Source: Olivibacter sitiensis DSM 17696
GTDB lineage: Bacteria > Bacteroidota > Bacteroidia > Sphingobacteriales > Sphingobacteriaceae
Direction: 5' to 3'
DNA length: 64,000 nucleotides
Assembly: GCF_000427965.1 (NCBI RefSeq)
Contig: NZ_ATZA01000004.1
Span: 62,001 to 126,000 of the forward strand
Below the pieces are notes generated by a model. It was not told where the DNA came from. It did not search any database and worked only from the letters and a program-made list of their open reading frames with translations. Every line of letters begins with the position of its first letter. Position 1 is the first letter of the stretch. Below are positions 1 to 64,000 of the stretch, one piece after another. The translations under genes and the position numbers were made by a program.

Positions 1-1
1 G

Positions 2-1078
2 ATGCTTTACGCCACACGCGATAGTGCATCAAGGCTTTTTCCCGATGCCAAATTTGTCATCCAAGAAGAAATTGCTGCCATTCCCAAGGATAAAATCGTT
101 AAAAAGCGTTTTCATATACTATCACACCCTAAAGACAAACGGCGTTTCATTCCCGACAAATACACCCATTATGCGCACTTCATTAGGCCCCGGAACATCG
201 ATCTGGTATTGGATGCTGGAGGCTTCCAGTTTTCCGATCAGTGGATAGAAGCCTATACCGAGGAATCAAATGAAATGCTAAGACAATACTACAGTACCCT
301 GAAGTCGGGTGGCGCAAAAATTGTCTTTCTACCACAGGCACTAGGGCCATTCACCCTACCGCTAGCCATTGAAAGGATTAAGGATGCTTATGCGGTTGCC
401 GACTTGTTCTATGCCCGCGAACAAACATCCTACAATCATTTGTGCGAACTACTGGGAACCCAGGAAAAAATCAGGCTATGTCCTGACTTCACCAACATAT
501 ACAAACCAAGTGTACCCATGGCAGATCTCCTCCCCTTCAAAGCATATATAGGCATCATACCCAACCAAAAAATGGTCACCCATACTCCTACCAATGTTTC
601 CAAAAGTTACCTGACCTTCATGGTTGATCTCTGTAAAAAGCTGATGGGAAAAGGACACCCCATTGTCCTTATCAATCACGAAGGTAAAGGAGACCAAGAG
701 ATCATGCGTACCATAAAAGACGAACTGCCCAAGGAGGTAATCTACTTAAACAACCTGAACGCGGCTGAAATCAAGGCCGTCATTGGCCGTCTCAAGGCCG
801 TGGTGTCTTCCCGGTTTCACGGGGCAGCAAGCGGACTGGCACAAAGAGTGCTCACATTCTGTACCGGCTGGAGCCATAAATATCAGGAATTGCTAAAAGA
901 CTATGGCGTGGAAAGCAATTTCCTACAAGTAAACGACCTGCACGGCTCTTACCAAAAAATTGTCCAGGCAATGGAATCAAAAGATAAAGAGCGCTTCCAC
1001 CCCGATCGACTTGCCGTCTCCTCTCAGGAGCAACAAGTGAGGCAAATGTGGGACGAAATCAGCCAACTTCCGCTATGA
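2..1078 (+). CDS. Polysaccharide pyruvyl transferase family protein (possibly 5'-truncated)
   Basis: The protein matches the polysaccharide pyruvyl transferase family, which adds ketal-linked pyruvate to sugars of exopolysaccharides or surface glycans. The C-terminal half carries the family hallmark SSRFHGA (about residues 268-274), followed by a Rossmann-like segment with CTGWSHKYQELL. At 358 residues it is near full family length, but the first ATG is at base 2 of the window, so the true start may lie upstream. It overlaps the next glycosyltransferase start by an ATGA junction, so the two are translationally coupled in a surface-glycan operon. The acceptor sugar cannot be read from the sequence. 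Confidence 0.85.
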   Translation: MLYATRDSASRLFPDAKFVIQEEIAAIPKDKIVKKRFHILSHPKDKRRFIPDKYTHYAHFIRPRNIDLVLDAGGFQFSDQWIEAYTEESNEMLRQYYSTLKSGGAKIVFLPQALGPFTLPLAIERIKDAYAVADLFYAREQTSYNHLCELLGTQEKIRLCPDFTNIYKPSVPMADLLPFKAYIGIIPNQKMVTHTPTNVSKSYLTFMVDLCKKLMGKGHPIVLINHEGKGDQEIMRTIKDELPKEVIYLNNLNAAEIKAVIGRLKAVVSSRFHGAASGLAQRVLTFCTGWSHKYQELLKDYGVESNFLQVNDLHGSYQKIVQAMESKDKERFHPDRLAVSSQEQQVRQMWDEISQLPL

Positions 1079-2328
1079 AAATACTCCATATCAATACAGT
1101 AGACACGGGAGGAGCGGCCACGGCCTGCCTACGAATACACCTAGCTTTACTTGAAAAAGGCATCGATTCCAAGGTGTTGCTCTTGGGCAAAAACCGAGAA
1201 ATACCGGAAACCTACCTCTTTGAACCCACTATCCCGCCTGTAAGCAAAATGCAACGGCTACGCAAAAAGCTAACCAAGCTATCGCCACTGGCCAAACGCC
1301 GGGCAAGACAGCAACAACGCCAACTGGCAGACCTTAACGCCAGACAGCAAGGAGCCGAGATCTTCTCCTTCCCTACTTCACCCTATGACATCACACAGTC
1401 GCCGTTATACCAAGAGGCAGATATCATCCAGCTCAATTGGGTATCGGGCTTTCTGGACGAGCCATCTTTTTTTGCCAAGAACACCAAACCCGTCATATGG
1501 CGCATGGCTGACCTCTATACCTGTGGGGGTGGCTACCACTACGAGAAAGGATTTCCCTTCGATGCCTTGCGCCCAGAACTGGAGATCAACCATGCCCTCC
1601 GCCTGGCTACCTTAAAAGGGAAAAAGCTGCACATGGTCCCCATATCCAACTGGGTGAAAAGAAAGGCTGAAGAAAGCGAAATACTGGGTCCATTGAACAA
1701 AACAATGATAAACAACGGCTTGGACAGAACGCTGTTCAAACCCCATGATAAAGCTTTTGCAAGATCGGTGTTTAATCTACCACAGGGCAAGAAAATATTG
1801 CTGTTTGGCGCTGCAAATGTCAAAAACAAAAGAAAGGGTTTCGACCTGCTGAAGAAAGCCTTATATACCCTAGAAGAAGACGTGGTATTGGTAGTTTTCG
1901 GTCGTGATGCATTAGACCCCACTGAATTTATGTTTCCTTTAATACAGTTAGCCAGAATAGCCGATAAAAGGTTGCTTTCTGTGCTGTATGCCGCGGCCGA
2001 TTATTTTGTGATGCCTTCCATAGAAGAAGCCTTCGGCCAGGTAAGTATCGAAGCATTGGCTTGTGGCACGCCCATTGTGTCTTTTCCCACGGGAGGTAGC
2101 TTAGACATTGTCAGGGAAGAATTGAATGGTACATTAGCGGCAGATTTCACCTCCCAAGGTTTTGCGGCAGCCCTCAAACGGGCTTTGGCTACAGACTTTG
2201 ACAAAGAGGCGCTTCTAGCAGATGTCAAAGAACGTTTTGACATTGCAGACAAGGCAGACGAGTACATTGAACTATATGCACGTCTGTTGGCAGAGCATAG
2301 GCATCGTGTGCCATCAGCATTGATATGA
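1075..2328 (+). CDS. Glycosyltransferase, GT4 family (GT-B fold)
   Basis: GT-B retaining glycosyltransferase likely acting in surface polysaccharide assembly. The N-terminus MKILHINTVDTGGAA is the usual first strand plus glycine loop of GT4 enzymes. The C-terminal donor-binding part has IEEAFGQVSIEALACGTPI (about residues 320-340), the E-x7-E motif of this family. The start is set at the ATG at 1075, which overlaps the upstream TGA (ATGA), rather than at an in-frame ATG 27 bases earlier, because homologues begin at this strand. It in turn overlaps the next gene by ATGA. Donor and acceptor are unknown. Confidence 0.88.
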   Translation: MKILHINTVDTGGAATACLRIHLALLEKGIDSKVLLLGKNREIPETYLFEPTIPPVSKMQRLRKKLTKLSPLAKRRARQQQRQLADLNARQQGAEIFSFPTSPYDITQSPLYQEADIIQLNWVSGFLDEPSFFAKNTKPVIWRMADLYTCGGGYHYEKGFPFDALRPELEINHALRLATLKGKKLHMVPISNWVKRKAEESEILGPLNKTMINNGLDRTLFKPHDKAFARSVFNLPQGKKILLFGAANVKNKRKGFDLLKKALYTLEEDVVLVVFGRDALDPTEFMFPLIQLARIADKRLLSVLYAAADYFVMPSIEEAFGQVSIEALACGTPIVSFPTGGSLDIVREELNGTLAADFTSQGFAAALKRALATDFDKEALLADVKERFDIADKADEYIELYARLLAEHRHRVPSALI

Positions 2329-3131
2329 ATAACAAACAAAAGAAGATTATGCAGATTAGTGTCATCACCGTTAACCTAAACAACCGAGAAGGACTGGAGA
2401 GAACTATACGCTCTGTTGTATCACAGACCATTTTCTCACAAACAGAATACATCGTGGTGGACGGAGGATCCAAGGACGGAAGCGTAGAATCGGTCAAAAG
2501 TTTTGGAGACAAGATTTCCCATTGGGTAAGTGAGCCCGATAGGGGCATCTACCATGCCATGAACAAAGGGATCGAGATGGCCAAAGGAGAATACCTGTTG
2601 TTTTTGAACAGTGGGGATGTACTCTATGAGGAGGATACCCTTTTAAAAGTAAGCAAGCAGCTGGGTAGTCATGACATCGTCTATGGCGACTTGATATACG
2701 ATAGAAATAGCAAACTTAGCTTATCTCGTTATCCAGATAGGGTTACCTTCGACTATTTGTATCAAAGCTATCTGCCACATCCTGCCTCCTTCATAAAAAG
2801 AGAAACGCTCGTCAAGCTGGGCGTGTATGACGAGACGTACAAGATATGTGCAGATTGGGTGTTTTTCATGCGAGCTATTTGCCGATACAGTGTAAGCTAT
2901 TTGCACATTGATCAGGTTATCTCAGTCTACAACACCGAAGGCATAAGTGCACAGGTAGATCAGCAAGAAACGATAAAAAAAGAAAGAAATCATCTTTTAT
3001 CGTCAGAGTTCAGTGCTTTTATAGCCGACTACGAAGATTACCACTCTCTGAAATCCCAATTGACAAGATGGGAGAAAAAAAGACTATTTCGATGGTTAAA
3101 AAAATTAAAGTACCTAAAAATCGATCAATAA
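2325..3131 (+). CDS. Glycosyltransferase, GT2 family (WcaE-like)
   Basis: Inverting GT-A glycosyltransferase, cytoplasmic, probably adding a sugar to the lipid-linked polysaccharide unit. ISVITVNLNNREGLERTI is the family's first strand, VVDGGSKDGS the nucleotide-binding loop, and SEPDRGIYHAMNKGI resembles the WcaE/colanic-acid type. LNSGDVLYE stands where the DxD metal site normally lies. The ATG at 2325 overlaps the preceding stop. A second in-frame ATG at 2349 (MQISVITV) would also fit the family, so the first eight residues are uncertain. Last gene of the tightly coupled trio at 2-3131. Confidence 0.88.
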   Translation: MNNKQKKIMQISVITVNLNNREGLERTIRSVVSQTIFSQTEYIVVDGGSKDGSVESVKSFGDKISHWVSEPDRGIYHAMNKGIEMAKGEYLLFLNSGDVLYEEDTLLKVSKQLGSHDIVYGDLIYDRNSKLSLSRYPDRVTFDYLYQSYLPHPASFIKRETLVKLGVYDETYKICADWVFFMRAICRYSVSYLHIDQVISVYNTEGISAQVDQQETIKKERNHLLSSEFSAFIADYEDYHSLKSQLTRWEKKRLFRWLKKLKYLKIDQ

Positions 3132-3238
3132 ACAGCACCAAACTTACATCACACGTCCTTACACAATCAAATTTTCCAGAAAGCGCCCGATAGAAGGCAT
3201 ATTGAAGCATTTGATTTCCTAGTCCTGCTAAGAAGCGA

Positions 3239-3532
3239 ATGGTTTACATTACGCTACCCGTCTTTCTTTTTAAACCAAAAGCAACCGCCCTCATAGAATT
3301 GCTTTCCAACGGATCGCCATATCTTCCCAATCCCACATACTCCATCGTGTACACGCAAGAGATCGATTCAACACTACTGGCCGCTTTAACGAACGATCAC
3401 GTGCCTTGCGACTGGTGCTTAACCATGGCGACAAAGAAAATAAATTCTCTTTGTAACACCGTGTACATAATCTTCGTTATAAACGTAAGCATATGGGCAT
3501 TTAGAAAAACTCTAAAAATGCCTTGCAATTAG
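3239..3532 (+). CDS. Doubtful small ORF, 97 aa, in the gap between two glycosyltransferases
   Basis: The 407 bases between 3131 and 3539 contain only this open frame. It lacks a recognisable domain, has an unusual number of Cys and Thr residues, and its composition differs from neighbouring proteins. It could be a decayed remnant of a biosynthesis gene, since a gap of this size is unusual in an otherwise overlapping cluster, or simply chance. No promoter motif of the TAnnTTTG type was seen upstream. Treat it as unsupported unless homologues are found. Confidence 0.2.
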   Translation: MVYITLPVFLFKPKATALIELLSNGSPYLPNPTYSIVYTQEIDSTLLAALTNDHVPCDWCLTMATKKINSLCNTVYIIFVINVSIWAFRKTLKMPCN

Positions 3533-3538
3533 CAACTA

Positions 3539-4732
3539 ATGAATTATAAAAAGAAATTTGGTACGCTGGACGCCTTATTGCGTTATCCGTATATCTCGTA
3601 CAAATTACAGCACTTAGATACCGATTATTTTTTTGTTTTTCCCTTTTATGCCACTGGAGGAGCAGAAAGAGTACACTTGGAAATCCTCAAGCTGATTGGC
3701 AATGGAACAAAACCCGCCTGTTTCATCACGGAGGCATCAAAAAACTCAGGATTTCTGACGGAATTTATGGAAGTTTCCACAGTAATCTACTTGAGCAGAT
3801 GGGGTACAAAGGCCTCGTTTGTACCTAAAATGGCTCAAAAGATAGCCAAAGTAATTAACCAGAGGAAAAAACCAGTGGTTTTCGGTAGCAACAGCCAGTT
3901 CTTTTACGACCTGATACCTTTCCTTCAGGAGCACGTTAGGGTAATAGATTTAATCCATTCTTTTGTTGAGAAGGATAACGAAGGGTTAGAGAACTATAGT
4001 TTGCCAGTTGCGGACAGGATAAATGCAAGAATAGTGCTCGGTGAGTACCACAAAGGTAAACTCATTGCTCTTTATGAACGGCACCACAGAAAGGAAAGCC
4101 TGGCTAAAAACATCCATATCATATCCAATAAGGGTCCCGTTATCATTAACAAAAAAACAAAGACAGTCGACTCGTTTCGCAGAAAGTTACACATATTATT
4201 CGTAGCAAGAAATAGTCCGGAAAAGCGTCCTGACGTGTTCTTTAGTATTGCCCAAACCTGTATCGACAAAAAGCTACCTGTCCATTTCACCGTAGTAGGA
4301 GATTTTGACATCTATCGAAAAAGCCATCCACAGATAGATTTTAAGGGACACATTACCAAGAAGTCCGAGCTATACGCTATATATGACTCGGCTCATTTGA
4401 TAGTGTGCACTTCTATTTTTGAGGGGTTCCCAATGGTATTTGTGGAGGCTATGACTTTTGGAGTAATACCACTGTCGGTCGACGTGGGAGAAATCCCTAA
4501 TTATATATCGCAGGATAGAGAAACCGGCTTTTTAATAAGCAATACTCACGATACGGTCCAGTTGACGACCTCGTTCTACAAACAGATAAGTGTTATAGTT
4601 CATAACAAGGAAATCTTGTTGAAATATTCCCAAAATTGTGCTAAATTAGTAGAAAGAGAATTCAATTCGGACAAGTTTTCACAAGCTTATAAAAAATTGA
4701 TACTCGACACAAGCAATGAGTCTATTGATTAA
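3539..4732 (+). CDS. Glycosyltransferase, GT4 family
   Basis: A 397-residue GT-B glycosyltransferase. The segment PFYATGGAERVHLEIL (about residues 35-50) is the glycine-rich N-terminal loop with the GGAERV signature common in GT4. The C-terminal domain has FVARNSPEKRPDVF and FEGFPMVFVEAMTFGVIPL, the E-x7-E donor site. About 30 residues precede the first strand, a little longer than usual. It probably contributes one linkage to the surface glycan; specificity cannot be predicted. It ends 108 bases before the next gene, and that space holds a promoter-like motif. Confidence 0.85.
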   Translation: MNYKKKFGTLDALLRYPYISYKLQHLDTDYFFVFPFYATGGAERVHLEILKLIGNGTKPACFITEASKNSGFLTEFMEVSTVIYLSRWGTKASFVPKMAQKIAKVINQRKKPVVFGSNSQFFYDLIPFLQEHVRVIDLIHSFVEKDNEGLENYSLPVADRINARIVLGEYHKGKLIALYERHHRKESLAKNIHIISNKGPVIINKKTKTVDSFRRKLHILFVARNSPEKRPDVFFSIAQTCIDKKLPVHFTVVGDFDIYRKSHPQIDFKGHITKKSELYAIYDSAHLIVCTSIFEGFPMVFVEAMTFGVIPLSVDVGEIPNYISQDRETGFLISNTHDTVQLTTSFYKQISVIVHNKEILLKYSQNCAKLVEREFNSDKFSQAYKKLILDTSNESID

Positions 4733-4777
4733 AGGTCGAAATAAAAACCCGTCACAAGAAACCATCTCTTATTATAC

Positions 4778-4785
4778 TACATTTG
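4778..4785 (+). promoter_or_regulatory. Putative -7 promoter element (TACATTTG)
   Basis: TACATTTG matches the Bacteroidota -7 consensus TAnnTTTG and lies 55 bases before the GT2 gene at 4841. A clear -33 TTG is not seen at the usual spacing, so it is a moderate candidate. The ten bases TACTACATTT occur here (4775) and again right before the start codon (4831), a short direct repeat. Confidence 0.4.
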
Positions 4786-4840
4786 TAAAGCAAAATCAAT
4801 AAAGTATTTCATTGGCATTCTTAATCCTTTTACTACATTT

Positions 4841-5956
4841 ATGCACATAAATATTGATATTATTATTCCGTCGTTCCGTCTAGAAGATCGATATATTCTT
4901 CCTATATTAAATTTGCCCAAACCAGACAATGCGAGCTTCACCTACTATCTTGTTGTTGATAATCCCAATATCACACCCTCAAGATCGCTGGCATCACATA
5001 TTGCAAATAGAGATGATATTGTCTTACATATAAACGAGGATAACAAGGGAGCCGCAAAAACCCGAAATATAGGAATTGAGTTAGGAAATTCAGAATGGTT
5101 GCTATTTTTGGACGATGATATCCAAATAGCCCCGTCGTTACTCTTCGAATACGTCAATGCCATAAAGGGATATCCACATGAAATAGGTTTCATTGGTCTA
5201 GTGAAATTGCCTGAACCAATCAATGCCTTTACGCAAGCCATATTGGTCAATGGTTCAATGAGCGTGTTTAGCATTGCGGAAAAAGAGGACTATTTTGCAT
5301 GGGGAGCAACAGCCAATATCCTTATACGAAGGAAATCAATTGGAAACATAAGATTTTCAAATGAATACCCAAAATTTGGAGGAGGTGAAGATGTAGATTT
5401 CTTCCTAAAGGTAAGGGATAACAACAATTATAAAAATTATAAAACCCTCAAGAAAGCAGTTGTATACCATCCTTGGTGGCATAGTGGCAAGGTAGATCTA
5501 CAGCGTCCTTTTAGGTACGGAGTCGGCAACAGTTATTTAGGACAGCATAATAGCAGATATATTTATTATGATTTCCCAAATTCAGTCGAAACTTTGTGCC
5601 TATTAGCAGTCATGGCACTAATCACCGTTTTCTTCAATTCAAAATTCGCCCTTTTGTTGTTTTCGCTGATTCCTATAATGCTATTAATCGATGTACTGGC
5701 GCTTGCAATACAACTGACTAAGCGAAAAGAAAAAGTAGACCTGCAAGTATTGACATATATTATTGTATTACGATTGGCTTATCAAATGGGTCTCCTAATG
5801 GGCAATCTATCACGATACAGACTGAAGGGAATAGGTGAGAGATTTGATTATTTTGGCAAGCCCGGGAGAAATGCTTTTTTTAAGTTCAACACCTATAAAA
5901 TCACAAAATGGATACTCTATTTTTTACTAGCCGCCTCTATATTAATGATTGTTTAG
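4841..5956 (+). CDS. Membrane-anchored GT2 family glycosyltransferase
   Basis: A 371-residue GT-A enzyme. The N-terminal domain has the strand INIDIIIPSFRLEDR, then NKGAAKTRNIGIELG and FLDDDIQIA (about residues 88-96) with the DDD metal site, and GGGEDVDFFLKV further on, the acidic pair typical of the catalytic base region. After about residue 245 come two hydrophobic segments (LLAVMALITVFF; ALLLFSLIPIMLLIDVLALAI) and a terminal one, anchoring it in the inner membrane. It is the last + gene of the glycan cluster; the following genes converge from the other strand. Confidence 0.85.
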   Translation: MHINIDIIIPSFRLEDRYILPILNLPKPDNASFTYYLVVDNPNITPSRSLASHIANRDDIVLHINEDNKGAAKTRNIGIELGNSEWLLFLDDDIQIAPSLLFEYVNAIKGYPHEIGFIGLVKLPEPINAFTQAILVNGSMSVFSIAEKEDYFAWGATANILIRRKSIGNIRFSNEYPKFGGGEDVDFFLKVRDNNNYKNYKTLKKAVVYHPWWHSGKVDLQRPFRYGVGNSYLGQHNSRYIYYDFPNSVETLCLLAVMALITVFFNSKFALLLFSLIPIMLLIDVLALAIQLTKRKEKVDLQVLTYIIVLRLAYQMGLLMGNLSRYRLKGIGERFDYFGKPGRNAFFKFNTYKITKWILYFLLAASILMIV

Positions 5957-5970
5957 TTACAATCATTAAT
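5941..5970. terminator. Perfect 12-bp inverted repeat between convergent glycan genes
   Basis: ATTAATGATTGT and ACAATCATTAAT are separated by six bases and enclose the TAG stop of the gene ending at 5956. The hairpin sits where + transcription should stop against the convergent GT10 gene. It is AT-rich and lacks a strong T run, so terminator function is only probable. Confidence 0.5.
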
Positions 5971-6028
5971 CTCTGTACTTATTGTACGTGAAATTATAGC
6001 GTTTAAAACTATAATATACGGCAGCGCG

Positions 6029-7000
6029 CTAGTGATGTTCGAATTTCTCTATCAATAAGTTTCTGAGTCTTGAAAATCTATCGGCAATATATTCAGCAGC
6101 CGTATCCTTAAATTTCGGTTGAGCTGTGAATTCCTGGTACCGCTTTTTGCTGCTATGTAAATCTTCTACTATCCGCATCACTTTTTTTACCGAAAACTTG
6201 TCGTCCCACCTCACTATAGCATCATGATTTAGCACATCGGGCTCTGGTTGACCCTTTGCACCCCAATATATGGGAACAGTACCAGCACGTATTGCTTCGA
6301 ATAATTTTTCCGTAACATATCCATCATGGTTTGTGTTCTCTGGGCAAATATTAAATTTATATTGCTTTAAAAAGCTTATTTTATCATTATTAAATTTAGA
6401 TTTCAGTTCATTCGTATTCGGCATAAAGGAACCCGCACTATCCACCTGTTCTATTTCACTAAGGGCGTGATACAACCTGCTTCGTATCCCGTTTTTATCA
6501 TGACTACATACCATAGCGCAGAACTTGTCTTTTGCAGAACTTCCTGGTTGATAAAAATTGTCCAATACTACTTGTATGTCTCTTTGGTGAAAATCTACGG
6601 CAAAAAAGTAAAACAGCCAAATGGGAAACCGCAAATAGTTAGTAGCATCAATGTAATCAAACCCCAAAGAGATATCAACACTAGACAAGCAATAATCGCG
6701 ATACTCATGAAATCGCCGTACATTCTCGCCAGTATAAAACAGCTTTACTTTACTTTTGCTTTTATCAATAGCTCGTCTTGGACCAAAAACGGACGATAAA
6801 AGCAAGCTATTACTCTTTGTAAGATAATCCGCACAATGATGCACTACAAATTGATATAACCAGACATCTTCCTTTCTTTGAGATTTCCAAAAATTTAGAA
6901 CTTCTATATGTAAATCATCTGGCGCATATGTATATTCCACGTCTTCCTTATACAATTGAAGCTTTTGAAGTAGCCGTATAATTTTGTTTAAAGTTTTCAA
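6029..7000 (-). CDS. GT10 family (alpha-1,3-fucosyltransferase-like) glycosyltransferase
   Basis: The block FNICPENTNHDGYVTEKLFE followed by AIRAGTVPIYWGA (about residues 217-248) is the signature of glycosyltransferase family 10, whose known members transfer fucose from GDP-fucose in alpha-1,3/1,4 linkage. A 323-residue length fits the bacterial form. The N-terminal acceptor domain is divergent. The start is a TTG directly abutting the TAG of the upstream GT2 gene (no spacer), and no ATG lies in the first 40 codons. Fucose as donor is a family-based inference; no fucose-synthesis genes are inside the window. Confidence 0.85.
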   Translation of the reverse strand: MKTLNKIIRLLQKLQLYKEDVEYTYAPDDLHIEVLNFWKSQRKEDVWLYQFVVHHCADYLTKSNSLLLSSVFGPRRAIDKSKSKVKLFYTGENVRRFHEYRDYCLSSVDISLGFDYIDATNYLRFPIWLFYFFAVDFHQRDIQVVLDNFYQPGSSAKDKFCAMVCSHDKNGIRSRLYHALSEIEQVDSAGSFMPNTNELKSKFNNDKISFLKQYKFNICPENTNHDGYVTEKLFEAIRAGTVPIYWGAKGQPEPDVLNHDAIVRWDDKFSVKKVMRIVEDLHSSKKRYQEFTAQPKFKDTAAEYIADRFSRLRNLLIEKFEHH

Positions 7001-7786
7001 CTATTTAGGCATTACTCCATTAACGCATCTTTTCGCACCACTTTCAAGCACTTTTTGATAATTAAGGAAGTTTAGCGACTCGCGACTCCTCTCATTAAAG
7101 GCATGAAATAAATGATAGCATACCGCCAACATCTTGACTCTTTTCTGCATCACGCCATAGTTTACCAATCGGGCTGCCAGCTCGATATCCTCGTGCCCCC
7201 AACCTTCCAAGTCATTATTGTAGCCGTTCACTGCCATAAAATCATCACGCCAAAAGGCGCAATTGCATCCTCTTAAATCATCGGAGCGGCTGCTTTTTTT
7301 CTCAAAAAACGGAGCCAGAAAGGGCGCTCTCAATGAATTTATGCGATTGGTGATACCTTTTGTGAAAAAATGAAAATACGGCGCTCCCCGTCCCAAGAAG
7401 ACCTCTGCCGTCTTCGTCTCGGACAGCAACACACGGCTTCCCTTTACATAAAAACCGCGCTCAGCTACTCGAACATGATCGCGAACAAAATGCCTATTCA
7501 ACACGATATCTCCATCAATCTGGATGATATAGTCACTTTTTGAGATTTTTATCGCTTTGTTCAGGATAATCGTTTTGCGGAAGCCATCATCAGGATGCCA
7601 AACATGATGTAAGGGTATGGCTAGAGTTATTTTTGCCCACTCAGTGATGGCTCTGGTCTCGTCTCCAGAGCCATCGTCTGCAACAAATACTTCATCCGGC
7701 ATATAGCTTTGATAGGCAACAGTTTCCAGCACCCTTCTCAAGGCCATTGGCCAGTTGTACGTAGAAATCAATAGCGCAACCTTCAT
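7001..7786 (-). CDS. GT2 glycosyltransferase with galactosyltransferase-type C-terminus
   Basis: 261 residues. The N-terminus VALLISTYNWPMALRRVLE, FVADDGSGDETR and IQIDGDIVLNRHFV (DGD metal site) define a GT-A domain. The C-terminal half contains RGCNCAFWRDDF and GWGHEDIELAARL (about residues 194-207), the GW-ED motif shared with the Glyco_transf_7C domain of beta-1,4-galactosyltransferases. It is clearly paralogous to the next gene upstream (7793), six bases away, pointing to a tandem duplication. It sits in an operon ending with the GT10 gene. Sugar specificity unknown. Confidence 0.88.
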   Translation of the reverse strand: MKVALLISTYNWPMALRRVLETVAYQSYMPDEVFVADDGSGDETRAITEWAKITLAIPLHHVWHPDDGFRKTIILNKAIKISKSDYIIQIDGDIVLNRHFVRDHVRVAERGFYVKGSRVLLSETKTAEVFLGRGAPYFHFFTKGITNRINSLRAPFLAPFFEKKSSRSDDLRGCNCAFWRDDFMAVNGYNNDLEGWGHEDIELAARLVNYGVMQKRVKMLAVCYHLFHAFNERSRESLNFLNYQKVLESGAKRCVNGVMPK

Positions 7787-7792
7787 GAAAAT

Positions 7793-8692
7793 CTATAAGC
7801 TAACGCGGACAGGTACCGGCCTCAGCACTTCGTGATACCCGCTAAATGCACTGACACGTTGATGTTTTACAACGTATTCGTAATAGTTCAGATTACTTGA
7901 TTCGGATATTCTACTTACCAAATTATGATGTATATGATAACATATGGCCGCAAGTTTCAGATGATATTTGCGAATTCCCTTGTTGATGAAGCGCGCTGCC
8001 AATTCTATATCCTCATGACCCCAGCCATTCAGGTTATTTTCATAACCGTTCACACCCACAAAATCGGCTTTCCAAAAAGCCATGTTACACCCTTTCACGT
8101 CCCTAGGATTACATTCATCGGTGATGATAAGGCTTGATAAAAACGGGATTCTAAGAGCATTAAACCTATTTTTTATGCCCGTGCTAAAAGGGGTAAAGCA
8201 TGCCTTTTTGTTTCTAAGCAATTGTTTTGACCTTTTTGCTCCAATAAGCGCACGGCTACCTTTCACGAAAACCCCCTTGCGTGCGTGTACCAAATGATCC
8301 TTAACAAATCGACTATGGAGAACAATATCGCCATCTATTTGAATAACATAATCACCGGAGGCTGCTGCTATTGCCTTATTTAATATAACCGTTTTACGAA
8401 AACCGAGATCTTCTTGCCAAATATGACGCAAGGCAATAGGGAACATCTTTTGGTATTTTGCAATCAACCTTCCAGTCTCTTTTGCAGAACCGTCATCTGC
8501 TATAATCACCTCATTTGGGAGCTCTTCTTGAATCATTATACTTTCCAAACAGAGCCGCAAAGCTTCTGGCCAATTATAGGTGGAAACCACCAAAGATGAT
8601 GTTGGATATGTAATAGCTTTCAAAATAAATTTAAAAATAAGATATATGATACTCTTGTTTCTCTTCAAAAGATAAAACGAACGCCTTAACAA
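7793..8692 (-). CDS. GT2 glycosyltransferase, tandem paralogue with hydrophobic N-terminal extension
   Basis: 299 residues, aligned with its downstream neighbour through LVVSTYNWPEALRLCLE, IADDGSAKETG, IQIDGDIVLHSRFV, KGCNMAFWKADF and GWGHEDIELAARF. It has about 30 extra N-terminal residues (FYLLKRNKSIIYLIFKFIL) that are hydrophobic and basic and might be a membrane-associating helix. The assigned start is a TTG; another in-frame TTG just before the catalytic domain is possible, so the extension is not certain. First gene of the minus-strand trio 8692-6029, probably adding a residue to the same glycan. Confidence 0.83.
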   Translation of the reverse strand: MLRRSFYLLKRNKSIIYLIFKFILKAITYPTSSLVVSTYNWPEALRLCLESIMIQEELPNEVIIADDGSAKETGRLIAKYQKMFPIALRHIWQEDLGFRKTVILNKAIAAASGDYVIQIDGDIVLHSRFVKDHLVHARKGVFVKGSRALIGAKRSKQLLRNKKACFTPFSTGIKNRFNALRIPFLSSLIITDECNPRDVKGCNMAFWKADFVGVNGYENNLNGWGHEDIELAARFINKGIRKYHLKLAAICYHIHHNLVSRISESSNLNYYEYVVKHQRVSAFSGYHEVLRPVPVRVSL

Positions 8693-9383
8693 AAATGCTA
8701 CATTTTGTTAACATTTCTTCTGATGCAAAAAATATTGACAAAAGAAATTTCACCGCACCGTTTACGAAAGGAAACCTTCAAGAACCCTGCCATTTTTTTG
8801 AATTTTTACAAAAGTTTGTTTTATTCCAATATCAAAAATCAAATTAGGTCTTGCTAATCGACCTACAATCCGTTTCGTATTCCTCACTTCAACAGAAACT
8901 AATCGACCAATACCGCAGAGAGTTTACCTATACCAGAGTGTCCACACACAAACCGATGCTGTTTTTCCTTTTACCACATATTGAAATTATTTTTTTGTTT
9001 ACAGCTATCATCACACTGCAAATGATTCTGCCTAACCTCAAATTAGGACACAAAAACTTTAAATCGGCATGCTATGTTCAGACATTAATGAAGTATCTAT
9101 GGAGCAATGTGCCTCATGTACACATAAGCAAGAGAGCACCCCGCAGACATTTATACGAAACGCACATGAACAAATGACTCTATGAATGCATCGCTGGGAA
9201 AAAGGCTGCCTGACTATTGCCTAATGGAGCTGTTCTTCGAACTACTCGGCGGTAATATCGAACCCCAAATTCGAATCTGGTTGCGGAAAGCACGCTGGTA
9301 CTATCGCGCCTATAGATAATACAATATATGAATAACAAGAACGATATCAATCCCCCAAAATATAGAATACGCCCTCAAGACAA
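8693..9383. other. Gene-poor 691-bp stretch at the edge of the glycan cluster
   Basis: No recognisable gene. Two open frames on + follow each other closely: 8851-9177 (108 residues, one hydrophobic stretch FFLLPHIEIIFLFTAIITL) and 9182-9319 (45 residues, ending GGNIEPQIRIWLRKARWYYRAYR, reading like the basic C-terminus of a longer protein). They are in different frames, separated by a stop. The second in particular looks protein-like and may be the tail of a decayed cluster gene. No promoter or terminator stands out. Confidence 0.35.
9182..9319 (+). pseudogene. Possible gene remnant, 45-codon basic tail
   Basis: Reads from ATG at 9182 to TAA at 9317-9319. The C-terminal portion, rich in Arg, Trp and Tyr, has a composition like the membrane-proximal end of a polysaccharide-biosynthesis enzyme, but I cannot assign a family. 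Considered a remnant because it is too short to stand alone and lies beside a glycan cluster in a gene-poor gap. It could also be chance. Confidence 0.2.
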
Positions 9384-9788
9384 CTAATCTTCCGATTCCT
9401 CCCACAAATCTCCCTTCAGTTCATCTATCTCCCTTCTGTCCTTTTTGGTGGGCCTTCCTGTTCCCCTATCGCGTTTCAGTACAGGTGCGTGGAACATGGA
9501 CTTATAGCCATAGGTTTCCTCCACGGGCGTATGGTCTTCATAATAGGTGACGGCAGTCTTGGCATCCACGCGTTTGTCCAGTAGTCCAGTCACGAGAATC
9601 ACTTTTTTTTCGATGCCTTTCTGGATATGATACACTTCTCCCACCTTAACAACGTAAGAAGGCTTCACGTTCTGCCCGTTTAGCTTTACCTTCCCGGCCT
9701 TGCAGGCTTCAGTGGCCAAACTGCGGGTCTTAAATATCCGAATAGCCCACAGATACTTGTCTATTCTTAGCTTTTCACTTTCTTTCAT
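9384..9788 (-). CDS. hslR: RNA-binding S4 domain protein, Hsp15 (HslR) family
   Basis: 134 residues. The N-terminal S4 domain is clear: LRIDKYLWAIRIFKTRSLATEAC followed by GKVKLNGQNVKPSYVVKVGE (residues 7-50). Hsp15 proteins bind the stalled 50S-nascent chain complex after heat shock and help ribosome recycling. The basic tail (RDRGTGRPTKKDRREIDELKG) is typical of the family. A TATATTTG motif sits 13-20 bases upstream of its ATG, implying a very short leader. It is monocistronic, between the glycan cluster and dapD. The name follows family resemblance only. Confidence 0.85.
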   Translation of the reverse strand: MKESEKLRIDKYLWAIRIFKTRSLATEACKAGKVKLNGQNVKPSYVVKVGEVYHIQKGIEKKVILVTGLLDKRVDAKTAVTYYEDHTPVEETYGYKSMFHAPVLKRDRGTGRPTKKDRREIDELKGDLWEESED

Positions 9789-9801
9789 AACACTGTTATT
9801 G

Positions 9802-9809
9802 CAAATATA
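9802..9809 (-). promoter_or_regulatory. -7 promoter element of the S4-domain gene (TATATTTG)
   Basis: On the minus strand TATATTTG fits TAnnTTTG and ends 14 bases before the ATG at 9788. The -33 half is not well conserved. Confidence 0.55.
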
Positions 9810-9840
9810 GTACTTAAATCCGATGCCTGATACTTCGTAA

Positions 9841-9987
9841 ATGTCTCATGTCTCACATCCAATGTCTCATGTCTGATATTTTTTTTCTTTCTTTGCCATG
9901 GCTAATCGTTGTTGGTAGTTAGTTGACGGCCGATAGCTGAAGGCTCATTGCTGATAGCTGACGACTGATAGCCGAATGCTGATAGCT
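9841..9987. repeat. Degenerate short tandem repeats in the hslR-dapD intergenic region
   Basis: The 13-mer ATGTCTCATGTCT occurs exactly twice, at 9841-9853 and 9862-9874 (21-base period). From 9928 to 9987 a second family of units built on CTGATAGCTGA and variants (CGATAGCTGAA, CTGATAGCTGAC, CTGATAGCCGAA, CTGATAGCT) follows. These are simple repeats, not CRISPR: there are no uniform spacers. They lie between divergent genes. Confidence 0.8.
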
Positions 9988-10022
9988 TTTTATTTTTTAC
10001 TTTTGAATTTTTACTTTTTTAA

Positions 10023-10841
10023 ATGACTGCAGAACTAAAGAAGCTGATAGAAGAAGCTTGGGAAGAAAGACACTTGATAGACTTCAAGGAATATAGACAA
10101 GCTATTGAAACAACCGTCCAACGTCTTGACGAAGGTACTTTGCGCGTTGCCGACAAAGTTGCCGGACGTTGGCATATCAACGATTGGGTAAAAAAGGCCG
10201 TTATCCTGTATTTCCCCATACGCAACATGGAAGAAATCAAAGTGGGGCCTTTTGTGTTTCACGACAAAATGAAGCTAAAAACCAACTACAAGGAACAGGG
10301 CGTACGCGTGGTACCTCATGGTTTGGCTCGCTATGGAGCTTATATCGCCAGAGGCGTAATTATGATGCCATCCTATGTCAATATAGGTGCCTACGTGGAT
10401 GAAGGCACCATGGTAGACACATGGGCTACAGTGGGCTCCTGCGCCCAGATCGGGAAAAACGTGCACTTAAGCGGTGGCGTGGGGATAGGCGGCGTGTTGG
10501 AGCCCGTACAAGCAGCGCCCGTCATCATCGAAGACAATTGCTTCATCGGATCCAGAGCTATCGTAGTAGAGGGAGTACGCGTAGAGGAGGAAGCTGTCTT
10601 AGGGGCCAATGTAGTATTAACGGCCTCTACCAAGATCATCGATGTCTCGGGTGATTCTCCCGTTGAATACAAGGGGTTGGTGCCCGCACGCTCCGTGGTA
10701 ATCCCCGGATCGTACACCAAAACATTCCCTGCCGGTGAGTACCAAGTGCCTTGTGCGTTGATCATCGGCCAACGCAAGGAGTCTACCGATAAAAAGACTT
10801 CGCTGAACGATGCTCTGCGAGAGCATAACGTAGCCGTTTAA
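10023..10841 (+). CDS. dapD: 2,3,4,5-tetrahydropyridine-2,6-dicarboxylate N-succinyltransferase
   Basis: Succinylase step of the diaminopimelate/lysine pathway: it transfers succinyl from succinyl-CoA to tetrahydrodipicolinate, supplying meso-DAP for peptidoglycan. The 272-residue length matches DapD. The N-terminal helical part (KKLIEEAWEERHLI) precedes a left-handed beta-helix made of hexapeptide repeats from about residue 100 (VIMMPSYVNIGAYVDEGTMVDTW, then VGSCAQIGKNVHLSGGVGIGG and IEDNCFIGSRAIVVEG). Starts with ATG directly after an AT-rich tract. The glycosyltransferase gene at 10853 follows after 11 bases and may be co-transcribed. Confidence 0.96.
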   Translation: MTAELKKLIEEAWEERHLIDFKEYRQAIETTVQRLDEGTLRVADKVAGRWHINDWVKKAVILYFPIRNMEEIKVGPFVFHDKMKLKTNYKEQGVRVVPHGLARYGAYIARGVIMMPSYVNIGAYVDEGTMVDTWATVGSCAQIGKNVHLSGGVGIGGVLEPVQAAPVIIEDNCFIGSRAIVVEGVRVEEEAVLGANVVLTASTKIIDVSGDSPVEYKGLVPARSVVIPGSYTKTFPAGEYQVPCALIIGQRKESTDKKTSLNDALREHNVAV

Positions 10842-10852
10842 TAAGAGACAAA

Positions 10853-11980
10853 TTGAAAACATTGCGAATAGGATACGATGCCAAAAGGGCTTTTCATAAT
10901 GGCACAGGATTGGGAAACTATAGCCGCTCGCTTATAGAAGCTATAGCTTCCCAATATCCTTTCAATAGTTATTACCTGTTCAATCCAAAAAGTTCTGACA
11001 AATATTTTCAGGCACCTAATGGCACCATAGAAATACAGCCCAGTACATGGTTACAAAAAAAGTTCAGTTCTTTTTGGAGAAGTTTCTCCATCGACAAGAT
11101 TGCCCAGGACCTAGAGCTAGACCTTTACCATGGAATGAGCCACGAACTGCCATTTGGGACGGCAAAGGGAAATACAAAATGGGTGCTCACCGTACACGAC
11201 TTGATTTTCATCCGTTTCCCCCACTATTTCAAATGGATAGACACCAAAATCTACGCCTATAAGCTCAAAAAAGCCTGCCAAAAGGCCGATTGCATCATAG
11301 CCATCAGCGAACAGACAAAAAGCGACCTCGTGGAATACCTGGAGTTGCCAGCCTATAAAATCCAAGTAGTCTATCAGGATTGCCACCCTATATTTAAGGA
11401 GCAGATAAGTACACAAAGACTCAGAGAAGTAGCACTGCGCTACTCCCTTCCAAGCAATTTCTTGCTTCAAGTGGGAACGATAGAGCCACGCAAAAACCTA
11501 CAATTGAGCATAAAAGCCTTATCTCGTTTACCCCAAGACATACACTTAGTAGCCATAGGGAGGAAAACAGACTATTTTCAGCAGATCACACACCTCATCA
11601 ATGACCTGGGATTAAATCAACGTGTCCATTTCTATCATGACGCTCATTTCAACGATTTTCCAGCCATTTATCATTTGGCGAAGATATTCTTATACCCGTC
11701 CCAATTTGAGGGCTTTGGTATTCCTATTATCGAAGCACTTCATTGCGGAACTCCAGTCATCGCCGCCACGGGATCCTGCTTGGAAGAGGCTGGTGGCCCA
11801 AGTAGCGTCTATATAGATCCGGACAACGAAATGGCACTTGCTAGTCAGATCAATAGGTTATTGGAAGATCAGAAAGAGAGAATGGAGATGAAAGAAAGCG
11901 GATATACCTATGTTAAGCGATTTGAAAGCAGCGTGATTGCAGAGCAGCTAATGAATATCTATCAAGAAATATCAAAATGA
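10853..11980 (+). CDS. Glycosyltransferase, GT4 family
   Basis: 375-residue GT-B glycosyltransferase. The opening KTLRIGYDAKRAFHNGTGLGNYSRSL is the acceptor-domain glycine loop seen in mannosyltransferase-like GT4 enzymes. LLQVGTIEPRKNLQ (about residue 203) and PSQFEGFGIPIIEALHCGTPVI (about 282-303) form the donor site. The start codon is TTG at 10853; the first downstream ATG would delete the conserved first strand. It overlaps the next gene by ATGA at 11977. Lying outside the glycan cluster, it could act in LPS core or another glycan; this is not resolvable here. Confidence 0.88.
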   Translation: MKTLRIGYDAKRAFHNGTGLGNYSRSLIEAIASQYPFNSYYLFNPKSSDKYFQAPNGTIEIQPSTWLQKKFSSFWRSFSIDKIAQDLELDLYHGMSHELPFGTAKGNTKWVLTVHDLIFIRFPHYFKWIDTKIYAYKLKKACQKADCIIAISEQTKSDLVEYLELPAYKIQVVYQDCHPIFKEQISTQRLREVALRYSLPSNFLLQVGTIEPRKNLQLSIKALSRLPQDIHLVAIGRKTDYFQQITHLINDLGLNQRVHFYHDAHFNDFPAIYHLAKIFLYPSQFEGFGIPIIEALHCGTPVIAATGSCLEEAGGPSSVYIDPDNEMALASQINRLLEDQKERMEMKESGYTYVKRFESSVIAEQLMNIYQEISK

Positions 11981-12540
11981 ATGAAGACATTAAAAGTGCC
12001 CTAGAGGTTCTTAAACGTGGAGGTCTCATCCTCTACCCCACGGACACCATCTGGGGCATAGGTTGCGATGCTACCAATGCAGATGCCGTGGCAAAGGTAT
12101 ACGCATTAAAAAAACGCGACGAGTCCAAAAGCCTCATCACGCTATTGGACACAGACAACAAGCTGATAAGTTATGTGCGAGAGGTGCCAGATGTAGCCTA
12201 TGAACTCATCGAGTACAGCGAAAAACCACTCACCATTATATATGATGGAGCAAAAAACCTGGCCACCAACTTGATAGCAAGCGACGGCAGTGTGGCCATT
12301 CGTGTTGTGAAGCATCCTTTTTGCCAGCAGCTTATCCAAAGGTTCCGCAAGCCCATCGTGTCTACATCGGCCAATATAAGCGGTACGCCATCACCTACGA
12401 ACTTCGGCGAAGTCAGCGAAGAAATAAAACAGGGGGTCGATTACATTGTACAACACGGCCAAAATGACCTAAGTAAACACATGCCCTCCACCATTATGAA
12501 ACTGGATGCCTCGGGCAAGTTTTCCTTTATCAGACGTTAG
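11977..12540 (+). CDS. L-threonylcarbamoyladenylate synthase (Sua5/YrdC/YwlC family)
   Basis: Makes threonylcarbamoyl-AMP from threonine, bicarbonate and ATP, the first step of the t6A37 modification of ANN-decoding tRNAs. The YrdC fold is evident: GGLILYPTDTIWGIGCDATN (residues 14-33), KKRDESKSLITLL with the conserved KxR and SK elements, and KPIVSTSANISGTPSPTNF (about 127-145). At 187 residues it is the short form without the Sua5 C-terminal domain. ATGA overlap with the upstream glycosyltransferase shows coupling, though the functions are unrelated. Confidence 0.93.
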   Translation: MNEDIKSALEVLKRGGLILYPTDTIWGIGCDATNADAVAKVYALKKRDESKSLITLLDTDNKLISYVREVPDVAYELIEYSEKPLTIIYDGAKNLATNLIASDGSVAIRVVKHPFCQQLIQRFRKPIVSTSANISGTPSPTNFGEVSEEIKQGVDYIVQHGQNDLSKHMPSTIMKLDASGKFSFIRR

Positions 12541-12572
12541 ACATAAGACACAAGAGTAAATGCATGTTCCAA

Positions 12573-12616
12573 TCCGTAGTCCCAAACACGCTGTCCCCCT
12601 CGCTACAGACTACGGA
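12573..12616. repeat. Inverted repeat TCCGTAGTC...GACTACGGA
   Basis: A 9-bp perfect inverted repeat with a 26-base loop lies in the spacer between the threonylcarbamoyl-AMP synthase and CCA-adding enzyme genes. It has no T run and is unlikely to be a strong terminator. It belongs to the same low-complexity intergenic style as the repeats at 9841-9987. Confidence 0.5.
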
Positions 12617-12700
12617 TAGTTGCGAACGGCCGATTGTAAACGGAAATTTGTCTTGCACACCCCACACAACTGGCAACTCAAAACTCACAACAAAATTTCG

Positions 12701-12708
12701 TACTTTTG
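12701..12708 (+). promoter_or_regulatory. -7 promoter element (TACTTTTG) of the CCA-adding enzyme gene
   Basis: TACTTTTG fits TAnnTTTG and ends six bases before the ATG at 12715. Transcription would begin at or next to the start codon, implying a leaderless or nearly leaderless mRNA. This argues that the upstream in-frame TTG at 12706, which lies inside the motif, is not the start. Confidence 0.6.
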
Positions 12709-12714
12709 CAAAAA

Positions 12715-14136
12715 ATGAAAGCATATTTGCATCATCTAATATTCGAATTGCTGAGGGATATTGCGGAGAAAAGCGGCACAGAAATATACGTGATAGGAGG
12801 TTATGTACGTGACAGGATTATGGACAGACCTTTCAAGAACGATATCGACATCCTAGTCATTGGCAGCGGCATAGACTTTGCCAATCAAGTAGGACAGTAT
12901 CTCGAGGCAAAGGTTTCCGTGTTCCAAAATTTTGGCACAGCCATGCTACGTCATGAGCAGATTGACATCGAATTTGTGGGTGCCCGCAAAGAATCGTACC
13001 GTAGGGATTCCAGAAAACCCATCGTGGAGAATGGTACCTTAACAGATGACCAGCAACGGAGGGACTTTACAATCAACGCAATGGCCATCAGCCTCAATAG
13101 CGAAACATATGGCCAATTGCTAGATCCATTCGATGGCCAAAAAGATATTGCCCATCGAATTATCCGCACACCACTTGATCCAGGGCGCACTTTTTCTGAC
13201 GACCCCTTGCGTATGATGCGAGCCATTCGCTTTGCGTCACAACTGCAGTTCAAGATAGACTTACCTACCTTCAAGGCGATCGTTTCGCAAAGAGATCGCA
13301 TAGCCATTATATCACAGGAACGGATCACAGATGAGCTGAACAAGATCATTCTTTCAAAAAAGCCCAGTGTTGGCTTTACCTATCTCTTTGACTCGGGCTT
13401 GCTGGAAATCATCTTTCCGCTCATGGTGCAGCTCCACGGTGTGGAAACCATTAATGGAAAGAGCCACAAGGACAATTTTTACCATACCTTGGAGGTGTTG
13501 GACAATATTGCCGAGCTAAGCGATGACCTCTGGCTGAGATGGGCGGCTATCTTACATGATATAGCCAAGCCAGCAACCAAACGGTTCGACAAAAAGGCCG
13601 GCTGGACTTTCCATGGCCATGAAGACCGCGGTGCGCGCATGGTTCCCAAGATTTTTGCCTCATTGAAGTTGCCGCTCAACGAAAAGATGAAATTTGTTCA
13701 GAAATTAGTACAACTCCATCTACGCCCCATTGTGCTAGCGCAAGATATAGTTACGGACTCAGCAGTACGGAGATTGCTCTTTGAAGCAGGCAATGATATA
13801 GACTCGCTCATGCTCCTGTGCCATGCCGATGTCACCACAAAAAATGACTATAAAAAGAAAAAATACCGCCAAAACTTTGAACTCGTAAAACAGAAACTCA
13901 AGGATGTGGAAGAGCGCGATCAGATCCGCAACTGGCAACCCCCTATTGGTGGACAGGACATCATGAACGCATTCGGTTTGGAACCCGGAGCAAATGTGGG
14001 CATCATAAAAAGCGCAATCCGGGAGGCAATACTGGAAGGAGAGATCCCCAACAACCGTGAAGATGCCTATCAGTTTATGCTAAAAAAGGGCACGGAAATT
14101 GGGTTAAAACCTGTCGATGGCGAAGGCAAGGAATAA
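12715..14136 (+). CDS. cca: CCA tRNA nucleotidyltransferase / HD domain protein
   Basis: Class II tRNA nucleotidyltransferase that builds or repairs the 3' CCA end. The N-terminal nucleotidyltransferase core has GGYVRDRIMDRPFKNDIDILV (about residues 28-48), with GG-x-VRD and the catalytic DxD. DDQQRRDFTINAMA and the RMMRAIRFASQL stretch follow. A C-terminal HD domain (AAILHDIAKPATK, about residue 276; GHEDRGA) suggests added phosphohydrolase activity. 473 residues from the ATG at 12715, chosen because a promoter-like TACTTTTG lies directly before it. No partner genes; the neighbours also serve tRNA maturation (threonylcarbamoylation upstream, miaA downstream). Confidence 0.93.
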   Translation: MKAYLHHLIFELLRDIAEKSGTEIYVIGGYVRDRIMDRPFKNDIDILVIGSGIDFANQVGQYLEAKVSVFQNFGTAMLRHEQIDIEFVGARKESYRRDSRKPIVENGTLTDDQQRRDFTINAMAISLNSETYGQLLDPFDGQKDIAHRIIRTPLDPGRTFSDDPLRMMRAIRFASQLQFKIDLPTFKAIVSQRDRIAIISQERITDELNKIILSKKPSVGFTYLFDSGLLEIIFPLMVQLHGVETINGKSHKDNFYHTLEVLDNIAELSDDLWLRWAAILHDIAKPATKRFDKKAGWTFHGHEDRGARMVPKIFASLKLPLNEKMKFVQKLVQLHLRPIVLAQDIVTDSAVRRLLFEAGNDIDSLMLLCHADVTTKNDYKKKKYRQNFELVKQKLKDVEERDQIRNWQPPIGGQDIMNAFGLEPGANVGIIKSAIREAILEGEIPNNREDAYQFMLKKGTEIGLKPVDGEGKE

Positions 14137-14210
14137 TTCTATCGCTAGCTTTTTTAGCTTTCCATTTTTTTATAGATATTCGTAACAGCAAATTTTCTTT
14201 AACAAAAAAC

Positions 14211-14828
14211 ATGGCAATTTATAGATTTCGGGTGATTTTTGAGGACTATGATGAAGTTTTGAGAGAGGTAGATGTGTTATCTACGCACACGTTCCTTCAC
14301 CTGCACAAAATCATCCAGCAATCGACCGGCTACAATGCCGAAGTTCCATCTTCTTTCTATATCAGTAATGAACAATGGATGAAGGGAGAAGAAATAGCAT
14401 ACCTTCCGACCGAAAGAAAGCTGGAAAGAGGAGTCCTATTGATGGAAAATGCAAAACTGAGCAGATACATTGACGATCCCCATCAGAAGTTTTACTATAC
14501 ATACAATTTCGATCGCCCATTTGACTTTCACGTCCAGCTGATAAAAATCCTGAAAGAGGAGAGTGGAAAAAGCTACCCCAGTGTATTCAAAACGGTAGGT
14601 ACAGCCCCCAAGCCATTTGGCTCTTCCGTATTGCCAGCAGCAGATGCCGCTGAGTCCGAGGAGAAAGATTATCCAAAGGAAGAATTTGATTTTCTCAACG
14701 AAATGGAATATGGCACAGACGATACAGAAGATATGGACTTGATGGATGACGAAGAAAGCTCGGAAAGCGAAAATGACGACTTCTCCGGAGAATTTGGGGA
14801 TAACGATAAATACGAGGAGGATTATTAA
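14211..14828 (+). CDS. pRiA4b ORF-3 family (IS1096 passenger-like) protein with acidic tail
   Basis: The first 125 residues (MAIYRFRVIFEDYDEVLREVDV, FLHLHKIIQQSTGY, SSFYISNEQWMKGEEI, YTYNFDRPFDFHVQLI) match the plasmid pRiA4b ORF-3-like family, a small fold of unknown function found in plasmids, IS1096-type elements and chromosomes. From about residue 145 on the protein is highly acidic (AESEEKDYPKEEFDF, DDTEDMDLMDDEESSESENDD), probably disordered. No transposase is nearby, so despite the family name this looks like a resident chromosomal gene. It ends overlapping the probable start of miaA. Confidence 0.8.
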   Translation: MAIYRFRVIFEDYDEVLREVDVLSTHTFLHLHKIIQQSTGYNAEVPSSFYISNEQWMKGEEIAYLPTERKLERGVLLMENAKLSRYIDDPHQKFYYTYNFDRPFDFHVQLIKILKEESGKSYPSVFKTVGTAPKPFGSSVLPAADAAESEEKDYPKEEFDFLNEMEYGTDDTEDMDLMDDEESSESENDDFSGEFGDNDKYEEDY

Positions 14829-15723
14829 AACTCTGATATCCATAGTAGGCCCCACAGCTATCGGAAAAACGGCCTTAGCCATACAGCTTGCCGAGCATTT
14901 CCGAACGGAGATTATCTCTGCCGATTCGCGGCAATTCTACAAGGAAATGACTATCGGAACGGCCAAGCCGAGTGCTGAAGACCTACTACGCGTACCTCAC
15001 CACTTCATCAATAACCTAAATATCTATGACGAGTATAGTGCGGGCGATTTCGAAAAAGAGGTTCTGGAACTTCTAAATCGGCTATTTGTAAATACCGACC
15101 TGGTTATTATGGCAGGTGGTAGCGGACTGTTTGTAAATGCTGTTTGTTCCGGACTTGATATTTTGCCAAAGCCCACGGAAGGGATAAGGGAGAAATTGAA
15201 CAATCTGTATAAGGAAAAGGGGCTGGCTCATATACAGCAACTGCTGATGGAAAGCGACCCAAAATATTATCATCAGGTAGACCTATCCAATCCACAGCGA
15301 ATAATACGATCGTTGGAAGTTTTTCAAAGCACGGGCATTCCTTTCAGCGACTACCGAAAACAGCAAACAAAACCACGCGATTTTAACATTGTCTCCATAG
15401 GATTGGAAATGCCCAGACCAGCGCTATACGAAAGGATCAATCAACGAGTGGATAATATGTTTGCCGATGGATTAATCGATGAAGTCAAACAACTAATCGA
15501 TTATCGCGATTTGCCCCCGTTATTGACCGTGGGGTATAGAGAACTATTCGATTACTTAGATGGCTTATATAGCTTGGAAACGGCTGGCGAAAAAATAAAA
15601 CAGCATACTAGACAATACGCAAAAAGACAAATGACCTGGTTCAAGCGCAACGAGACGACAATGTGGTTCCATCCCCATCAGGCAAATGACATCATAAAAC
15701 ACCTTGAGTCTGTGCACTTATAA
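14773..15723 (+). CDS. miaA: tRNA dimethylallyltransferase
   Basis: Transfers dimethylallyl to A37 of tRNAs reading UNN codons. SIVGPTAIGKTALAIQLAEHF is the P-loop with the family's GPTA(x)GKT motif, ISADSRQFYKEMTIGTAKPS the DSRQ-containing tRNA/substrate loop, and AGGSGLFVNAV a further conserved block. The start is ambiguous. The ATG at 14773 leaves 17 odd residues before the first strand, while homologues start near the P-loop; an ATT at 14824 or CTG at 14833 follows a purine-rich GAGGAGG at 14814-14820. I give the ATG coordinate as the conservative choice. It overlaps the acidic protein's end. Confidence 0.94.
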   Translation: MTTSPENLGITINTRRIIKTLISIVGPTAIGKTALAIQLAEHFRTEIISADSRQFYKEMTIGTAKPSAEDLLRVPHHFINNLNIYDEYSAGDFEKEVLELLNRLFVNTDLVIMAGGSGLFVNAVCSGLDILPKPTEGIREKLNNLYKEKGLAHIQQLLMESDPKYYHQVDLSNPQRIIRSLEVFQSTGIPFSDYRKQQTKPRDFNIVSIGLEMPRPALYERINQRVDNMFADGLIDEVKQLIDYRDLPPLLTVGYRELFDYLDGLYSLETAGEKIKQHTRQYAKRQMTWFKRNETTMWFHPHQANDIIKHLESVHL

Positions 15724-15869
15724 CGGCTAATTTCAAGACCAGATTTCAAGTTTTCACGAAAATCCATTCGGCGAACCGATACAGGTTTTTCCAGATTAAA
15801 AACAGGCCACAAATAAGAACACGACTACGTAACAATTTTATCAAAAAAAGCCATTTTTTTATCACAAAA

Positions 15870-15901
15870 TTTGCTTCATTCTTTTTTAGTCTTTATATTT
15901 G
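15870..15901 (+). promoter_or_regulatory. Promoter of candidate small RNA A (TTTG-N20-TATATTTG)
   Basis: TTTG at 15870-15873 and TATATTTG at 15894-15901 are separated by 20 bases, matching the Bacteroidota -33/-7 promoter. Transcription should start at about 15907. Confidence 0.7.
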
Positions 15902-15906
15902 AACTG

Positions 15907-15983
15907 TGTTAAGAAAATGTAACCACTTACCCAATTATAAACCTAACAATAAAAGAGACAGGACTATTGCCTGTCTCTTTTGC
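15907..15983 (+). ncRNA. Candidate small RNA A (about 77 nt)
   Basis: Bounded by a good Bacteroidota-type promoter and an intrinsic terminator, with no ORF: the only ATG is immediately followed by TAA. Bases 15925-15946, just before the terminator, include the core CCAATTATAAACCTAA. This 22-base stretch is the reverse complement (21 of 22) of a stretch at the same relative place in candidate RNA B at 56223-56244. The two RNAs could therefore pair. Neither the RNA nor a pairing has been shown; a decayed gene leader ending in a terminator is the alternative. Confidence 0.5.
15951..15981 (+). terminator. Intrinsic terminator of candidate RNA A
   Basis: AAAAGAGACAGG and CCTGTCTCTTTT form a perfect 12-bp stem around a 7-base loop. 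The stem ends in TTTT and is followed by GCTTATT. Confidence 0.85.
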
Positions 15984-16075
15984 TTATTAGACGATCACTG
16001 CTGCCTTCTTTAAGTCATTAAGTTCCCTCAGATATTTAATTTATTATTATAAGCAAAATTATTATTCATTTTTGC

Positions 16076-16106
16076 TTGATAATTTCATTTCCCTTGGCTA
16101 TCTTCG
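16076..16106 (+). promoter_or_regulatory. Promoter of the outer-membrane protein gene (TTG-N20-TATCTTCG)
   Basis: TTG at 16076-16078 and TATCTTCG at 16099-16106, 20 bases apart, approximate the -33/-7 consensus. The predicted start leaves a 5' leader of about 90 nt that begins with a hairpin. Confidence 0.55.
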
Positions 16107-16112
16107 AATCAC

Positions 16113-16136
16113 AATTGCTATGCAAGCATAGCAATT
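16113..16136 (+). promoter_or_regulatory. 5' leader hairpin of the outer-membrane protein mRNA
   Basis: AATTGCTATG and CATAGCAATT pair perfectly around CAAG. The hairpin would lie at the very 5' end of the transcript, a position that protects mRNAs from 5'-dependent decay. Directly after it (16142-16152) stands AACCAATTATA, shared with the candidate RNA segment at 15925-15946. Confidence 0.5.
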
Positions 16137-16199
16137 AACAAAACCAATTATATTAATGAAGGCAGACCCTGCATTCTACATTGTAAAACCAAATAAGCT

Positions 16200-17309
16200 A
16201 TGAAAACGACAACGACATTGGTGTCTATCTTGCTGATCGCAACTACGGCACTGAAAGCACAGGAACAGCCTGAAAAAAAATGGTATGTAAAGCCTTATGC
16301 AAGTTATTTCTTCTCATTAACCCCGGTCGAGTATCCATCCATTGGTGGAATGCCTTCACGAGACAGGGTATTTACGGTCAATCCCGTAACTGGGCAACAA
16401 GCCACACAGAGCGAAGATATTATGACCGGATCCTTTGGTGCGGGCTACCGCATAGGCCTTGTGGGGGGGTATCAGTTCAACAACGTTTTAGGGCTAGAAA
16501 TGGCTTTTAACTATTATAAAAGCAATACGCAAGACATGTCCAAACAGAACGGAACCTTTACGGGAACCGGGTCGCCCATGGATGGCACAACGGCCCTATC
16601 TATGGAAGCTACGGGCCAAGTTACCGCCTTTGACATTGCCCCAGCACTGGTATTGTACATCCCCAACCAAAGCCAGACATTCAAGCCATATGCCAAGGTG
16701 GGAGTCATAATCCCAGTAAGCGGCTATTCCGAAAACGTCACCAAAATAACGGATAATACGGGCTCCGTTGCTGTTTCGCAAGGACTACTTACAACCGAAA
16801 TGAGGGCTGCTATCACGCAAGCGGCCATACAGCAGTACACAAATGCGGGTTTTCCTTACCAAACACCAAATGTTCAAATGCTATTGAGCGGAGTGGAACG
16901 TGTAGACAGAACCAGGTCTAAACCTACTGTCGGTTTTCAATCAGCCCTTGGCGCAGACTTTTTGCTGAGCAAGACCTTGAGCATCAACATCGAGGTGGAG
17001 TATCGAAACGTAACCGTATCGAGCAAAAAACGGGAAATGCAATCTGTATCGGGCAGCTATGTGGTTATTGATAGAAATAACAACAATCCTAGCACCAGCG
17101 CACCTTTTGTGCTAGGACAAGGTACTTTGTCCAAAGATGCTGCATCGGAGGCATCCAAGACTATCAATTATCATGATCATATCAATGTCAATGAGCACAA
17201 TATTGTGGCCAGCGGTCAATTTGACCCCAATAGGCCTGCCGATGAAGTCTCAAATCGGTTGACCTTTGGAGGCCTAGGCGTGAGCTTAGGGTTCAAATTC
17301 CGTTTTTAG
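16200..17309 (+). CDS. Outer-membrane beta-barrel protein
   Basis: 369 residues with an N-terminal signal peptide (MKTTTTLVSILLIATTALKAQE, cleavage near residue 20). The mature part alternates amphipathic strands with glycine/asparagine-rich turns: GSFGAGYRIGLVGGYQFNNVLGLEMAFNYYKS, TFKPYAKVGVIIPVSGY, KTLSINIEVEYRNVTVSS. It ends LGVSLGFKFRF, a terminal strand with the C-terminal Phe typical of outer-membrane barrels. Probably an OmpW/OprF-like small barrel. It has its own promoter and a structured leader. Transport or adhesion role unknown. A large hairpin follows. Confidence 0.8.
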   Translation: MKTTTTLVSILLIATTALKAQEQPEKKWYVKPYASYFFSLTPVEYPSIGGMPSRDRVFTVNPVTGQQATQSEDIMTGSFGAGYRIGLVGGYQFNNVLGLEMAFNYYKSNTQDMSKQNGTFTGTGSPMDGTTALSMEATGQVTAFDIAPALVLYIPNQSQTFKPYAKVGVIIPVSGYSENVTKITDNTGSVAVSQGLLTTEMRAAITQAAIQQYTNAGFPYQTPNVQMLLSGVERVDRTRSKPTVGFQSALGADFLLSKTLSINIEVEYRNVTVSSKKREMQSVSGSYVVIDRNNNNPSTSAPFVLGQGTLSKDAASEASKTINYHDHINVNEHNIVASGQFDPNRPADEVSNRLTFGGLGVSLGFKFRF

Positions 17310-17326
17310 CACTTAAAAATAAGAAT

Positions 17327-17378
17327 GGGGCTGTCTCCTATGTTTGCTTGCTTGCAAGCAAACATAGGAGACAGCCCC
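17327..17378. terminator. Long perfect hairpin (24-bp stem) between convergent genes
   Basis: The arms 17327-17350 and 17355-17378 are perfect complements around CTTG, starting GGGGCTGTCTCC. It lies between the OMP gene (+) and the rlpA-like gene (-), so it likely stops transcription both ways, although a T run is weak on + and only moderate on -. The stem is unusually long, and its outer GGCTGTCT matches the ends of the 74-bp palindromic element at 24469, so it may derive from a mobile repeat. Confidence 0.65.
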
Positions 17379-17390
17379 TCCTTCCTTCCA

Positions 17391-17861
17391 TTATTTCTTT
17401 TTTCCTCTTCGAAAAACAGGGCCTTTCTTTGGACTTTTCTGCTCTTTTACTGTTGTTCGACTGACGGTAGAGTTGGACCCTGACTTTCCGTAACTGATCT
17501 CTACCGGGACTACACCGGCTTGTATCATATCCAGTTTAATAGCAGCTGCCTTGGAAATATCCATTATCCTCCCACCAGATGACGGACCTCTATCGTTCAC
17601 TTTTACTTGAACAATCTTGCCGTTATTCATGTTTTTCACTGTCACCATAGTACCAAACGGGATACTAGGATGCGCAGCGGTTAACTTATTTTTATTATAC
17701 TTCTCCCCGCTGGCAGTAGATTTTCCGTGAAATCGATCGGCATAGTAAGATGCCTTTCCCCGCTCACTGACAGCTGTCCCCCGTTCATACATTTTAGGAG
17801 AACAGCCCACAACCATTAAAAGTACAAGCATTCCAAATCTGAACGAAAGGCCCAACTTCAT
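17391..17861 (-). CDS. RlpA-family septal ring lipoprotein
   Basis: 156 residues. The signal peptide MKLGLSFRFGMLVLLMVVGC ends in a lipobox with Cys20, so it should be lipid-anchored. The double-psi beta-barrel domain follows: GKASYYADRFHGKSTASGEKYN, LTAAHPSIPFGTMVTV, VQVKVNDRGPSSGGRIMDIS and KLDMIQAGVVPVEI. RlpA proteins bind or cleave denuded peptidoglycan at septa. The typical SPOR domain is missing; instead there is a basic tail (KEQKSPKKGPVFRRGKKK). Start codon ATG lies 2 bases after the GH92 stop on the same strand. Confidence 0.88.
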   Translation of the reverse strand: MKLGLSFRFGMLVLLMVVGCSPKMYERGTAVSERGKASYYADRFHGKSTASGEKYNKNKLTAAHPSIPFGTMVTVKNMNNGKIVQVKVNDRGPSSGGRIMDISKAAAIKLDMIQAGVVPVEISYGKSGSNSTVSRTTVKEQKSPKKGPVFRRGKKK

Positions 17862-17862
17862 A

Positions 17863-20112
17863 CTATTCAGAATCTATTAACGAATGAGGCCAATTTTCGG
17901 ACTTTTGTCCCCATTTCTTATTGGCCTTATCACTCATTACCAATTCCAATACACCTCCTGACATCATATCCTGATGAGTGATATAGGTTTTCTCGTATTT
18001 TTTCCCATTAAGCTTGACCGATTTTACGTAGATATTGCGGGCCGAAAGTCCAGATGTCTTTATCACAAACTCCTTACCTCCATCCAGCTGAAATCTTACT
18101 TCTTCTAAAGACGGGCTACCTATAACATATTCTCCTATAGCTGCATTGACAGGATAGAGCCCTGCCATACTCCATATAGCCCAAGCACTCATCTGCCCGA
18201 CATCTTCATTGCCGGAATATCCATCTGGCAAAGTATGGTACATAGAATCTACAATCAGCCTTACTTTCTCCTGGGTTTTCCATGGCTCACCGATATAACT
18301 GTACATATAGGCAATATGGTGGCTGGGCTCGTTGCCATGGGCATACTGCCCGATAAGCCCGCTCACATCGGGAGACACATTTTCGCCGGTAAGCTCAGAA
18401 CTGATGCTAAACAAACTATCCATTTTGAGAGAAAGCTTATTGCCCCCTCCATGCAAAGCTGCTAGGCCCCGTACATCATGTGGCACAAAAAAAGAGTGCT
18501 GCCAAGCGTTTCCTTCTACATACTGTGCCTTCTTTTCATCATGCTCGGAAAGAAAAGGGTCAAAAGGTTGTGCCCAGCTGCTGTCGCTGTTCTTAGCACG
18601 CATGAAGCCCGTTTCCTTATCGAAAATACGTTCATAGGACCTTGCCCGTTCAATAAATTCCTTATATTTCCCTTCATCGCCCAACTTCTTAGCCACTTGG
18701 GCAATACACCAATCGTCATATGCGTACTCTAGTGTAACCGAAGCGCTGTGCCCATATAGATCCTGCGGCATATAGCCATATTGAATATAGTGAGGTACAC
18801 CTCTGCCAGACTGGTATGCACTTGCCAGCATTGCCTTGTAAGCCCGCGAAGCATCTACTCCCGGCCAATCCTTCAATACGGCATCGGCCAATACAGGAAT
18901 GGCATGATAGCCAGTCATGGTATTGGTTTCTGCGGTGCTCAAGTCCCATACCGGTAGCAAGCCATTCTCGTCATAAAAAGCCAACATGCTGTTGAGCATA
19001 TCTGTATAACGAACTGGCTGCGTCAAGGTAAACAAAGGATTCAACGCCCTAAAAGTATCCCAAAGGCTGTACAGGGTATAGCGCTGCCCCCCGTTAGCCA
19101 TCTTGAGGATATCCCCCTGCATATTTTTGTACGTACCGTCCCCATCCGAAAACAAGCAAGGGGCTATGGCGGTATGATAAAGTGCTGTATAGAAAATCTT
19201 CAACTTCTCCTCATCTTGACTGATCACCTGTACCTTTTGCAACTCCTGTTGCCATTTTTTTCGAGCCACTTCCTTAACCTCATTGATATCCCAAGTTTGG
19301 ATTTCATTGATAGCCGCCAAGGCCTGCTCGCTACTAGTCATGGAAATACCCACTTTTAGATCGATCGTCTTATCGGTCAAAAGAAACTGTGCCAAGACAC
19401 CATTGCCCTTTCCTTCTGTTTCCGCATACATGTTGTCAGAAATAACCGCATTCTCACCACTCAAAAGGACATCTTTAAAGGGCTTGGAGAAAACGATGGC
19501 AAAATAGACACGTTGCAAGGACGCCCAGCCAGTAGAATAGCGATAACCAATGGCCGTGGAGTCATTTAAAACCTCAACGTGCGTTTCTATCGGCGTATCC
19601 CAATTTTGCTTAAAGGCCAAGTCAAGCTGCACCGTTGGTTCGCTATTTTCAGGAAACTCGTAATGATGATAGCCCACCCGTTCCGAAGCGGAAAGATCGG
19701 CATGTATACCGTTGTCCAACGTGACGCCATAATATCCTGGGGAAGCCTGTTCATTGTCATGACTAAAAGTTGCCAGTTCAGCTCGTTCACCCTTTTGGCG
19801 AAGCTTCAATAAAGGCATGATCGATATATCCAACCAGTCTCCAATACCCGTTCCGCTCAAGTGCGTATGGCTAAAACCTGCTATCTTGTTGTCACTATAG
19901 TGGTAGCCGCTGCACCAATCCCAATCTCCTCGTCCATTGTCTGGACTCAACTGCACCATACCAAAAGGAACGACAGCCCCAGGAAACGTATGTCCATGCC
20001 CGCCGGTGCCTATAAAAGGATCAACATACTGCGTCAAGTCCTTTTCTTGCGCATAGCCCGAAGCTGCTTTAAAAAGCACGGCAAAAACCAATATAAAGTA
20101 AAATTTATTCAT
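17863..20112 (-). CDS. GH92 family alpha-mannosidase, secreted
   Basis: 749 residues with a signal peptide (MNKFYFILVFAVLFKAASGYAQ). The mature N-terminus LTQYVDPFIGTGGHGHTFPGAVVPFGMVQLSPDN is the GH92 hallmark, followed by CSGYHYSDNKIAGFSHTHLSGTG, DTFRALNPLFTL, and near the C-terminus GYSGNEDVGQMSAWAIWSMAGLYPVN, whose Glu and Asp belong to the catalytic/calcium site. GH92 enzymes are calcium-dependent exo-mannosidases acting on alpha-1,2/1,3/1,4/1,6 mannosyl units of N-glycans or mannans; the linkage is not predictable. It is not within a SusCD locus here. The rlpA-like gene follows immediately. Confidence 0.93.
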   Translation of the reverse strand: MNKFYFILVFAVLFKAASGYAQEKDLTQYVDPFIGTGGHGHTFPGAVVPFGMVQLSPDNGRGDWDWCSGYHYSDNKIAGFSHTHLSGTGIGDWLDISIMPLLKLRQKGERAELATFSHDNEQASPGYYGVTLDNGIHADLSASERVGYHHYEFPENSEPTVQLDLAFKQNWDTPIETHVEVLNDSTAIGYRYSTGWASLQRVYFAIVFSKPFKDVLLSGENAVISDNMYAETEGKGNGVLAQFLLTDKTIDLKVGISMTSSEQALAAINEIQTWDINEVKEVARKKWQQELQKVQVISQDEEKLKIFYTALYHTAIAPCLFSDGDGTYKNMQGDILKMANGGQRYTLYSLWDTFRALNPLFTLTQPVRYTDMLNSMLAFYDENGLLPVWDLSTAETNTMTGYHAIPVLADAVLKDWPGVDASRAYKAMLASAYQSGRGVPHYIQYGYMPQDLYGHSASVTLEYAYDDWCIAQVAKKLGDEGKYKEFIERARSYERIFDKETGFMRAKNSDSSWAQPFDPFLSEHDEKKAQYVEGNAWQHSFFVPHDVRGLAALHGGGNKLSLKMDSLFSISSELTGENVSPDVSGLIGQYAHGNEPSHHIAYMYSYIGEPWKTQEKVRLIVDSMYHTLPDGYSGNEDVGQMSAWAIWSMAGLYPVNAAIGEYVIGSPSLEEVRFQLDGGKEFVIKTSGLSARNIYVKSVKLNGKKYEKTYITHQDMMSGGVLELVMSDKANKKWGQKSENWPHSLIDSE

Positions 20113-20150
20113 CTTTAAAACTCAAAAAACGTCATTTAATGCTAAAAAAA

Positions 20151-20645
20151 CTATTTTTTATCCGACACAAATTTCATCGAGATAGAATTGACGCAATGCC
20201 TAGTATCTTTGTTCGTAAACCCCTCTCCCAAGAAAACATGTCCCAAATGCCCACCACAATTAGCACATACAATTTCTGTACGCATGCCATCTGGATCGGG
20301 AATACGCTTTACCGCTCCCGCTATCTCATCATCAAAACTGGGCCATCCGCAATGCGACTCAAATTTATCTTCAGAACGATAAAGAGGTGCATTGCACTTT
20401 TTGCATATGTAAGTACCTTTCACCTTGTTGCTCAACAACGAACCCGTAAAAGGCCTCTCGGTTCCTTTATGGTCTATGACATATGACTCCTCAGGAGTCA
20501 ATTTATTGAATTTTTGTTCAGTCATGTGTTCTTCCTTATTACTGGAGCTTCCCCCACCTTGTAACACTTCTTTTTTCCCTTTGGTTTGTCCACACGCTAC
20601 CAAGCAGAGTGATGTAAACCATAAAAACAAGACTAACCTAACCAT
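20151..20645 (-). CDS. msrB: Peptide-methionine (R)-S-oxide reductase, lipoprotein form
   Basis: Reduces methionine-R-sulfoxide in oxidised proteins. The zinc-binding pairs CKKC and CANC, the [13 protein letters not shown] block, GGHLGHVF and the catalytic [11 protein letters not shown] are all present. The N-terminus ([18 protein letters not shown], Cys18) is a lipoprotein signal, so the enzyme should act in the periplasm on a membrane anchor rather than in the cytosol. A charged linker ([20 protein letters not shown]) joins anchor to domain. The sucD terminator lies between it and sucD. Confidence 0.95.
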
Positions 20646-20661
20646 TTTTTATTACAAAAAA

Positions 20662-20685
20662 AAGCCCAGGCAACATGCTGGGCTT
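20662..20685 (-). terminator. Intrinsic terminator downstream of sucD
   Basis: On the minus strand AAGCCCAG and CTGGGCTT form an 8-bp stem with an 8-base loop, followed by a run of eight T. It ends sucD transcription before msrB. Confidence 0.85.
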
Positions 20686-20717
20686 AATATCACCTATACA
20701 AACTTCTTTTTATAGCG

Positions 20718-21599
20718 CTAGGCTTTCACCTTAGACAATTCCTCAGCTATTGCCACACCAATCTCTGCCGGAGACGCAACAACGCGTATGCCGCATTCGG
20801 ACATAATCTTCATTTTGGCTGCAGCGGTGTCATCCGCTCCACCCACTATGGCACCAGCATGTCCCATTCTGCGTCCCGGAGGCGCTGTCTGTCCAGCGAT
20901 AAAACCTACTACCGGTTTCGTACCATGTTCTTTGATCCAACGCGCTGCTTCTGCTTCCATACCTCCGCCGATCTCGCCGATCATGATGATACCTTCGGTT
21001 TCTGGATCGTTCATGAGCAGTTCTACAGCTTCCTTGGTTGTGGTACCAATGATGGGATCCCCACCAATACCTATAGCAGTAGTGATGCCCAGCCCAGCCT
21101 TTACGGTTTGATCTACCGCCTCATAAGTAAGCGTACCAGACTTGGAAACTACACCGATATTTCCTTTCTTGAAAATGAAACCAGGCATGATGCCTATTTT
21201 TGCCTCACCTGCTGTGATGATTCCCGGGCAATTTGGCCCGATGAGGCGTGAGTTTTTACCTTGAAGATATTGCTTTACAGCAATCATATCCTTGGTAGGT
21301 ATGCCTTCGGTAATACAAACAATCACTCCTATACCTGCGCTAGCGGCTTCCAAAATGGCATCAGCAGCAAAGGGAGGCGGCACAAAAATGATGGAAACGT
21401 CCGCACCCGTAGCATCTACGGCATCTTGTACCGTGTTGAATACAGGACGATCGAGATGTGTTTGTCCACCTTTGCCAGGTGTTACACCCCCAACCACATT
21501 GGTACCGTATTCTATCATTTGTGACGCATGGTACGTTCCTTCGTTGCCAGTGAATCCCTGAACAATAACTTTCGAATCTTTATTTACTAATACACTCAT
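20718..21599 (-). CDS. sucD: Succinate--CoA ligase, alpha subunit
   Basis: Alpha subunit of the TCA-cycle enzyme that converts succinyl-CoA to succinate with nucleotide phosphorylation. The N-terminal CoA-binding Rossmann domain ([24 protein letters not shown]), [20 protein letters not shown], the [20 protein letters not shown] segment and [10 protein letters not shown] with the phosphohistidine (about residue 247) are all present. Length of 293 residues is standard. The beta subunit sucC is not adjacent, which is common in Bacteroidota. TATGTTTG 20-27 bases upstream may be its promoter. Confidence 0.96.
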
Positions 21600-21619
21600 T
21601 GGTCAATATTTATAGACCA

Positions 21620-21627
21620 CAAACATA
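21620..21627 (-). promoter_or_regulatory. -7 promoter element of sucD (TATGTTTG)
   Basis: Minus-strand TATGTTTG fits TAnnTTTG and ends 20 bases before the ATG. A -33 TTTG at ideal spacing is not obvious. Confidence 0.45.
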
Positions 21628-21784
21628 CTAATTTGATTTCAAAAGGAACATTAATTTTTCAAAAACCTTTGGCTAAATATAATAAATAAAACTATATGAT
21701 ATCTCCCTAAGACAAGAGCAGTATGAACATTGTTGCGCTTCACCACATCGACTGGTTGCCAATCATGGAGCAACAATTCTACGT

Positions 21785-23557
21785 TTACACTCCCGCAGAC
21801 TGAAACTGCAAGTCATAAAGCCGTTTGTACAAACCGTTTAATTGCAGTAGTTCTTGATGGCTGCCCATTTCCTTAATCTCGCCACGATCCAATACAATAA
21901 TCTTATCGGCTTTTTGAATGGTAGAAAGTCTATGTGCTATGACTATTGCCGTACGCTCTTCCATTAAGGCTTCTATAGATTTCTGGATCAGCAGTTCTGT
22001 TTCGGTATCGACGGACGAGGTGGCTTCATCAAGCACGAGTATACGCGGATTGCGAACCAATGCCCGTACAAATGAAATCAACTGTGCTTGCCCCACGGAC
22101 AAAGTGCTGCCACGTTCCTTTACCTGATAGTCATAGCCATCGGGAAGTCGCATGATAAACTCATGCGCTCCCACCCGCTTGGCAGCCTCCACAATCATCT
22201 GCCTCGTGATAGAAGGATCATACAAACTAATGTTATTGGCAATGCTATCAGAAAACAAGAAGACATCCTGCTGTACAGTTGCGATATGCCTCCTCAAATA
22301 GCCAAGCTCATATGACCTGATGTCTACCCCATCAAGCAAAACCTCTCCCTTGTTGATCTCATAAAAACGACTGAGGATATTAATGGTGGAGGATTTTCCA
22401 GCCCCGGTTGCTCCTACCAGAGCAAGCGTTTCTCCCGCCTTGACATGAAAATTCAAATCTTTCAGCACATATTTCTCTTCGTCATATGCAAACCATACAT
22501 GCTTAAAAGAAATCGCTCCCGACACATCCGTGGGTTGGTATTTTCCATTGTTGGCCGTAAATTCATTGGTATCCAATACGCTAAACACGCGCTCCGCTCC
22601 TACCATACCCATTTGTAAGGTGTTGAATTTGTCAACCAATTCCCTAATGGGCCTAAAAATCATATTGATGTACATGATGAACGCAACGACAACGCCCGGG
22701 CTGATCCGTCCTTCCAAAATAGAACCAGATCCATACCAGACCAACAGCCCCAGAGCGATGGCCATAATGACCTCAATAACCGGAAAAAAAATGGAAAAGT
22801 ACCAATTTGATCGAATATGCGCATTTCGATGTTCTGCATTTATCTCTTTAAACTTGCGCATCTCTTGCTCTTCACGAGCAAAATACTGGATAATACTGAT
22901 GCCGGAAATATGTTCCTGAAGATAGGTATTCAGATTGGAAATCCAATGCCTGACGTCTTGAAAGGCCGATTTCATAGCCTCTTTAAACACATAGGTAGCG
23001 GCAACCATCAAAGGCATAGGAATAAGCACAATCAAGGTCAAGCGCCAATCGGTATAAAACATTACGCCCATAATCACGATCAGCTGTAAAACATCGCCGA
23101 TAATCTGAATTAAGCCCTCAGAAAAGATATCCGCGATGGTCTCCAAATCGGAAACAGTGCGCGTAATGAGCCTCCCGATAGGTGTTCTATCAAAATACTT
23201 AAGGCGAAGTTGACTGATGTGGTTGAATGTGGCAATACGTAAATCTCGAATCACCGATTGTCCCAAAGTATTGGTCAGCAAAGTGTGGTAGTAGCGGGCA
23301 CAGGTCTGCAGCAAAAGTATTACGACCATTAAAACCATCATGGTATAAAGCCCCTGGTAATCGGAGCGGAATATATAGTTATCTAAGGTATACTCAACCA
23401 ACATGGGTAGCGCCGGTGCCAAAAAAGCTATCAAGACCGTGAGTATAACAGACCATACAAAAATATGCCGATACGGCTTCACATAGCGCAACATGCGCCT
23501 TAACAGCTGCATGTCATAGGTATTTCCAGAAACCTTAGATTCTTGTGCTTTACCCAT
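21785..23557 (-). CDS. ABC exporter, fused permease and ATPase (MsbA/MDR-like)
   Basis: 590 residues forming a half-transporter that should dimerise. The N-terminal membrane domain has six helices within about residues 30-320 (HIFVWSVILTVLIAFLAPALPML; GLYTMMVLMVVILLLQT; LTLIVLIPMPLMVAATYVF). The ATPase domain has Walker A GATGAGKSST (about 378-387), signature LSVGQAQLISFVRAL and Walker B ILVLDEATSSVD. Such exporters move lipids, lipid A or drugs; the substrate is not evident. The gene begins 2 bases after the truA stop, so the two are co-transcribed. Confidence 0.93.
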   Translation of the reverse strand: MGKAQESKVSGNTYDMQLLRRMLRYVKPYRHIFVWSVILTVLIAFLAPALPMLVEYTLDNYIFRSDYQGLYTMMVLMVVILLLQTCARYYHTLLTNTLGQSVIRDLRIATFNHISQLRLKYFDRTPIGRLITRTVSDLETIADIFSEGLIQIIGDVLQLIVIMGVMFYTDWRLTLIVLIPMPLMVAATYVFKEAMKSAFQDVRHWISNLNTYLQEHISGISIIQYFAREEQEMRKFKEINAEHRNAHIRSNWYFSIFFPVIEVIMAIALGLLVWYGSGSILEGRISPGVVVAFIMYINMIFRPIRELVDKFNTLQMGMVGAERVFSVLDTNEFTANNGKYQPTDVSGAISFKHVWFAYDEEKYVLKDLNFHVKAGETLALVGATGAGKSSTINILSRFYEINKGEVLLDGVDIRSYELGYLRRHIATVQQDVFLFSDSIANNISLYDPSITRQMIVEAAKRVGAHEFIMRLPDGYDYQVKERGSTLSVGQAQLISFVRALVRNPRILVLDEATSSVDTETELLIQKSIEALMEERTAIVIAHRLSTIQKADKIIVLDRGEIKEMGSHQELLQLNGLYKRLYDLQFQSAGV

Positions 23558-23559
23558 AC

Positions 23560-24333
23560 CTATCCAATGTGTACTTTTTCTTTGGGATATTCCACTTCAC
23601 TGAGATATAGACCACAAGCGGGTACCGAGGCTCCTGCCACTCCTCGGTTTTTGCTTTCTATCACAGTCCTCATGTGCGATGGCAGATACTTACCATTTCC
23701 TATATCCATCAATGTCCCTACTATAGCTCGTACCATATTGCGCAAAAAGCGATTGGCGCTAATATAAAAAACCATACGCTGCTCACCCAAGGGCTCCCAT
23801 TTTGCCCTGGAGACAAGGCAATTATTGGTAAACACTTGAGTATGGGCCTTGCTAAAACAGCTGAAATCCTCATACTCCAATAAGACCGCAGCGGCTTCGT
23901 TCATGCGCTCCATGTCTGGAAGTTCTCTCAATTGCCAGGAATAACCGCTAAGGAAAGGATCCTTTCCTGCATGCACATGATACTCGTACGATCGGCTTAT
24001 GGCATCAAATCGGGCATGTACATCGCTGGCAACGGGAAACAGACTTTTTGCAGCAATATCGGGCGGCAACAATGCGTTAATGGAATGCAAAATACGGTTC
24101 AGATCATCTATTTCTCCAGCAGGACTATCAAAATGAGCGTACAAACAACGGGCATGTACCCCAGTATCTGTACGGCCGCAACCGATCGTTTCTATATCCC
24201 TTTTTAGAAGAGTACGCAATACTCCATTGAGTTTTTGCTGTACGGTTACGGCATTCTCCTGAATCTGCCATCCATGATAGCGTGTGCCGTCATAAGCAAT
24301 TTCAATAAAGTATCTCTGCGATTTCTCATTCAC
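23560..24333 (-). CDS. truA: tRNA pseudouridine(38-40) synthase
   Basis: Isomerises uridines 38-40 in the anticodon arm of many tRNAs. YFIEIAYDGTRYHGWQIQ opens the domain, and IGCGRTDTGVHA contains the catalytic Asp (residue 56). FLRNMVRAIVGTLMDIG is the conserved C-terminal block. The start is set at GTG 24333: the alternative TTG at 24348 lies upstream of a TATATTTG -7 element (24338-24345), so it would be untranscribed. About 257 residues. Downstream is the ABC exporter, with a 2-base gap. Confidence 0.94.
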   Translation of the reverse strand: MNEKSQRYFIEIAYDGTRYHGWQIQENAVTVQQKLNGVLRTLLKRDIETIGCGRTDTGVHARCLYAHFDSPAGEIDDLNRILHSINALLPPDIAAKSLFPVASDVHARFDAISRSYEYHVHAGKDPFLSGYSWQLRELPDMERMNEAAAVLLEYEDFSCFSKAHTQVFTNNCLVSRAKWEPLGEQRMVFYISANRFLRNMVRAIVGTLMDIGNGKYLPSHMRTVIESKNRGVAGASVPACGLYLSEVEYPKEKVHIG

Positions 24334-24337
24334 AAGG

Positions 24338-24345
24338 CAAATATA
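24338..24345 (-). promoter_or_regulatory. -7 promoter element of truA (TATATTTG)
   Basis: Minus-strand TATATTTG is four bases upstream of the GTG start, giving a nearly leaderless transcript. It decides against the upstream TTG start. Confidence 0.6.
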
Positions 24346-24468
24346 CAAATTCCCGCTGCCACAAGAAGCGAACGCAAAGCATCCCGAAAAAACTATCTGG
24401 CAATTTCTTCGTTAATACCTTGTTATTAAGCAAGACAATTCATTTATATTTGCCCTGTAAACGATAGC

Positions 24469-24542
24469 GGCTGTCTAAAAAGCATTAGATTTCGTCATTT
24501 CGAGCGAAGTCGAGATGACGAAGTGGACCTTTTTAGACAGCC
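24469..24542. repeat. 74-bp nested palindromic element
   Basis: The ends GGCTGTCTAAAAAG (24469-24482) and CTTTTTAGACAGCC (24529-24542) are perfect 14-bp inverted repeats. Inside, TCGTCATTTCGA and TCGAGATGACGA form a second hairpin around GCGAAG. The inner part resembles the REP-like palindromes (CATTTCGAxCGAAGTCGAG type) I recall as widespread in Bacteroidota genomes. It contains no gene and lies between truA and the DUF4293 gene. Confidence 0.8.
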
Positions 24543-24577
24543 TCTTTAAATTTTTTACTTTTTCACTTTTTCACAGC

Positions 24578-25060
24578 ATGATACAGCGCATACAAACAAT
24601 TTGGTTATTAATCGCCAGCCTACTATTATTTGCTTTGTTTATTTTTCCATTTGCCAAAACGGGCCTTAGCAGCCAATATTTTGAGGTGAACGTATATGGC
24701 ATCTCCAAATTTGAGGTCGACAGTGGAAAAATCACCACGACACATGGATTTAGCTTCATCATGATGGCATTGTACACCTTACTAATAGCATTACTTCCAC
24801 TATATACCATTTTTCAATATAAAAACAGACCGCTACAGATCAAGTTGGCTTACGTCAGTATCGCACTCAGTGTATTGCTGGCCATGTGGATGTATTTTGC
24901 CACCAGCAGTGCGCTCAATAATGTGGGAATGACTTTACAGATCAGCCATATGGATCTGGGCACCTTTCTAGTACCTGTCCATATCGTATTTCTTATCTTA
25001 GCTATACAAAATATCAAGAGAGACATCGCTCTAATAAAGTCGGCTGATAGATTACGCTAG
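24578..25060 (+). CDS. DUF4293 family membrane protein
   Basis: 160 residues starting MIQRIQTIWLLIASLLLFALFIFPF, the usual opening of the DUF4293 family of Bacteroidota. Four hydrophobic helices are visible at about residues 8-27, 60-78, 90-110 and 125-144, with a short extracytoplasmic loop after the first. Function unknown. The start at 24578 was preferred to an in-frame ATG at 24515, which lies inside the palindromic element and would add 21 unrelated residues. Confidence 0.85.
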   Translation: MIQRIQTIWLLIASLLLFALFIFPFAKTGLSSQYFEVNVYGISKFEVDSGKITTTHGFSFIMMALYTLLIALLPLYTIFQYKNRPLQIKLAYVSIALSVLLAMWMYFATSSALNNVGMTLQISHMDLGTFLVPVHIVFLILAIQNIKRDIALIKSADRLR

Positions 25061-25088
25061 CCCTATTAGGGCCTTCCAAATTGATTTT

Positions 25089-25433
25089 TTACTTAAAAAT
25101 GAACTTGACGAATGCAAAGGGAGACCTATCTTTCAGATAGGTGGATGTATGCTCAAATAGGTACGCTTCTCGCTCAAAACTGATCGATCTATACGCCTTA
25201 TGCCAACTGCGGTAGAAAAGTAGCTTTAGTAGCCACTCAAAAAAATAGAGAAGATAAAATGGCAATACCAGAAGTTCCAGCTGCTGCCTCCAATGGATCA
25301 TTTCATGCCTTAGCAATGATGGAGCAATGCCCTTGTGACGAAAATTTTTCTTTACAAGAATAAATGGCCATAAGGATATGGCGTCATAGTTCCAATTGTT
25401 TGAAAGCAAAAATAGAATCCTCCAGCTCCCCAC
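25089..25433 (-). CDS. HExxH-containing small membrane-associated protein, Bacteroidota family
   Basis: 114 residues. LLRHEMIHWRQQLELL contains HEMIH, a zinc-metallopeptidase-like HExxH motif, followed by the hydrophobic helix LLVLPFYLLYFFEWLLKLLFY and the block AYRSISFEREAYLFE. The same order (HExxH, helix, FEREAY with a possible third ligand Glu) is, from memory, seen in a widespread uncharacterised family of Bacteroidota. The start is uncertain: the frame opens with GTG, and a TATTTTTG promoter-like motif lies a few codons inside. Proteolytic activity is only a suggestion. Confidence 0.7.
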   Translation of the reverse strand: MGSWRILFLLSNNWNYDAISLWPFILVKKNFRHKGIAPSLLRHEMIHWRQQLELLVLPFYLLYFFEWLLKLLFYRSWHKAYRSISFEREAYLFEHTSTYLKDRSPFAFVKFIFK

Positions 25434-25463
25434 TTTTGTATTTACGCTCCCTTTATAAGCGAT

Positions 25464-26861
25464 CTAAAAGGATGTGACAATACGCACTCCACCATACTGG
25501 AAGTTCATGTTTTGATTATTGATCCTACCAACCGGCAATTTATAGAAAGGTTCCACGGATAGGCCTATTCTGCTTGACAAAGGGATTTTCTGTCCTACGG
25601 AAAAATTCAAAAACGTCGAATATCCACTTTCCTTTAATGGGGTCTCAGCAGTAGATTCAGTAGTTCTGACCGTCCTAATTTCCGGCACACTATTATAAGC
25701 CAATCCCTGAGCAAGGACCACCTGACTATTGTCAAACTGGGAAACATAATTATTAAACCTATTTTCCCTAAGCACGGTAAATACGGAAGCGCCTGCACCT
25801 ACATACAGATTCCGCATTAGATTGTATTTGAAATCGATGGGAATATCCAAACCAATTACATTGGAACTTATGGATGTCAATTCCTTTTGCCCAACCACAG
25901 CCATTGTTTTCGATTCCAACCTGCTATCCTCTAGAGCGGCAGCATTCATCAAAACCTGCCTGCTATTACTTCCGTTAACACTGTTGTTAGCCACGTTCAA
26001 ATCCACCACGGATAAGCCAGACCCTACAGATAACTTATCGCTTATTTGATAAGCCAAAGTTACCCCACCCCCAAGATTCACTTTCTCTTCAGTCATAACT
26101 GGCGATACCACTACGCCAAAGCCCCACTTCCTACTTTTATCGGCCTTGTTCACAGACACCATGCTTCTATCCTCTTGAAATGAATCTTTTTCCAACATCA
26201 TTTCTAAAGAGGATTTTCCACTCACGCTAGCATCGGCTAAAGTATTTTCCACTTCCTCCTTTGAACCAACATAATTGCTGTCTTCCTTTGCTGCTATATC
26301 GGCAGTGGCCAGCTGTTCCTTGTTTGGGCTCCAAATATCTCCGCCTTCAATATCGTTGACCTTTTTCTCCAGCAATTCATCAGAAATGGAGTTCTCGGAC
26401 ACCACATGTCTCTGTGGGCTATTGACGGCCAGTAGTCTAGCACTTAGACTTTGTTCTTTTTCCGCTTTTTTCTTGTTATTGCCTCGTTCTATTCCATCCC
26501 CATTCACAGCCCGATTTCCTTCAGCGTCCTGATCCTGGCCTTTACCTTTCGAAGCATGCTCTTCTTTATCCAGGCTATTGCCACCTTTGTCTGCATGCTT
26601 CTCCTTGTCTGGACTGTTTATCGCAACAAACTGATCATCGATTTCTTTAGGTGCATCATACCACATAAACAAACCAAAACCCAATAAAATTGCTGCCGCC
26701 ACACTCGCAGCATAACGCCACAATACCGGTTTCGACGCCTTAGGAGAGTCTCCATGCCCTTGCGCAAAACGCTCCCATGCACCCTCTTTATAAGGTAATT
26801 GGTGTCCGCGGAGCTGCTCCACCATGTGCTCAATAAGTTCTTTTTTTTGCCTGCTTTTCAT
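25464..26861 (-). CDS. Predicted trans-envelope protein: inner-membrane anchor plus outer-membrane barrel domain
   Basis: 465 residues. A short cytosolic N-terminus (MKSRQKKELIEHMVEQLRGHQ, WERFAQGHGD) resembles the start of Bacteroidota anti-sigma factors. Then comes a single transmembrane helix (YAASVAAAILLGFGLFMWY, about residues 48-66), a charged Lys/Glu/Asp-rich periplasmic linker of about 170 residues, and an outer-membrane barrel-like domain from about residue 245 (WGFGVVVSPVMTEEKVNLGGGVTLAYQIS, LYVGAGASVFTVL) ending FQYGGVRIVTSF. It directly follows the ECF sigma factor gene and may regulate it. Start is the ATG at 26861. Confidence 0.75.
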   Translation of the reverse strand: MKSRQKKELIEHMVEQLRGHQLPYKEGAWERFAQGHGDSPKASKPVLWRYAASVAAAILLGFGLFMWYDAPKEIDDQFVAINSPDKEKHADKGGNSLDKEEHASKGKGQDQDAEGNRAVNGDGIERGNNKKKAEKEQSLSARLLAVNSPQRHVVSENSISDELLEKKVNDIEGGDIWSPNKEQLATADIAAKEDSNYVGSKEEVENTLADASVSGKSSLEMMLEKDSFQEDRSMVSVNKADKSRKWGFGVVVSPVMTEEKVNLGGGVTLAYQISDKLSVGSGLSVVDLNVANNSVNGSNSRQVLMNAAALEDSRLESKTMAVVGQKELTSISSNVIGLDIPIDFKYNLMRNLYVGAGASVFTVLRENRFNNYVSQFDNSQVVLAQGLAYNSVPEIRTVRTTESTAETPLKESGYSTFLNFSVGQKIPLSSRIGLSVEPFYKLPVGRINNQNMNFQYGGVRIVTSF

Positions 26862-26891
26862 CAAAAATGAAAACTATAATTTTTTTTAATT

Positions 26892-27494
26892 TTAAGAAGT
26901 CTTCTGAACAAAAGTCTCCAAATAATATTTTCTCAGCTTTTGTTTTGCCCTTGTCAAATATGTTCTAGAAGTGCTGTCAGGGATTTGCAATGCCTTGCCT
27001 ATCTCCTCATGCGAATACCCTTCTATCTCAAACATGTTAAAAATCAACCGCTGTATCTCTGGTAGCATCTCCAACAGTTTCAGAATATCTTCCGCATACA
27101 AGTCATCTTGGACATTTACCATTACGGGCTGCACTTCATATTCGCCTACTTCATCCAAATTCAACGTAGGCTTCTGCGCCCTAAGCAAATCTATCGACTT
27201 ATTGGCTGCAATACGTGCAAGCCATGCACGAAATGATTTGTCCAGCGCGTCTTCTTCCCCCAAGCGGTTAAATCTATTTATGCTCGAAAATGCTTTTACG
27301 AAGGTTTCATTCACCAACTCTTCAAGATCAAAATCATTTTTCACATACCTGCGCACCACGGCCGCTACATAGCCGTAATACCTCTTATATAGAAAAGCCT
27401 TAGAACGTTCATCACCTACTTGGGCACAGGAGGCCAAAGCACTTTCCAATGACAGTACCTTCGTCTTCTTTATTACACCCAATCGATAATTCAC
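26892..27494 (-). CDS. ECF-type RNA polymerase sigma factor
   Basis: 200 residues. Region 2 contains AFLYKRYYGYVAAVVRRYVKNDFDLEELVNETFVKAFSSINRF (about residues 30-75, with the DxEELVNETF core contact to RNA polymerase). Region 4 is LPEIQRLIFNMFEIEGYSHEEIGKALQIPDSTSRTYLTRAKQKLRKYY, the helix-turn-helix that binds the -35 element. Translation starts at GTG 27494. The next gene downstream, 30 bases on, is the membrane protein with an anti-sigma-like N-terminus, a probable regulatory pair. A TATTTTTG motif lies 88-95 bases upstream. Confidence 0.92.
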   Translation of the reverse strand: MNYRLGVIKKTKVLSLESALASCAQVGDERSKAFLYKRYYGYVAAVVRRYVKNDFDLEELVNETFVKAFSSINRFNRLGEEDALDKSFRAWLARIAANKSIDLLRAQKPTLNLDEVGEYEVQPVMVNVQDDLYAEDILKLLEMLPEIQRLIFNMFEIEGYSHEEIGKALQIPDSTSRTYLTRAKQKLRKYYLETFVQKTS

Positions 27495-27581
27495 TACAGC
27501 AGCCTATTTTACACAACCTTTTCCGTGAATCATAGAAGCATAGAACTCTAATCTTCACCTCACAACACGGATTCAGGATAA

Positions 27582-27589
27582 CAAAAATA
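27582..27589 (-). promoter_or_regulatory. Putative -7 element of the sigma factor operon (TATTTTTG)
   Basis: Minus-strand TATTTTTG with a TTG 22 bases upstream resembles a housekeeping promoter and would leave a leader of about 80 nt. Confidence 0.4.
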
Positions 27590-27827
27590 CAATTTCAATC
27601 TTACACCCCCGCAACAAACCGAACCATTCAACTTATTGCGCATGAGGCTAGACGACATTGCTGTAGTACGAACATGCAAGTAAACATCCTTCAGTTTCTA
27701 TATTTCGCCTTTTTGCATATAGAACGGATTCTCTTGGGAATACGCTACATCCCCTCATGATTTATCCATCCAATGAGGTCAGCTGTTTTATCTATTGCAA
27801 AACCTTCTATTATCGTAATCTAATAGC

Positions 27828-27835
27828 TATTTTTG
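27828..27835 (+). promoter_or_regulatory. -7 promoter element of lysS (TATTTTTG)
   Basis: TATTTTTG fits TAnnTTTG and ends 17 bases before the ATG at 27853. It lies inside the longer open frame from 27757, so the longer frame is not the translated one. Confidence 0.55.
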
Positions 27836-27852
27836 CCCCAAATAAAACCAGG

Positions 27853-29571
27853 ATGAGCAGTTTATTATCAGAACAAGAATTACAACGCCGTGAGGCATTG
27901 AACCAATTGATAAAATTGGGAATCGACCCTTATCCGGCAGCGGCTTTTGACGTCAATGTCACGGCACAGGATATTCACGAAAATTACGAACGAGATAAGC
28001 TAAATTACAAACAGGTATCCATTGCAGGCAGAATGATGAGCAGACGGGTAATGGGAAGCGCTTCGTTTGTGGAGCTTCAGGATGCTACTGGCCGCATCCA
28101 GATATACCTCAATAGAGATGAATTGTGTCCTTCGGAAGACAAGACCCTCTACAATACCGTATTCAAAAAATTAATGGATATAGGCGATTTCATTGGCGTG
28201 AAAGGTTTCGTCTTTACTACCAACTCGGGAACGATATCCATCCATGCGCAAGAACTCGTCTTGCTGTCCAAATCGCTCAAACCCTTGCCCGTAGTCAAAG
28301 AAGCGGAAGGCAAAGTGTTCGATGCCGTAACAGATCCAGAGTTTCGATATCGCCAACGCTACGTGGATTTGGTGGTAAACCCACAGGTAAGGGAAACATT
28401 TGTTAAAATTAGCAAGATCAAAACCGCAATCAGAGATTTCCTCAACGAAAGGGGAGCTCTTGAAGTAGATACCCCCGTATTGCAGAGTATACCTGGCGGA
28501 GCGGCGGCTCGTCCTTTCGTCACGCACCACAATGCCCTGGATATACCGCTATACCTTCGCATTGCCAATGAGCTGTACCTAAAACGGCTTATTGTAGGTG
28601 GCTATGACTGGGTCTATGAATTCAGCCGAAATTTCCGGAATGAGGGTATGGATAGGACGCATAATCCTGAATTTACGGTATTGGAATTTTACGTAGCATA
28701 CAAGGACTACCTTTGGATGATGAATATCACCGAGCAAATGTTCGAAAAAATCGCCTTGGCTACTAATGGCAAGACTACCGTGAAAGTGGGCGACAAGGAA
28801 ATCGACTTTGCTGCCCCCTACAAAAGAGTGCCTATATATGATGCCATAAAAGAGCATACCGGCTTTGACGTGAGCGGAATGGACGAAGAAGCACTTCGGG
28901 ATGTGTGCAAAAAACTGGAAATCCCTGTTGATCCCAGCATGGGAAAAGGTAAGCTGATAGATGAAATATTTGGCGAAAAGTGCGAAAAGCATTACATACA
29001 GCCTACTTTTATCACTGACTATCCCGTAGAAATGAGCCCGCTCACGAAAAAACATCGTAGTAAGGAGGGCCTTGTAGAACGCTTTGAACTAATGATCAAT
29101 GGTAAGGAAATAGCAAATGCGTATTCCGAATTGAATGACCCTATCGATCAGTTAAAGCGATTTGAAGACCAACTCAAACTGATGGAACGAGGTGATGACG
29201 AGGCGATGTTTATCGATTATGATTTCCTACGTGCGCTTGAATATGGGATGCCACCAACTTCTGGCATCGGGATAGGCATTGATCGATTGGCCATGTTGCT
29301 CACCAGTCAGGCCAGCATTCAGGATGTCCTTTTCTTCCCACAAATGAGACCCGAAAAAGTAGTTCGTGCAGCATCGGAAGAGGATTATGAAAAACAGGGC
29401 GTTCCGAAAACCTGGGTTCCGCTACTTCAAAAAATGGGGCTTACAACCATTGAAGCATTAAAAGGAGCAAATCCCAACAAAGTATTTAACGACTTGGGGG
29501 GGCTACGCAAAAAGGCAAAAATAGAAGAACCATTGCCGTCCAAAGAAGAAGTACTGAAATGGTTTGACTAG
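27853..29571 (+). CDS. lysS: Lysine--tRNA ligase, class II
   Basis: Charges tRNA-Lys with lysine. The N-terminal OB-fold anticodon-binding domain (QVSIAGRMMSRRVMGSASFVELQD, about residues 50-75) is followed by the class II catalytic core: RYRQRYVDLVVNP (motif 1), FRNEGMDRTHNPEFTVLEFY (motif 2) and GIGIGIDRLAMLLT (motif 3, about 470). The C-terminus carries an extra segment of about 60 residues after motif 3 (EDYEKQGVPKTWVPLLQKMGLTTIEALKG), a known feature of Bacteroidota LysS. The start at 27853 was chosen for the promoter motif and homology. Confidence 0.96.
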   Translation: MSSLLSEQELQRREALNQLIKLGIDPYPAAAFDVNVTAQDIHENYERDKLNYKQVSIAGRMMSRRVMGSASFVELQDATGRIQIYLNRDELCPSEDKTLYNTVFKKLMDIGDFIGVKGFVFTTNSGTISIHAQELVLLSKSLKPLPVVKEAEGKVFDAVTDPEFRYRQRYVDLVVNPQVRETFVKISKIKTAIRDFLNERGALEVDTPVLQSIPGGAAARPFVTHHNALDIPLYLRIANELYLKRLIVGGYDWVYEFSRNFRNEGMDRTHNPEFTVLEFYVAYKDYLWMMNITEQMFEKIALATNGKTTVKVGDKEIDFAAPYKRVPIYDAIKEHTGFDVSGMDEEALRDVCKKLEIPVDPSMGKGKLIDEIFGEKCEKHYIQPTFITDYPVEMSPLTKKHRSKEGLVERFELMINGKEIANAYSELNDPIDQLKRFEDQLKLMERGDDEAMFIDYDFLRALEYGMPPTSGIGIGIDRLAMLLTSQASIQDVLFFPQMRPEKVVRAASEEDYEKQGVPKTWVPLLQKMGLTTIEALKGANPNKVFNDLGGLRKKAKIEEPLPSKEEVLKWFD

Positions 29572-29593
29572 CAGATGATCACTCCTGTGATGT

Positions 29594-29619
29594 AAAGGAT
29601 ATCTACTTAGATATCCTTT
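29594..29619. terminator. Bidirectional terminator between lysS and the SDR gene
   Basis: AAAGGATATCT and AGATATCCTTT form an 11-bp stem around ACTT, followed by T7. The stop codon of the convergent SDR gene lies inside the right arm. Confidence 0.85.
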
Positions 29620-30428
29620 TTTTGTTGTTCCGCAGCCAAAAGAGATGCCTGATAAACCCTTGCCATGCGCTTAAGAACCAATTTTCGGGGAATAAACCAA
29701 GAAAACCGGGCGCCTATCCGATTCCACACCCCCGGGATCCACCATTTTCTTTTTCTGGAGAAAGCATCCAGCCCCTCCTGCGCCACTTGTGTAACGGGCA
29801 TCAAAAAACCCTTCAATTTAGAGAATTTTTCGCCCGAAGTCATGTCAGTAGCAATTCCGCTGGGCAAATATACCATAATAGAAAAACGCTTGTTTTGCAA
29901 TTCCTGTCCAAGTGCTAATCCAAAATTCAACAAAAAGGCTTTCGTCCCAGAATATACGGCCTGATAGGGAGTTGGAAACTGAGCGGCCATACTCGACACC
30001 AACATCAGTCCACCCTCCTTCTCATGCATTTCAAAGTAGTTCACTAACTTATTGGTGGCAATTACCACACTCTTTACGTTCAAATCAAGCATTGAGCCCA
30101 ATATACCGCACTCCATGTCGAGATGGCGCCCAAAATATGTCATGCCCGCATTAAGTATCGCCGCATAGAGAGGTACACTATCGAGCACGGCATCCAATTG
30201 CCGCTCAAAGGCAGGCAAATCCGATAAGTCGCAGGGTATGCAAAGCACACTTACCGAACACCTTTCCAAGATAGCAGTTTTCAATTCCTCGAGCTTGTCT
30301 CCCCTACGAGCTATCAATACCAGGTTAGCGCCGTAATTAATAGCGAGCTGCATAGCCATTTCTCTGCCTAAACCTGCACTGGCGCCAGTAATCAGCACCC
30401 ACCTGCCTTCAAAATTCAGTCTAGCCAT
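29607..30428 (-). CDS. Short-chain dehydrogenase/reductase
   Basis: 273-residue NAD(P)-dependent oxidoreductase. The Rossmann motif GASAGLGREM (residues 14-23), the NAG element (LNAGM, about 92) and the catalytic YSGTKAF (Tyr about 157, Lys about 161) with upstream Ser in SSMAAQ are all present. It resembles the DltE/YdfG-like group of SDRs annotated broadly; substrate unknown. The C-terminus is basic and has an extended helical tail (WFIPRKLVLKRMARVYQ). Downstream of the DUF3467 gene by 13 bases, likely co-transcribed. Confidence 0.9.
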   Translation of the reverse strand: MARLNFEGRWVLITGASAGLGREMAMQLAINYGANLVLIARRGDKLEELKTAILERCSVSVLCIPCDLSDLPAFERQLDAVLDSVPLYAAILNAGMTYFGRHLDMECGILGSMLDLNVKSVVIATNKLVNYFEMHEKEGGLMLVSSMAAQFPTPYQAVYSGTKAFLLNFGLALGQELQNKRFSIMVYLPSGIATDMTSGEKFSKLKGFLMPVTQVAQEGLDAFSRKRKWWIPGVWNRIGARFSWFIPRKLVLKRMARVYQASLLAAEQQKKDI

Positions 30429-30441
30429 CTAAAACCTGAAA

Positions 30442-30750
30442 TTAAGCTTCGCCCATAGAGCCTCCGAAATTCATGGGAAAGGGAGGCTCGTCACGAGTAT
30501 CAATCTTCCCATTAATGGACTCAAATTTGGCTATGTTGTCTTGAAAAGCCTTAAACAGTCTTTTGGCATGTTCAGGAGTCAAGATGATACGCGACTTCAC
30601 TTTGGCCTTGGGGATCCCGGGCATCACGCGGATAAAATCTACCACAAACTCTGTATTGGAATGGGTGATGATTGCCAGATTGGAATATATGCCCTCGGCA
30701 ACCTCCTCTGAAAGTTCTATATTTAATTGATTGTTTACTTGTTCTTCCAT
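30442..30750 (-). CDS. DUF3467 domain protein
   Basis: 102 residues: LNIELSEEVAEGIYSNLAIITHSNTEFVVDFIRVMPGIPKAKVKSRIILTPEHAKRL is the DUF3467 family, a small cytosolic protein common next to RNA polymerase genes in Bacteroidota. Function unknown. Start at MEEQ (30750), since the upstream frame MSNNSIFVLTNLFRI has no family support. It lies downstream of rpoC on the same strand but beyond that gene's terminator. Confidence 0.85.
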   Translation of the reverse strand: MEEQVNNQLNIELSEEVAEGIYSNLAIITHSNTEFVVDFIRVMPGIPKAKVKSRIILTPEHAKRLFKAFQDNIAKFESINGKIDTRDEPPFPMNFGGSMGEA

Positions 30751-30854
30751 GATACGAAAAAGATTTGTTAGGACGAAGATACTATTGTTAGACAAAAAAA
30801 TTAAAAAACTCCGCTATTAAAGATAGCCCCTCTTTCATTCTATGAGAAAAATAA

Positions 30855-30884
30855 AAGCCCTACAACATTGCTATTGTAGGGCTT
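30855..30884 (-). terminator. Intrinsic terminator of the rpoBC operon
   Basis: On the minus strand AAGCCCTACAA and TTGTAGGGCTT form an 11-bp stem with an 8-base loop, followed by TTTATTTTT. It lies 41 bases after the rpoC stop. Confidence 0.88.
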
Positions 30885-30924
30885 AGTATCTATTGATAGC
30901 TTTTATCTAGCTACAGAAAAATGC

Positions 30925-33900
30925 TTATTCAACTTCAGCTTCTTCTTTTGAAGCCATCAGCTGGTCGTATTCCTCTTTAGAGCCAACGATAATACGATCG
31001 TAATTACGCAATCCCGTTCCAGATGGAATTAGGTGCCCTACGATTACATTTTCCTTAAGCCCTAATAGGTCATCTCTCTTACCAGAAATAGCCGCTTCAT
31101 TGAGCACCTTAGTCGTTTCCTGGAAGGATGCCGCAGAGATGAACGATTTAGTTCCCAAGGATGCACGAGTGATACCCTGCAGCATAGGACTAGAAGTCGC
31201 AGCAACTGCATCACGTACTTGTACTAGCTTTAAGTCACGACGTTTCAAGCTGGAGTTTTCCTCACGCAATTTGCGCAAAGACACGATTTGTCCAGCCTTT
31301 AACGTATTGCTATCACCAGCATCGGTCACTACTTTCTTATCGTATATATAATCGTTTTCCTCTTTGAAATCCCATTTGCTCACCGCTTCTTTTTCCAAGA
31401 AACGGGTATCTCCCGGATCTTCGATCATTACTTTCTGCATCATTTGGTGTACAATGGTTTCGAAGTGCTTATCGTTTATCTTCACACCTTGAAGACGATA
31501 AACTTCTTGGATACCATTTACCAAATACTCTTGTACGGCGGCTGGCCCCTTGATAGCCAATATGTCGGCAGGTGAGATAGAGCCATCGGACAAAGGCATA
31601 CCGGCCTTCACAAAGTCATTGTCCTGTACTAGAATATGCTTGGAGAGAGGTACCAAGTACTTTTTCACCTGACCATCACGAGACTCAATGGATATCTCCC
31701 GATTACCACGTTTCACACCACCCAAGGTTACAACACCATCAATTTCGGTTACTACAGCCGGGTTAGACGGATTACGTGCTTCAAAAAGTTCGGTAACACG
31801 GGGAAGACCACCTGTAATATCTCGTGTCTTACCAGCAGAACGAGGAATCTTGGCGACAATCTCACCGACGCGAGCCTTGGCATGATCATCAACGGAAATA
31901 TGCGCTCCCACGGGAAGGTTATAGGTACGTATGACATCCCCATTATCGTCCAAAACCTTAATAGCAGGGTTCTTCGTTTTATCACGTGTTTCGATAATCA
32001 CCTTTTCACGGTGGCCCGTTTGTTCATCGGACTCTTCGCGGAAAGTGATACCTTCTATTACGGATTCAAACTCGACCTTACCGGCAAATTCAGAGATAAT
32101 AACGGCATTGTACGGATCCCATGAACATATCCTGTCTCCCTTAGACACCTTATCCCCATCGTTGATGTACAAATAAGCACCATAAGGCACATTATTCGTC
32201 ATCAATACCTTACGGGTCTCGGGATCTAGGATTTTAAACTCACCAGAACGTCCCAATACTATATGTACCTGCCCATCTTCCGTTTCGCGCTCAACATAAC
32301 GCATGTTCTCAAACTCAACGACACCGTCATATTTAGCTATAATTTGCGATTCGGCAGCGATGTTAGAGGCCGTACCTCCTACGTGGAAAGTACGCAATGT
32401 TAACTGCGTTCCTGGTTCCCCAATAGACTGAGCAGCTATCACACCTACAGCCTCACCCATTTGAACACGTTTACCTGATGCCAGGTTGCGTCCATAACAT
32501 AGGGCACAAACGCCACGTTGACTTTCGCAAGTCAAGACAGAACGGATTTCAACTCCTTCAACACCCGCTTCTTCTATATGAAGTGCTACCTCTTCGGTGA
32601 TCTCCGCATCAGCAGCAATTAATAAATCGTTCGTCACTGGGTGATAGACATCATGAAGTGATGTACGACCCAAAATACGTTCGTGCAAGGGTTCTACAAT
32701 GTCCTCATTATCTTTGAGGGCAGTGGTGTAGATACCTCTTAGAGTACCACAGTCTGGCTCCGTAATAATCATATCTTGTGCCACATCATGCAGACGACGT
32801 GTCAAGTAACCAGCATCGGCTGTTTTCAAAGCCGTATCGGCAAGCCCCTTACGTGCACCGTGCGTGGAGATAAAGTACTCCAATACAGAAAGGCCTTCCT
32901 TAAAGTTGGAAAGAATCGGATTTTCGATAATTTCACCTCCCGAAGAACCAGATTTCTGCGGCTTGGCCATCAGTCCCCGCATACCGCAAAGCTGACGGAT
33001 CTGCTCTTTAGAACCACGTGCGCCGGAATCAAGCATCATATATACCGAATTGAAGCCCTGATTGTCATTGGATAAAATATCCATCACATTTGCTGTCAAA
33101 CGGTTATTGATACGAGTCCAAATATCGATGATCTGATTGTAACGCTCGTTATTGGTAATGAATCCCATGTTATAGTTATTCATCACCTCTTCTACTTCCT
33201 TGGTAGCTTGATCTATCAAACCAGCTTTCGCATCTGGAATGTTCAGATCCTGAAGGTTGAACGACAATCCACCACGGAAGGCAAACTGGAATCCAAGTTC
33301 TTTGATATCATCCAAGAATTGGGCGGCACGGGCCATACCAGTAATCTTCACCACATTACCAATGATATCCCGCAGCGATTTCTTGGTCAGCAGCTCATTG
33401 ATATAACCCACTTCGGCAGGCACAAGTTGATTGAAAAGCACTCGGCCTACAGTCGTATCGATAATGCGCTTTACGATTTGCCCATTTTCCAATACATCCG
33501 TTTTTACCTTTATAAAGGCATGCAAGTCCAATTCCTTCTCATTGTATGCAATAATCACCTCTTCGGGAGAATAAAAGGTCATTCCTTCTCCTTTCACCAC
33601 GCGACCTGCATCGGTCTTGCGCCCTTTGGTAATATAGTAAAGCCCCAATACCATGTCCTGAGATGGTACGGTGATAGGAGTACCATTTGCTGGGTTTAAG
33701 ATATTATGCGCGGCCAGCATCAATATTTGCGCTTCCAGAACAGCCGCATTGCCTAACGGCAAGTGAACCGCCATCTGGTCACCGTCAAAGTCGGCGTTGA
33801 AAGCCGTACATACCAATGGGTGCAATTGAATAGCCTTACCTTCTACCAATTTAGGCTGGAAGGATTGTATACCCAAACGGTGCAACGTAGGAGCACGGTT

Positions 33901-35211
33901 GAGCAATACAGGATGTCCTTTCAATACATTTTCCAATATGTCCCATACGATAGGGTCTTTGCGATCCACAATCTTCTTTGCAGACTTTACCGTCTTCACC
34001 ACGCCACGTTCTATCATTTTACGAATGATAAATGGCTTGTAAAGCTCGGCGGCCATATCTTTTGGCAACCCGCATTCATGCAACTTCAAGCTCGGTCCCA
34101 CGACAATAACGGAACGGGCAGAATAGTCCACACGTTTACCCAATAGGTTCTGACGGAAACGTCCTTGCTTACCTTTCAGGATATCTGATAGAGATTTCAA
34201 GGCACGGTTTCCTTCCGTTTTCACAGCGTTCACTTTACGAGAATTGTCGAATAGGGAATCAACGGCCTCTTGAAGCATACGCTTTTCGTTACGTAGAATT
34301 ACTTCGGGAGCTTTAATCTCGATCAACCGCTTTAGACGGTTATTCCTGATAATAACCCTACGATACAAGTCGTTCAAATCGGAAGTTGCAAAACGCCCAC
34401 CTTCCAATGGCACCAAAGGACGCAGCTCGGGAGGGATAACGGGAACAATCTTAACAATCATCCACTCAGGACGGTTTTCTATACGATCGCGCGAGCCACG
34501 GAAGGCCTCTACAACTTGCAAGCGCTTCAAAGCTTCGTTCTTACGTTGTTGCGAAGTTTCGTTTGCGGCTTGATGACGCAAATCATAAGAAAGTTGATCC
34601 AAATCTAGGCGCATAAGCAATTCTTCCAATGCTTCGGCTCCCATCTTTGCAACAAACTTTTGCGGGTCCCTATCATCCAAATATTGGTTTTCCTTAGGTA
34701 AGGTATCCAATATGTCCAAATATTCCTCTTCCGTCAAGAAGTCCATATACTGGATGCCATCTTCTTCCTTTATACCTGGTTGGATCACCACATAGCGCTC
34801 GTAATAAATGATCATGTCCAACTTTTTCGTTGGCAAGCCCAGTAGATAACCAATCTTATTGGGCAAAGATCTAAAATACCAAATATGCGCTACGGGAACC
34901 ACCAAATTGATATGTCCCATACGCTCACGGCGCACTTTCTTTTCAGTCACTTCTACCCCGCAACGGTCACAAACAATCCCTTTGTAACGAATACGTTTGT
35001 ATTTCCCGCAATGACATTCATAGTCCTTTACAGGACCGAAAATACGCTCGCAAAACAAACCATCACGTTCAGGTTTATAGGTACGATAGTTAATCGTTTC
35101 TGGCTTTAACACTTCCCCGCTCGACCGCTCCAGAATCGCTTCTGGAGAAGACAAACTAACGGTAATGGAAGTGAAGTTGCTCTTTATTTTATTATCCTTT
35201 TTGTAAGACAT
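30925..35211 (-). CDS. rpoC: DNA-directed RNA polymerase, beta' subunit
   Basis: Largest catalytic subunit of RNA polymerase. The N-terminal zinc ribbon [21 protein letters not shown] (about residues 66-86), the magnesium-binding [12 protein letters not shown] (about 470) and a second zinc site [13 protein letters not shown] are present. The trigger-loop/bridge-helix region follows ([37 protein letters not shown]). 1428 residues is the usual length for Bacteroidota. It is the last gene of the rpoB-rpoC unit, 72 bases after rpoB. Confidence 0.98.
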
Positions 35212-35220
35212 AGCTCTTTA

Positions 35221-35283
35221 AGGTTAAAGCTGAGAGACTAAAGACCAAAGCTTTCCGCTTTAGTCTTTTAGCTTTTAGCTCAA
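35221..35283 (-). repeat. AAAGCT-type repetitive spacer with hairpin between rpoB and rpoC
   Basis: The 72-base spacer is built of imperfect repeats of CTTTAG/AAAGCT, with GACTAAAG (35236-35243) and CTTTAGTC (35258-35265) able to form a hairpin. It has no start codon context or T run. It may set the rpoC translation level or be neutral repeat debris. Confidence 0.6.
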
Positions 35284-38200
35284 TTAATCTAATGTGATAT
35301 CCAAACCTAATCCACGAAGTTCATGTACCAATACATTGAACGATTCAGGAACAGATGGTGTAGGCAAATTGTCGCCTTTCACGATGGCCTCATATGTTTT
35401 GGCTCGACCAATCACGTCATCGGATTTCACAGTCAAAATCTCCTGCAGTATATTGGACGCACCGAAGGCTTCTAATGCCCAGACCTCCATTTCACCAAAT
35501 CGTTGACCACCAAATTGCGCTTTACCGCCCAATGGTTGTTGGGTGATCAGGGAGTAAGGTCCGATAGAACGTGCGTGCATTTTATCGTCTACCATGTGTC
35601 CTAGTTTCAACATATAAATAACACCAACGGTAGTAGGCTGATCAAATCGCTCTCCTGTCAGTCCATTGTACAGATAGGTACGTCCCGAAGCGGGCAATTC
35701 AGCTTTCGCCACCCAACCTTCAACTTCCTCGGTAGTAGCTCCGTCAAAAATTGGCGTTGCAAACTTCATACCCAACTTTTGTCCTGCCCAGCCAAGCACA
35801 GTTTCATAAATCTGTCCAAGGTTCATACGAGAAGGTACACCCAATGGGTTCAATACAATATCAACTGGAGTACCATCAGCCAGGAAAGGCATATCCTCAT
35901 CACGAACGATACGTGCTACGATCCCTTTGTTACCGTGACGCCCCGCCATCTTATCCCCCACCTTCAACTTACGTTTCTTAGCTACGTATACCTTGGCCAT
36001 TTGAACGATACCAGAAGGCAATTCATCACCAACGGTAATTGCAAACTTTTCCCTGCGGTAGGCTCCCAATTCTTCGTTGAGCTTTATATTGTAGAAGTGC
36101 AAAGCTTGTTTTACCAATTCATTTTTATCCTCGTCGGTAGTCCACTTTGAAGGGCTTATATTATTGAAATCAAGTTCAGCAAGAATTTTTTGAGTGAACT
36201 TAACGCCTTTAGGGACAAGCAATTCCTTATAGACATTGTACACGCCCTGCGACGTCTTGCCATTCACTATATTGAATAACTTGTCTATCAGCTTCTCACG
36301 CAAATTGCGAACCGCCCTTTCGTGACCTAAATCTAGTTTTTCCAACAAAGCTTTTTCTTCTTTCTTATCGGCCTTCTTGGCACGTGAGAACAACTTCGTA
36401 TCAATGACAACCCCACGAATAGACGGCGGAGTTTTCAAAGAAGCATCCTTTACATCACCAGCCTTATCGCCAAAGATGGCGCGAAGCAGCTTTTCTTCTG
36501 GAGAAGGATCCGATTCGCCTTTAGGAGTGATCTTACCTATCAGTATATCTCCCTCCTTCACTTCTGCTCCTACACGGATAATACCGTTTTCATCCAAATC
36601 CTTTGTAGCTTCTTCCGATACATTAGGTATATCAGAAGTGAGCTCTTCCTCTCCACGTTTAGTGTCACGAACCTCAAGCTCAAACTCTTCAATGTGCAAT
36701 GAAGTAAAGATGTCTTCACTTACTACACGTTCAGAGATCACGATAGCATCCTCAAAGTTGTATCCTTGCCAAGGCATGAATGCCACTTTCAGGTTACGTC
36801 CAAGTGCCAGCTCGCCATTCTCCGTAGCGTAGCCCTCACAGAGTACTTGCCCTTTCTCTACCCGTTGACCCTTACGGACTATCGGCTTTAGATTGATACA
36901 AGTACCTTGGTTAGTCTTTTTGAACTTGATAAGAGGATAAGTTTTCAACTCGTCGTCAAACGACACCAATTTATCATTCTCATCACGATCATAGCGAATC
37001 TTAATTTCGTTGGCATCAACATATTCCACTACACCATCACCCTCGGCATTAATCAATGTGCGTGAGTCGCGAGCAACTCTTCCTTCCAAACCAGTACCCA
37101 CGATGGGTGCTTGAGGCCTCAACAATGGAACAGCCTGGCGTTGCATGTTTGATCCCATCAAAGCACGGTTGGCATCATCATGTTCCAAAAACGGAATCAG
37201 CGATGCAGCAATGGAGGTAATCTGATTAGGAGCGATGTCCATCAAATCCAAACGCTCTGGTTCAATGACTGGGAAGTCTCCCTCAAACCTCGCCTTTACT
37301 TTTGATGTCAAGAAATTACCTTTATCATCGTATTCGGCATTGGCTTGGCCAATAGTCTTACCATCTTCGTCTTCTGCCGATAGGTAGATAACGGGTTCCT
37401 CCACTACAACCCTACCTTCTTCTACTTTACGGTAAGGAGTTTCGATAAAGCCCAGACTATTGATTTTTGCATGTACGCATAGAGAGGAAATCAAACCAAT
37501 GTTTGGTCCTTCAGGCGTCTCGATAGTACACAGGCGTCCATAGTGCGTATAGTGAACGTCACGAACCTCAAAACCTGCACGCTCGCGAGAAAGTCCCCCG
37601 GGCCCTAGGGCCGAAAGACGGCGCTTATGCGTAATTTCCGCCAGAGGATTGGCTTGGTCCATAAACTGAGACAACTGGTTGGTGCCAAAGAACGAGTTGA
37701 TCACGGACGACAAAGTACGTGCATTGATCAAATCGGTAGGCGTAAACACCTCATTGTCACGAATGTTCATACGCTCGCGAATAGTACGAGCCATACGGGA
37801 TAATCCCACACCAAATTGCGCATATAGTTGCTCGCCCACGGTGCGGACGCGCCTGTTAGACAAGTGGTCGATATCATCAACTTCTGCTTTTGAGTTGATC
37901 AGATTGATCAAATATTTAACGATTGCAATGATATCCTGCTTGGTCAAAACCTTGGTCTCATCAGGAGTATCTAGTTTTAATTTACGGTTGATGCGGTAAC
38001 GTCCCACATCACCCAGATCATATCGTTTATCGGAGAAAAACAAGCGATCAATTATCCCGCGAGCGGTTTCTTCATCTGGTGGTTCAGCATTACGTAATTG
38101 ACGATAAATATGCTCCACCGCTTCTTTCTCCGAGTTGGAAGTATCTTTCTGTAATGTATTGTAAATGATGGAATAGTCGCCGCTGTTCACGTTATCCTCT

Positions 38201-39093
38201 TTGGTGAGGATGATGGACTTTACGCCGGCATCCAATATCATTTCAATATGGTCTTCTTCAAGTACTGTCTCGCGCTCAAGGATAATCTCGTTACGGTCAA
38301 TGGAAACCACTTCACCTGTATCCTCATCCACAAAATCTTCTACCCACCGCTTAAGTACCCTTGCCGCCAGTTTACGACCTATGTATTTTTTCAAACCGGA
38401 CTTACTCACTTTAACCTCATCGGCAAGCTCGAAAAGTTCCAGGATATCCTTATCGGAATCATATCCAATGGCACGTAACAATGTAGTAACGGGGAATTTC
38501 TTCTTTCGATCAATGTAAGCATACATCACATTGTTCACATCGGTAGCAAACTCTATCCATGATCCTTTAAAAGGAATCACTCTTGCAGAGTATAATTTAG
38601 TACCGTTGGTATGCCTACTCTGTCCAAAAAATACACCAGGAGAACGGTGCAATTGAGAAACGATTACCCGTTCTGCACCATTGATCACGAAAGTACCCTT
38701 AGGAGTCATATAAGGAATGGTACCCAAATACACATCCTGTACAATAGTTTCGAAATCCTCGTGCTCTTCATCATTACATGATAAACGTAGCTTAGCTTTC
38801 AGCGGTACGCTATAAGTCAAGCCGCGTTCTATACATTCCTGAATATCATAACGTGGCGGATCTATAAAATAGTCCAAAAATTCAAGCACGAAAATATTTC
38901 TTGAATCGGAGATAGGGAAGTTTTCGGAAAACACCTTAAACAAACCTTCTTGATGGCGGTTATCAGATGTTGTTTCCAATTGGAAAAACTCCCTGAAAGA
39001 TTGCAATTGAACATCTAGAAAGTCAGGATAGTCTAAGACCTTCCTACTTGTCGCAAAGTTGACTCTTTCGCTACGAATATCTTTATTTGCCAA
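35284..39093 (-). CDS. rpoB: DNA-directed RNA polymerase, beta subunit
   Basis: 1269 residues. Recognisable blocks include the rifampicin-binding region [68 protein letters not shown] (about residues 470-535). There is also [28 protein letters not shown] and the C-terminal clamp segment [24 protein letters not shown]. In the rifampicin region the Asp, His and Ser positions are the sensitive type ([14 protein letters not shown]). Separated from rplL by 200 bases with a hairpin. Confidence 0.98.
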
Positions 39094-39240
39094 GGGAAAA
39101 TAGATTTTAGTTTATAAAACTTTTCTGACTGAAATTACCACTAATTCGAATATCCGAATTAACTGTTGTCCAGAGACATACAGTGTATAATATACCCCAT
39201 TGTTCAGTCCGCAATATTGGGCAATTGCATAAACAGGAAT

Positions 39241-39265
39241 AGACCCCGGCAAAGAGCCGGAGTCT
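39241..39265 (-). terminator. GC-rich hairpin between rplL and rpoB (possible attenuator)
   Basis: Minus-strand arms AGACTCCGGC and GCCGGGGTCT pair with one G-U around TCTTT. It sits 28 bases after rplL, where Escherichia coli has an attenuator reducing rpoB transcription. No T run, so termination is uncertain. Confidence 0.5.
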
Positions 39266-39293
39266 AGACCAATAAATTTAGCTATGGAGAATC

Positions 39294-39674
39294 TTATTTG
39301 ATCTCAACTGTAGCTCCAGCTTCTTCCAATTGTTTTTTCAAAGCTTCGGCTTCGTCTTTAGCAACACCAGTTTTCAATTCCTTAGGTGCACCGTCAACCA
39401 AGTCTTTTGCTTCTTTCAAACCAAGTCCAGTCAAGTCCTTAACCAGTTTTACAACCGCCAATTTAGAACCACCAGCTTCTTTCAAGATGACATCAAAAGA
39501 TGTTTTTTCTTCAGCAGCAGCTGGAGCATCACCACCAGCAGCAGGGCCAGCAACAGCTACAGCTGCAGCAGCTGGCTCAATACCATATTCATCTTTCAAG
39601 ATCTGAGCTAACTCATTAACTTCTTTTACTGTCAAGTTTACCAACTGCTCAGCAAACGCCTTTAAATCTGCCAT
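39294..39674 (-). CDS. rplL: Ribosomal protein bL12 (L7/L12)
   Basis: 126-residue stalk protein. The N-terminal dimerisation part ends in the flexible Ala-rich hinge ([22 protein letters not shown]), then the C-terminal factor-binding domain [42 protein letters not shown]. Four to six copies bind rplJ on the 50S stalk and recruit GTPases. In the canonical rplKAJL order. Confidence 0.98.
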
Positions 39675-39748
39675 TTTTATTATTTTTTTAAGAATTTACT
39701 TTTTGAAAATTAATTAACCAAATGCTACGGATATATTCAGGCTATCCA

Positions 39749-40267
39749 TTAACCTCTATCTTGTAATGTTTTAACTAGGCCTGCAATAGTACTTCCACCC
39801 GATTGAAGAGCAGATAGAACATTCTTGGCAGGAGATTGAAGCAATCCAATGATATCTCCGATAAGCTCCTCCCTAGATTTAAGGGTTACAAGCGCATCTA
39901 ACTGGTTGTCCCCGATAAATATAGCTGAATCAATATAAGCTCCTTTCAAGACGGGTTTATCCCCTTCTTTGCGAAGTTCTTTTATCAATTTGGCAGGCGC
40001 ATTGCCCGTTTCGGAGAAAAGAAGCGTAGATGCACCTTTCAGTGCTCCCTTCAATTCTTCTGAATCTACTCCAGCAGCTTCAAGAGCCTTTGCAATCAAG
40101 GTATTCTTTACCACCTGCATCTTTATGCCCTTGTCAAAACACTTACGGCGAATGTTATTGATCTTCGCTACAGTCAAATTAGCAGTATCAGTAATATAAA
40201 AATTACCGTAAGATTTGATCTGTTCGATCAGAGCATCAACAATTACTTGTTTTTCTTCTTTTCTCAT
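39749..40267 (-). CDS. rplJ: Ribosomal protein uL10
   Basis: 172-residue stalk base protein that binds 23S rRNA and carries the L7/L12 dimers. Typical N-terminal KQVIVDALIEQIKSYGNFYITDTANLTVAKINNIRRKC and VVKNTLIAKALEAAG (conserved rRNA-binding region). It starts 2 bases after rplA. Confidence 0.97.
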   Translation of the reverse strand: MRKEEKQVIVDALIEQIKSYGNFYITDTANLTVAKINNIRRKCFDKGIKMQVVKNTLIAKALEAAGVDSEELKGALKGASTLLFSETGNAPAKLIKELRKEGDKPVLKGAYIDSAIFIGDNQLDALVTLKSREELIGDIIGLLQSPAKNVLSALQSGGSTIAGLVKTLQDRG

Positions 40268-40269
40268 GA

Positions 40270-40968
40270 TTAAATCCCTGCTACTGATTTTGTTTCGATT
40301 TGTATCCCTGGGCTCATCGTAGATGAGAGGTGAATACTCTTAAAATATGTTCCTTTTGCTGCAGAGGGTTTCAATTTAGAAATGGTTTGGATAATCTCCA
40401 ATGCATTGTCATAAATTTTATCTGCATCAAACGACGCCTTACCAATTGAAGCATGTATGATACCGGTTTTATCAACCTTAAAATCTATCTTACCTGCCTT
40501 GACTTCGGTTACTGCCTTTCCCACATCCTGGGTTACAGTACCTGCTTTAGGATTTGGCATGAGGTTACGAGGGCCCAAAATACGGCCTAATCTTCCCACT
40601 TTTGCCATAACGCTAGGCATGGTAATGATGATATCGATATCGGTCCATCCTCCTTCGATTTTGCTGATATACTCATCTAAACCTACGTAATCCGCACCTG
40701 CCGCTTTAGCCTCTTCCTCCTTATCAGGAGTACAAAGTACCAAGACACGCACGGTCTTACCGGTTCCATGAGGCAAGGTAGCTATGCCACGAACCATTTG
40801 ATTGGCCTTCCGGGGATCAACGCCCAAACGCACGTCGATGTCTACTGAAGAATCAAATTTCGTCATGGTTATCTCCTTTACCAAGGCAGATGCCTCTTGG
40901 AGAGAGTAAGCTTTACCAACTTCAATCTTGGATAGTGCCGCTTTTTGATTTTTTGTTAATCTAGCCAC
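40270..40968 (-). CDS. rplA: Ribosomal protein uL1
   Basis: 232 residues. [23 protein letters not shown], the rRNA-contact [24 protein letters not shown] and [23 protein letters not shown] are the conserved L1 blocks. L1 binds 23S rRNA at the mobile stalk and, in many bacteria, represses its own operon mRNA; a hairpin in the rplK leader (41511-41528) could be such a site. Confidence 0.98.
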
Positions 40969-40991
40969 TGTCTTAACTGATTTCTAATGAA

Positions 40992-41435
40992 TTAATTTTT
41001 CCAAGGCGCATCACCTGTAACAGTGATTCCCATACTACGCGCTGTACCAGCCACCATTTTCATGGCAGACTCCACAGTAAAAGCGTTCAAGTCGCTCATC
41101 TTATCATTAGCAATGGTGGCAACCTGATCCCAAGTTACTTGCCCAACCTTTTTACGGTTAGGTTCTCCAGAACCTCCCTTAATACCAGACACTTCAATCA
41201 ATTGAACTGCTACTGGAGGAGTCTTGATGATAAAATCAAACGATTTGTCAGCATAAACCGTGATGACAACAGGCAATACCTTTCCGGGCTTGTCTTGGGT
41301 ACGTGCATTAAACTGCTTGCAAAATTCCATGATATTCACCCCCTTTGCACCCAATGCTGGGCCCACTGGGGGAGAAGGATTGGCTGCACCACCCTTAACC
41401 TGTAATTTCACTAACGCACTGACTTCTTTTGCCAT
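40992..41435 (-). CDS. rplK: Ribosomal protein uL11
   Basis: 147 residues. [37 protein letters not shown] is the conserved N-terminus, with the proline-rich [10 protein letters not shown]; the C-terminal domain ([36 protein letters not shown]) binds the GTPase-associated rRNA. First gene of the L11 operon, with a promoter in the 196-base leader after nusG. Confidence 0.98.
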
Positions 41436-41510
41436 TTTTGATTAAGATTTAATTACTAAATGTTTGTTAGTAAGTTGGAAGCATTATAACGTAACATTTA
41501 TATATCAAGT

Positions 41511-41528
41511 ACCACCAGTGAAGGTGGT
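41511..41528 (-). promoter_or_regulatory. Hairpin in the rplK leader (possible L1 binding site)
   Basis: Minus-strand ACCACC and GGTGGT flank TTCACT, a 6-bp stem between the predicted promoter at 41541 and the rplK start. L1 in other bacteria binds a short stem in its mRNA leader; the analogy is an inference and the stem is short. Confidence 0.35.
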
Positions 41529-41540
41529 CAAAATAGTGCG

Positions 41541-41572
41541 CAAAGATACAGATTAATTTCAATTAATTGCAA
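41541..41572 (-). promoter_or_regulatory. Promoter of the rplK-rplA-rplJ-rplL operon
   Basis: Minus-strand TATCTTTG at 41541-41548 with TTG 21 bases upstream (41570-41572) fits the Bacteroidota promoter. It lies between nusG and rplK and would give a leader of about 100 nt. Confidence 0.6.
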
Positions 41573-41631
41573 CAGCAATCGAAAAAAAATGAAATTAACT
41601 GCAAATATGGTGTCTAAGCGAAATGGAAAGG

Positions 41632-42177
41632 CTATTCCTTTTCCACCTGCATATAATTGAGCTCCAACGGTGTTTTTCTACCGAACACCTTTACCATTAC
41701 CTTAAGCTTCTTCTTCTCCTCGTTGACTTCTTCTATCTCGCCAGAGAAGCCGTTGAACGGACCATCGGTAACTTTGACAGACTCACCCACATAGTATGGC
41801 ACGCTCATTACATCACCTTGTTCGCTCATCTCATCTACAGTACCCAAAATTCGGTTCACTTCAGATGGACGCAACGGAATGGCATTACCTTCTTTGTCGC
41901 CCAAGAAACCAATAACGCTGTTCACGTTCTTGATCACATGCTCCAACTCACCGTCCAACTGAGCCTGCAAAAGGACATATCCAGGATAAAAATTCCGCTC
42001 TTTAGCGATTTTCTTACCATCCCGCATTTGATAGTATTTCTCCATTGGGATGAGAACCTGAGGGACGATATGAGAAATACCAAGGCGATTGATCTCGGCT
42101 TCGAGGTATTGCTTTACCTTCTTCTCCTTGCCACTCACCGCACGTACTACATACCATTTAAGATCTTGTTCTGCCAT
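41632..42177 (-). CDS. nusG: Transcription termination/antitermination factor NusG
   Basis: 181 residues. NGN domain KWYVVRAVSGKEKKVKQYLEAE with FYPGYVLLQAQ (contacts to RNA polymerase clamp), and a C-terminal KOW domain VKVTDGPFNGFSGEIEEVNEEKKKLKVMVKVFGRKTPLELNYMQVE. NusG promotes processive transcription and couples it to translation. Starts 37 bases after secE. Confidence 0.97.
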   Translation of the reverse strand: MAEQDLKWYVVRAVSGKEKKVKQYLEAEINRLGISHIVPQVLIPMEKYYQMRDGKKIAKERNFYPGYVLLQAQLDGELEHVIKNVNSVIGFLGDKEGNAIPLRPSEVNRILGTVDEMSEQGDVMSVPYYVGESVKVTDGPFNGFSGEIEEVNEEKKKLKVMVKVFGRKTPLELNYMQVEKE

Positions 42178-42214
42178 AACTGTTATGATGTTTCTAAACT
42201 ATTTTGAACTTAAC

Positions 42215-42409
42215 CTAGGCACCAGTGCCGTAAAACAAATTCAAAACAGCCGTTGAAGACTGATCCATAGCCAAAACGATTAGTGCGATAATGATAGATG
42301 CTATCAGAACAACCACCGCCGAATTTTGCAACTCACTCCAAGTAGGCCATGTCACTTTTTGTGTCATCTCCTGATAGGACTCTTTAAAAAACTCTAGTAC
42401 GTTTGCCAT
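42215..42409 (-). CDS. secE: Preprotein translocase subunit SecE
   Basis: 64 residues: amphipathic N-terminus VLEFFKESYQEMTQKVTWPTWSELQNSA with the conserved KVTWPTW, then a single transmembrane helix VVVLIASIIIALIVLAMDQSS. Clamps SecY in the translocon. Placed between tRNA-Trp and nusG, the classical order. Confidence 0.96.
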   Translation of the reverse strand: MANVLEFFKESYQEMTQKVTWPTWSELQNSAVVVLIASIIIALIVLAMDQSSTAVLNLFYGTGA

Positions 42410-42434
42410 GTCTATTTTAAGGTGTAGTAATTAG

Positions 42435-42505
42435 CACGGGCACAAGGATTCGAACCCTGATCAAAGGTTTTGGAGACCTCTATTCTACCATTGAACTATG
42501 CCCGT
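42435..42505 (-). tRNA. tRNA-Trp (CCA anticodon)
   Basis: Read on the minus strand it folds as a cloverleaf: acceptor ACGGGCA/TGCCCGT, D stem GTTC, anticodon loop CTCCAAA with CCA, and T arm CAGGG-TTCGAAT-CCTTG. CCA is not encoded. It lies 25 bases before secE, in the conserved tuf-trnW-secE order. Confidence 0.93.
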
Positions 42506-42512
42506 GTATTTA

Positions 42513-42549
42513 TTCAAAACAAAGTACCCACTGGGTACTTTGTTTTGAA
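42513..42549 (-). other. Perfect 18-bp palindromic hairpin between tuf and tRNA-Trp
   Basis: TTCAAAACAAAGTACCCA and its exact complement flank a single base. The hairpin follows tuf and ends 8 bases before the tRNA-Trp 5' end. Either a tuf terminator (without a classical T run) or a processing/stability element for the tuf mRNA 3' end. Confidence 0.75.
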
Positions 42550-42579
42550 ATTCTATATCGCTTGCTTAAAAAGAATTAT

Positions 42580-43767
42580 TTAAGCAATGATTTCAGTTAC
42601 CTGTCCAGCTCCTACAGTTCTGCCACCCTCACGGATAGCGAAACGAAGACCTTTTTCCATTGCGATAGCGTTGATCAATTTTACATTGATTGTCACGTTA
42701 TCACCAGGCATTACCATTTCTACTCCTTCTGGCAAAGTGATTTCGCCAGTAACGTCTGTAGTACGGAAGTAGAATTGAGGACGATACTTGTTAAAGAATG
42801 GAGTGTGACGACCACCTTCAGCCTTTGACAAAACGTAAACCTCTGCCTTGAATTCAGTGTGAGGAGTTACAGAACCTGGTTTACAGATTACCATACCACG
42901 ACGGATATCCGTTTTTTCAATACCACGAAGCAACAAACCTACGTTATCTCCAGCTTCACCGTAATCAAGGATCTTGCGGAACATTTCCACACCAGTAACA
43001 GTAGATTTCAAGTTCTCTGCACCCATTCCCAAAATTTCTACGGGATCTCCAGTATTGATCACACCACGCTCGATACGACCTGTAGCAACGGTACCACGAC
43101 CAGTGATTGAGAATACGTCTTCGATAGGCATCAAGAAAGGAAGCTCAGTCAAACGTGGAGGGATAGGAATGTAGTTATCTACTGCATCCATCAATTCCAT
43201 GATTTTGTCTACCCATTGAGTTTCTCCGTTCAGCGCGCCCAAAGCAGATCCACGAATCACAGGAATATCATCACCTGGGTATTCATAGAAAGACAATAGC
43301 TCACGCACTTCCATTTCAACAAGATCCAACAACTCAGGGTCATCCACCAAGTCAGTCTTATTCATAAACACCACCAAAGCAGGTACACCTACCTGACGAG
43401 CCAAAAGGATGTGCTCGCGGGTTTGAGGCATAGGACCATCAGTAGCGGCAACGACGATAATCGCGCCATCCATCTGAGCTGCACCCGTTACCATGTTCTT
43501 TACATAGTCAGCGTGACCTGGACAGTCAACGTGAGCGTAGTGGCGGTTAGCCGTTTGATACTCTACGTGAGCTGTATTGATAGTGATACCACGCTCTTTT
43601 TCTTCAGGAGCCGAGTCGATAGAATCGAATGAACGAGCTTCTGAAAGACCTTTATCTGCCAACACCTTAGTGATAGCAGCAGTCGTAGTAGTTTTACCGT
43701 GGTCAACGTGACCGATTGTACCAATATTTAAGTGTGGTTTACTGCGGTCAAATTTCTCTTTTGCCAT
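42580..43767 (-). CDS. tuf: Elongation factor Tu
   Basis: 395 residues. G1 [15 protein letters not shown] (residues 18-32), G3 DCPGHADY (about 81), G4 NKTD (about 136) and the domain II/III blocks are all present. Brings aminoacyl-tRNA to the ribosome. Located between the tRNA-Thr(GGT) gene and tRNA-Trp; the tRNAs and tuf are probably one transcript. Confidence 0.98.
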
Positions 43768-43830
43768 GTTGTATGCGAATTATTAGTAAGTTAATTTTAT
43801 TTCGGATTTTATTCTTATTTTATACTTACG

Positions 43831-43902
<72 letters not shown>

Positions 43903-43971
43903 TTGTTTCTTCTTCAACACCAAAAAGGCTAAAACCAGCATGTGGCTTTAACACCTTTAGTTCAAATTACG

Positions 43972-44044
43972 AGCGGAAGACGGGTCTCGAACCCGCAACC
44001 TATAGCTTGGAAGGCTATCGCTCTACCAATTGAGCTACTTCCGC
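43972..44044 (-). tRNA. tRNA-Gly (TCC anticodon)
   Basis: Minus strand. Acceptor GCGGAAG/CTTCCGC, anticodon stem ATAGC/GCTAT with loop CTTCCAA giving TCC, T arm GCGGG-TTCGAGA-CCCGT. CCA not encoded. Confidence 0.94.
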
Positions 44045-44124
44045 TTGTTTATTTTAGACTACAAATACGATTTATGATTTACACCTATTGGTCAATCCAA
44101 AACCCGCAATCTAAAACTCCATTG

Positions 44125-44205
44125 TGGGGGGAGAAGGATTCGAACCTTCGAAGCCGAAGCAACGGATTTACAGTCCGTCCCATTTGACCGCTCTGGTATC
44201 CCCCC
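44125..44205 (-). tRNA. tRNA-Tyr (GTA anticodon)
   Basis: Minus strand. Acceptor GGGGGGA/TCCCCCC, anticodon stem ACGGA/TCCGT with loop CTGTAAA giving GTA, a long variable arm (class II: GCTTCGGCTTC), T arm GAAGG-TTCGAAT-CCTTC, discriminator A. Confidence 0.94.
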
Positions 44206-44219
44206 AAAAATCGTCATTG

Positions 44220-44292
<73 letters not shown>

Positions 44293-44434
44293 ATTTATAG
44301 TCATTCCCTGGCCCATTTCACTTTACTACCGCAAGTTTTATGTAACCTTTTTTAAGGAGCTATATTTTTCAAAAAACAAAAGTGATCCAAGCCACTTTCT
44401 CCCCTTCAGAAATACTGTCTTTCCTTTGGGACTG

Positions 44435-44464
44435 CAAAGATAGACAACAAACCATTAATTCAAA
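44435..44464 (-). promoter_or_regulatory. Promoter of the tRNA-tuf operon (TTTG-N18-TATCTTTG)
   Basis: Minus-strand -33 TTTG (44461-44464) and -7 TATCTTTG (44435-44442), 18 bases apart. It is the best consensus promoter seen for the minus-strand translation block. Transcription should start near 44427, about 135 bases before tRNA-Thr(TGT). Confidence 0.75.
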
Positions 44465-44580
44465 AAAAAAGTGAAAATATTTTGCAGAACCACTGCGCTA
44501 TAAAATAAAGCTCGCTGGCTATCAGAACGATATTCCGAAAATATGGCATGCGGTAAATCCCAAAAAGACATAAAATAAAA

Positions 44581-44602
44581 ATGTCCCTAACATCAGGGAC
44601 AT
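44581..44602 (-). terminator. Terminator of the xerC-hpf unit
   Basis: Minus-strand arms ATGTCCCT and AGGGACAT form an 8-9 bp stem, followed by TTTTTATTTTA. Confidence 0.8.
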
Positions 44603-44632
44603 CTTTAGCAACAATATATTTGGAAAAACCTA

Positions 44633-44983
44633 TTACAGCCCTACGGCCTGCACGGCCTCTACCAATGCCTCTTTGTGATTGGAGATCTTGGTTTTGTTCT
44701 TGGTTTTGTATTTATTAATCTGTCTTCTAACGGATTCCACCGCCAAATCCGTAGCTTCTTCAAAGCTCTTCGCTTGTCCCTTTGCGAACAACTGCCCTCC
44801 GGGTATATTCAATTTAAACTCGGTAACCTTGTTGGCTTCATCTTCTACATTCTCTAGCCTGAGGTAACATTCACCTGAAATAAACCGATCGAAAAACTGT
44901 TCCAGCTTATCTGCTCTTCTCTGTACGAAATCAATCAATTTCTTATCCGCCTTGAATTGGATTGCTTGAGTGGTAATGTTCAT
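44633..44983 (-). CDS. hpf: Ribosome hibernation-promoting factor, short HPF/YfiA family
   Basis: 116 residues. MNITTQAIQFKADKKLIDFVQRRADKLEQFFDR and FEEATDLAVESVRRQINKYK are the RaiA/HPF blocks. The protein binds the 30S A/P site and inactivates ribosomes in stationary phase. Only the N-terminal domain is present, so this is a short HPF. It begins 15 bases after the xerC stop; the two are co-transcribed. Confidence 0.93.
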   Translation of the reverse strand: MNITTQAIQFKADKKLIDFVQRRADKLEQFFDRFISGECYLRLENVEDEANKVTEFKLNIPGGQLFAKGQAKSFEEATDLAVESVRRQINKYKTKNKTKISNHKEALVEAVQAVGL

Positions 44984-44998
44984 AATTCCTCCTTTTTT

Positions 44999-45892
44999 TT
45001 AAGCCTTTGGATGGGCTTGTTTATAAATCGACTTTAACCGTTCAACAGAATTGTGGGTATAAATCTGTGTTGCGGCCAGATTGGCATGCCCCAACAATTC
45101 TTTTATTGCGTTCAAATCCGCCCCTTTGTTCAACAGCGCAGTGGCAAAACTGTGCCTCAGCACGTGTGGGCTTTTCTTGCTTTGTTTAGTTACCAAAGAC
45201 AAATAACGAGTAACAACTCCATAAATCAACTTAGGATAGGCCGGAGTTCCTTTTTTAGTAACGATTAAAGTTACGGAATTGTTATCGAAATCTTGGCTTT
45301 TTTTTTCAAATAAATACTGCTTCAACTGCTTTGTCAACGTATCATTTATTGGCACCAATCGCACTTTCTGCCTTTTGCCCAACACCCGAATCTGTTGGGT
45401 GTAAAAATCTATGTCTGCCTCCTTTACTGAAAGCAGTTCTGCCAGACGAATCCCCGTACCAAACAACATCTCGATGATTAACCTATCCCTATGACCTATA
45501 AAGTCGTCCGGAAAGGAGTCTACCGCATCCAATAGCTGCTCCAGTTTGTCTTCCTCTATCACAACCGGCAACTTCTTTGGCACCTTTAGCGCTTTGACCA
45601 GGGTAGTGGGATCTCCCTCGTAGAGGCCTTCCCTCTGTGCAAATTTGAAGAAGGACCGTATAGCAGTAAGCTTTCTGTTTACAGAAACCGCCTTGATCCC
45701 CGCTTCCATTTTAGTGGCTAGGTAATAGCGCACGTCCCGATGTCCAATTTTTTGGACATCCGTTTTTTCCTGAGCACAGAAACAGAAAAAATCTTCCAAA
45801 TCTTGTCTATAGGCAACAAGTGTATGGGGCGAAAATCTCTTTTCAAACTCTAAGTAATTAAAAAAACGATTAAGAATGCTTGCAATCTCCAT
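44999..45892 (-). CDS. xerC: Tyrosine recombinase XerC/XerD family
   Basis: 297 residues. N-terminal SAM-like domain (FFNYLEFEKRFSPHTLVAYRQDLEDFFCF), then the catalytic domain with Arg about 148 (GTGIRLAEL), the HVLRHSFATAL block (about 243) and YTHNSVERLKSIYKQAHP with the nucleophile Tyr (about 278). Family members resolve chromosome dimers at dif, but many are integrases; neighbours (hpf, rpsU) argue for the housekeeping type. Start at 45892, as the upstream frame of 13 residues has no family support. Confidence 0.92.
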   Translation of the reverse strand: MEIASILNRFFNYLEFEKRFSPHTLVAYRQDLEDFFCFCAQEKTDVQKIGHRDVRYYLATKMEAGIKAVSVNRKLTAIRSFFKFAQREGLYEGDPTTLVKALKVPKKLPVVIEEDKLEQLLDAVDSFPDDFIGHRDRLIIEMLFGTGIRLAELLSVKEADIDFYTQQIRVLGKRQKVRLVPINDTLTKQLKQYLFEKKSQDFDNNSVTLIVTKKGTPAYPKLIYGVVTRYLSLVTKQSKKSPHVLRHSFATALLNKGADLNAIKELLGHANLAATQIYTHNSVERLKSIYKQAHPKA

Positions 45893-45946
45893 GATGTCGC
45901 TGCCTTTGTCGATCACTAATATAGCAAACAAAATGCAAACAAAAAA

Positions 45947-45976
45947 AGTCCTTTTCCACTTAAGTGGAAAAGGACT
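45947..45976. terminator. Bidirectional terminator between xerC and rpsU
   Basis: AGTCCTTTTCCACTT and AAGTGGAAAAGGACT form a perfect 15-bp stem with no extra loop bases, flanked by T tracts on both strands. It ends rpsU transcription on -. Confidence 0.88.
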
Positions 45977-46007
45977 TTTTTATATGCTATTTCTCAAGAA
46001 TACCTGT

Positions 46008-46196
46008 CTAGGCTTCTTGATTCAATGTTTGCTTATAGATAGCTTTCTTGATTTGAGTACGGCGAGTAACAGATTTCTTTTCGTAAGCTTGGCGCGAACG
46101 AAGCTCCCTTAATACACCAGTCTTCTCAAATTTTTTCTTAAAACGCTTTAGCGCTTTGTCTAACGACTCGCCATCTTTTACATTTACGATAATCAT
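46008..46196 (-). CDS. rpsU: Ribosomal protein bS21
   Basis: 62 residues: [57 protein letters not shown] short basic 30S protein next to the anti-SD end of 16S rRNA. Its own promoter is suggested by TACCTTTG at 46239-46246. Confidence 0.96.
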
Positions 46197-46238
46197 GATC
46201 TTGTATACCCCCTTCCTTTTACAAATTTTTTTGGACTA

Positions 46239-46246
46239 CAAAGGTA
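46239..46246 (-). promoter_or_regulatory. -7 promoter element of rpsU (TACCTTTG)
   Basis: Minus-strand TACCTTTG fits TAnnTTTG, 43 bases upstream of the rpsU ATG, with a TTTTG about 16 bases further upstream. Confidence 0.55.
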
Positions 46247-46310
46247 AGGAAAAAAGTTAAAACAAAACCATCTTTTTTAATTTAGTTTTTCAGTTACAAA
46301 AACCAGGAGG

Positions 46311-47144
46311 CTACTTTCCTATTTTCACACTGGTCATTGTGAGAGATCCTCCTATCACTTTATCATTAAAAAAGGCCAGATCCTCTCGGTCTTCCTGCAT
46401 GGCTAAGCTATATAGCAGCGGCAAATAGTGCTCTGGCGTGGGGATGGCCAGTTGAGCTGCCGATCCGAGACCATCATAATGGATCAAGGCATTATGCTTC
46501 TTTTCACTTATCAGCCGCTTAAAAGTATCATTCATCTCATAGGCCCAATCATAGCCACCGCCTTGTATCATTTGCCAAGATAGCATCCGCAAGTTGTGAA
46601 CCATATTGCCACTTCCTATAATTAATATGCCGTGCTCTCGTAACACGGACAGCTCTTGGGCCAAGGCGTAATGCCATGCAGGCGATTTAGTATAATCGAT
46701 GCTGAGTTGTAGAACGGGAATATTGGCATCAGGATACATATGTTTCACTACAGACCACGCTCCGTGATCCAGGCCCCAATCATGGTCCATTATTAGCGAT
46801 GCTCCCATCACATCCTCAGACAAAGCTCGCGCTAAGGCCGGATTACCTGGCGCAGGATAATCAACTTCAAACAACTCTTTCGGAAAACCGTAAAAATCGT
46901 GGATGGTCTTTGGATGTTCCATTGCGGTAACAAGTGTAGCACTGGCATACCAGTGAGCCGAAATTACCAGGACAGCGTTAGGAAGAGGTATCTCTTTAGC
47001 CATGGAAGCCCACCTTCGCGTAAAATCATTGTCCTCTATGGCGTTCATAGGCGATCCATGCCCTACAAAAAGTACAGGCATTTTGGCATCTCTTTTTACG
47101 TATAGATTCGACAGGGCATGCAGCTCTTTTAATGTATCCATCAT
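46311..47144 (-). CDS. ygiD: 4,5-DOPA dioxygenase extradiol-like enzyme (YgiD/LigB family)
   Basis: About 277 residues. VLFVGHGSPMNAIEDNDFTRRW holds the metal-binding His (HGSPMN), ISAHW the second, and DHGAWSVVKHMYPDANIPVLQLSID the third, typical of class III extradiol dioxygenases related to plant DODA and E. coli YgiD. It should cleave catechol-type rings, but the physiological substrate is unknown. Start at 47144 or 47141 (MMDTLKE), placed directly after a TATATTTG -7 element. Confidence 0.88.
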   Translation of the reverse strand: MMDTLKELHALSNLYVKRDAKMPVLFVGHGSPMNAIEDNDFTRRWASMAKEIPLPNAVLVISAHWYASATLVTAMEHPKTIHDFYGFPKELFEVDYPAPGNPALARALSEDVMGASLIMDHDWGLDHGAWSVVKHMYPDANIPVLQLSIDYTKSPAWHYALAQELSVLREHGILIIGSGNMVHNLRMLSWQMIQGGGYDWAYEMNDTFKRLISEKKHNALIHYDGLGSAAQLAIPTPEHYLPLLYSLAMQEDREDLAFFNDKVIGGSLTMTSVKIGK

Positions 47145-47156
47145 GATTGTTCTCTC

Positions 47157-47164
47157 CAAATATA
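47157..47164 (-). promoter_or_regulatory. -7 promoter element of the dioxygenase gene (TATATTTG)
   Basis: Minus-strand TATATTTG, 13 bases before ATG 47144. It lies inside the longer open frame, ruling out the frame's first ATG at 47210. Confidence 0.55.
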
Positions 47165-47221
47165 CATGTTCAAACACACAAATTTCGAACCGGCATGAAA
47201 AACCAGTCAAACTGTCACTCT

Positions 47222-48535
47222 CTAGCCATTGGGTTCCTGATCTAGGCTGGAAAAACGCTTCGAATCAGGCATAAGGACATAAACGGATAACGAAATGGCG
47301 ATACATATGGTGATATACCAATAATAATAAGATTCATGCCCCAATTTTTTAAACAAGAGAGCGACATACTCGGCAGAGCCTCCAAAGATGGCTACTGTAA
47401 GCGCATACGGCAAGCCCACACCTAAGGCCCTGACTTGTGCGGGAAATAACTCGGCTTTGACAACGGCATTGATACTAGTATATCCGCTTACTATAATCAG
47501 TCCTGCAAGTAGGATCCAAAATGCTTGCCACATATTGCTCGCCATTTCCAAGGCATGCAATAAGGGCAACGTGCACAAGGTCCCCAATACACCGAAACCA
47601 ATTAACAATGGTTTACGGCCAATTTTATCTGACAGGAGTCCAAACAGTGGCTGAATACAAGCAAATATAAAGAGTCCAAAGAAAGATATTGTTGTTGATT
47701 CTCCTCTGCTCAGCCCAACCGTATTGACAAGGAATTTCTGCATATAGGTGGAATAGGTGTAAAAGGCAAGAGTGCCACCCAAAGTGAGACCGACAACGGT
47801 AAGTATTGCCTTAGGATATTTCAAAAGCAGCTTAAGGCCGGAAGGGCTTTCACGTGTTTCTTCCACATTTCCCCTTGAAGCTTCAAAGGCCCTGGTTTCG
47901 TCCAAATGCCTACGCAAATATAGAGCCACGACAGCCAAAATGGCTCCGATAAAAAAAGGTATTCGCCATCCCCATTCTAATATCTCCTGTTCGGTGAGTA
48001 GCACGCGCTGCAACAACAACTGAACGCCAAGGGCAATTAATTGTCCACCTATGAGCGTAACGTACTGAAAGCTGCTATAAAAACCACGCCGATCGGGAGT
48101 GGCCATTTCGGTGAGGTAAGTTGCCGAGACCCCATACTCCCCACCTACGCTTAAGCCTTGGAGCAACCTCGCCAGCAACAAAAAAGCTGGAGCAAACAAA
48201 CCTATGCTATGATAGTCGGGGCATGCCGCTATGATAAGTGAACCGAATGACATCAGCAAAACAGACAGCGTCATAGATTTCTTCCGTCCCACTTTATCTG
48301 CTATAAAACCAAAAACATAGCCCCCTAGGGGCCTCATGAGGAATCCCACTGCAAAAATTGCCGCAGAGTTCAGCAATTGCGCGGTAGCATCGGAATCCGG
48401 AAAGAAAGAAGATGAAAAATAAAGCGCAAAAGCGGAATATGCATACCAATCGTACCACTCTACAAGATTCCCTACGGATCCACCAAAAATCGCCTTCAGT
48501 CGTCGTTTGGATATCTTGCTTCTTTTTTCAGTCAT
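47222..48535 (-). CDS. MFS transporter, metabolite:proton symporter type
   Basis: 437 residues with twelve predicted helices. GSVGNLVEWYDWYAYSAFALYF (residues 15-36) and RPLGGYVFGFIADKVGRKKSMTLSVLLMS (about 68-96) are hallmarks of the MHS branch (KgtP/ProP/ShiA-like), which carries carboxylates or betaines. Second-half repeat: LFGLLSDKIGRKPLL. The substrate is unknown. Not obviously linked to the neighbouring dioxygenase, which has its own promoter. Confidence 0.92.
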   Translation of the reverse strand: MTEKRSKISKRRLKAIFGGSVGNLVEWYDWYAYSAFALYFSSSFFPDSDATAQLLNSAAIFAVGFLMRPLGGYVFGFIADKVGRKKSMTLSVLLMSFGSLIIAACPDYHSIGLFAPAFLLLARLLQGLSVGGEYGVSATYLTEMATPDRRGFYSSFQYVTLIGGQLIALGVQLLLQRVLLTEQEILEWGWRIPFFIGAILAVVALYLRRHLDETRAFEASRGNVEETRESPSGLKLLLKYPKAILTVVGLTLGGTLAFYTYSTYMQKFLVNTVGLSRGESTTISFFGLFIFACIQPLFGLLSDKIGRKPLLIGFGVLGTLCTLPLLHALEMASNMWQAFWILLAGLIIVSGYTSINAVVKAELFPAQVRALGVGLPYALTVAIFGGSAEYVALLFKKLGHESYYYWYITICIAISLSVYVLMPDSKRFSSLDQEPNG

Positions 48536-48561
48536 CTTCGAGATATATCATAAATTCTTCC

Positions 48562-48569
48562 CAAACATA
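48562..48569 (-). promoter_or_regulatory. -7 promoter element of the MFS gene (TATGTTTG)
   Basis: Minus-strand TATGTTTG fits TAnnTTTG, 27 bases upstream of the MFS start. Confidence 0.5.
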
Positions 48570-48591
48570 AGAAAAACCGATATATAGGTCA

Positions 48592-50772
48592 TCACTCCGT
48601 TGTGAAAAGAATTCTAGCCGCTCGCTGGATATCCTCATCCTTCATAAACAACTTCCAAATAAGCCCTGTGCGGCCATTTTCTATCATTACGGGTACAGAC
48701 CCCTGATGCAAGGGATCGAAGCTTGTAGACACCCAGTTCTCTTCTAGATTAAAAGCATCTCTGAAACCATATTCCGTCCATAACAGTCTTCCTAACTGCC
48801 TATAATAATTGCGTGCTGCATCCAGCGTTTCGTTTTTAAGATAGGGGTACGAAGATAGCGCTGCTGCTGGAACATATTTGACGGAGGCGCTATCTCGCTT
48901 TGAAAACCCCCACAAAACACCGGTAAGTCCAACAAAACGTTCGCTTTCTGAGGATGCCAAACGGTATTGAATCCTTGCCAAATTTCGTTGATTATCAAAG
49001 TAATTCACTGTAGAGTCTCTTTTGCCTCTTGGATCGAAAGCCAAAAAAGAAGGTTGCATTTCCAACAGCGAGGAATCCGGATTCCCTATAGCCAAATCAA
49101 TGCCGACATAACTGTCACCATTGTAAAACAATTCCTTTTTATAGGCATATTCTTCGTTTATCAAGACGTCCTTAATCAAGGTATCCATGTTTCCACGCAC
49201 CTTAGCTTTGCCGTGTTCTACCACTCCTTCATAACTTAGCGGTTGTTTCCAGGCATACTGAAAGGACTCTTTATCCATTGCATACTCTTGCACGGGCGAT
49301 GCGACAGACAAAAAGTAGGGAAGAAAACTATGATTATAGCCCCCCAAAGGATTAGCCACCTCCCATTTGCACGTTGGTGACCACTTATCATATAGATAAA
49401 GGCCTTCGTTGTGCTCTCCGTTAAACGCACGCCAGTCCACCTGTTTCCATAGGGTGCCTACCATATCCCGTACAGCTGCCTCTTCCGCTTTATCCCCATC
49501 GAAGTAATTGCGGGCTACAAGCAAACCTTGCATGAGAAAAGCGGTCGATTCCAAGTCGGCTGCAATCCCACAGCTATCTGTCGCCACTACTTTCCCATTT
49601 CTTCCATTGAGCGTTTCGGGAAACACGCCGTGGTAAATCTCGGCCTTCAGCAAGAAACTACCCATTTTCGTCACTCTTTCCAGCACAGCCTTTCGGCCGA
49701 TGAAGCCTCGCTCGGCGCCGACTATCAAGGCCAAAATCCCTATACCGGAAGCTTTCACAGATACCCTTGTATCTGACGATAATGGAGACATTTTGAACAT
49801 GCCGCTGTTCACTTCTCCTTTATCTATAAAATAGTCTATGTAAGTTTTTTGTATAGTAGTGAGCAATTGCTCGTCGTTCATTGTTTTTGCTTCGGCTTTT
49901 AAAACTGCCGAGCTGGGCGACTCATTGTAATTGTAGTCTACCCATACGATTTTATAATAATAATCACGGTTGGTCTCCGGTAGTAGGTCGGTATACTTCC
50001 TGTAAAAAACCGGGCTAATAGCTACGGGAACGAAATGTTCATTATCCTGAGATCGGTATATCTTCACATACCTTATGCTTGGAGTCAAGGGAAGCTGCCA
50101 ATACAAGTCCACATGGTACTCGCTGGCCTCTGTCTTGGTAAGCATCGCATTGCCCGTTAAAGGCATTTGAGGCACTTTTCTCGACATAAACTCTATTTGA
50201 TCTATAAACAGCTTGGTTTCGGAAGTTCCTTCGCCATCCTGACAAAAGGAGACACCTTCTATTAACAGCTTATCATCGAAGTATTCAAAATCACTCAGTG
50301 GTATTTCAACTGTAGCCCATTCGCCTTTTCCACTTTCTTTTAGATACTTAGAAACAGGTAATTTATCAGAGTATAGACTGCCTTCTTGTTTCAGGGCTAT
50401 AGTGGGCAACAAACTCGTGTCGCTCACTTGATGAAGTTTCATCTTGAAAACCAACAAGTCTGCTTTATTCGCCCTATGCCCGTCACGATCTCCATAAACA
50501 ATTGTCGCCATCCAATTACTTTCGGGCAAGGAAAAATACTGCAATACTAAACTATTCCCAGGAGTAAAAAACAAGCTATCTGATACGGGTAATCTACCGT
50601 TTACATTACGCACAAAACTCTTTCCATTCCACTCTACCTCAGAATGGAAATAGCTGACAGGTAAAGGACTATTCTCAAACAAAACTTCAGGGTAAGTTTC
50701 CGCTTTTACCGTCAAAACGCCCGAAATCAGGCATAAAAAGAACAACTTGCATATAAGGCAAACACTTTTCAT
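48592..50772 (-). CDS. Secreted glycoamylase-family (GH144-like) glycoside hydrolase
   Basis: 726 residues. A signal peptide (MKSVCLICKLFFLCLISGVLTVKAE) is followed by a beta-sandwich-like domain (about 30-205), a fibronectin III-like domain (about 215-300: DLYWQLPLTPSIRYVKIYRSQD) and an all-alpha catalytic domain from about residue 305. There FIDKGEVNSGMFKMSP, ASGIGILALIVGAERGF, and MIENGRTGLIWKLFMKDEDIQ are characteristic of the glycoamylase (PF10091) family, which includes endo-beta-1,2-glucanases. The beta-1,2-glucan substrate is an inference. Start at ATG 50772; the TTG at 50778 overlaps the small ORF upstream. Confidence 0.82.
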   Translation of the reverse strand: MKSVCLICKLFFLCLISGVLTVKAETYPEVLFENSPLPVSYFHSEVEWNGKSFVRNVNGRLPVSDSLFFTPGNSLVLQYFSLPESNWMATIVYGDRDGHRANKADLLVFKMKLHQVSDTSLLPTIALKQEGSLYSDKLPVSKYLKESGKGEWATVEIPLSDFEYFDDKLLIEGVSFCQDGEGTSETKLFIDQIEFMSRKVPQMPLTGNAMLTKTEASEYHVDLYWQLPLTPSIRYVKIYRSQDNEHFVPVAISPVFYRKYTDLLPETNRDYYYKIVWVDYNYNESPSSAVLKAEAKTMNDEQLLTTIQKTYIDYFIDKGEVNSGMFKMSPLSSDTRVSVKASGIGILALIVGAERGFIGRKAVLERVTKMGSFLLKAEIYHGVFPETLNGRNGKVVATDSCGIAADLESTAFLMQGLLVARNYFDGDKAEEAAVRDMVGTLWKQVDWRAFNGEHNEGLYLYDKWSPTCKWEVANPLGGYNHSFLPYFLSVASPVQEYAMDKESFQYAWKQPLSYEGVVEHGKAKVRGNMDTLIKDVLINEEYAYKKELFYNGDSYVGIDLAIGNPDSSLLEMQPSFLAFDPRGKRDSTVNYFDNQRNLARIQYRLASSESERFVGLTGVLWGFSKRDSASVKYVPAAALSSYPYLKNETLDAARNYYRQLGRLLWTEYGFRDAFNLEENWVSTSFDPLHQGSVPVMIENGRTGLIWKLFMKDEDIQRAARILFTTE

Positions 50773-50774
50773 TT

Positions 50775-51023
50775 TCAATTTATTACTTGTTTATTTTGTA
50801 TCTGTATATTCAGCGCTACTTCATCAAATGCAAGATTAGCAGCCACGAACGTGGCTTTATTATCAAAAATCAAGCCATCTATTTTCGTTGTGGGTTGCTG
50901 GTCGTTAGTTATAAAATCCATGCTATTTAGAATAAGTTGTCCTTGCCGATTCCTGAAAACTGCCTGCTCAATTGGATTTTCACCGAGAAAAAGCGGACTT
51001 TTACCGAAAAGTTGGAGCTCCAC
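50775..51023 (-). CDS. Doubtful small ORF, 82 aa
   Basis: GTG start. Reads LILNSMDFITNDQQPTTKIDGLIFDNKATFVAANLAFDEVALNIQIQNKQ, without recognised domain; composition is protein-like. It lies between the glycoamylase gene (same strand, ending 3 bases before its ATG) and the divergent LiaF-like gene. May be the remnant of a larger gene or a genuine small protein co-transcribed with the glucanase. No signal peptide. Confidence 0.35.
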   Translation of the reverse strand: MELQLFGKSPLFLGENPIEQAVFRNRQGQLILNSMDFITNDQQPTTKIDGLIFDNKATFVAANLAFDEVALNIQIQNKQVIN

Positions 51024-51058
51024 ACCTATTTATGATTTGTATGTGTAAAATAACCCTG

Positions 51059-51066
51059 TACTTTTG
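51059..51066 (+). promoter_or_regulatory. -7 promoter element of the LiaF-like operon (TACTTTTG)
   Basis: TACTTTTG fits TAnnTTTG and ends 26 bases before the ATG at 51093; it would serve all three genes of the operon. Confidence 0.55.
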
Positions 51067-51092
51067 AAACAAATAAATTAGAACAAACAATT

Positions 51093-51974
51093 ATGCACAA
51101 CAATATAAATCCTCGGCAACCAGGGGCCAACAACAGCAGGGTGATGATTGGCCTTATTATTATCCTGATTGGCTTCTTGGCCTTCATCAAGTCATTCAAC
51201 TTGTTTTTCTTTCCCAATTGGATTTTTTCATGGCCCATGATCCTTATTGTCATTGGCCTGATTGTAGGCTCCAGATCCAATTTTCAGAAACCAGCATCCT
51301 TTGTGCTCGTCTTTCTGGGTGTCTTTTTTCTTGTACAGAGTGAATTTAATGTCAACGTGGGGCATTTCTTCTGGCCTTTTGCCATCATTTGCCTAGGTTT
51401 CTATCTGATACTAGGCAATCGCCAGAAAAAAAGGAAGCAGTACCGCCCTTTCAATCAACCATTCTCTCAAAGGTCGCAAGAACCTGGTCTAGACTGGGAC
51501 AAGCGTGTGGTAGATGAAAGCGAAAATGCCAGTGAAACCAATGACTTTGCGCAGGACATCCCTTTCGAAACAGAAACCGATGAACAACGCAAAGAAGAAA
51601 ATAAACAATCGGGAGCATACGCACAATTCGATCAGGAAGATTTCATCGATTCTGTATCCGTGTTCGGAGGAGTTAAGAAAATCATATTCTCCAAGAACTT
51701 TAAAGGAGGGGATGTAGTGAACATTATGGGCGGCACGGACATCAATCTAATGAACGCCGATATACAGGGACCGATAGCTATAGAGATTGTACAGTTATTC
51801 GGTGGATTCACCATTATCGTTCCTTCCCATTGGAAGGTATATTCCGACATGTCAGCCGTATTTGGGGGCGTAGACGACAAAAGGATGATCAACCCCTCAA
51901 ACGTAGACAACAACAAAACACTATATATCAAAGGAGTAACTCTTTTCGGAGGTGTAACGATAAAAGGTTTCTAA
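51093..51974 (+). CDS. LiaF/LiaI-like membrane protein
   Basis: 293 residues. Four helices at about 18-36, 45-60, 66-82 and 88-107 (VMIGLIIILIGFLAFI; WPMILIVIGLIVG; FVLVFLGVFFLVQ; FWPFAIICLGFYLILG), then a charged linker and a C-terminal repetitive beta domain with four repeats of the type VFGGVKKIIFSKNFKGGDVVNIMGGTDINL, LFGGFTIIVPSHWKV, VFGGVDDKR and LFGGVTIKGF. In Firmicutes LiaF/LiaI sense cell-envelope antibiotics; here it heads an operon with a LytS-type kinase and LytTR regulator, so an envelope-stress sensor role is likely. Confidence 0.88.
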   Translation: MHNNINPRQPGANNSRVMIGLIIILIGFLAFIKSFNLFFFPNWIFSWPMILIVIGLIVGSRSNFQKPASFVLVFLGVFFLVQSEFNVNVGHFFWPFAIICLGFYLILGNRQKKRKQYRPFNQPFSQRSQEPGLDWDKRVVDESENASETNDFAQDIPFETETDEQRKEENKQSGAYAQFDQEDFIDSVSVFGGVKKIIFSKNFKGGDVVNIMGGTDINLMNADIQGPIAIEIVQLFGGFTIIVPSHWKVYSDMSAVFGGVDDKRMINPSNVDNNKTLYIKGVTLFGGVTIKGF

Positions 51975-51997
51975 GAGCCACAAAAAACAAAACACAC

Positions 51998-53041
51998 ATG
52001 AGTACTGCGATCGATCAAAACCCCAAAAATAGACTTATCATAGTGAGCATACTGTTCGTGTGGTTAGTTTATTTTGGGGTGCAAGTTGCATTGTTGCTCT
52101 GGTATGCCTATTCATGGAAGAATATTCTACAAGACAGCTTATTAAATGCTTCGCTTGTAGCGTTTGGCACTTTCACCATTGGCAATATGCTCAACTACTA
52201 TCAGCCCAAGCGAGGTAGTTATTTCAATATCATTATTTGGGTACTAAGCCTTGCGGCCATTAGCATAGCGCTAGGGAAATACCTGTTACCGCTGCTCGTA
52301 GAAGACGTGGACTACCTTTCATTTGTACATCTCTCCTTACCGTTGCGCTTTTGCATCAATGCGCTCGTAATAGGAGCTATGTCTATCATTTTTATGTTCT
52401 GGAACATGGCACAGAGTCAAAAAGAAAATGAGAAACGAAAGATGGATGCCGAACGACTGGCAAAAGAAGCCGAGCTCTATAACCTAAGACAGCAGCTACA
52501 ACCTCATTTTCTGTTCAATAGCCTCAATTCTATCATCGCGCTAATAGGTCGTAAACCCGATCAAGCTCGAAATATGACCTTTCAACTCTCCGACTTTCTG
52601 AGAGGCACATTACGGAAGGATGATCAACAATTAATTCCGTTAGAAGATGAAATAGAACACCTGAAGCTTTATCTGGAAATAGAGAAAGTGCGCTTTGGCC
52701 ACCGACTAGCTACTACGCTTAATTACCCGGAAGACTGTGCGGATTGCAAACTACCCGCCATGATCTTGCAACCACTGGTAGAAAATGCCATCAAACACGG
52801 CTTGTATGGCACCACCGAGGGGGTGAACATAGATCTGGAGATGAAAAAAGAAGACAATCTGTTGGTAGTACAGATTACCAATCCATTCGACAAGGAAAAC
52901 ACGCCGCCTAGGAAAGGAACTGGTTTTGGTTTGCGCGGTGTTCAACGTAGGCTCTTTTTACTCTTCGGCCGTACCGACCTCTTGCATACCTCTAGCTCAA
53001 CACATATCTTTACCAGCACAATCAAAATACCGCAACTATGA
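51998..53041 (+). CDS. LytS-type sensor histidine kinase
   Basis: 347 residues. Four N-terminal helices (about 13-130) sense the envelope signal; then LYNLRQQLQPHFLFNSLNSIIALIGRKPDQARNMTFQLSDFLRGTLRKDDQQLIPL contains the phosphorylated His (about 169) of the His_kinase family PF06580, and LQPLVENAIKHGL is the N-box of the ATPase domain, with GTGFGLRGVQRRL the G-box. Start at MSTAIDQ (51998); the longer frame runs into the LiaF-like gene. Overlaps the response regulator gene by ATGA. Confidence 0.93.
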   Translation: MSTAIDQNPKNRLIIVSILFVWLVYFGVQVALLLWYAYSWKNILQDSLLNASLVAFGTFTIGNMLNYYQPKRGSYFNIIIWVLSLAAISIALGKYLLPLLVEDVDYLSFVHLSLPLRFCINALVIGAMSIIFMFWNMAQSQKENEKRKMDAERLAKEAELYNLRQQLQPHFLFNSLNSIIALIGRKPDQARNMTFQLSDFLRGTLRKDDQQLIPLEDEIEHLKLYLEIEKVRFGHRLATTLNYPEDCADCKLPAMILQPLVENAIKHGLYGTTEGVNIDLEMKKEDNLLVVQITNPFDKENTPPRKGTGFGLRGVQRRLFLLFGRTDLLHTSSSTHIFTSTIKIPQL

Positions 53042-53784
53042 TCAGAGCATTAGTGATAGATGATGAGCCCCTAGCAAGAAGCATTATTTTGGACTACCTG
53101 GAGGAGTATCCCCAAGTGGACGTATTGGGAGAGTGCGGGGATGGATTTGAAGCGGCCAAGACCATTATGACACAGCAGCCAGATCTCATCTTTCTGGATG
53201 TACAAATGCCTAAGATCAACGGGTTTGAAATGCTGGAACTACTCGATCAACGCCCTGCGGTCATATTTACTACGGCGTTTGACGAATATGCTATTCGGGC
53301 ATTTGAGCAACATGCGGTGGATTACCTGTTGAAGCCCATTTCCAAACTGCGGTTCGACAAAGCAATGCAAAAGTATCTTGCCCAGAAGCAATTACAGCCG
53401 GACAACAAAAACACGCAAAATCTTCTGGAGGATGTTACCTCCAATACGAGTAGCCGCCTCGAAAGGGTAGTAGTAAAGACAGGCAACACTATCAAAATCA
53501 TCCCTGTAGACGATATCCTATACTTGGAGGCGGATGACGATTACGTAAAAATCCATACCGAAAATGGCTCCTATCTCAAAAACAAGACAATGGCCTATTT
53601 CGAAAGGGAGTTGGACAGCAAGCAATTCGTCCGCCTCCACCGTTCGTATATTGTCCGTATAGATCTCATAGCGCGATTAGAACCCTATGAAAAAGACAGC
53701 CATATCGCTATTCTAACAAATGGCACCCGGATCAATGTCAGTAAAACGGGCTATAGCAAGTTGAAAGCAGTATTGGGCATATAA
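53038..53784 (+). CDS. LytTR-family response regulator
   Basis: 248 residues. Receiver domain: VIDDEPLARSIILDYLEEYPQV, FLDVQMPKINGFEMLELL with the phosphorylated Asp (about 54), YLLKPIS (Lys contact). The LytTR DNA-binding domain begins about residue 140 (VKTGNTIKIIPVDDILYLEADDDYVKIHTENGSYLKNKTMAYFERELD, RLHRSYIVRIDLIARLEPY). Overlaps the kinase gene by ATGA, so they form a cognate pair. Target genes unknown; the upstream membrane protein is the best candidate. Confidence 0.94.
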   Translation: MIRALVIDDEPLARSIILDYLEEYPQVDVLGECGDGFEAAKTIMTQQPDLIFLDVQMPKINGFEMLELLDQRPAVIFTTAFDEYAIRAFEQHAVDYLLKPISKLRFDKAMQKYLAQKQLQPDNKNTQNLLEDVTSNTSSRLERVVVKTGNTIKIIPVDDILYLEADDDYVKIHTENGSYLKNKTMAYFERELDSKQFVRLHRSYIVRIDLIARLEPYEKDSHIAILTNGTRINVSKTGYSKLKAVLGI

Positions 53785-53797
53785 TACATACACACCG

Positions 53798-55144
53798 CTA
53801 GCTTGTGTATTTTTGCTGCAGCAAGGCATAGAATCTATCTACGGTTGCCTGTTTGGAAGACCAATTATTTTTGCCTGCATAAGTCTCTTGCAGAAACGCG
53901 TCTGCTTCGCCAAAAGTTTCATATCGTGCAAGCAGATCCATTGCCTCGGAATAGGCCAAACTATATCCATTAAAAAGATCTTTGATAAACAGGAGCTTAT
54001 CGTTGAGGCTAACAGCCGACTTAAAGTCTTGTATGCGGTTTCCCACTTGCGCCGAAGCGGGAGAAGCACTGGCTTTTGCAGCATTGGAGCCCGTTATATT
54101 TTGTTGTTCTTGTTCTATTTTTCGCTGTGCAGAGAACAGGTCGTTCAATGACATTGGGCGCGCCTTAGGTTGAGCTTCCGGAACCTCCGCCTGAGGAATT
54201 ATCACCTCTTTTTCTTCAATAACTACTTCTTTGGCTTCATGTGCTTCTGGCTCAGTTTCCTGCGGCGCGGCGTCCTCGGTTTGCTCATCATTTGCCAAAT
54301 CTGGCGCATCAGTTACTTCTTCAGCGGGCAAATCAGCCTCATCGCGCTCTATAGAAGCCTCCACTTCGGATTCTGTATTGGTATTTGCTTCGTCTTCGTA
54401 TCCTACCTCGTCTGTAACTTCTTCCGGCTCTTCCTTTTCATCTACAACTTCCTCTGCATCAGCACTTTCATCAATCTCCCCAGCCTGTTCTGCTGCATCC
54501 TCCGTTTCTGCTGCCTTATCCTCTTCCTCCTTCGCATCGCTATCTCCCAAGCTATATTCTTCCACTTCACTATCAAGATCGGCGGTGGCAGGCGTAAACA
54601 AAGTTTCCTCTACTTCATGATCACCAACATAGCGCATTACTGGAGACTCTTCCTCTTCGATTTTTTCCTGCTCTTCCTCCTGGGCCGATTCCTCGGGACT
54701 CTCTTCAGCTATTTCAGAATCAGCTTCTGCATCAGGCTCCTCATCCTCATTCACTCCTAATAGCGTGCTCCCTTGTTCGGCAGCCTCATTTATCAATTCC
54801 TCTTGTTGTTCCGGTTCCTCGATCTCTGGAATATCTACGCCAGCGATAGGACTTTCTTCGATACTAGAAAATTCCTTGGAGTCATCTGTCGGCTCATCGT
54901 TCACCCAAAATTTCTTGTCCGCTACCTTGCTTTCGATCGGGCTTTCTGCCACCTTAGATTTTTCAGATATAACCGCCAGTTTCTTCCATATGCGAACATG
55001 CCCGTATAAATACTTGGTATTGATGGCAAACAAGGCCAAATCAGCTTCGTTTGCGCCTTCGGGATTTTCTTTCAGCTCGTCATATTGTTGAGATAACTCG
55101 GCTAGGAGTCCACCTATTTTTTCTACTATATCTTCTTTCTGCAT
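53798..55144 (-). CDS. Large acidic low-complexity protein, conserved ends
   Basis: 448 residues. N-terminal part MQKEDIVEKIGGLLAELSQQYDELKENPEG, ALFAINTKYLYGHVRIWKKL and C-terminal part SLNDLFSAQRKIEQEQQ, DFKSAVSLNDKLLFIKDLFNGYSLAYSEAMDLLARYETFGEADAFLQETY, DRFYALLQQKY look folded and conserved. Between them (about 80-330) lies a stretch almost wholly of Glu, Asp, Ala, Ser and Val, presumably disordered. I recall similar proteins annotated hypothetical in Sphingobacteriaceae. The role is unknown. ATG at 55144 or 55147. It is convergent with the response regulator gene. Confidence 0.8.
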   Translation of the reverse strand: MQKEDIVEKIGGLLAELSQQYDELKENPEGANEADLALFAINTKYLYGHVRIWKKLAVISEKSKVAESPIESKVADKKFWVNDEPTDDSKEFSSIEESPIAGVDIPEIEEPEQQEELINEAAEQGSTLLGVNEDEEPDAEADSEIAEESPEESAQEEEQEKIEEEESPVMRYVGDHEVEETLFTPATADLDSEVEEYSLGDSDAKEEEDKAAETEDAAEQAGEIDESADAEEVVDEKEEPEEVTDEVGYEDEANTNTESEVEASIERDEADLPAEEVTDAPDLANDEQTEDAAPQETEPEAHEAKEVVIEEKEVIIPQAEVPEAQPKARPMSLNDLFSAQRKIEQEQQNITGSNAAKASASPASAQVGNRIQDFKSAVSLNDKLLFIKDLFNGYSLAYSEAMDLLARYETFGEADAFLQETYAGKNNWSSKQATVDRFYALLQQKYTS

Positions 55145-55326
55145 CATGATTATATAACGAAATTAATTTATAAGTGTTGGAAAACGAAAGTTCTATTTTT
55201 TTCAAAGATACATATATTACATTTGAAAGCATAAAGCAGAAAACACAAAGGGTGCCTATATTCGTGGCCGACAACAAACTACCGCCTTTGCAAGAACAAA
55301 ATCGCTTTGCGAACGTTAATTTTAGC

Positions 55327-55334
55327 TAAGTTTG
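55327..55334 (+). promoter_or_regulatory. -7 promoter element of tdk (TAAGTTTG)
   Basis: TAAGTTTG fits TAnnTTTG. The frame's earlier start at 55307 precedes this motif, so translation from 55415 is preferred, leaving a leader of about 75 nt. Confidence 0.45.
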
Positions 55335-55414
55335 CGATATTTGGGGCTTACTTGAAATCAAGTAGGGGTTCATACAAAAACAATCGAGATTTACCCCGTC
55401 CATACAAAATAGAC

Positions 55415-55990
55415 ATGCTATTTAGCGAACAAAATTTCAGTAAAAAAATTGGTCCAAAAGGCAGTATTGAGATAATCTGCGGCTCCATGTTTTCAGGGAA
55501 GACCGAAGAACTTATAAGAAGGTTAAAAAGAGCACAAATTGCCAAGCTCAAGGTAGAGATTTTTAAACCCAAAATCGACAACAGGTATGATGAAGATGCT
55601 GTGGTATCGCATGATAACAACTCCATTCCTTCTACTGCAGTGGAAAATGCGGATGCCATTCTATTGCTGAGTGTTAACACGGAAGTGGTGGGCATAGATG
55701 AAGCGCAATTCTTCGACGGCAACCTTGCCGATGTTTGCAATAAGCTGGCCAACAAAGGCGTCCGCGTCATTGTCGCAGGCCTCGACATGGACTTTAAAGG
55801 AAAACCATTTGGTCCCATTCCTGCACTGCTTTCCATAGCAGAACATATCACTAAAGTACATGCGGTATGCGTATGCTGTGGTGCTCCTGCCCTTTATTCA
55901 TTTAGAACGGCTTCAAATGACGGCAAGATATTGATTGGCGAAAAGGAAAGCTATGAACCGCGGTGCAGGGACTGTTATAACACGAAATAA
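55415..55990 (+). CDS. tdk: Thymidine kinase
   Basis: 191 residues. P-loop [24 protein letters not shown] (about 18-41), [11 protein letters not shown] (Glu of the active site) and the zinc-binding pairs CVCCGAPA and CRDC match type II (small) thymidine kinase. Salvages thymidine to dTMP. The start is ATG 55415, matching homologues. Confidence 0.93.
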
Positions 55991-56096
55991 TGCATTTTTT
56001 ATTTGTGCACAATATAGTGTTCGGATAACACGTTATCATAGTGTACTAAATAGGGAAATAGTCTACAAAACGTTCCAATTAATGCTAAAGCTGATT

Positions 56097-56117
56097 TTAA
56101 CATTAATTTAACATTAG
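56097..56117 (+). promoter_or_regulatory. TTAACA direct repeat (Pho-box-like) upstream of RNA B
   Basis: TTAACATTAA at 56097-56106 and TTAACATTAG at 56108-56117 are separated by 11 bases start to start. The 11-bp spacing of TTAACA hexamers resembles PhoP/PhoB operators, and lies 28 bases upstream of the -7 element, where a canonical -33 is missing. Regulatory role is an inference. Confidence 0.45.
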
Positions 56118-56144
56118 AGAAAACGCAGATTTAATTTTTAACCC

Positions 56145-56152
56145 TATCTTTG
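56145..56152 (+). promoter_or_regulatory. -7 promoter element of RNA B (TATCTTTG)
   Basis: TATCTTTG fits TAnnTTTG. No TTG at the usual -33 distance, consistent with activator dependence. Transcription should start near 56158. Confidence 0.6.
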
Positions 56153-56181
56153 TATCATAGATAAAGACATTAACATCGGCG

Positions 56182-56226
56182 ATGAAAGTCAGTCGGTTTT
56201 ATATAAAGATCCTTCTCATAATTTAG
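56182..56226 (+). CDS. 14-residue small ORF in RNA B
   Basis: MKVSRFYIKILLII then TAG. Basic start and a hydrophobic end suggest a membrane-inserting micropeptide or a leader peptide. It is too short for family assignment, and no Shine-Dalgarno is visible, as usual for this phylum. Reported because it lies inside a defined transcription unit. Confidence 0.3.
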   Translation: MKVSRFYIKILLII

Positions 56227-56244
56227 GTTTATAATTGGTTAAGT

Positions 56245-56273
56245 AAAACCCTCCTGCCCATCAGGAGGGTTTT
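56245..56273 (+). terminator. Intrinsic terminator of RNA B
   Basis: AAAACCCTCCTG and CAGGAGGGTTTT form a perfect 12-bp stem around CCCAT, followed by CTTTTTTTG. Confidence 0.9.
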
Positions 56274-56336
56274 CTTTTTTTGTTATTTATAAGCTTGCTC
56301 AGCCGTGGCCCATGTTCAAATCTTGATAAAGAAAGC

Positions 56337-56813
56337 CTAATCTTTCCTCAGGACGTATTTGTCGGCCAAAGGGCCTTCTATCCGGTTGCCCTCCATATCC
56401 AGTTCGGTTAGCGTATTCTCTCCTACAAAATACTTACACAATGTACCTTCGGCATTATTCAAGGTGATTATTTGCCCGGTGCTGTCCCAAACGAAAGTGC
56501 CTTTTTCTTCGTACTCCTTGCCATCTCCCTTGCCGAGATATTCGGTCTTCATTACGAAAGCATCTCCATCCATTAATTGCACACTCGTCTTTATTCCCTC
56601 GCAATCTGCACAAGGGATTGTTCCTTTATACGTACCTCCATAATCCAAGGAGTTCTGGGAATTGTGCATGTCCTGCACCAACGATTCATCCACCATTCCC
56701 ATCGTGTCAATTTCGACTACTGTGTTTTCATTATTACCCGCATTTCCGCATGCCGCCATCATAAAAACACATAGGGCAAACGGAACCATCATCAGCAATT
56801 TCACTTTCTTCAT
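56337..56813 (-). CDS. NlpE-like lipoprotein
   Basis: 158 residues. MKKVKLLMMVPFALCVFMMAAC with lipobox Cys22; then YKGTIPCADCEGIKTSVQL with the CxxC motif, KTEYLGKGDGKEYEEKGTFVW, and IITLNNAEGTLCKYFVGENTLTELDMEGNRI match the NlpE N-terminal domain, an outer-membrane lipoprotein that signals surface adhesion and copper stress in Gammaproteobacteria. The role in Bacteroidota is unknown. Start at 56813, since the preceding 17 residues are not lipoprotein-like. Confidence 0.88.
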   Translation of the reverse strand: MKKVKLLMMVPFALCVFMMAACGNAGNNENTVVEIDTMGMVDESLVQDMHNSQNSLDYGGTYKGTIPCADCEGIKTSVQLMDGDAFVMKTEYLGKGDGKEYEEKGTFVWDSTGQIITLNNAEGTLCKYFVGENTLTELDMEGNRIEGPLADKYVLRKD

Positions 56814-56940
56814 TCCTGTAACTATTTTTTGCAACGTTACAATGTACAACAGTCGTTCAAGCACTTTGTTGTCGCTAGCACCACCCTTTCTAGATCGAAA
56901 CCAGCGTCAACATTGCGATAAAAATTATTCTTCTCATTTA

Positions 56941-57133
56941 GAGCCTGTTTAAAATTTTAACGAAATTTTTGTTATACTGATTTTGAATTTGTCTTTGCTA
57001 TATTTTGATGCTCTTTTGAGCCTATTTTTCACTTCCTGCTCTGGATTTAGCCCGCTAAATCTGCAAACACGAAGCAAAAAATCCTTCTCAAAATAGCTAT
57101 AAAAATAGTTAGCAATAAAATTTAAACAGGCTC
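56941..57133. mobile_element. MITE-like element, 193 bp, with TTA flanks
   Basis: The ends are inverted repeats: GAGCCTGTTTAAA on the left (56941-56953) and TTTAAACAGGCTC on the right (57121-57133), extending imperfectly as AATTTTA. TTA stands immediately on both sides (56938-56940 and 57134-57136), consistent with a 3-bp target duplication. No coding capacity. Related, non-autonomous elements ending GAGCCTGTTTAAA are, as I recall, frequent in this phylum; no transposase is present in the window. Confidence 0.75.
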
Positions 57134-57256
57134 TTAGTTTTTGCCCTGCTGATTATATTATGGCATCAGTTATAAGGGTTAATGAAAGAATCTCCAATTA
57201 AATAAAGAGCACAAACGATTGCTCAATTGAGCTTCACAGTTCATATTGAATTAAAT

Positions 57257-57287
57257 TGCATAATCAAAGCAATTTATCTAAGTTTGC
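57257..57287 (+). promoter_or_regulatory. Promoter of icd (TTG-N20-TAAGTTTG)
   Basis: TTG at 57257-57259 and TAAGTTTG at 57280-57287 with 20-base spacing. Leader about 55 nt. Confidence 0.65.
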
Positions 57288-57345
57288 CAATGCTGAAAAC
57301 GTTCCTTCATGGAGATAAAGTTTCATTTAACAACAATAAGAATAA

Positions 57346-59577
<2,232 letters not shown>

Positions 59578-59600
59578 ATTCGTTGTATTTAAATTACTGA

Positions 59601-59632
59601 AAAGGGCGGCCGATTGCGATTGGCTGCCCTTT
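59601..59632 (+). terminator. Terminator of icd
   Basis: AAAGGGCGGCC and GGCTGCCCTTT pair with one G-U around a 10-base loop, followed by TTTTCTTTT. Confidence 0.88.
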
Positions 59633-59757
59633 TTTCTTTTCCATAATTCTAGAAAAGGCACAAGCCATTTCTTTTTCCGATTTGATGAAGGTCATATTGA
59701 TGCGTAACCCATAAGAACAAATAAAAATCGCTAGATTTATCCCGCACAATAGGGGAA

Positions 59758-61227
59758 ATGGAAAATCTAAACATCAACTGGATACTCATAGCCGAGATTG
59801 TATATATCATTATCATTATCTTGGTATGCCTAAGAATCATTTACGACACACGCTCCACGACCAAAACCTTAGCCTACCTATTGATTACCATCTTCCTGCC
59901 TATATTGGGTATGGCCATCTATTTTTCCTTTGGCATCAACTACAGAAAAAGGAAACTGTACAACAAAAAGATTATTGAAGACGAACGTTTATATGATCGC
60001 ATTCAGCACCAAGTCCTCACTAGTTCAAGAAAAATCATTTCGGAGATAGCCCCTCCACTGGCTTCCTATACCAAGTTGGCACAGCTCCTTCTAAAAAACG
60101 ACTTTAGCCCCATCAGCAATGGCAACAAAGTGGAGATTCTCCTAAACGGCGAGGAAAAATTCAAGGCTGTCATCCCAGCATTGAAAAATGCCAAGAAGCA
60201 TATCCACCTGGAATATTACATCATTGAGAATGATGCGATCGGAAATCAGATCAAAGACATACTCATCGCAAAAGCGCAAGAGGGCGTAGAAGTACGCTTT
60301 ATATATGATGATTTCGGCAGCAGCTCCATTAGACGTAAATATGTCTCGGAACTCCAGCAAAATGGCGTTCTGGCATATCCCTTTTACAAGATCAGGCTTA
60401 TAGCGCTCGCCAATAGGCTCAATTACCGTAATCACCGCAAGATCATCGTCATTGACGGGCAGATCGCCTTTACGGGAGGAATCAACATCAGCGATAGGTA
60501 TATCAACTCGAATACGTCAAGCCACGATCATCTATATTGGCGAGATACACACTTGCTAATAGAAGGTCCCGGCATCAATTTTTTGCAGTCGCTTTTTATT
60601 GCCGATTGGAATTTCTGTTCTGGAGAACAGCTGATCATCAAGCGCGATTTCTTTTGCACTACCTCCTCGCCCGATGGAAATGCACTTGTGCAGATTGCCG
60701 CCAGCGGACCGGATTCGCCCCACCCCACCATTTTGCTTTCCCTACTGCAGCTCATCAACCTGGCACAACAGGAGGTATTGATCACCACCCCCTACTTCAT
60801 TCCCGGCGAGAGCCTTATAGATACCATGATCGTCGCTTCCCAGAGCAAGGTAAAAGTAAAACTCCTGGTACCGGAAAAATCGGATTCCCATTTTGTGGAT
60901 TTGGCGGCACGCTCCTACTACGCCGAACTGCTGGCCGCCGGCGTAGAGATCTATATGTACAACAAGGGATTTGTTCATGCCAAGACTATCGTGGTAGACG
61001 AATGCGTAGTGAGTGTAGGCACGGCAAATATGGATCAGCGAAGCTTTGAACTCAATTTTGAAGTAAACGCCCTCGTTTACGATATAGATACTGCCAAACG
61101 GCTTAAAAGCATTTTCTATGATGACATCAAAGATGCTACTTTGCTAAACTCCAAGGAATGGGTACAACGTAAGTTTTACAAACAGATTCCCGAGAAAATC
61201 GCCCGTTTGCTCTCTCCACTTCTGTAG
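59758..61227 (+). CDS. cls: Cardiolipin synthase
   Basis: 489 residues. Two N-terminal transmembrane helices (INWILIAEIVYIIIIILVCLRII; LAYLLITIFLPILGMAIYFSFGI) precede two phospholipase D motifs: HRKIIVIDGQIAFTGGINISDRY (about 226) and HAKTIVVDECVVSVGTANMDQRSFELNFE (about 408). Condenses phosphatidylglycerol (or PG with CDP-DAG/PE) to cardiolipin. Start ATG 59758. It is convergent with the MscS gene, stop codons 2 bases apart. Confidence 0.95.
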   Translation: MENLNINWILIAEIVYIIIIILVCLRIIYDTRSTTKTLAYLLITIFLPILGMAIYFSFGINYRKRKLYNKKIIEDERLYDRIQHQVLTSSRKIISEIAPPLASYTKLAQLLLKNDFSPISNGNKVEILLNGEEKFKAVIPALKNAKKHIHLEYYIIENDAIGNQIKDILIAKAQEGVEVRFIYDDFGSSSIRRKYVSELQQNGVLAYPFYKIRLIALANRLNYRNHRKIIVIDGQIAFTGGINISDRYINSNTSSHDHLYWRDTHLLIEGPGINFLQSLFIADWNFCSGEQLIIKRDFFCTTSSPDGNALVQIAASGPDSPHPTILLSLLQLINLAQQEVLITTPYFIPGESLIDTMIVASQSKVKVKLLVPEKSDSHFVDLAARSYYAELLAAGVEIYMYNKGFVHAKTIVVDECVVSVGTANMDQRSFELNFEVNALVYDIDTAKRLKSIFYDDIKDATLLNSKEWVQRKFYKQIPEKIARLLSPLL

Positions 61228-61229
61228 TG

Positions 61230-63596
61230 CTAAGCACTTACTAGACCTATATCGTCGATACCAAGCCTACTGCTCAATCTTTCCAACAATTGGCTTTTGA
61301 ATAGATCTTGATTATATATGTCCACAATCCAACAACTTATTCTCAGCTGCACCTTATCGGCTGTCACGCCCACGGTCAATATATCTACAGGGCGGCCTTT
61401 CACAAAGTGGTCCACTTTTTTCACCTCTTCTTTTATTGCCTTTTTCACCATCTCTATATCGGCCTTCTTGTCAACCAAGATAGTCAAGGCAATCTTACTG
61501 GTCGACTCGCTTAATGTCCAGTTGACCAGCCTTCCCGAAAGCAGGTCGCCGTTCGGTATAATCACTTCGGCTCCTTCTTCCGTGAGCAGGGTGCTGGAAC
61601 GAATACCAATCTCCTTTACCCAGCCTTTCTTGTCCGCCAGTTCGATGTAATCGCCATTGCGGAAAGGCTTCTCGAAGATAAGGATGATGCCCGAAACAAA
61701 GTTGTTGAATACATTCTGCAAGCCAAAACCGATACCCACGGTAAGCGCGCTGATGATCACCGTCAACCGATCCACGCCAATCCCCAAGGCACTGATGCCG
61801 AACAGAAAGCCGATAACAATAACCACAAGCCTGAATAAGGGCATCAAGGAATTGGCAGTTTGCATCTTCTCCTCGCTCGCCGCTTTTTTGTCTCCAAAGA
61901 AAATCCCCAGATTGCGCTGCAACCAATTGGCCAAGGATATGATCACAACACAAACTAGCAGGTTGCCAAGCGTAAAACTGATATTCCCGATTTTGCGAGT
62001 ACTCCCCAGCAACTCCTCCGTCGCCGTGTACAGAGCCTGTACCCGGTGTAGGTTGATGGCAAGTACGATAATACCCAGTATCAGGCAAATGATGACCAAA
62101 TACTTATGTACCTTGAGCAAGGTTTTGCGCTCATCAAAGTTGGCGAACAGGTCGCCAGTCAATCTGCTCTTTTCAAACTGGCGCTGAAAAGCCCCCTTGA
62201 CAATATTGGAAAATCCACGTATGGACACAGACTGTGCCAGGCCCACCGCGCCCGCAATGCTCCAGTATCGCGCATATTCCACATAACCTATTACATTGAG
62301 GAAAATAGCCAAGAGGTTGATGATGACAAAAGACAAGTGGATATACCTATTGATTTGGAATTGGGAGCTATTTTCCTTCAAGCCCTTTCGCAAGCGATAG
62401 CTGAACACCAAATTGACAACATTGAGAGTCAAGGTAATCAAGCGCATGATCAGTCCGTCGCCCACCAATGAGTTGGCCACGATGACAAAAACATAGAAAA
62501 TAAGCAAAAGCAGCCACAGGCGGCGATTGTCCTCGTTCAACACATAATTTGCTTGCCACATCAACAGCACGATGATGAGCAGCTGAGCCCCCTGCACCAA
62601 GATGCTAGGCGTATAGGCGGCAAACAAAGGCAGCAAGGTGAGAAAAAACACCAGTGCTTGAAGCATATCCTTGCCCCAAGGATACGGCGCTGTCACCGGT
62701 ATCGCCTGCGTGCCTTGCGCTTCGGGTGCTGCTTGCTCCTGAAAGAGTCTTTTTCCATTGCTGTATATCCAATAGAAAAACCCGACACTCAGCAAAAGCA
62801 GCAGTATCCTCCCTGTCCATGCGGTATGCTCCAGATAGGTCCTTACGCCACCTGTTTCCTGATAGGTAGTTCTCAGGTTTCCCATTATATTTTCCTTATT
62901 CAACACCCTAGGTGCGGACCATATGTAGTCGGCATTCTTTCGGCTTCTGGTTCCTTTTACTACCTGCACGTTTCCATCAATGCGCTTTTTGATTCCTTTG
63001 GTGTCGTTAATGATAGCATTCGTATTGCCAATAAGGATGTTGATAGAATCTAGCTTTTGCTGAGCCTGAAGTTCTGTTTGCCGAATCTGGAACCGTAAAT
63101 TATGGGTCCGGTTTAGCAGTTCAGCATTTCTATGCTGTTCTCTCCCGGAAGTAAAAATGCTATCGCTATCCAGTTGTTTCAATTCCTCTAGGGCATTTTC
63201 CAAGCTACTCTTATAGCCATCTACCGTATTTAAAAAGCCCGTCAACCTTGCCTCCGTCTTTTCTGTTACAGCCGCAAGGCTATCAATGGTATCGGTCAGT
63301 TGCTCGCTGTCCAGGCTATCCAAAAGAAGATGGACACCTCGATTTATCTGCCGCACGCTTTCCAGTTCTTTATGCAGCGTAGCCACATTGATGTTGTTTA
63401 AGAAGTTGGTCTTAAAAGGAGTATACTTAACTTCCAGGTCTGAAAGATGTTCTGCTACGACGTTTGGACGAGCTGAAGTGTCGCCCCGGTCCAATTCCTG
63501 TGCCCAAACCCGGGAGTTCGATGCCAATGAGGTATACAGCAGTAAGAGAAAAACAGTAAAAAATCGCCTCAAAATCTCGATATTTTTTTTATTCAT
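61230..63596 (-). CDS. Large mechanosensitive channel, MscS family
   Basis: 788 residues. A signal peptide (about 1-32), then a long periplasmic coiled-coil-rich domain (about 50-230, many Glu/Lys/Leu heptads such as LEKTEARLTGFLNTVDGY). Then come multiple helices between about 245 and 570, and a C-terminal MscS core from about 580: TVIISALTVGIGFGLQNVFNNFVSGIILIFEKPFRNGDYIELADKKGWVKEIGIRSSTLLTEEGAEVIIPNGDLLSGRLVNWTLS. The first part is the pore helix TM3 and the beta domain. Resembles MscK/MscM-like large channels that relieve osmotic pressure. Confidence 0.9.
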   Translation of the reverse strand: MNKKNIEILRRFFTVFLLLLYTSLASNSRVWAQELDRGDTSARPNVVAEHLSDLEVKYTPFKTNFLNNINVATLHKELESVRQINRGVHLLLDSLDSEQLTDTIDSLAAVTEKTEARLTGFLNTVDGYKSSLENALEELKQLDSDSIFTSGREQHRNAELLNRTHNLRFQIRQTELQAQQKLDSINILIGNTNAIINDTKGIKKRIDGNVQVVKGTRSRKNADYIWSAPRVLNKENIMGNLRTTYQETGGVRTYLEHTAWTGRILLLLLSVGFFYWIYSNGKRLFQEQAAPEAQGTQAIPVTAPYPWGKDMLQALVFFLTLLPLFAAYTPSILVQGAQLLIIVLLMWQANYVLNEDNRRLWLLLLIFYVFVIVANSLVGDGLIMRLITLTLNVVNLVFSYRLRKGLKENSSQFQINRYIHLSFVIINLLAIFLNVIGYVEYARYWSIAGAVGLAQSVSIRGFSNIVKGAFQRQFEKSRLTGDLFANFDERKTLLKVHKYLVIICLILGIIVLAINLHRVQALYTATEELLGSTRKIGNISFTLGNLLVCVVIISLANWLQRNLGIFFGDKKAASEEKMQTANSLMPLFRLVVIVIGFLFGISALGIGVDRLTVIISALTVGIGFGLQNVFNNFVSGIILIFEKPFRNGDYIELADKKGWVKEIGIRSSTLLTEEGAEVIIPNGDLLSGRLVNWTLSESTSKIALTILVDKKADIEMVKKAIKEEVKKVDHFVKGRPVDILTVGVTADKVQLRISCWIVDIYNQDLFKSQLLERLSSRLGIDDIGLVSA

Positions 63597-63802
63597 TACG
63601 ACTGGATTGCTGAATCAATACTACAAAATGCTGGCCAAATTTATACACATCATTGCCACTGTTCGAATGCGGGTACCAAATCCCCATAGAAGTAAAAAGC
63701 CATTAAGCAAATGAATATTACTTAATAGCTCATGAATTGACAGGTACATTTAACCGACATATCCTTATGAGAACGCCGTATTTCCAGACTAGCGCTAGAT
63801 GC
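63597..63802. other. 206-bp intergenic spacer
   Basis: Between the MscS gene (upstream end) and the truncated nucleotidyltransferase. No clear hairpin or promoter motif of the TAnnTTTG type was seen. Confidence 0.4.
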
Positions 63803-64000
63803 TTAGAACAACTTCTCTGGGTATACCCCTTTGGCAACCAATTCCGAAATATTTTTCTGCACCACTGCCTTATCTTCCTTGTAGGTGACTCCAAACCATT
63901 TTTCGGACGTAGGTATCACGCGAAAGGTAGTCTCTCCCGATTGGGCCAGGTAATCGGCCACTTTAGGAATATAAAATTCCGCTTTCGGATTGTGCTCATT
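63803..64000 (-). CDS. Nucleotidyltransferase family protein, C-terminal fragment (window edge)
   Basis: Only the last 65 residues plus TAA are inside the window: NEHNPKAEFYIPKVADYLAQ, SGETTFRVIPTSEKWFGVTYKEDKAVVQKNISELVAKGVYPEKLF. The KWFGVTYKEDK block and the FYIPKVADYL motif match the C-terminus of Bacteroidota NDP-sugar pyrophosphorylase-like nucleotidyltransferases, which I recall neighbour phosphotransferase genes. The N-terminal catalytic domain lies beyond base 64000, so activity cannot be judged. Confidence 0.75.
   Translation of the reverse strand, partial: NEHNPKAEFYIPKVADYLAQSGETTFRVIPTSEKWFGVTYKEDKAVVQKNISELVAKGVYPEKLF

Follow-up and report, generated by a model that had tools for sequence, protein, structure and literature searches.

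An ECF sigma factor, a predicted envelope-spanning anti-sigma protein and a candidate envelope regulon in Olivibacter sitiensis

We analysed a stretch of 64,000 nucleotides from contig NZ_ATZA01000004.1 of Olivibacter sitiensis DSM 17696 (Bacteroidota, Sphingobacteriaceae), hereafter the window, to which all coordinates given without a contig refer. In the list of open reading frames (ORFs), an ECF sigma factor gene and a gene for a protein of 465 amino acids (aa) were arranged head to tail, both on the minus strand, with a promoter-like site upstream of the former:

27723..27749, minus strand: predicted autoregulatory ECF promoter TGTAGC-N17-CGTT, a site match upstream of the sigma gene
26892..27494, minus strand: ECF sigma factor gene, 200 aa, called from the Pfam domains Sigma70_r2 and Sigma70_r4_2, its Das/EcfO-like position and its adjacency to the partner gene
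25464..26861, minus strand: gene of the predicted dual membrane-spanning anti-sigma protein, 465 aa, with ATG at 26861 and the stop codon included

The ORF of the 465-aa protein opens with TTG-ATG, and the ATG was chosen as the start. The original prediction, made from the sequence by itself, had placed an ECF sigma gene beside a second gene; both ORFs were found as listed above, and the sigma protein scored above the Pfam cut-offs for its two domains. Its matches in Pfam and NCBIfam were general ECF ones, the specific NCBIfam models among the matches listed staying below their cut-offs. For the 465-aa protein, neither a Pfam family above cut-off (two weak matches lay below) nor any NCBIfam match was obtained, and no Pfam FecR match was seen at E up to 1. 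A search of PDB sequences with the family profile returned 0 matches, and when the own genome was searched with PF13568, the barrel described below was not among the matches. Since neither Pfam nor NCBIfam gave this protein a name, its domain calls rested on structure and relatives.

The immediate neighbours of the pair were a gene for a 114-aa HExxH protein, a DUF4293 gene and a class II tRNA-synthetase gene; no TonB-dependent receptor gene was present among the immediate neighbours examined. The tRNA-synthetase gene (27757-29571, plus strand), which we take to be lysS by name, is divergent from the sigma gene and upstream of it; homologues are located upstream in 21 out of 67 loci of the named-genome scan described below, in 20 of them on the opposite strand. 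The 114-aa membrane-type protein (25089-25433, minus strand; motif HEMIH) is encoded directly downstream of the anti-sigma gene. It was considered as a part of the system and rejected: its gene adjoins the anti-sigma gene in 5/5 same-genus genomes, but the homologues in 15 other genomes have different locations.

Relatives of the 465-aa protein were found in 27 of 60 genomes by the whole-genome search, which covered the class and included the own genome, with full-length relatives at 38-40% identity in the four same-genus genomes. The named-genome scan (alignment A3) gave 67 loci, mostly from Sphingobacterium, Parapedobacter, Pedobacter and Olivibacter; relatives were thus mainly in Sphingobacteriaceae, and all named matches were in Bacteroidota. 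A wider search within the class produced a match in 159 of 295 genomes. Among the matches listed there, full-length ones below E 1e-20 belonged to the same family and one other family, and most of the weaker ones spanned the N-terminal part, several of these proteins ending differently. A single-sequence scan of genome contigs found no relative.

The pairing with a sigma gene was nearly constant. A sigma homologue was located on the same strand and not more than 300 bases upstream in 66/67 named loci, the exception being L095, where the anti-sigma frame is only 148 aa long and the sigma gene 910 bases off. It was likewise adjacent in 30/30 loci of another set, the window locus included, and in 28/28 class-wide loci examined; the 67-, 30- and 28-locus sets overlap.

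Other arrangements exist in the own genome. At L107 (contig C48, 786-3111), a sigma gene is accompanied by a 276-aa one-helix anti-sigma protein lacking a barrel and by a separate 310-aa barrel-type protein, which in one search scored 24.3 bits for PF13568, under the cut-off of 27, and in another was counted over it. This type of anti-sigma protein had a match in 11 of 41 genomes, own included; in each of the other 10, the barrel gene was no more than about 1.3 kb away on that contig, in 9 cases immediately downstream and in 1 upstream. A two-piece version, consisting of sigma factor, one-helix anti-sigma protein and separate barrel protein, coexists in the same genomes. Another sigma/anti-sigma pair, L106 (contig C35, 823-2647), has an anti-sigma protein of 420 aa, the end of which, as we presume, resembles carboxypeptidase-regulatory-like and TonB-C-like parts.

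The promoter-like site was derived by aligning the regions upstream of the sigma genes, which gave TGTAGC-N17-CGTY. It was present in the 450 bases 5' of the sigma gene in 56 out of 68 loci (the window plus 67 others), the window being one of the 56; shuffling gave a mean of 0.02, and the opposite strand four. A relaxed form of the site was present in 60 of the 68, so that the exact N17 site was missing in 12 loci and the relaxed one in 8. A second copy in the window stands at the head of a glycosyltransferase operon:

8676..8702, minus strand: second promoter-like site copy, at the head of the glycosyltransferase operon
6029..8692, minus strand: predicted target operon, with GT2-type genes at 7793-8692 and 7001-7786 and a GT10 fucosyltransferase-like gene at 6029-7000

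Pfam matches within this operon were PF00535, PF02709, PF00852 and PF18025. Because the site overlaps the mechanical ORF start of the gene at 7793-8692, the true start of this gene should lie downstream of it.

Genome-wide, five genomes of the genus Olivibacter were scanned with the pattern TGTAGCR-N16-CGTY, the reversed pattern serving as control. Counts alone show little, with 75 sites in total (11, 14, 22, 14 and 14) versus 58 for the control (12, 18, 12, 8 and 8), the own genome having 11 versus 12. Eight of the 75 were set aside before further counting, namely four sigma promoters and another four that lie near glycan genes at a distance of about 17-20 kb from the pair. Three of these four distant sites (window 8676-8702, G002 and G004) directly precede homologous GT2 genes. 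The distant site is flanked on its opposite side by an hsp15 gene in the window, G002 and G003, whereas the fetched stretch of G004 contained no hsp15. In G003, an exact site copy is located just after hsp15 and the next gene encodes a 337-aa protein, which is not a GT2 and presumably resembles a heptosyltransferase, while G001 shows the order hsp15, an N16 copy of the site, GT2 gene. The site copies at the glycosyltransferase region have the two boxes in common and not the spacer.

Among the remaining 67 sites, 47 were outside ORFs, compared with 9/58 in the control (Fisher p 5e-10), and 40/67 versus 5/58 had a same-strand ORF start within 250 bases (Fisher p 1e-9); the other 20 copies fall inside ORFs. 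It should be added that the reversed control does not contain the TAG of the real pattern, a triplet that reduces coding hits in one of six frames; we judge this effect too small to explain 47/67 versus 9/58. Of the downstream gene families, six were common to three or more genomes and five of these to four, whereas the control yielded one such family, with a site identical in four genomes. Family representatives matched FKBP_C, DUF4397, SIMPL and Glycos_transf_4 (WecA/MraY type) in Pfam, and the representative of L203 had no Pfam match. A lipobox-like motif was detected in 23/40 downstream proteins versus 1/5 in the control. L197 and L206 are duplicates within a single genome and do not differ in either site or protein. 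In the own genome, the WecA-like family alone was present out of the five common to four genomes, and the other non-ORF sites of this genome either precede lipoprotein-like genes or have no ORF of 90 aa after them.

Similar placements were seen in other genera. In G031, 11/16 further sites were outside ORFs, 10 with a close downstream ORF; the genes following the sites included a GT2 gene 58% identical to that of the window, lipoprotein genes homologous to the DUF4397 and FKBP ones, and one for a polysaccharide protein which we take to be CapD-like. In G019, all sites (7/7) were outside ORFs, before an FKBP lipoprotein homologue, lipoprotein-like genes and others that are presumably glycosyltransferase-like and CpsB-like; at its own sigma gene, the upstream site has CGTA as its last four bases. 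Raw totals versus control were 7 versus 12 in G019 and 17 versus 19 in G031, so that the signal of the site lies in position and conservation and not in raw counts. The compared genomes are related, and therefore the shared sites are not independent.

A stricter pattern was counted over 60 genomes, the sigma promoters themselves included. Where a close homologue of the protein was present (11 genomes), it gave 46 sites versus 7 for the control; where the homologue was weaker (16 genomes), 22 versus 6; and where the protein had no match (33 genomes), 10 versus 9. These counts fit a dependence on the sigma factor, confounded with relatedness. Six of the seven sites of G029 within them belong to repeat-like elements; on its contig C1 (270244-273149 and 368776-370352), six site copies of two sequence types lie in apparent repeated elements. 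G008 had one site; the protein had no match there in the 60-genome search and weak ones in the class-wide search.

It is conceivable, and we regard it as rather improbable though worth weighing, that the element serves several sigma factors as a general ECF site, in which case the regulon would not be specific to the pair and the envelope-spanning reading of the anti-sigma protein would still stand. The sole tie of the site to this sigma factor is the region upstream of its gene, the relatives carry several sigma/anti-sigma pairs, and a flavobacterial promoter motif with a CGT box has been suggested for several ECF sigma factors (PMC9723704). Against it, in the own genome four further sigma genes have no such site in the 450 bases upstream, and the stricter sites fall to control level where the protein has no match, a comparison again confounded with relatedness. 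A regulon belonging to the pair itself is preferred, and the sharing of a promoter-like site with genes for surface sugars and surface lipoproteins is a new element beyond the known architecture.

The original prediction had also given the 465-aa protein one transmembrane helix, a linker of roughly 170 residues and an outer-membrane-type beta domain at the C-terminus. All of these were recovered with AlphaFold2, as helix 47-68, a linker of about 172 residues and an OmpA/OmpW-like barrel, and the protein was divided into four parts:

26724..26861, minus strand: residues 1-46, predicted cytosolic tip, with conserved PYKEGAWERF at residues 23-32 and helices at 3-18 and 28-35
26658..26723, minus strand: residues 47-68, predicted single inner-membrane helix, from AlphaFold2 and positive-inside bias
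26142..26657, minus strand: residues 69-240, mostly disordered variable tether, from pLDDT and low identity
25467..26141, minus strand: residues 241-465, predicted outer-membrane-type barrel, counted as 8 strands, with terminal Phe, from AlphaFold2 and structure matches

The alignment given to AlphaFold2 consisted of 49 rows picked from 68 available, and the model had a mean pLDDT of 68.2 and a pTM of 0.51; with this pTM, the model does not predict how the parts are placed relative to each other. Within the parts, two helices were modelled in the tip, and helix 47-68 covers the hydrophobic stretch. The linker had pLDDT below 50 across most of 73-236. In the barrel region (246-464), strand block means were mostly at pLDDT 76-97 and loops at 54-63. 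The strands comprise residues 246-256, 261-272, 277-291, 326-347, 352-378, 394-404 with 414-427, 433-444 and 456-464, and were counted as eight. Long connections (292-325 and 379-393) alternate with short turns, which in the model is the pattern expected if both ends of the barrel face the periplasm.

Comparison of the 49 sequences agreed with this division. Lysine and arginine residues were more numerous before the helix than after it in 48 sequences, with one tie, averaging 4.2 in the 15 residues before and 1.4 after, and a hydropathy scan found no second transmembrane-like segment. Mean pairwise identity was 38% in the tip, 34% in the barrel and 11% in the linker. With full-length relatives in the four same-genus genomes, and with tip and barrel conserved while the linker is not, the architecture is more than chance. 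Linker length ranged between 112 and 212 residues (median 149). A tether of 172 residues has a contour length of about 60 nm, far more than the periplasm is wide, and can therefore cross it with slack. A short helix was modelled at 218-224, just before the barrel (residues 216-226; 26184-26216, minus strand); its L219, M222 and L223 are invariant in the five same-genus sequences, although the linker is otherwise variable.

A single hydrophobic segment ahead of an outer-membrane-type barrel is also what ordinary porins have, and one could read the helix as a long signal sequence that is cut off, leaving an ordinary mature barrel with a disordered tail and the tip as a leftover. We hold this to be very unlikely: the tip is among the most conserved parts of the protein, with W29 and E30 invariant across the 49 sequences, and the gene has an ECF sigma gene as its constant partner.

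Structure prediction, the check that had been proposed for the original prediction, returned a barrel rather than a soluble domain. The top five Foldseek matches were all OmpA, and the best-matching solved structures were 8-stranded barrels of the outer membrane. VIA-align placed Legionella porin III, OprF, OmpA, NspA, PagL and OmpW at the top, with Z from 17.4 down to about 15 (15-17 for OprF, OmpA, NspA, PagL and OmpW). A soluble periplasmic beta domain at the C-terminus, which would make this an ordinary one-membrane anti-sigma factor, is rejected as scarcely credible beside the AlphaFold2 barrel, since soluble beta proteins came lower in the VIA-align list at Z ≤ 11.2 (5ixg, BcnB, rank 28, Z 11.2; 1wub, rank 31, Z 11.0; photosystem II subunits O, PsbO, Z up to 10.8), whereas 29 of the best 30 structures were outer-membrane proteins or designed transmembrane barrels and the C-terminal residue was Phe in 45/49 sequences, four ending otherwise.

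The idea that one polypeptide bridges the envelope is therefore favoured by structure prediction, by the topology statistics and by the constant pairing with an ECF sigma gene, and insertion into both membranes is the part of it that we infer. Very probably, the sigma/anti-sigma pair is of the EcfO-Reo or Das-Dma kind, an envelope-spanning stress switch with a small envelope regulon. Gene pairing, predicted architecture, promoter-like site and conserved neighbours were obtained by computation; the binding of the sigma factor, the signal, the release step and the reading of the site by this sigma factor form the proposed mechanism, which would run as follows. The tip of about 46 residues would hold the ECF sigma factor at the inner membrane, in which the one helix would anchor the anti-sigma protein; the mostly disordered tether of about 172 residues would cross the periplasm, and the C-terminus would form an outer-membrane barrel of 8 strands. 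On disturbance of the outer membrane or of barrel assembly, the state of the barrel may be passed on through the tether and the sigma factor freed. The freed sigma factor would then start its own operon from TGTAGC-N17-CGTT together with a small envelope regulon, comprising putative surface-glycan glycosyltransferases (for an O-glycan of the lipopolysaccharide (LPS) or a capsule), the WecA-like transferase, the FKBP lipoprotein and other lipoproteins. If true, synthesis of surface glycan and output of lipoproteins would be tied to the integrity of the outer membrane by a one-protein route.

Among known systems, FecI/FecR likewise combines an ECF sigma factor with a membrane anti-sigma protein reporting on the outer membrane. 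There, the anti-sigma protein ends in the periplasm and touches a separate TonB-dependent receptor, while the window polypeptide has its own predicted barrel and the pair no TonB receptor among the neighbours examined. The original prediction had set the protein apart from this anti-sigma/TonB-receptor relay, and the contrast holds; the novelty that it implied does not, the layout having been published for Reo and Dma.

Dma2 of Bacteroides thetaiotaomicron is described as having an N-terminal anti-sigma domain, a transmembrane helix, a long disordered tether and a C-terminal barrel, next to an ECF21 sigma factor, with vesiculation and PUL expression as the outputs of Dma (PMC13088901). Dma1/Dma2 with Das1/Das2 share with the window pair the four-part layout and the neighbouring ECF sigma factor; they differ in coming from another order of Bacteroidota, and the output predicted for the window is surface glycan and lipoproteins.

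Reo of Phocaeicola vulgatus is described as an anti-sigma protein predicted to cross the periplasm and to carry an outer-membrane barrel; it and its sigma factor EcfO were named after B. fragilis, and the pair is proposed to sense envelope or outer-membrane stress (PMC9308784, PMC13114119). In P. vulgatus strains lacking a working anti-sigma protein, the LPS reportedly carried more O-antigen repeats and a glycosyltransferase gene from the LPS region was raised; three NigD lipoproteins were in the regulon (PMC9308784, PMC13114119). A recognition motif of EcfO is mentioned as published in PMC7366714. EcfO-Reo resembles the window pair in its barrel-bearing, periplasm-spanning anti-sigma protein, and the regulon predicted for the window is of the same kind, although NigD belongs to the former and the glycosyltransferase operon and WecA-like, FKBP, SIMPL and DUF4397 genes are the targets predicted for the latter. 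Because of this likeness of regulons, we read the window system, by analogy, as a switch that responds to outer-membrane stress and acts on surface glycan and lipoproteins; a one-protein route, if true, would agree with the longer O-antigen in Phocaeicola with a broken anti-sigma protein.

By the anatomical features tested here, with helix, tether and barrel as predicted, the window pair is in the Dma/Reo class, and it is likened to the named members by their described layout. No paper describing a system of this type from Sphingobacterium, Sphingobacteriaceae, Olivibacter or Pedobacter was found among the matches listed in the literature search, and in the portions of the literature examined the class comes otherwise from gut Bacteroidales. 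The envelope-spanning architecture is already known, and what is new is the Sphingobacteriaceae branch and the regulon prediction. With its candidate promoter and short conserved target list, this branch would offer an independent system in which to ask what the barrel senses.
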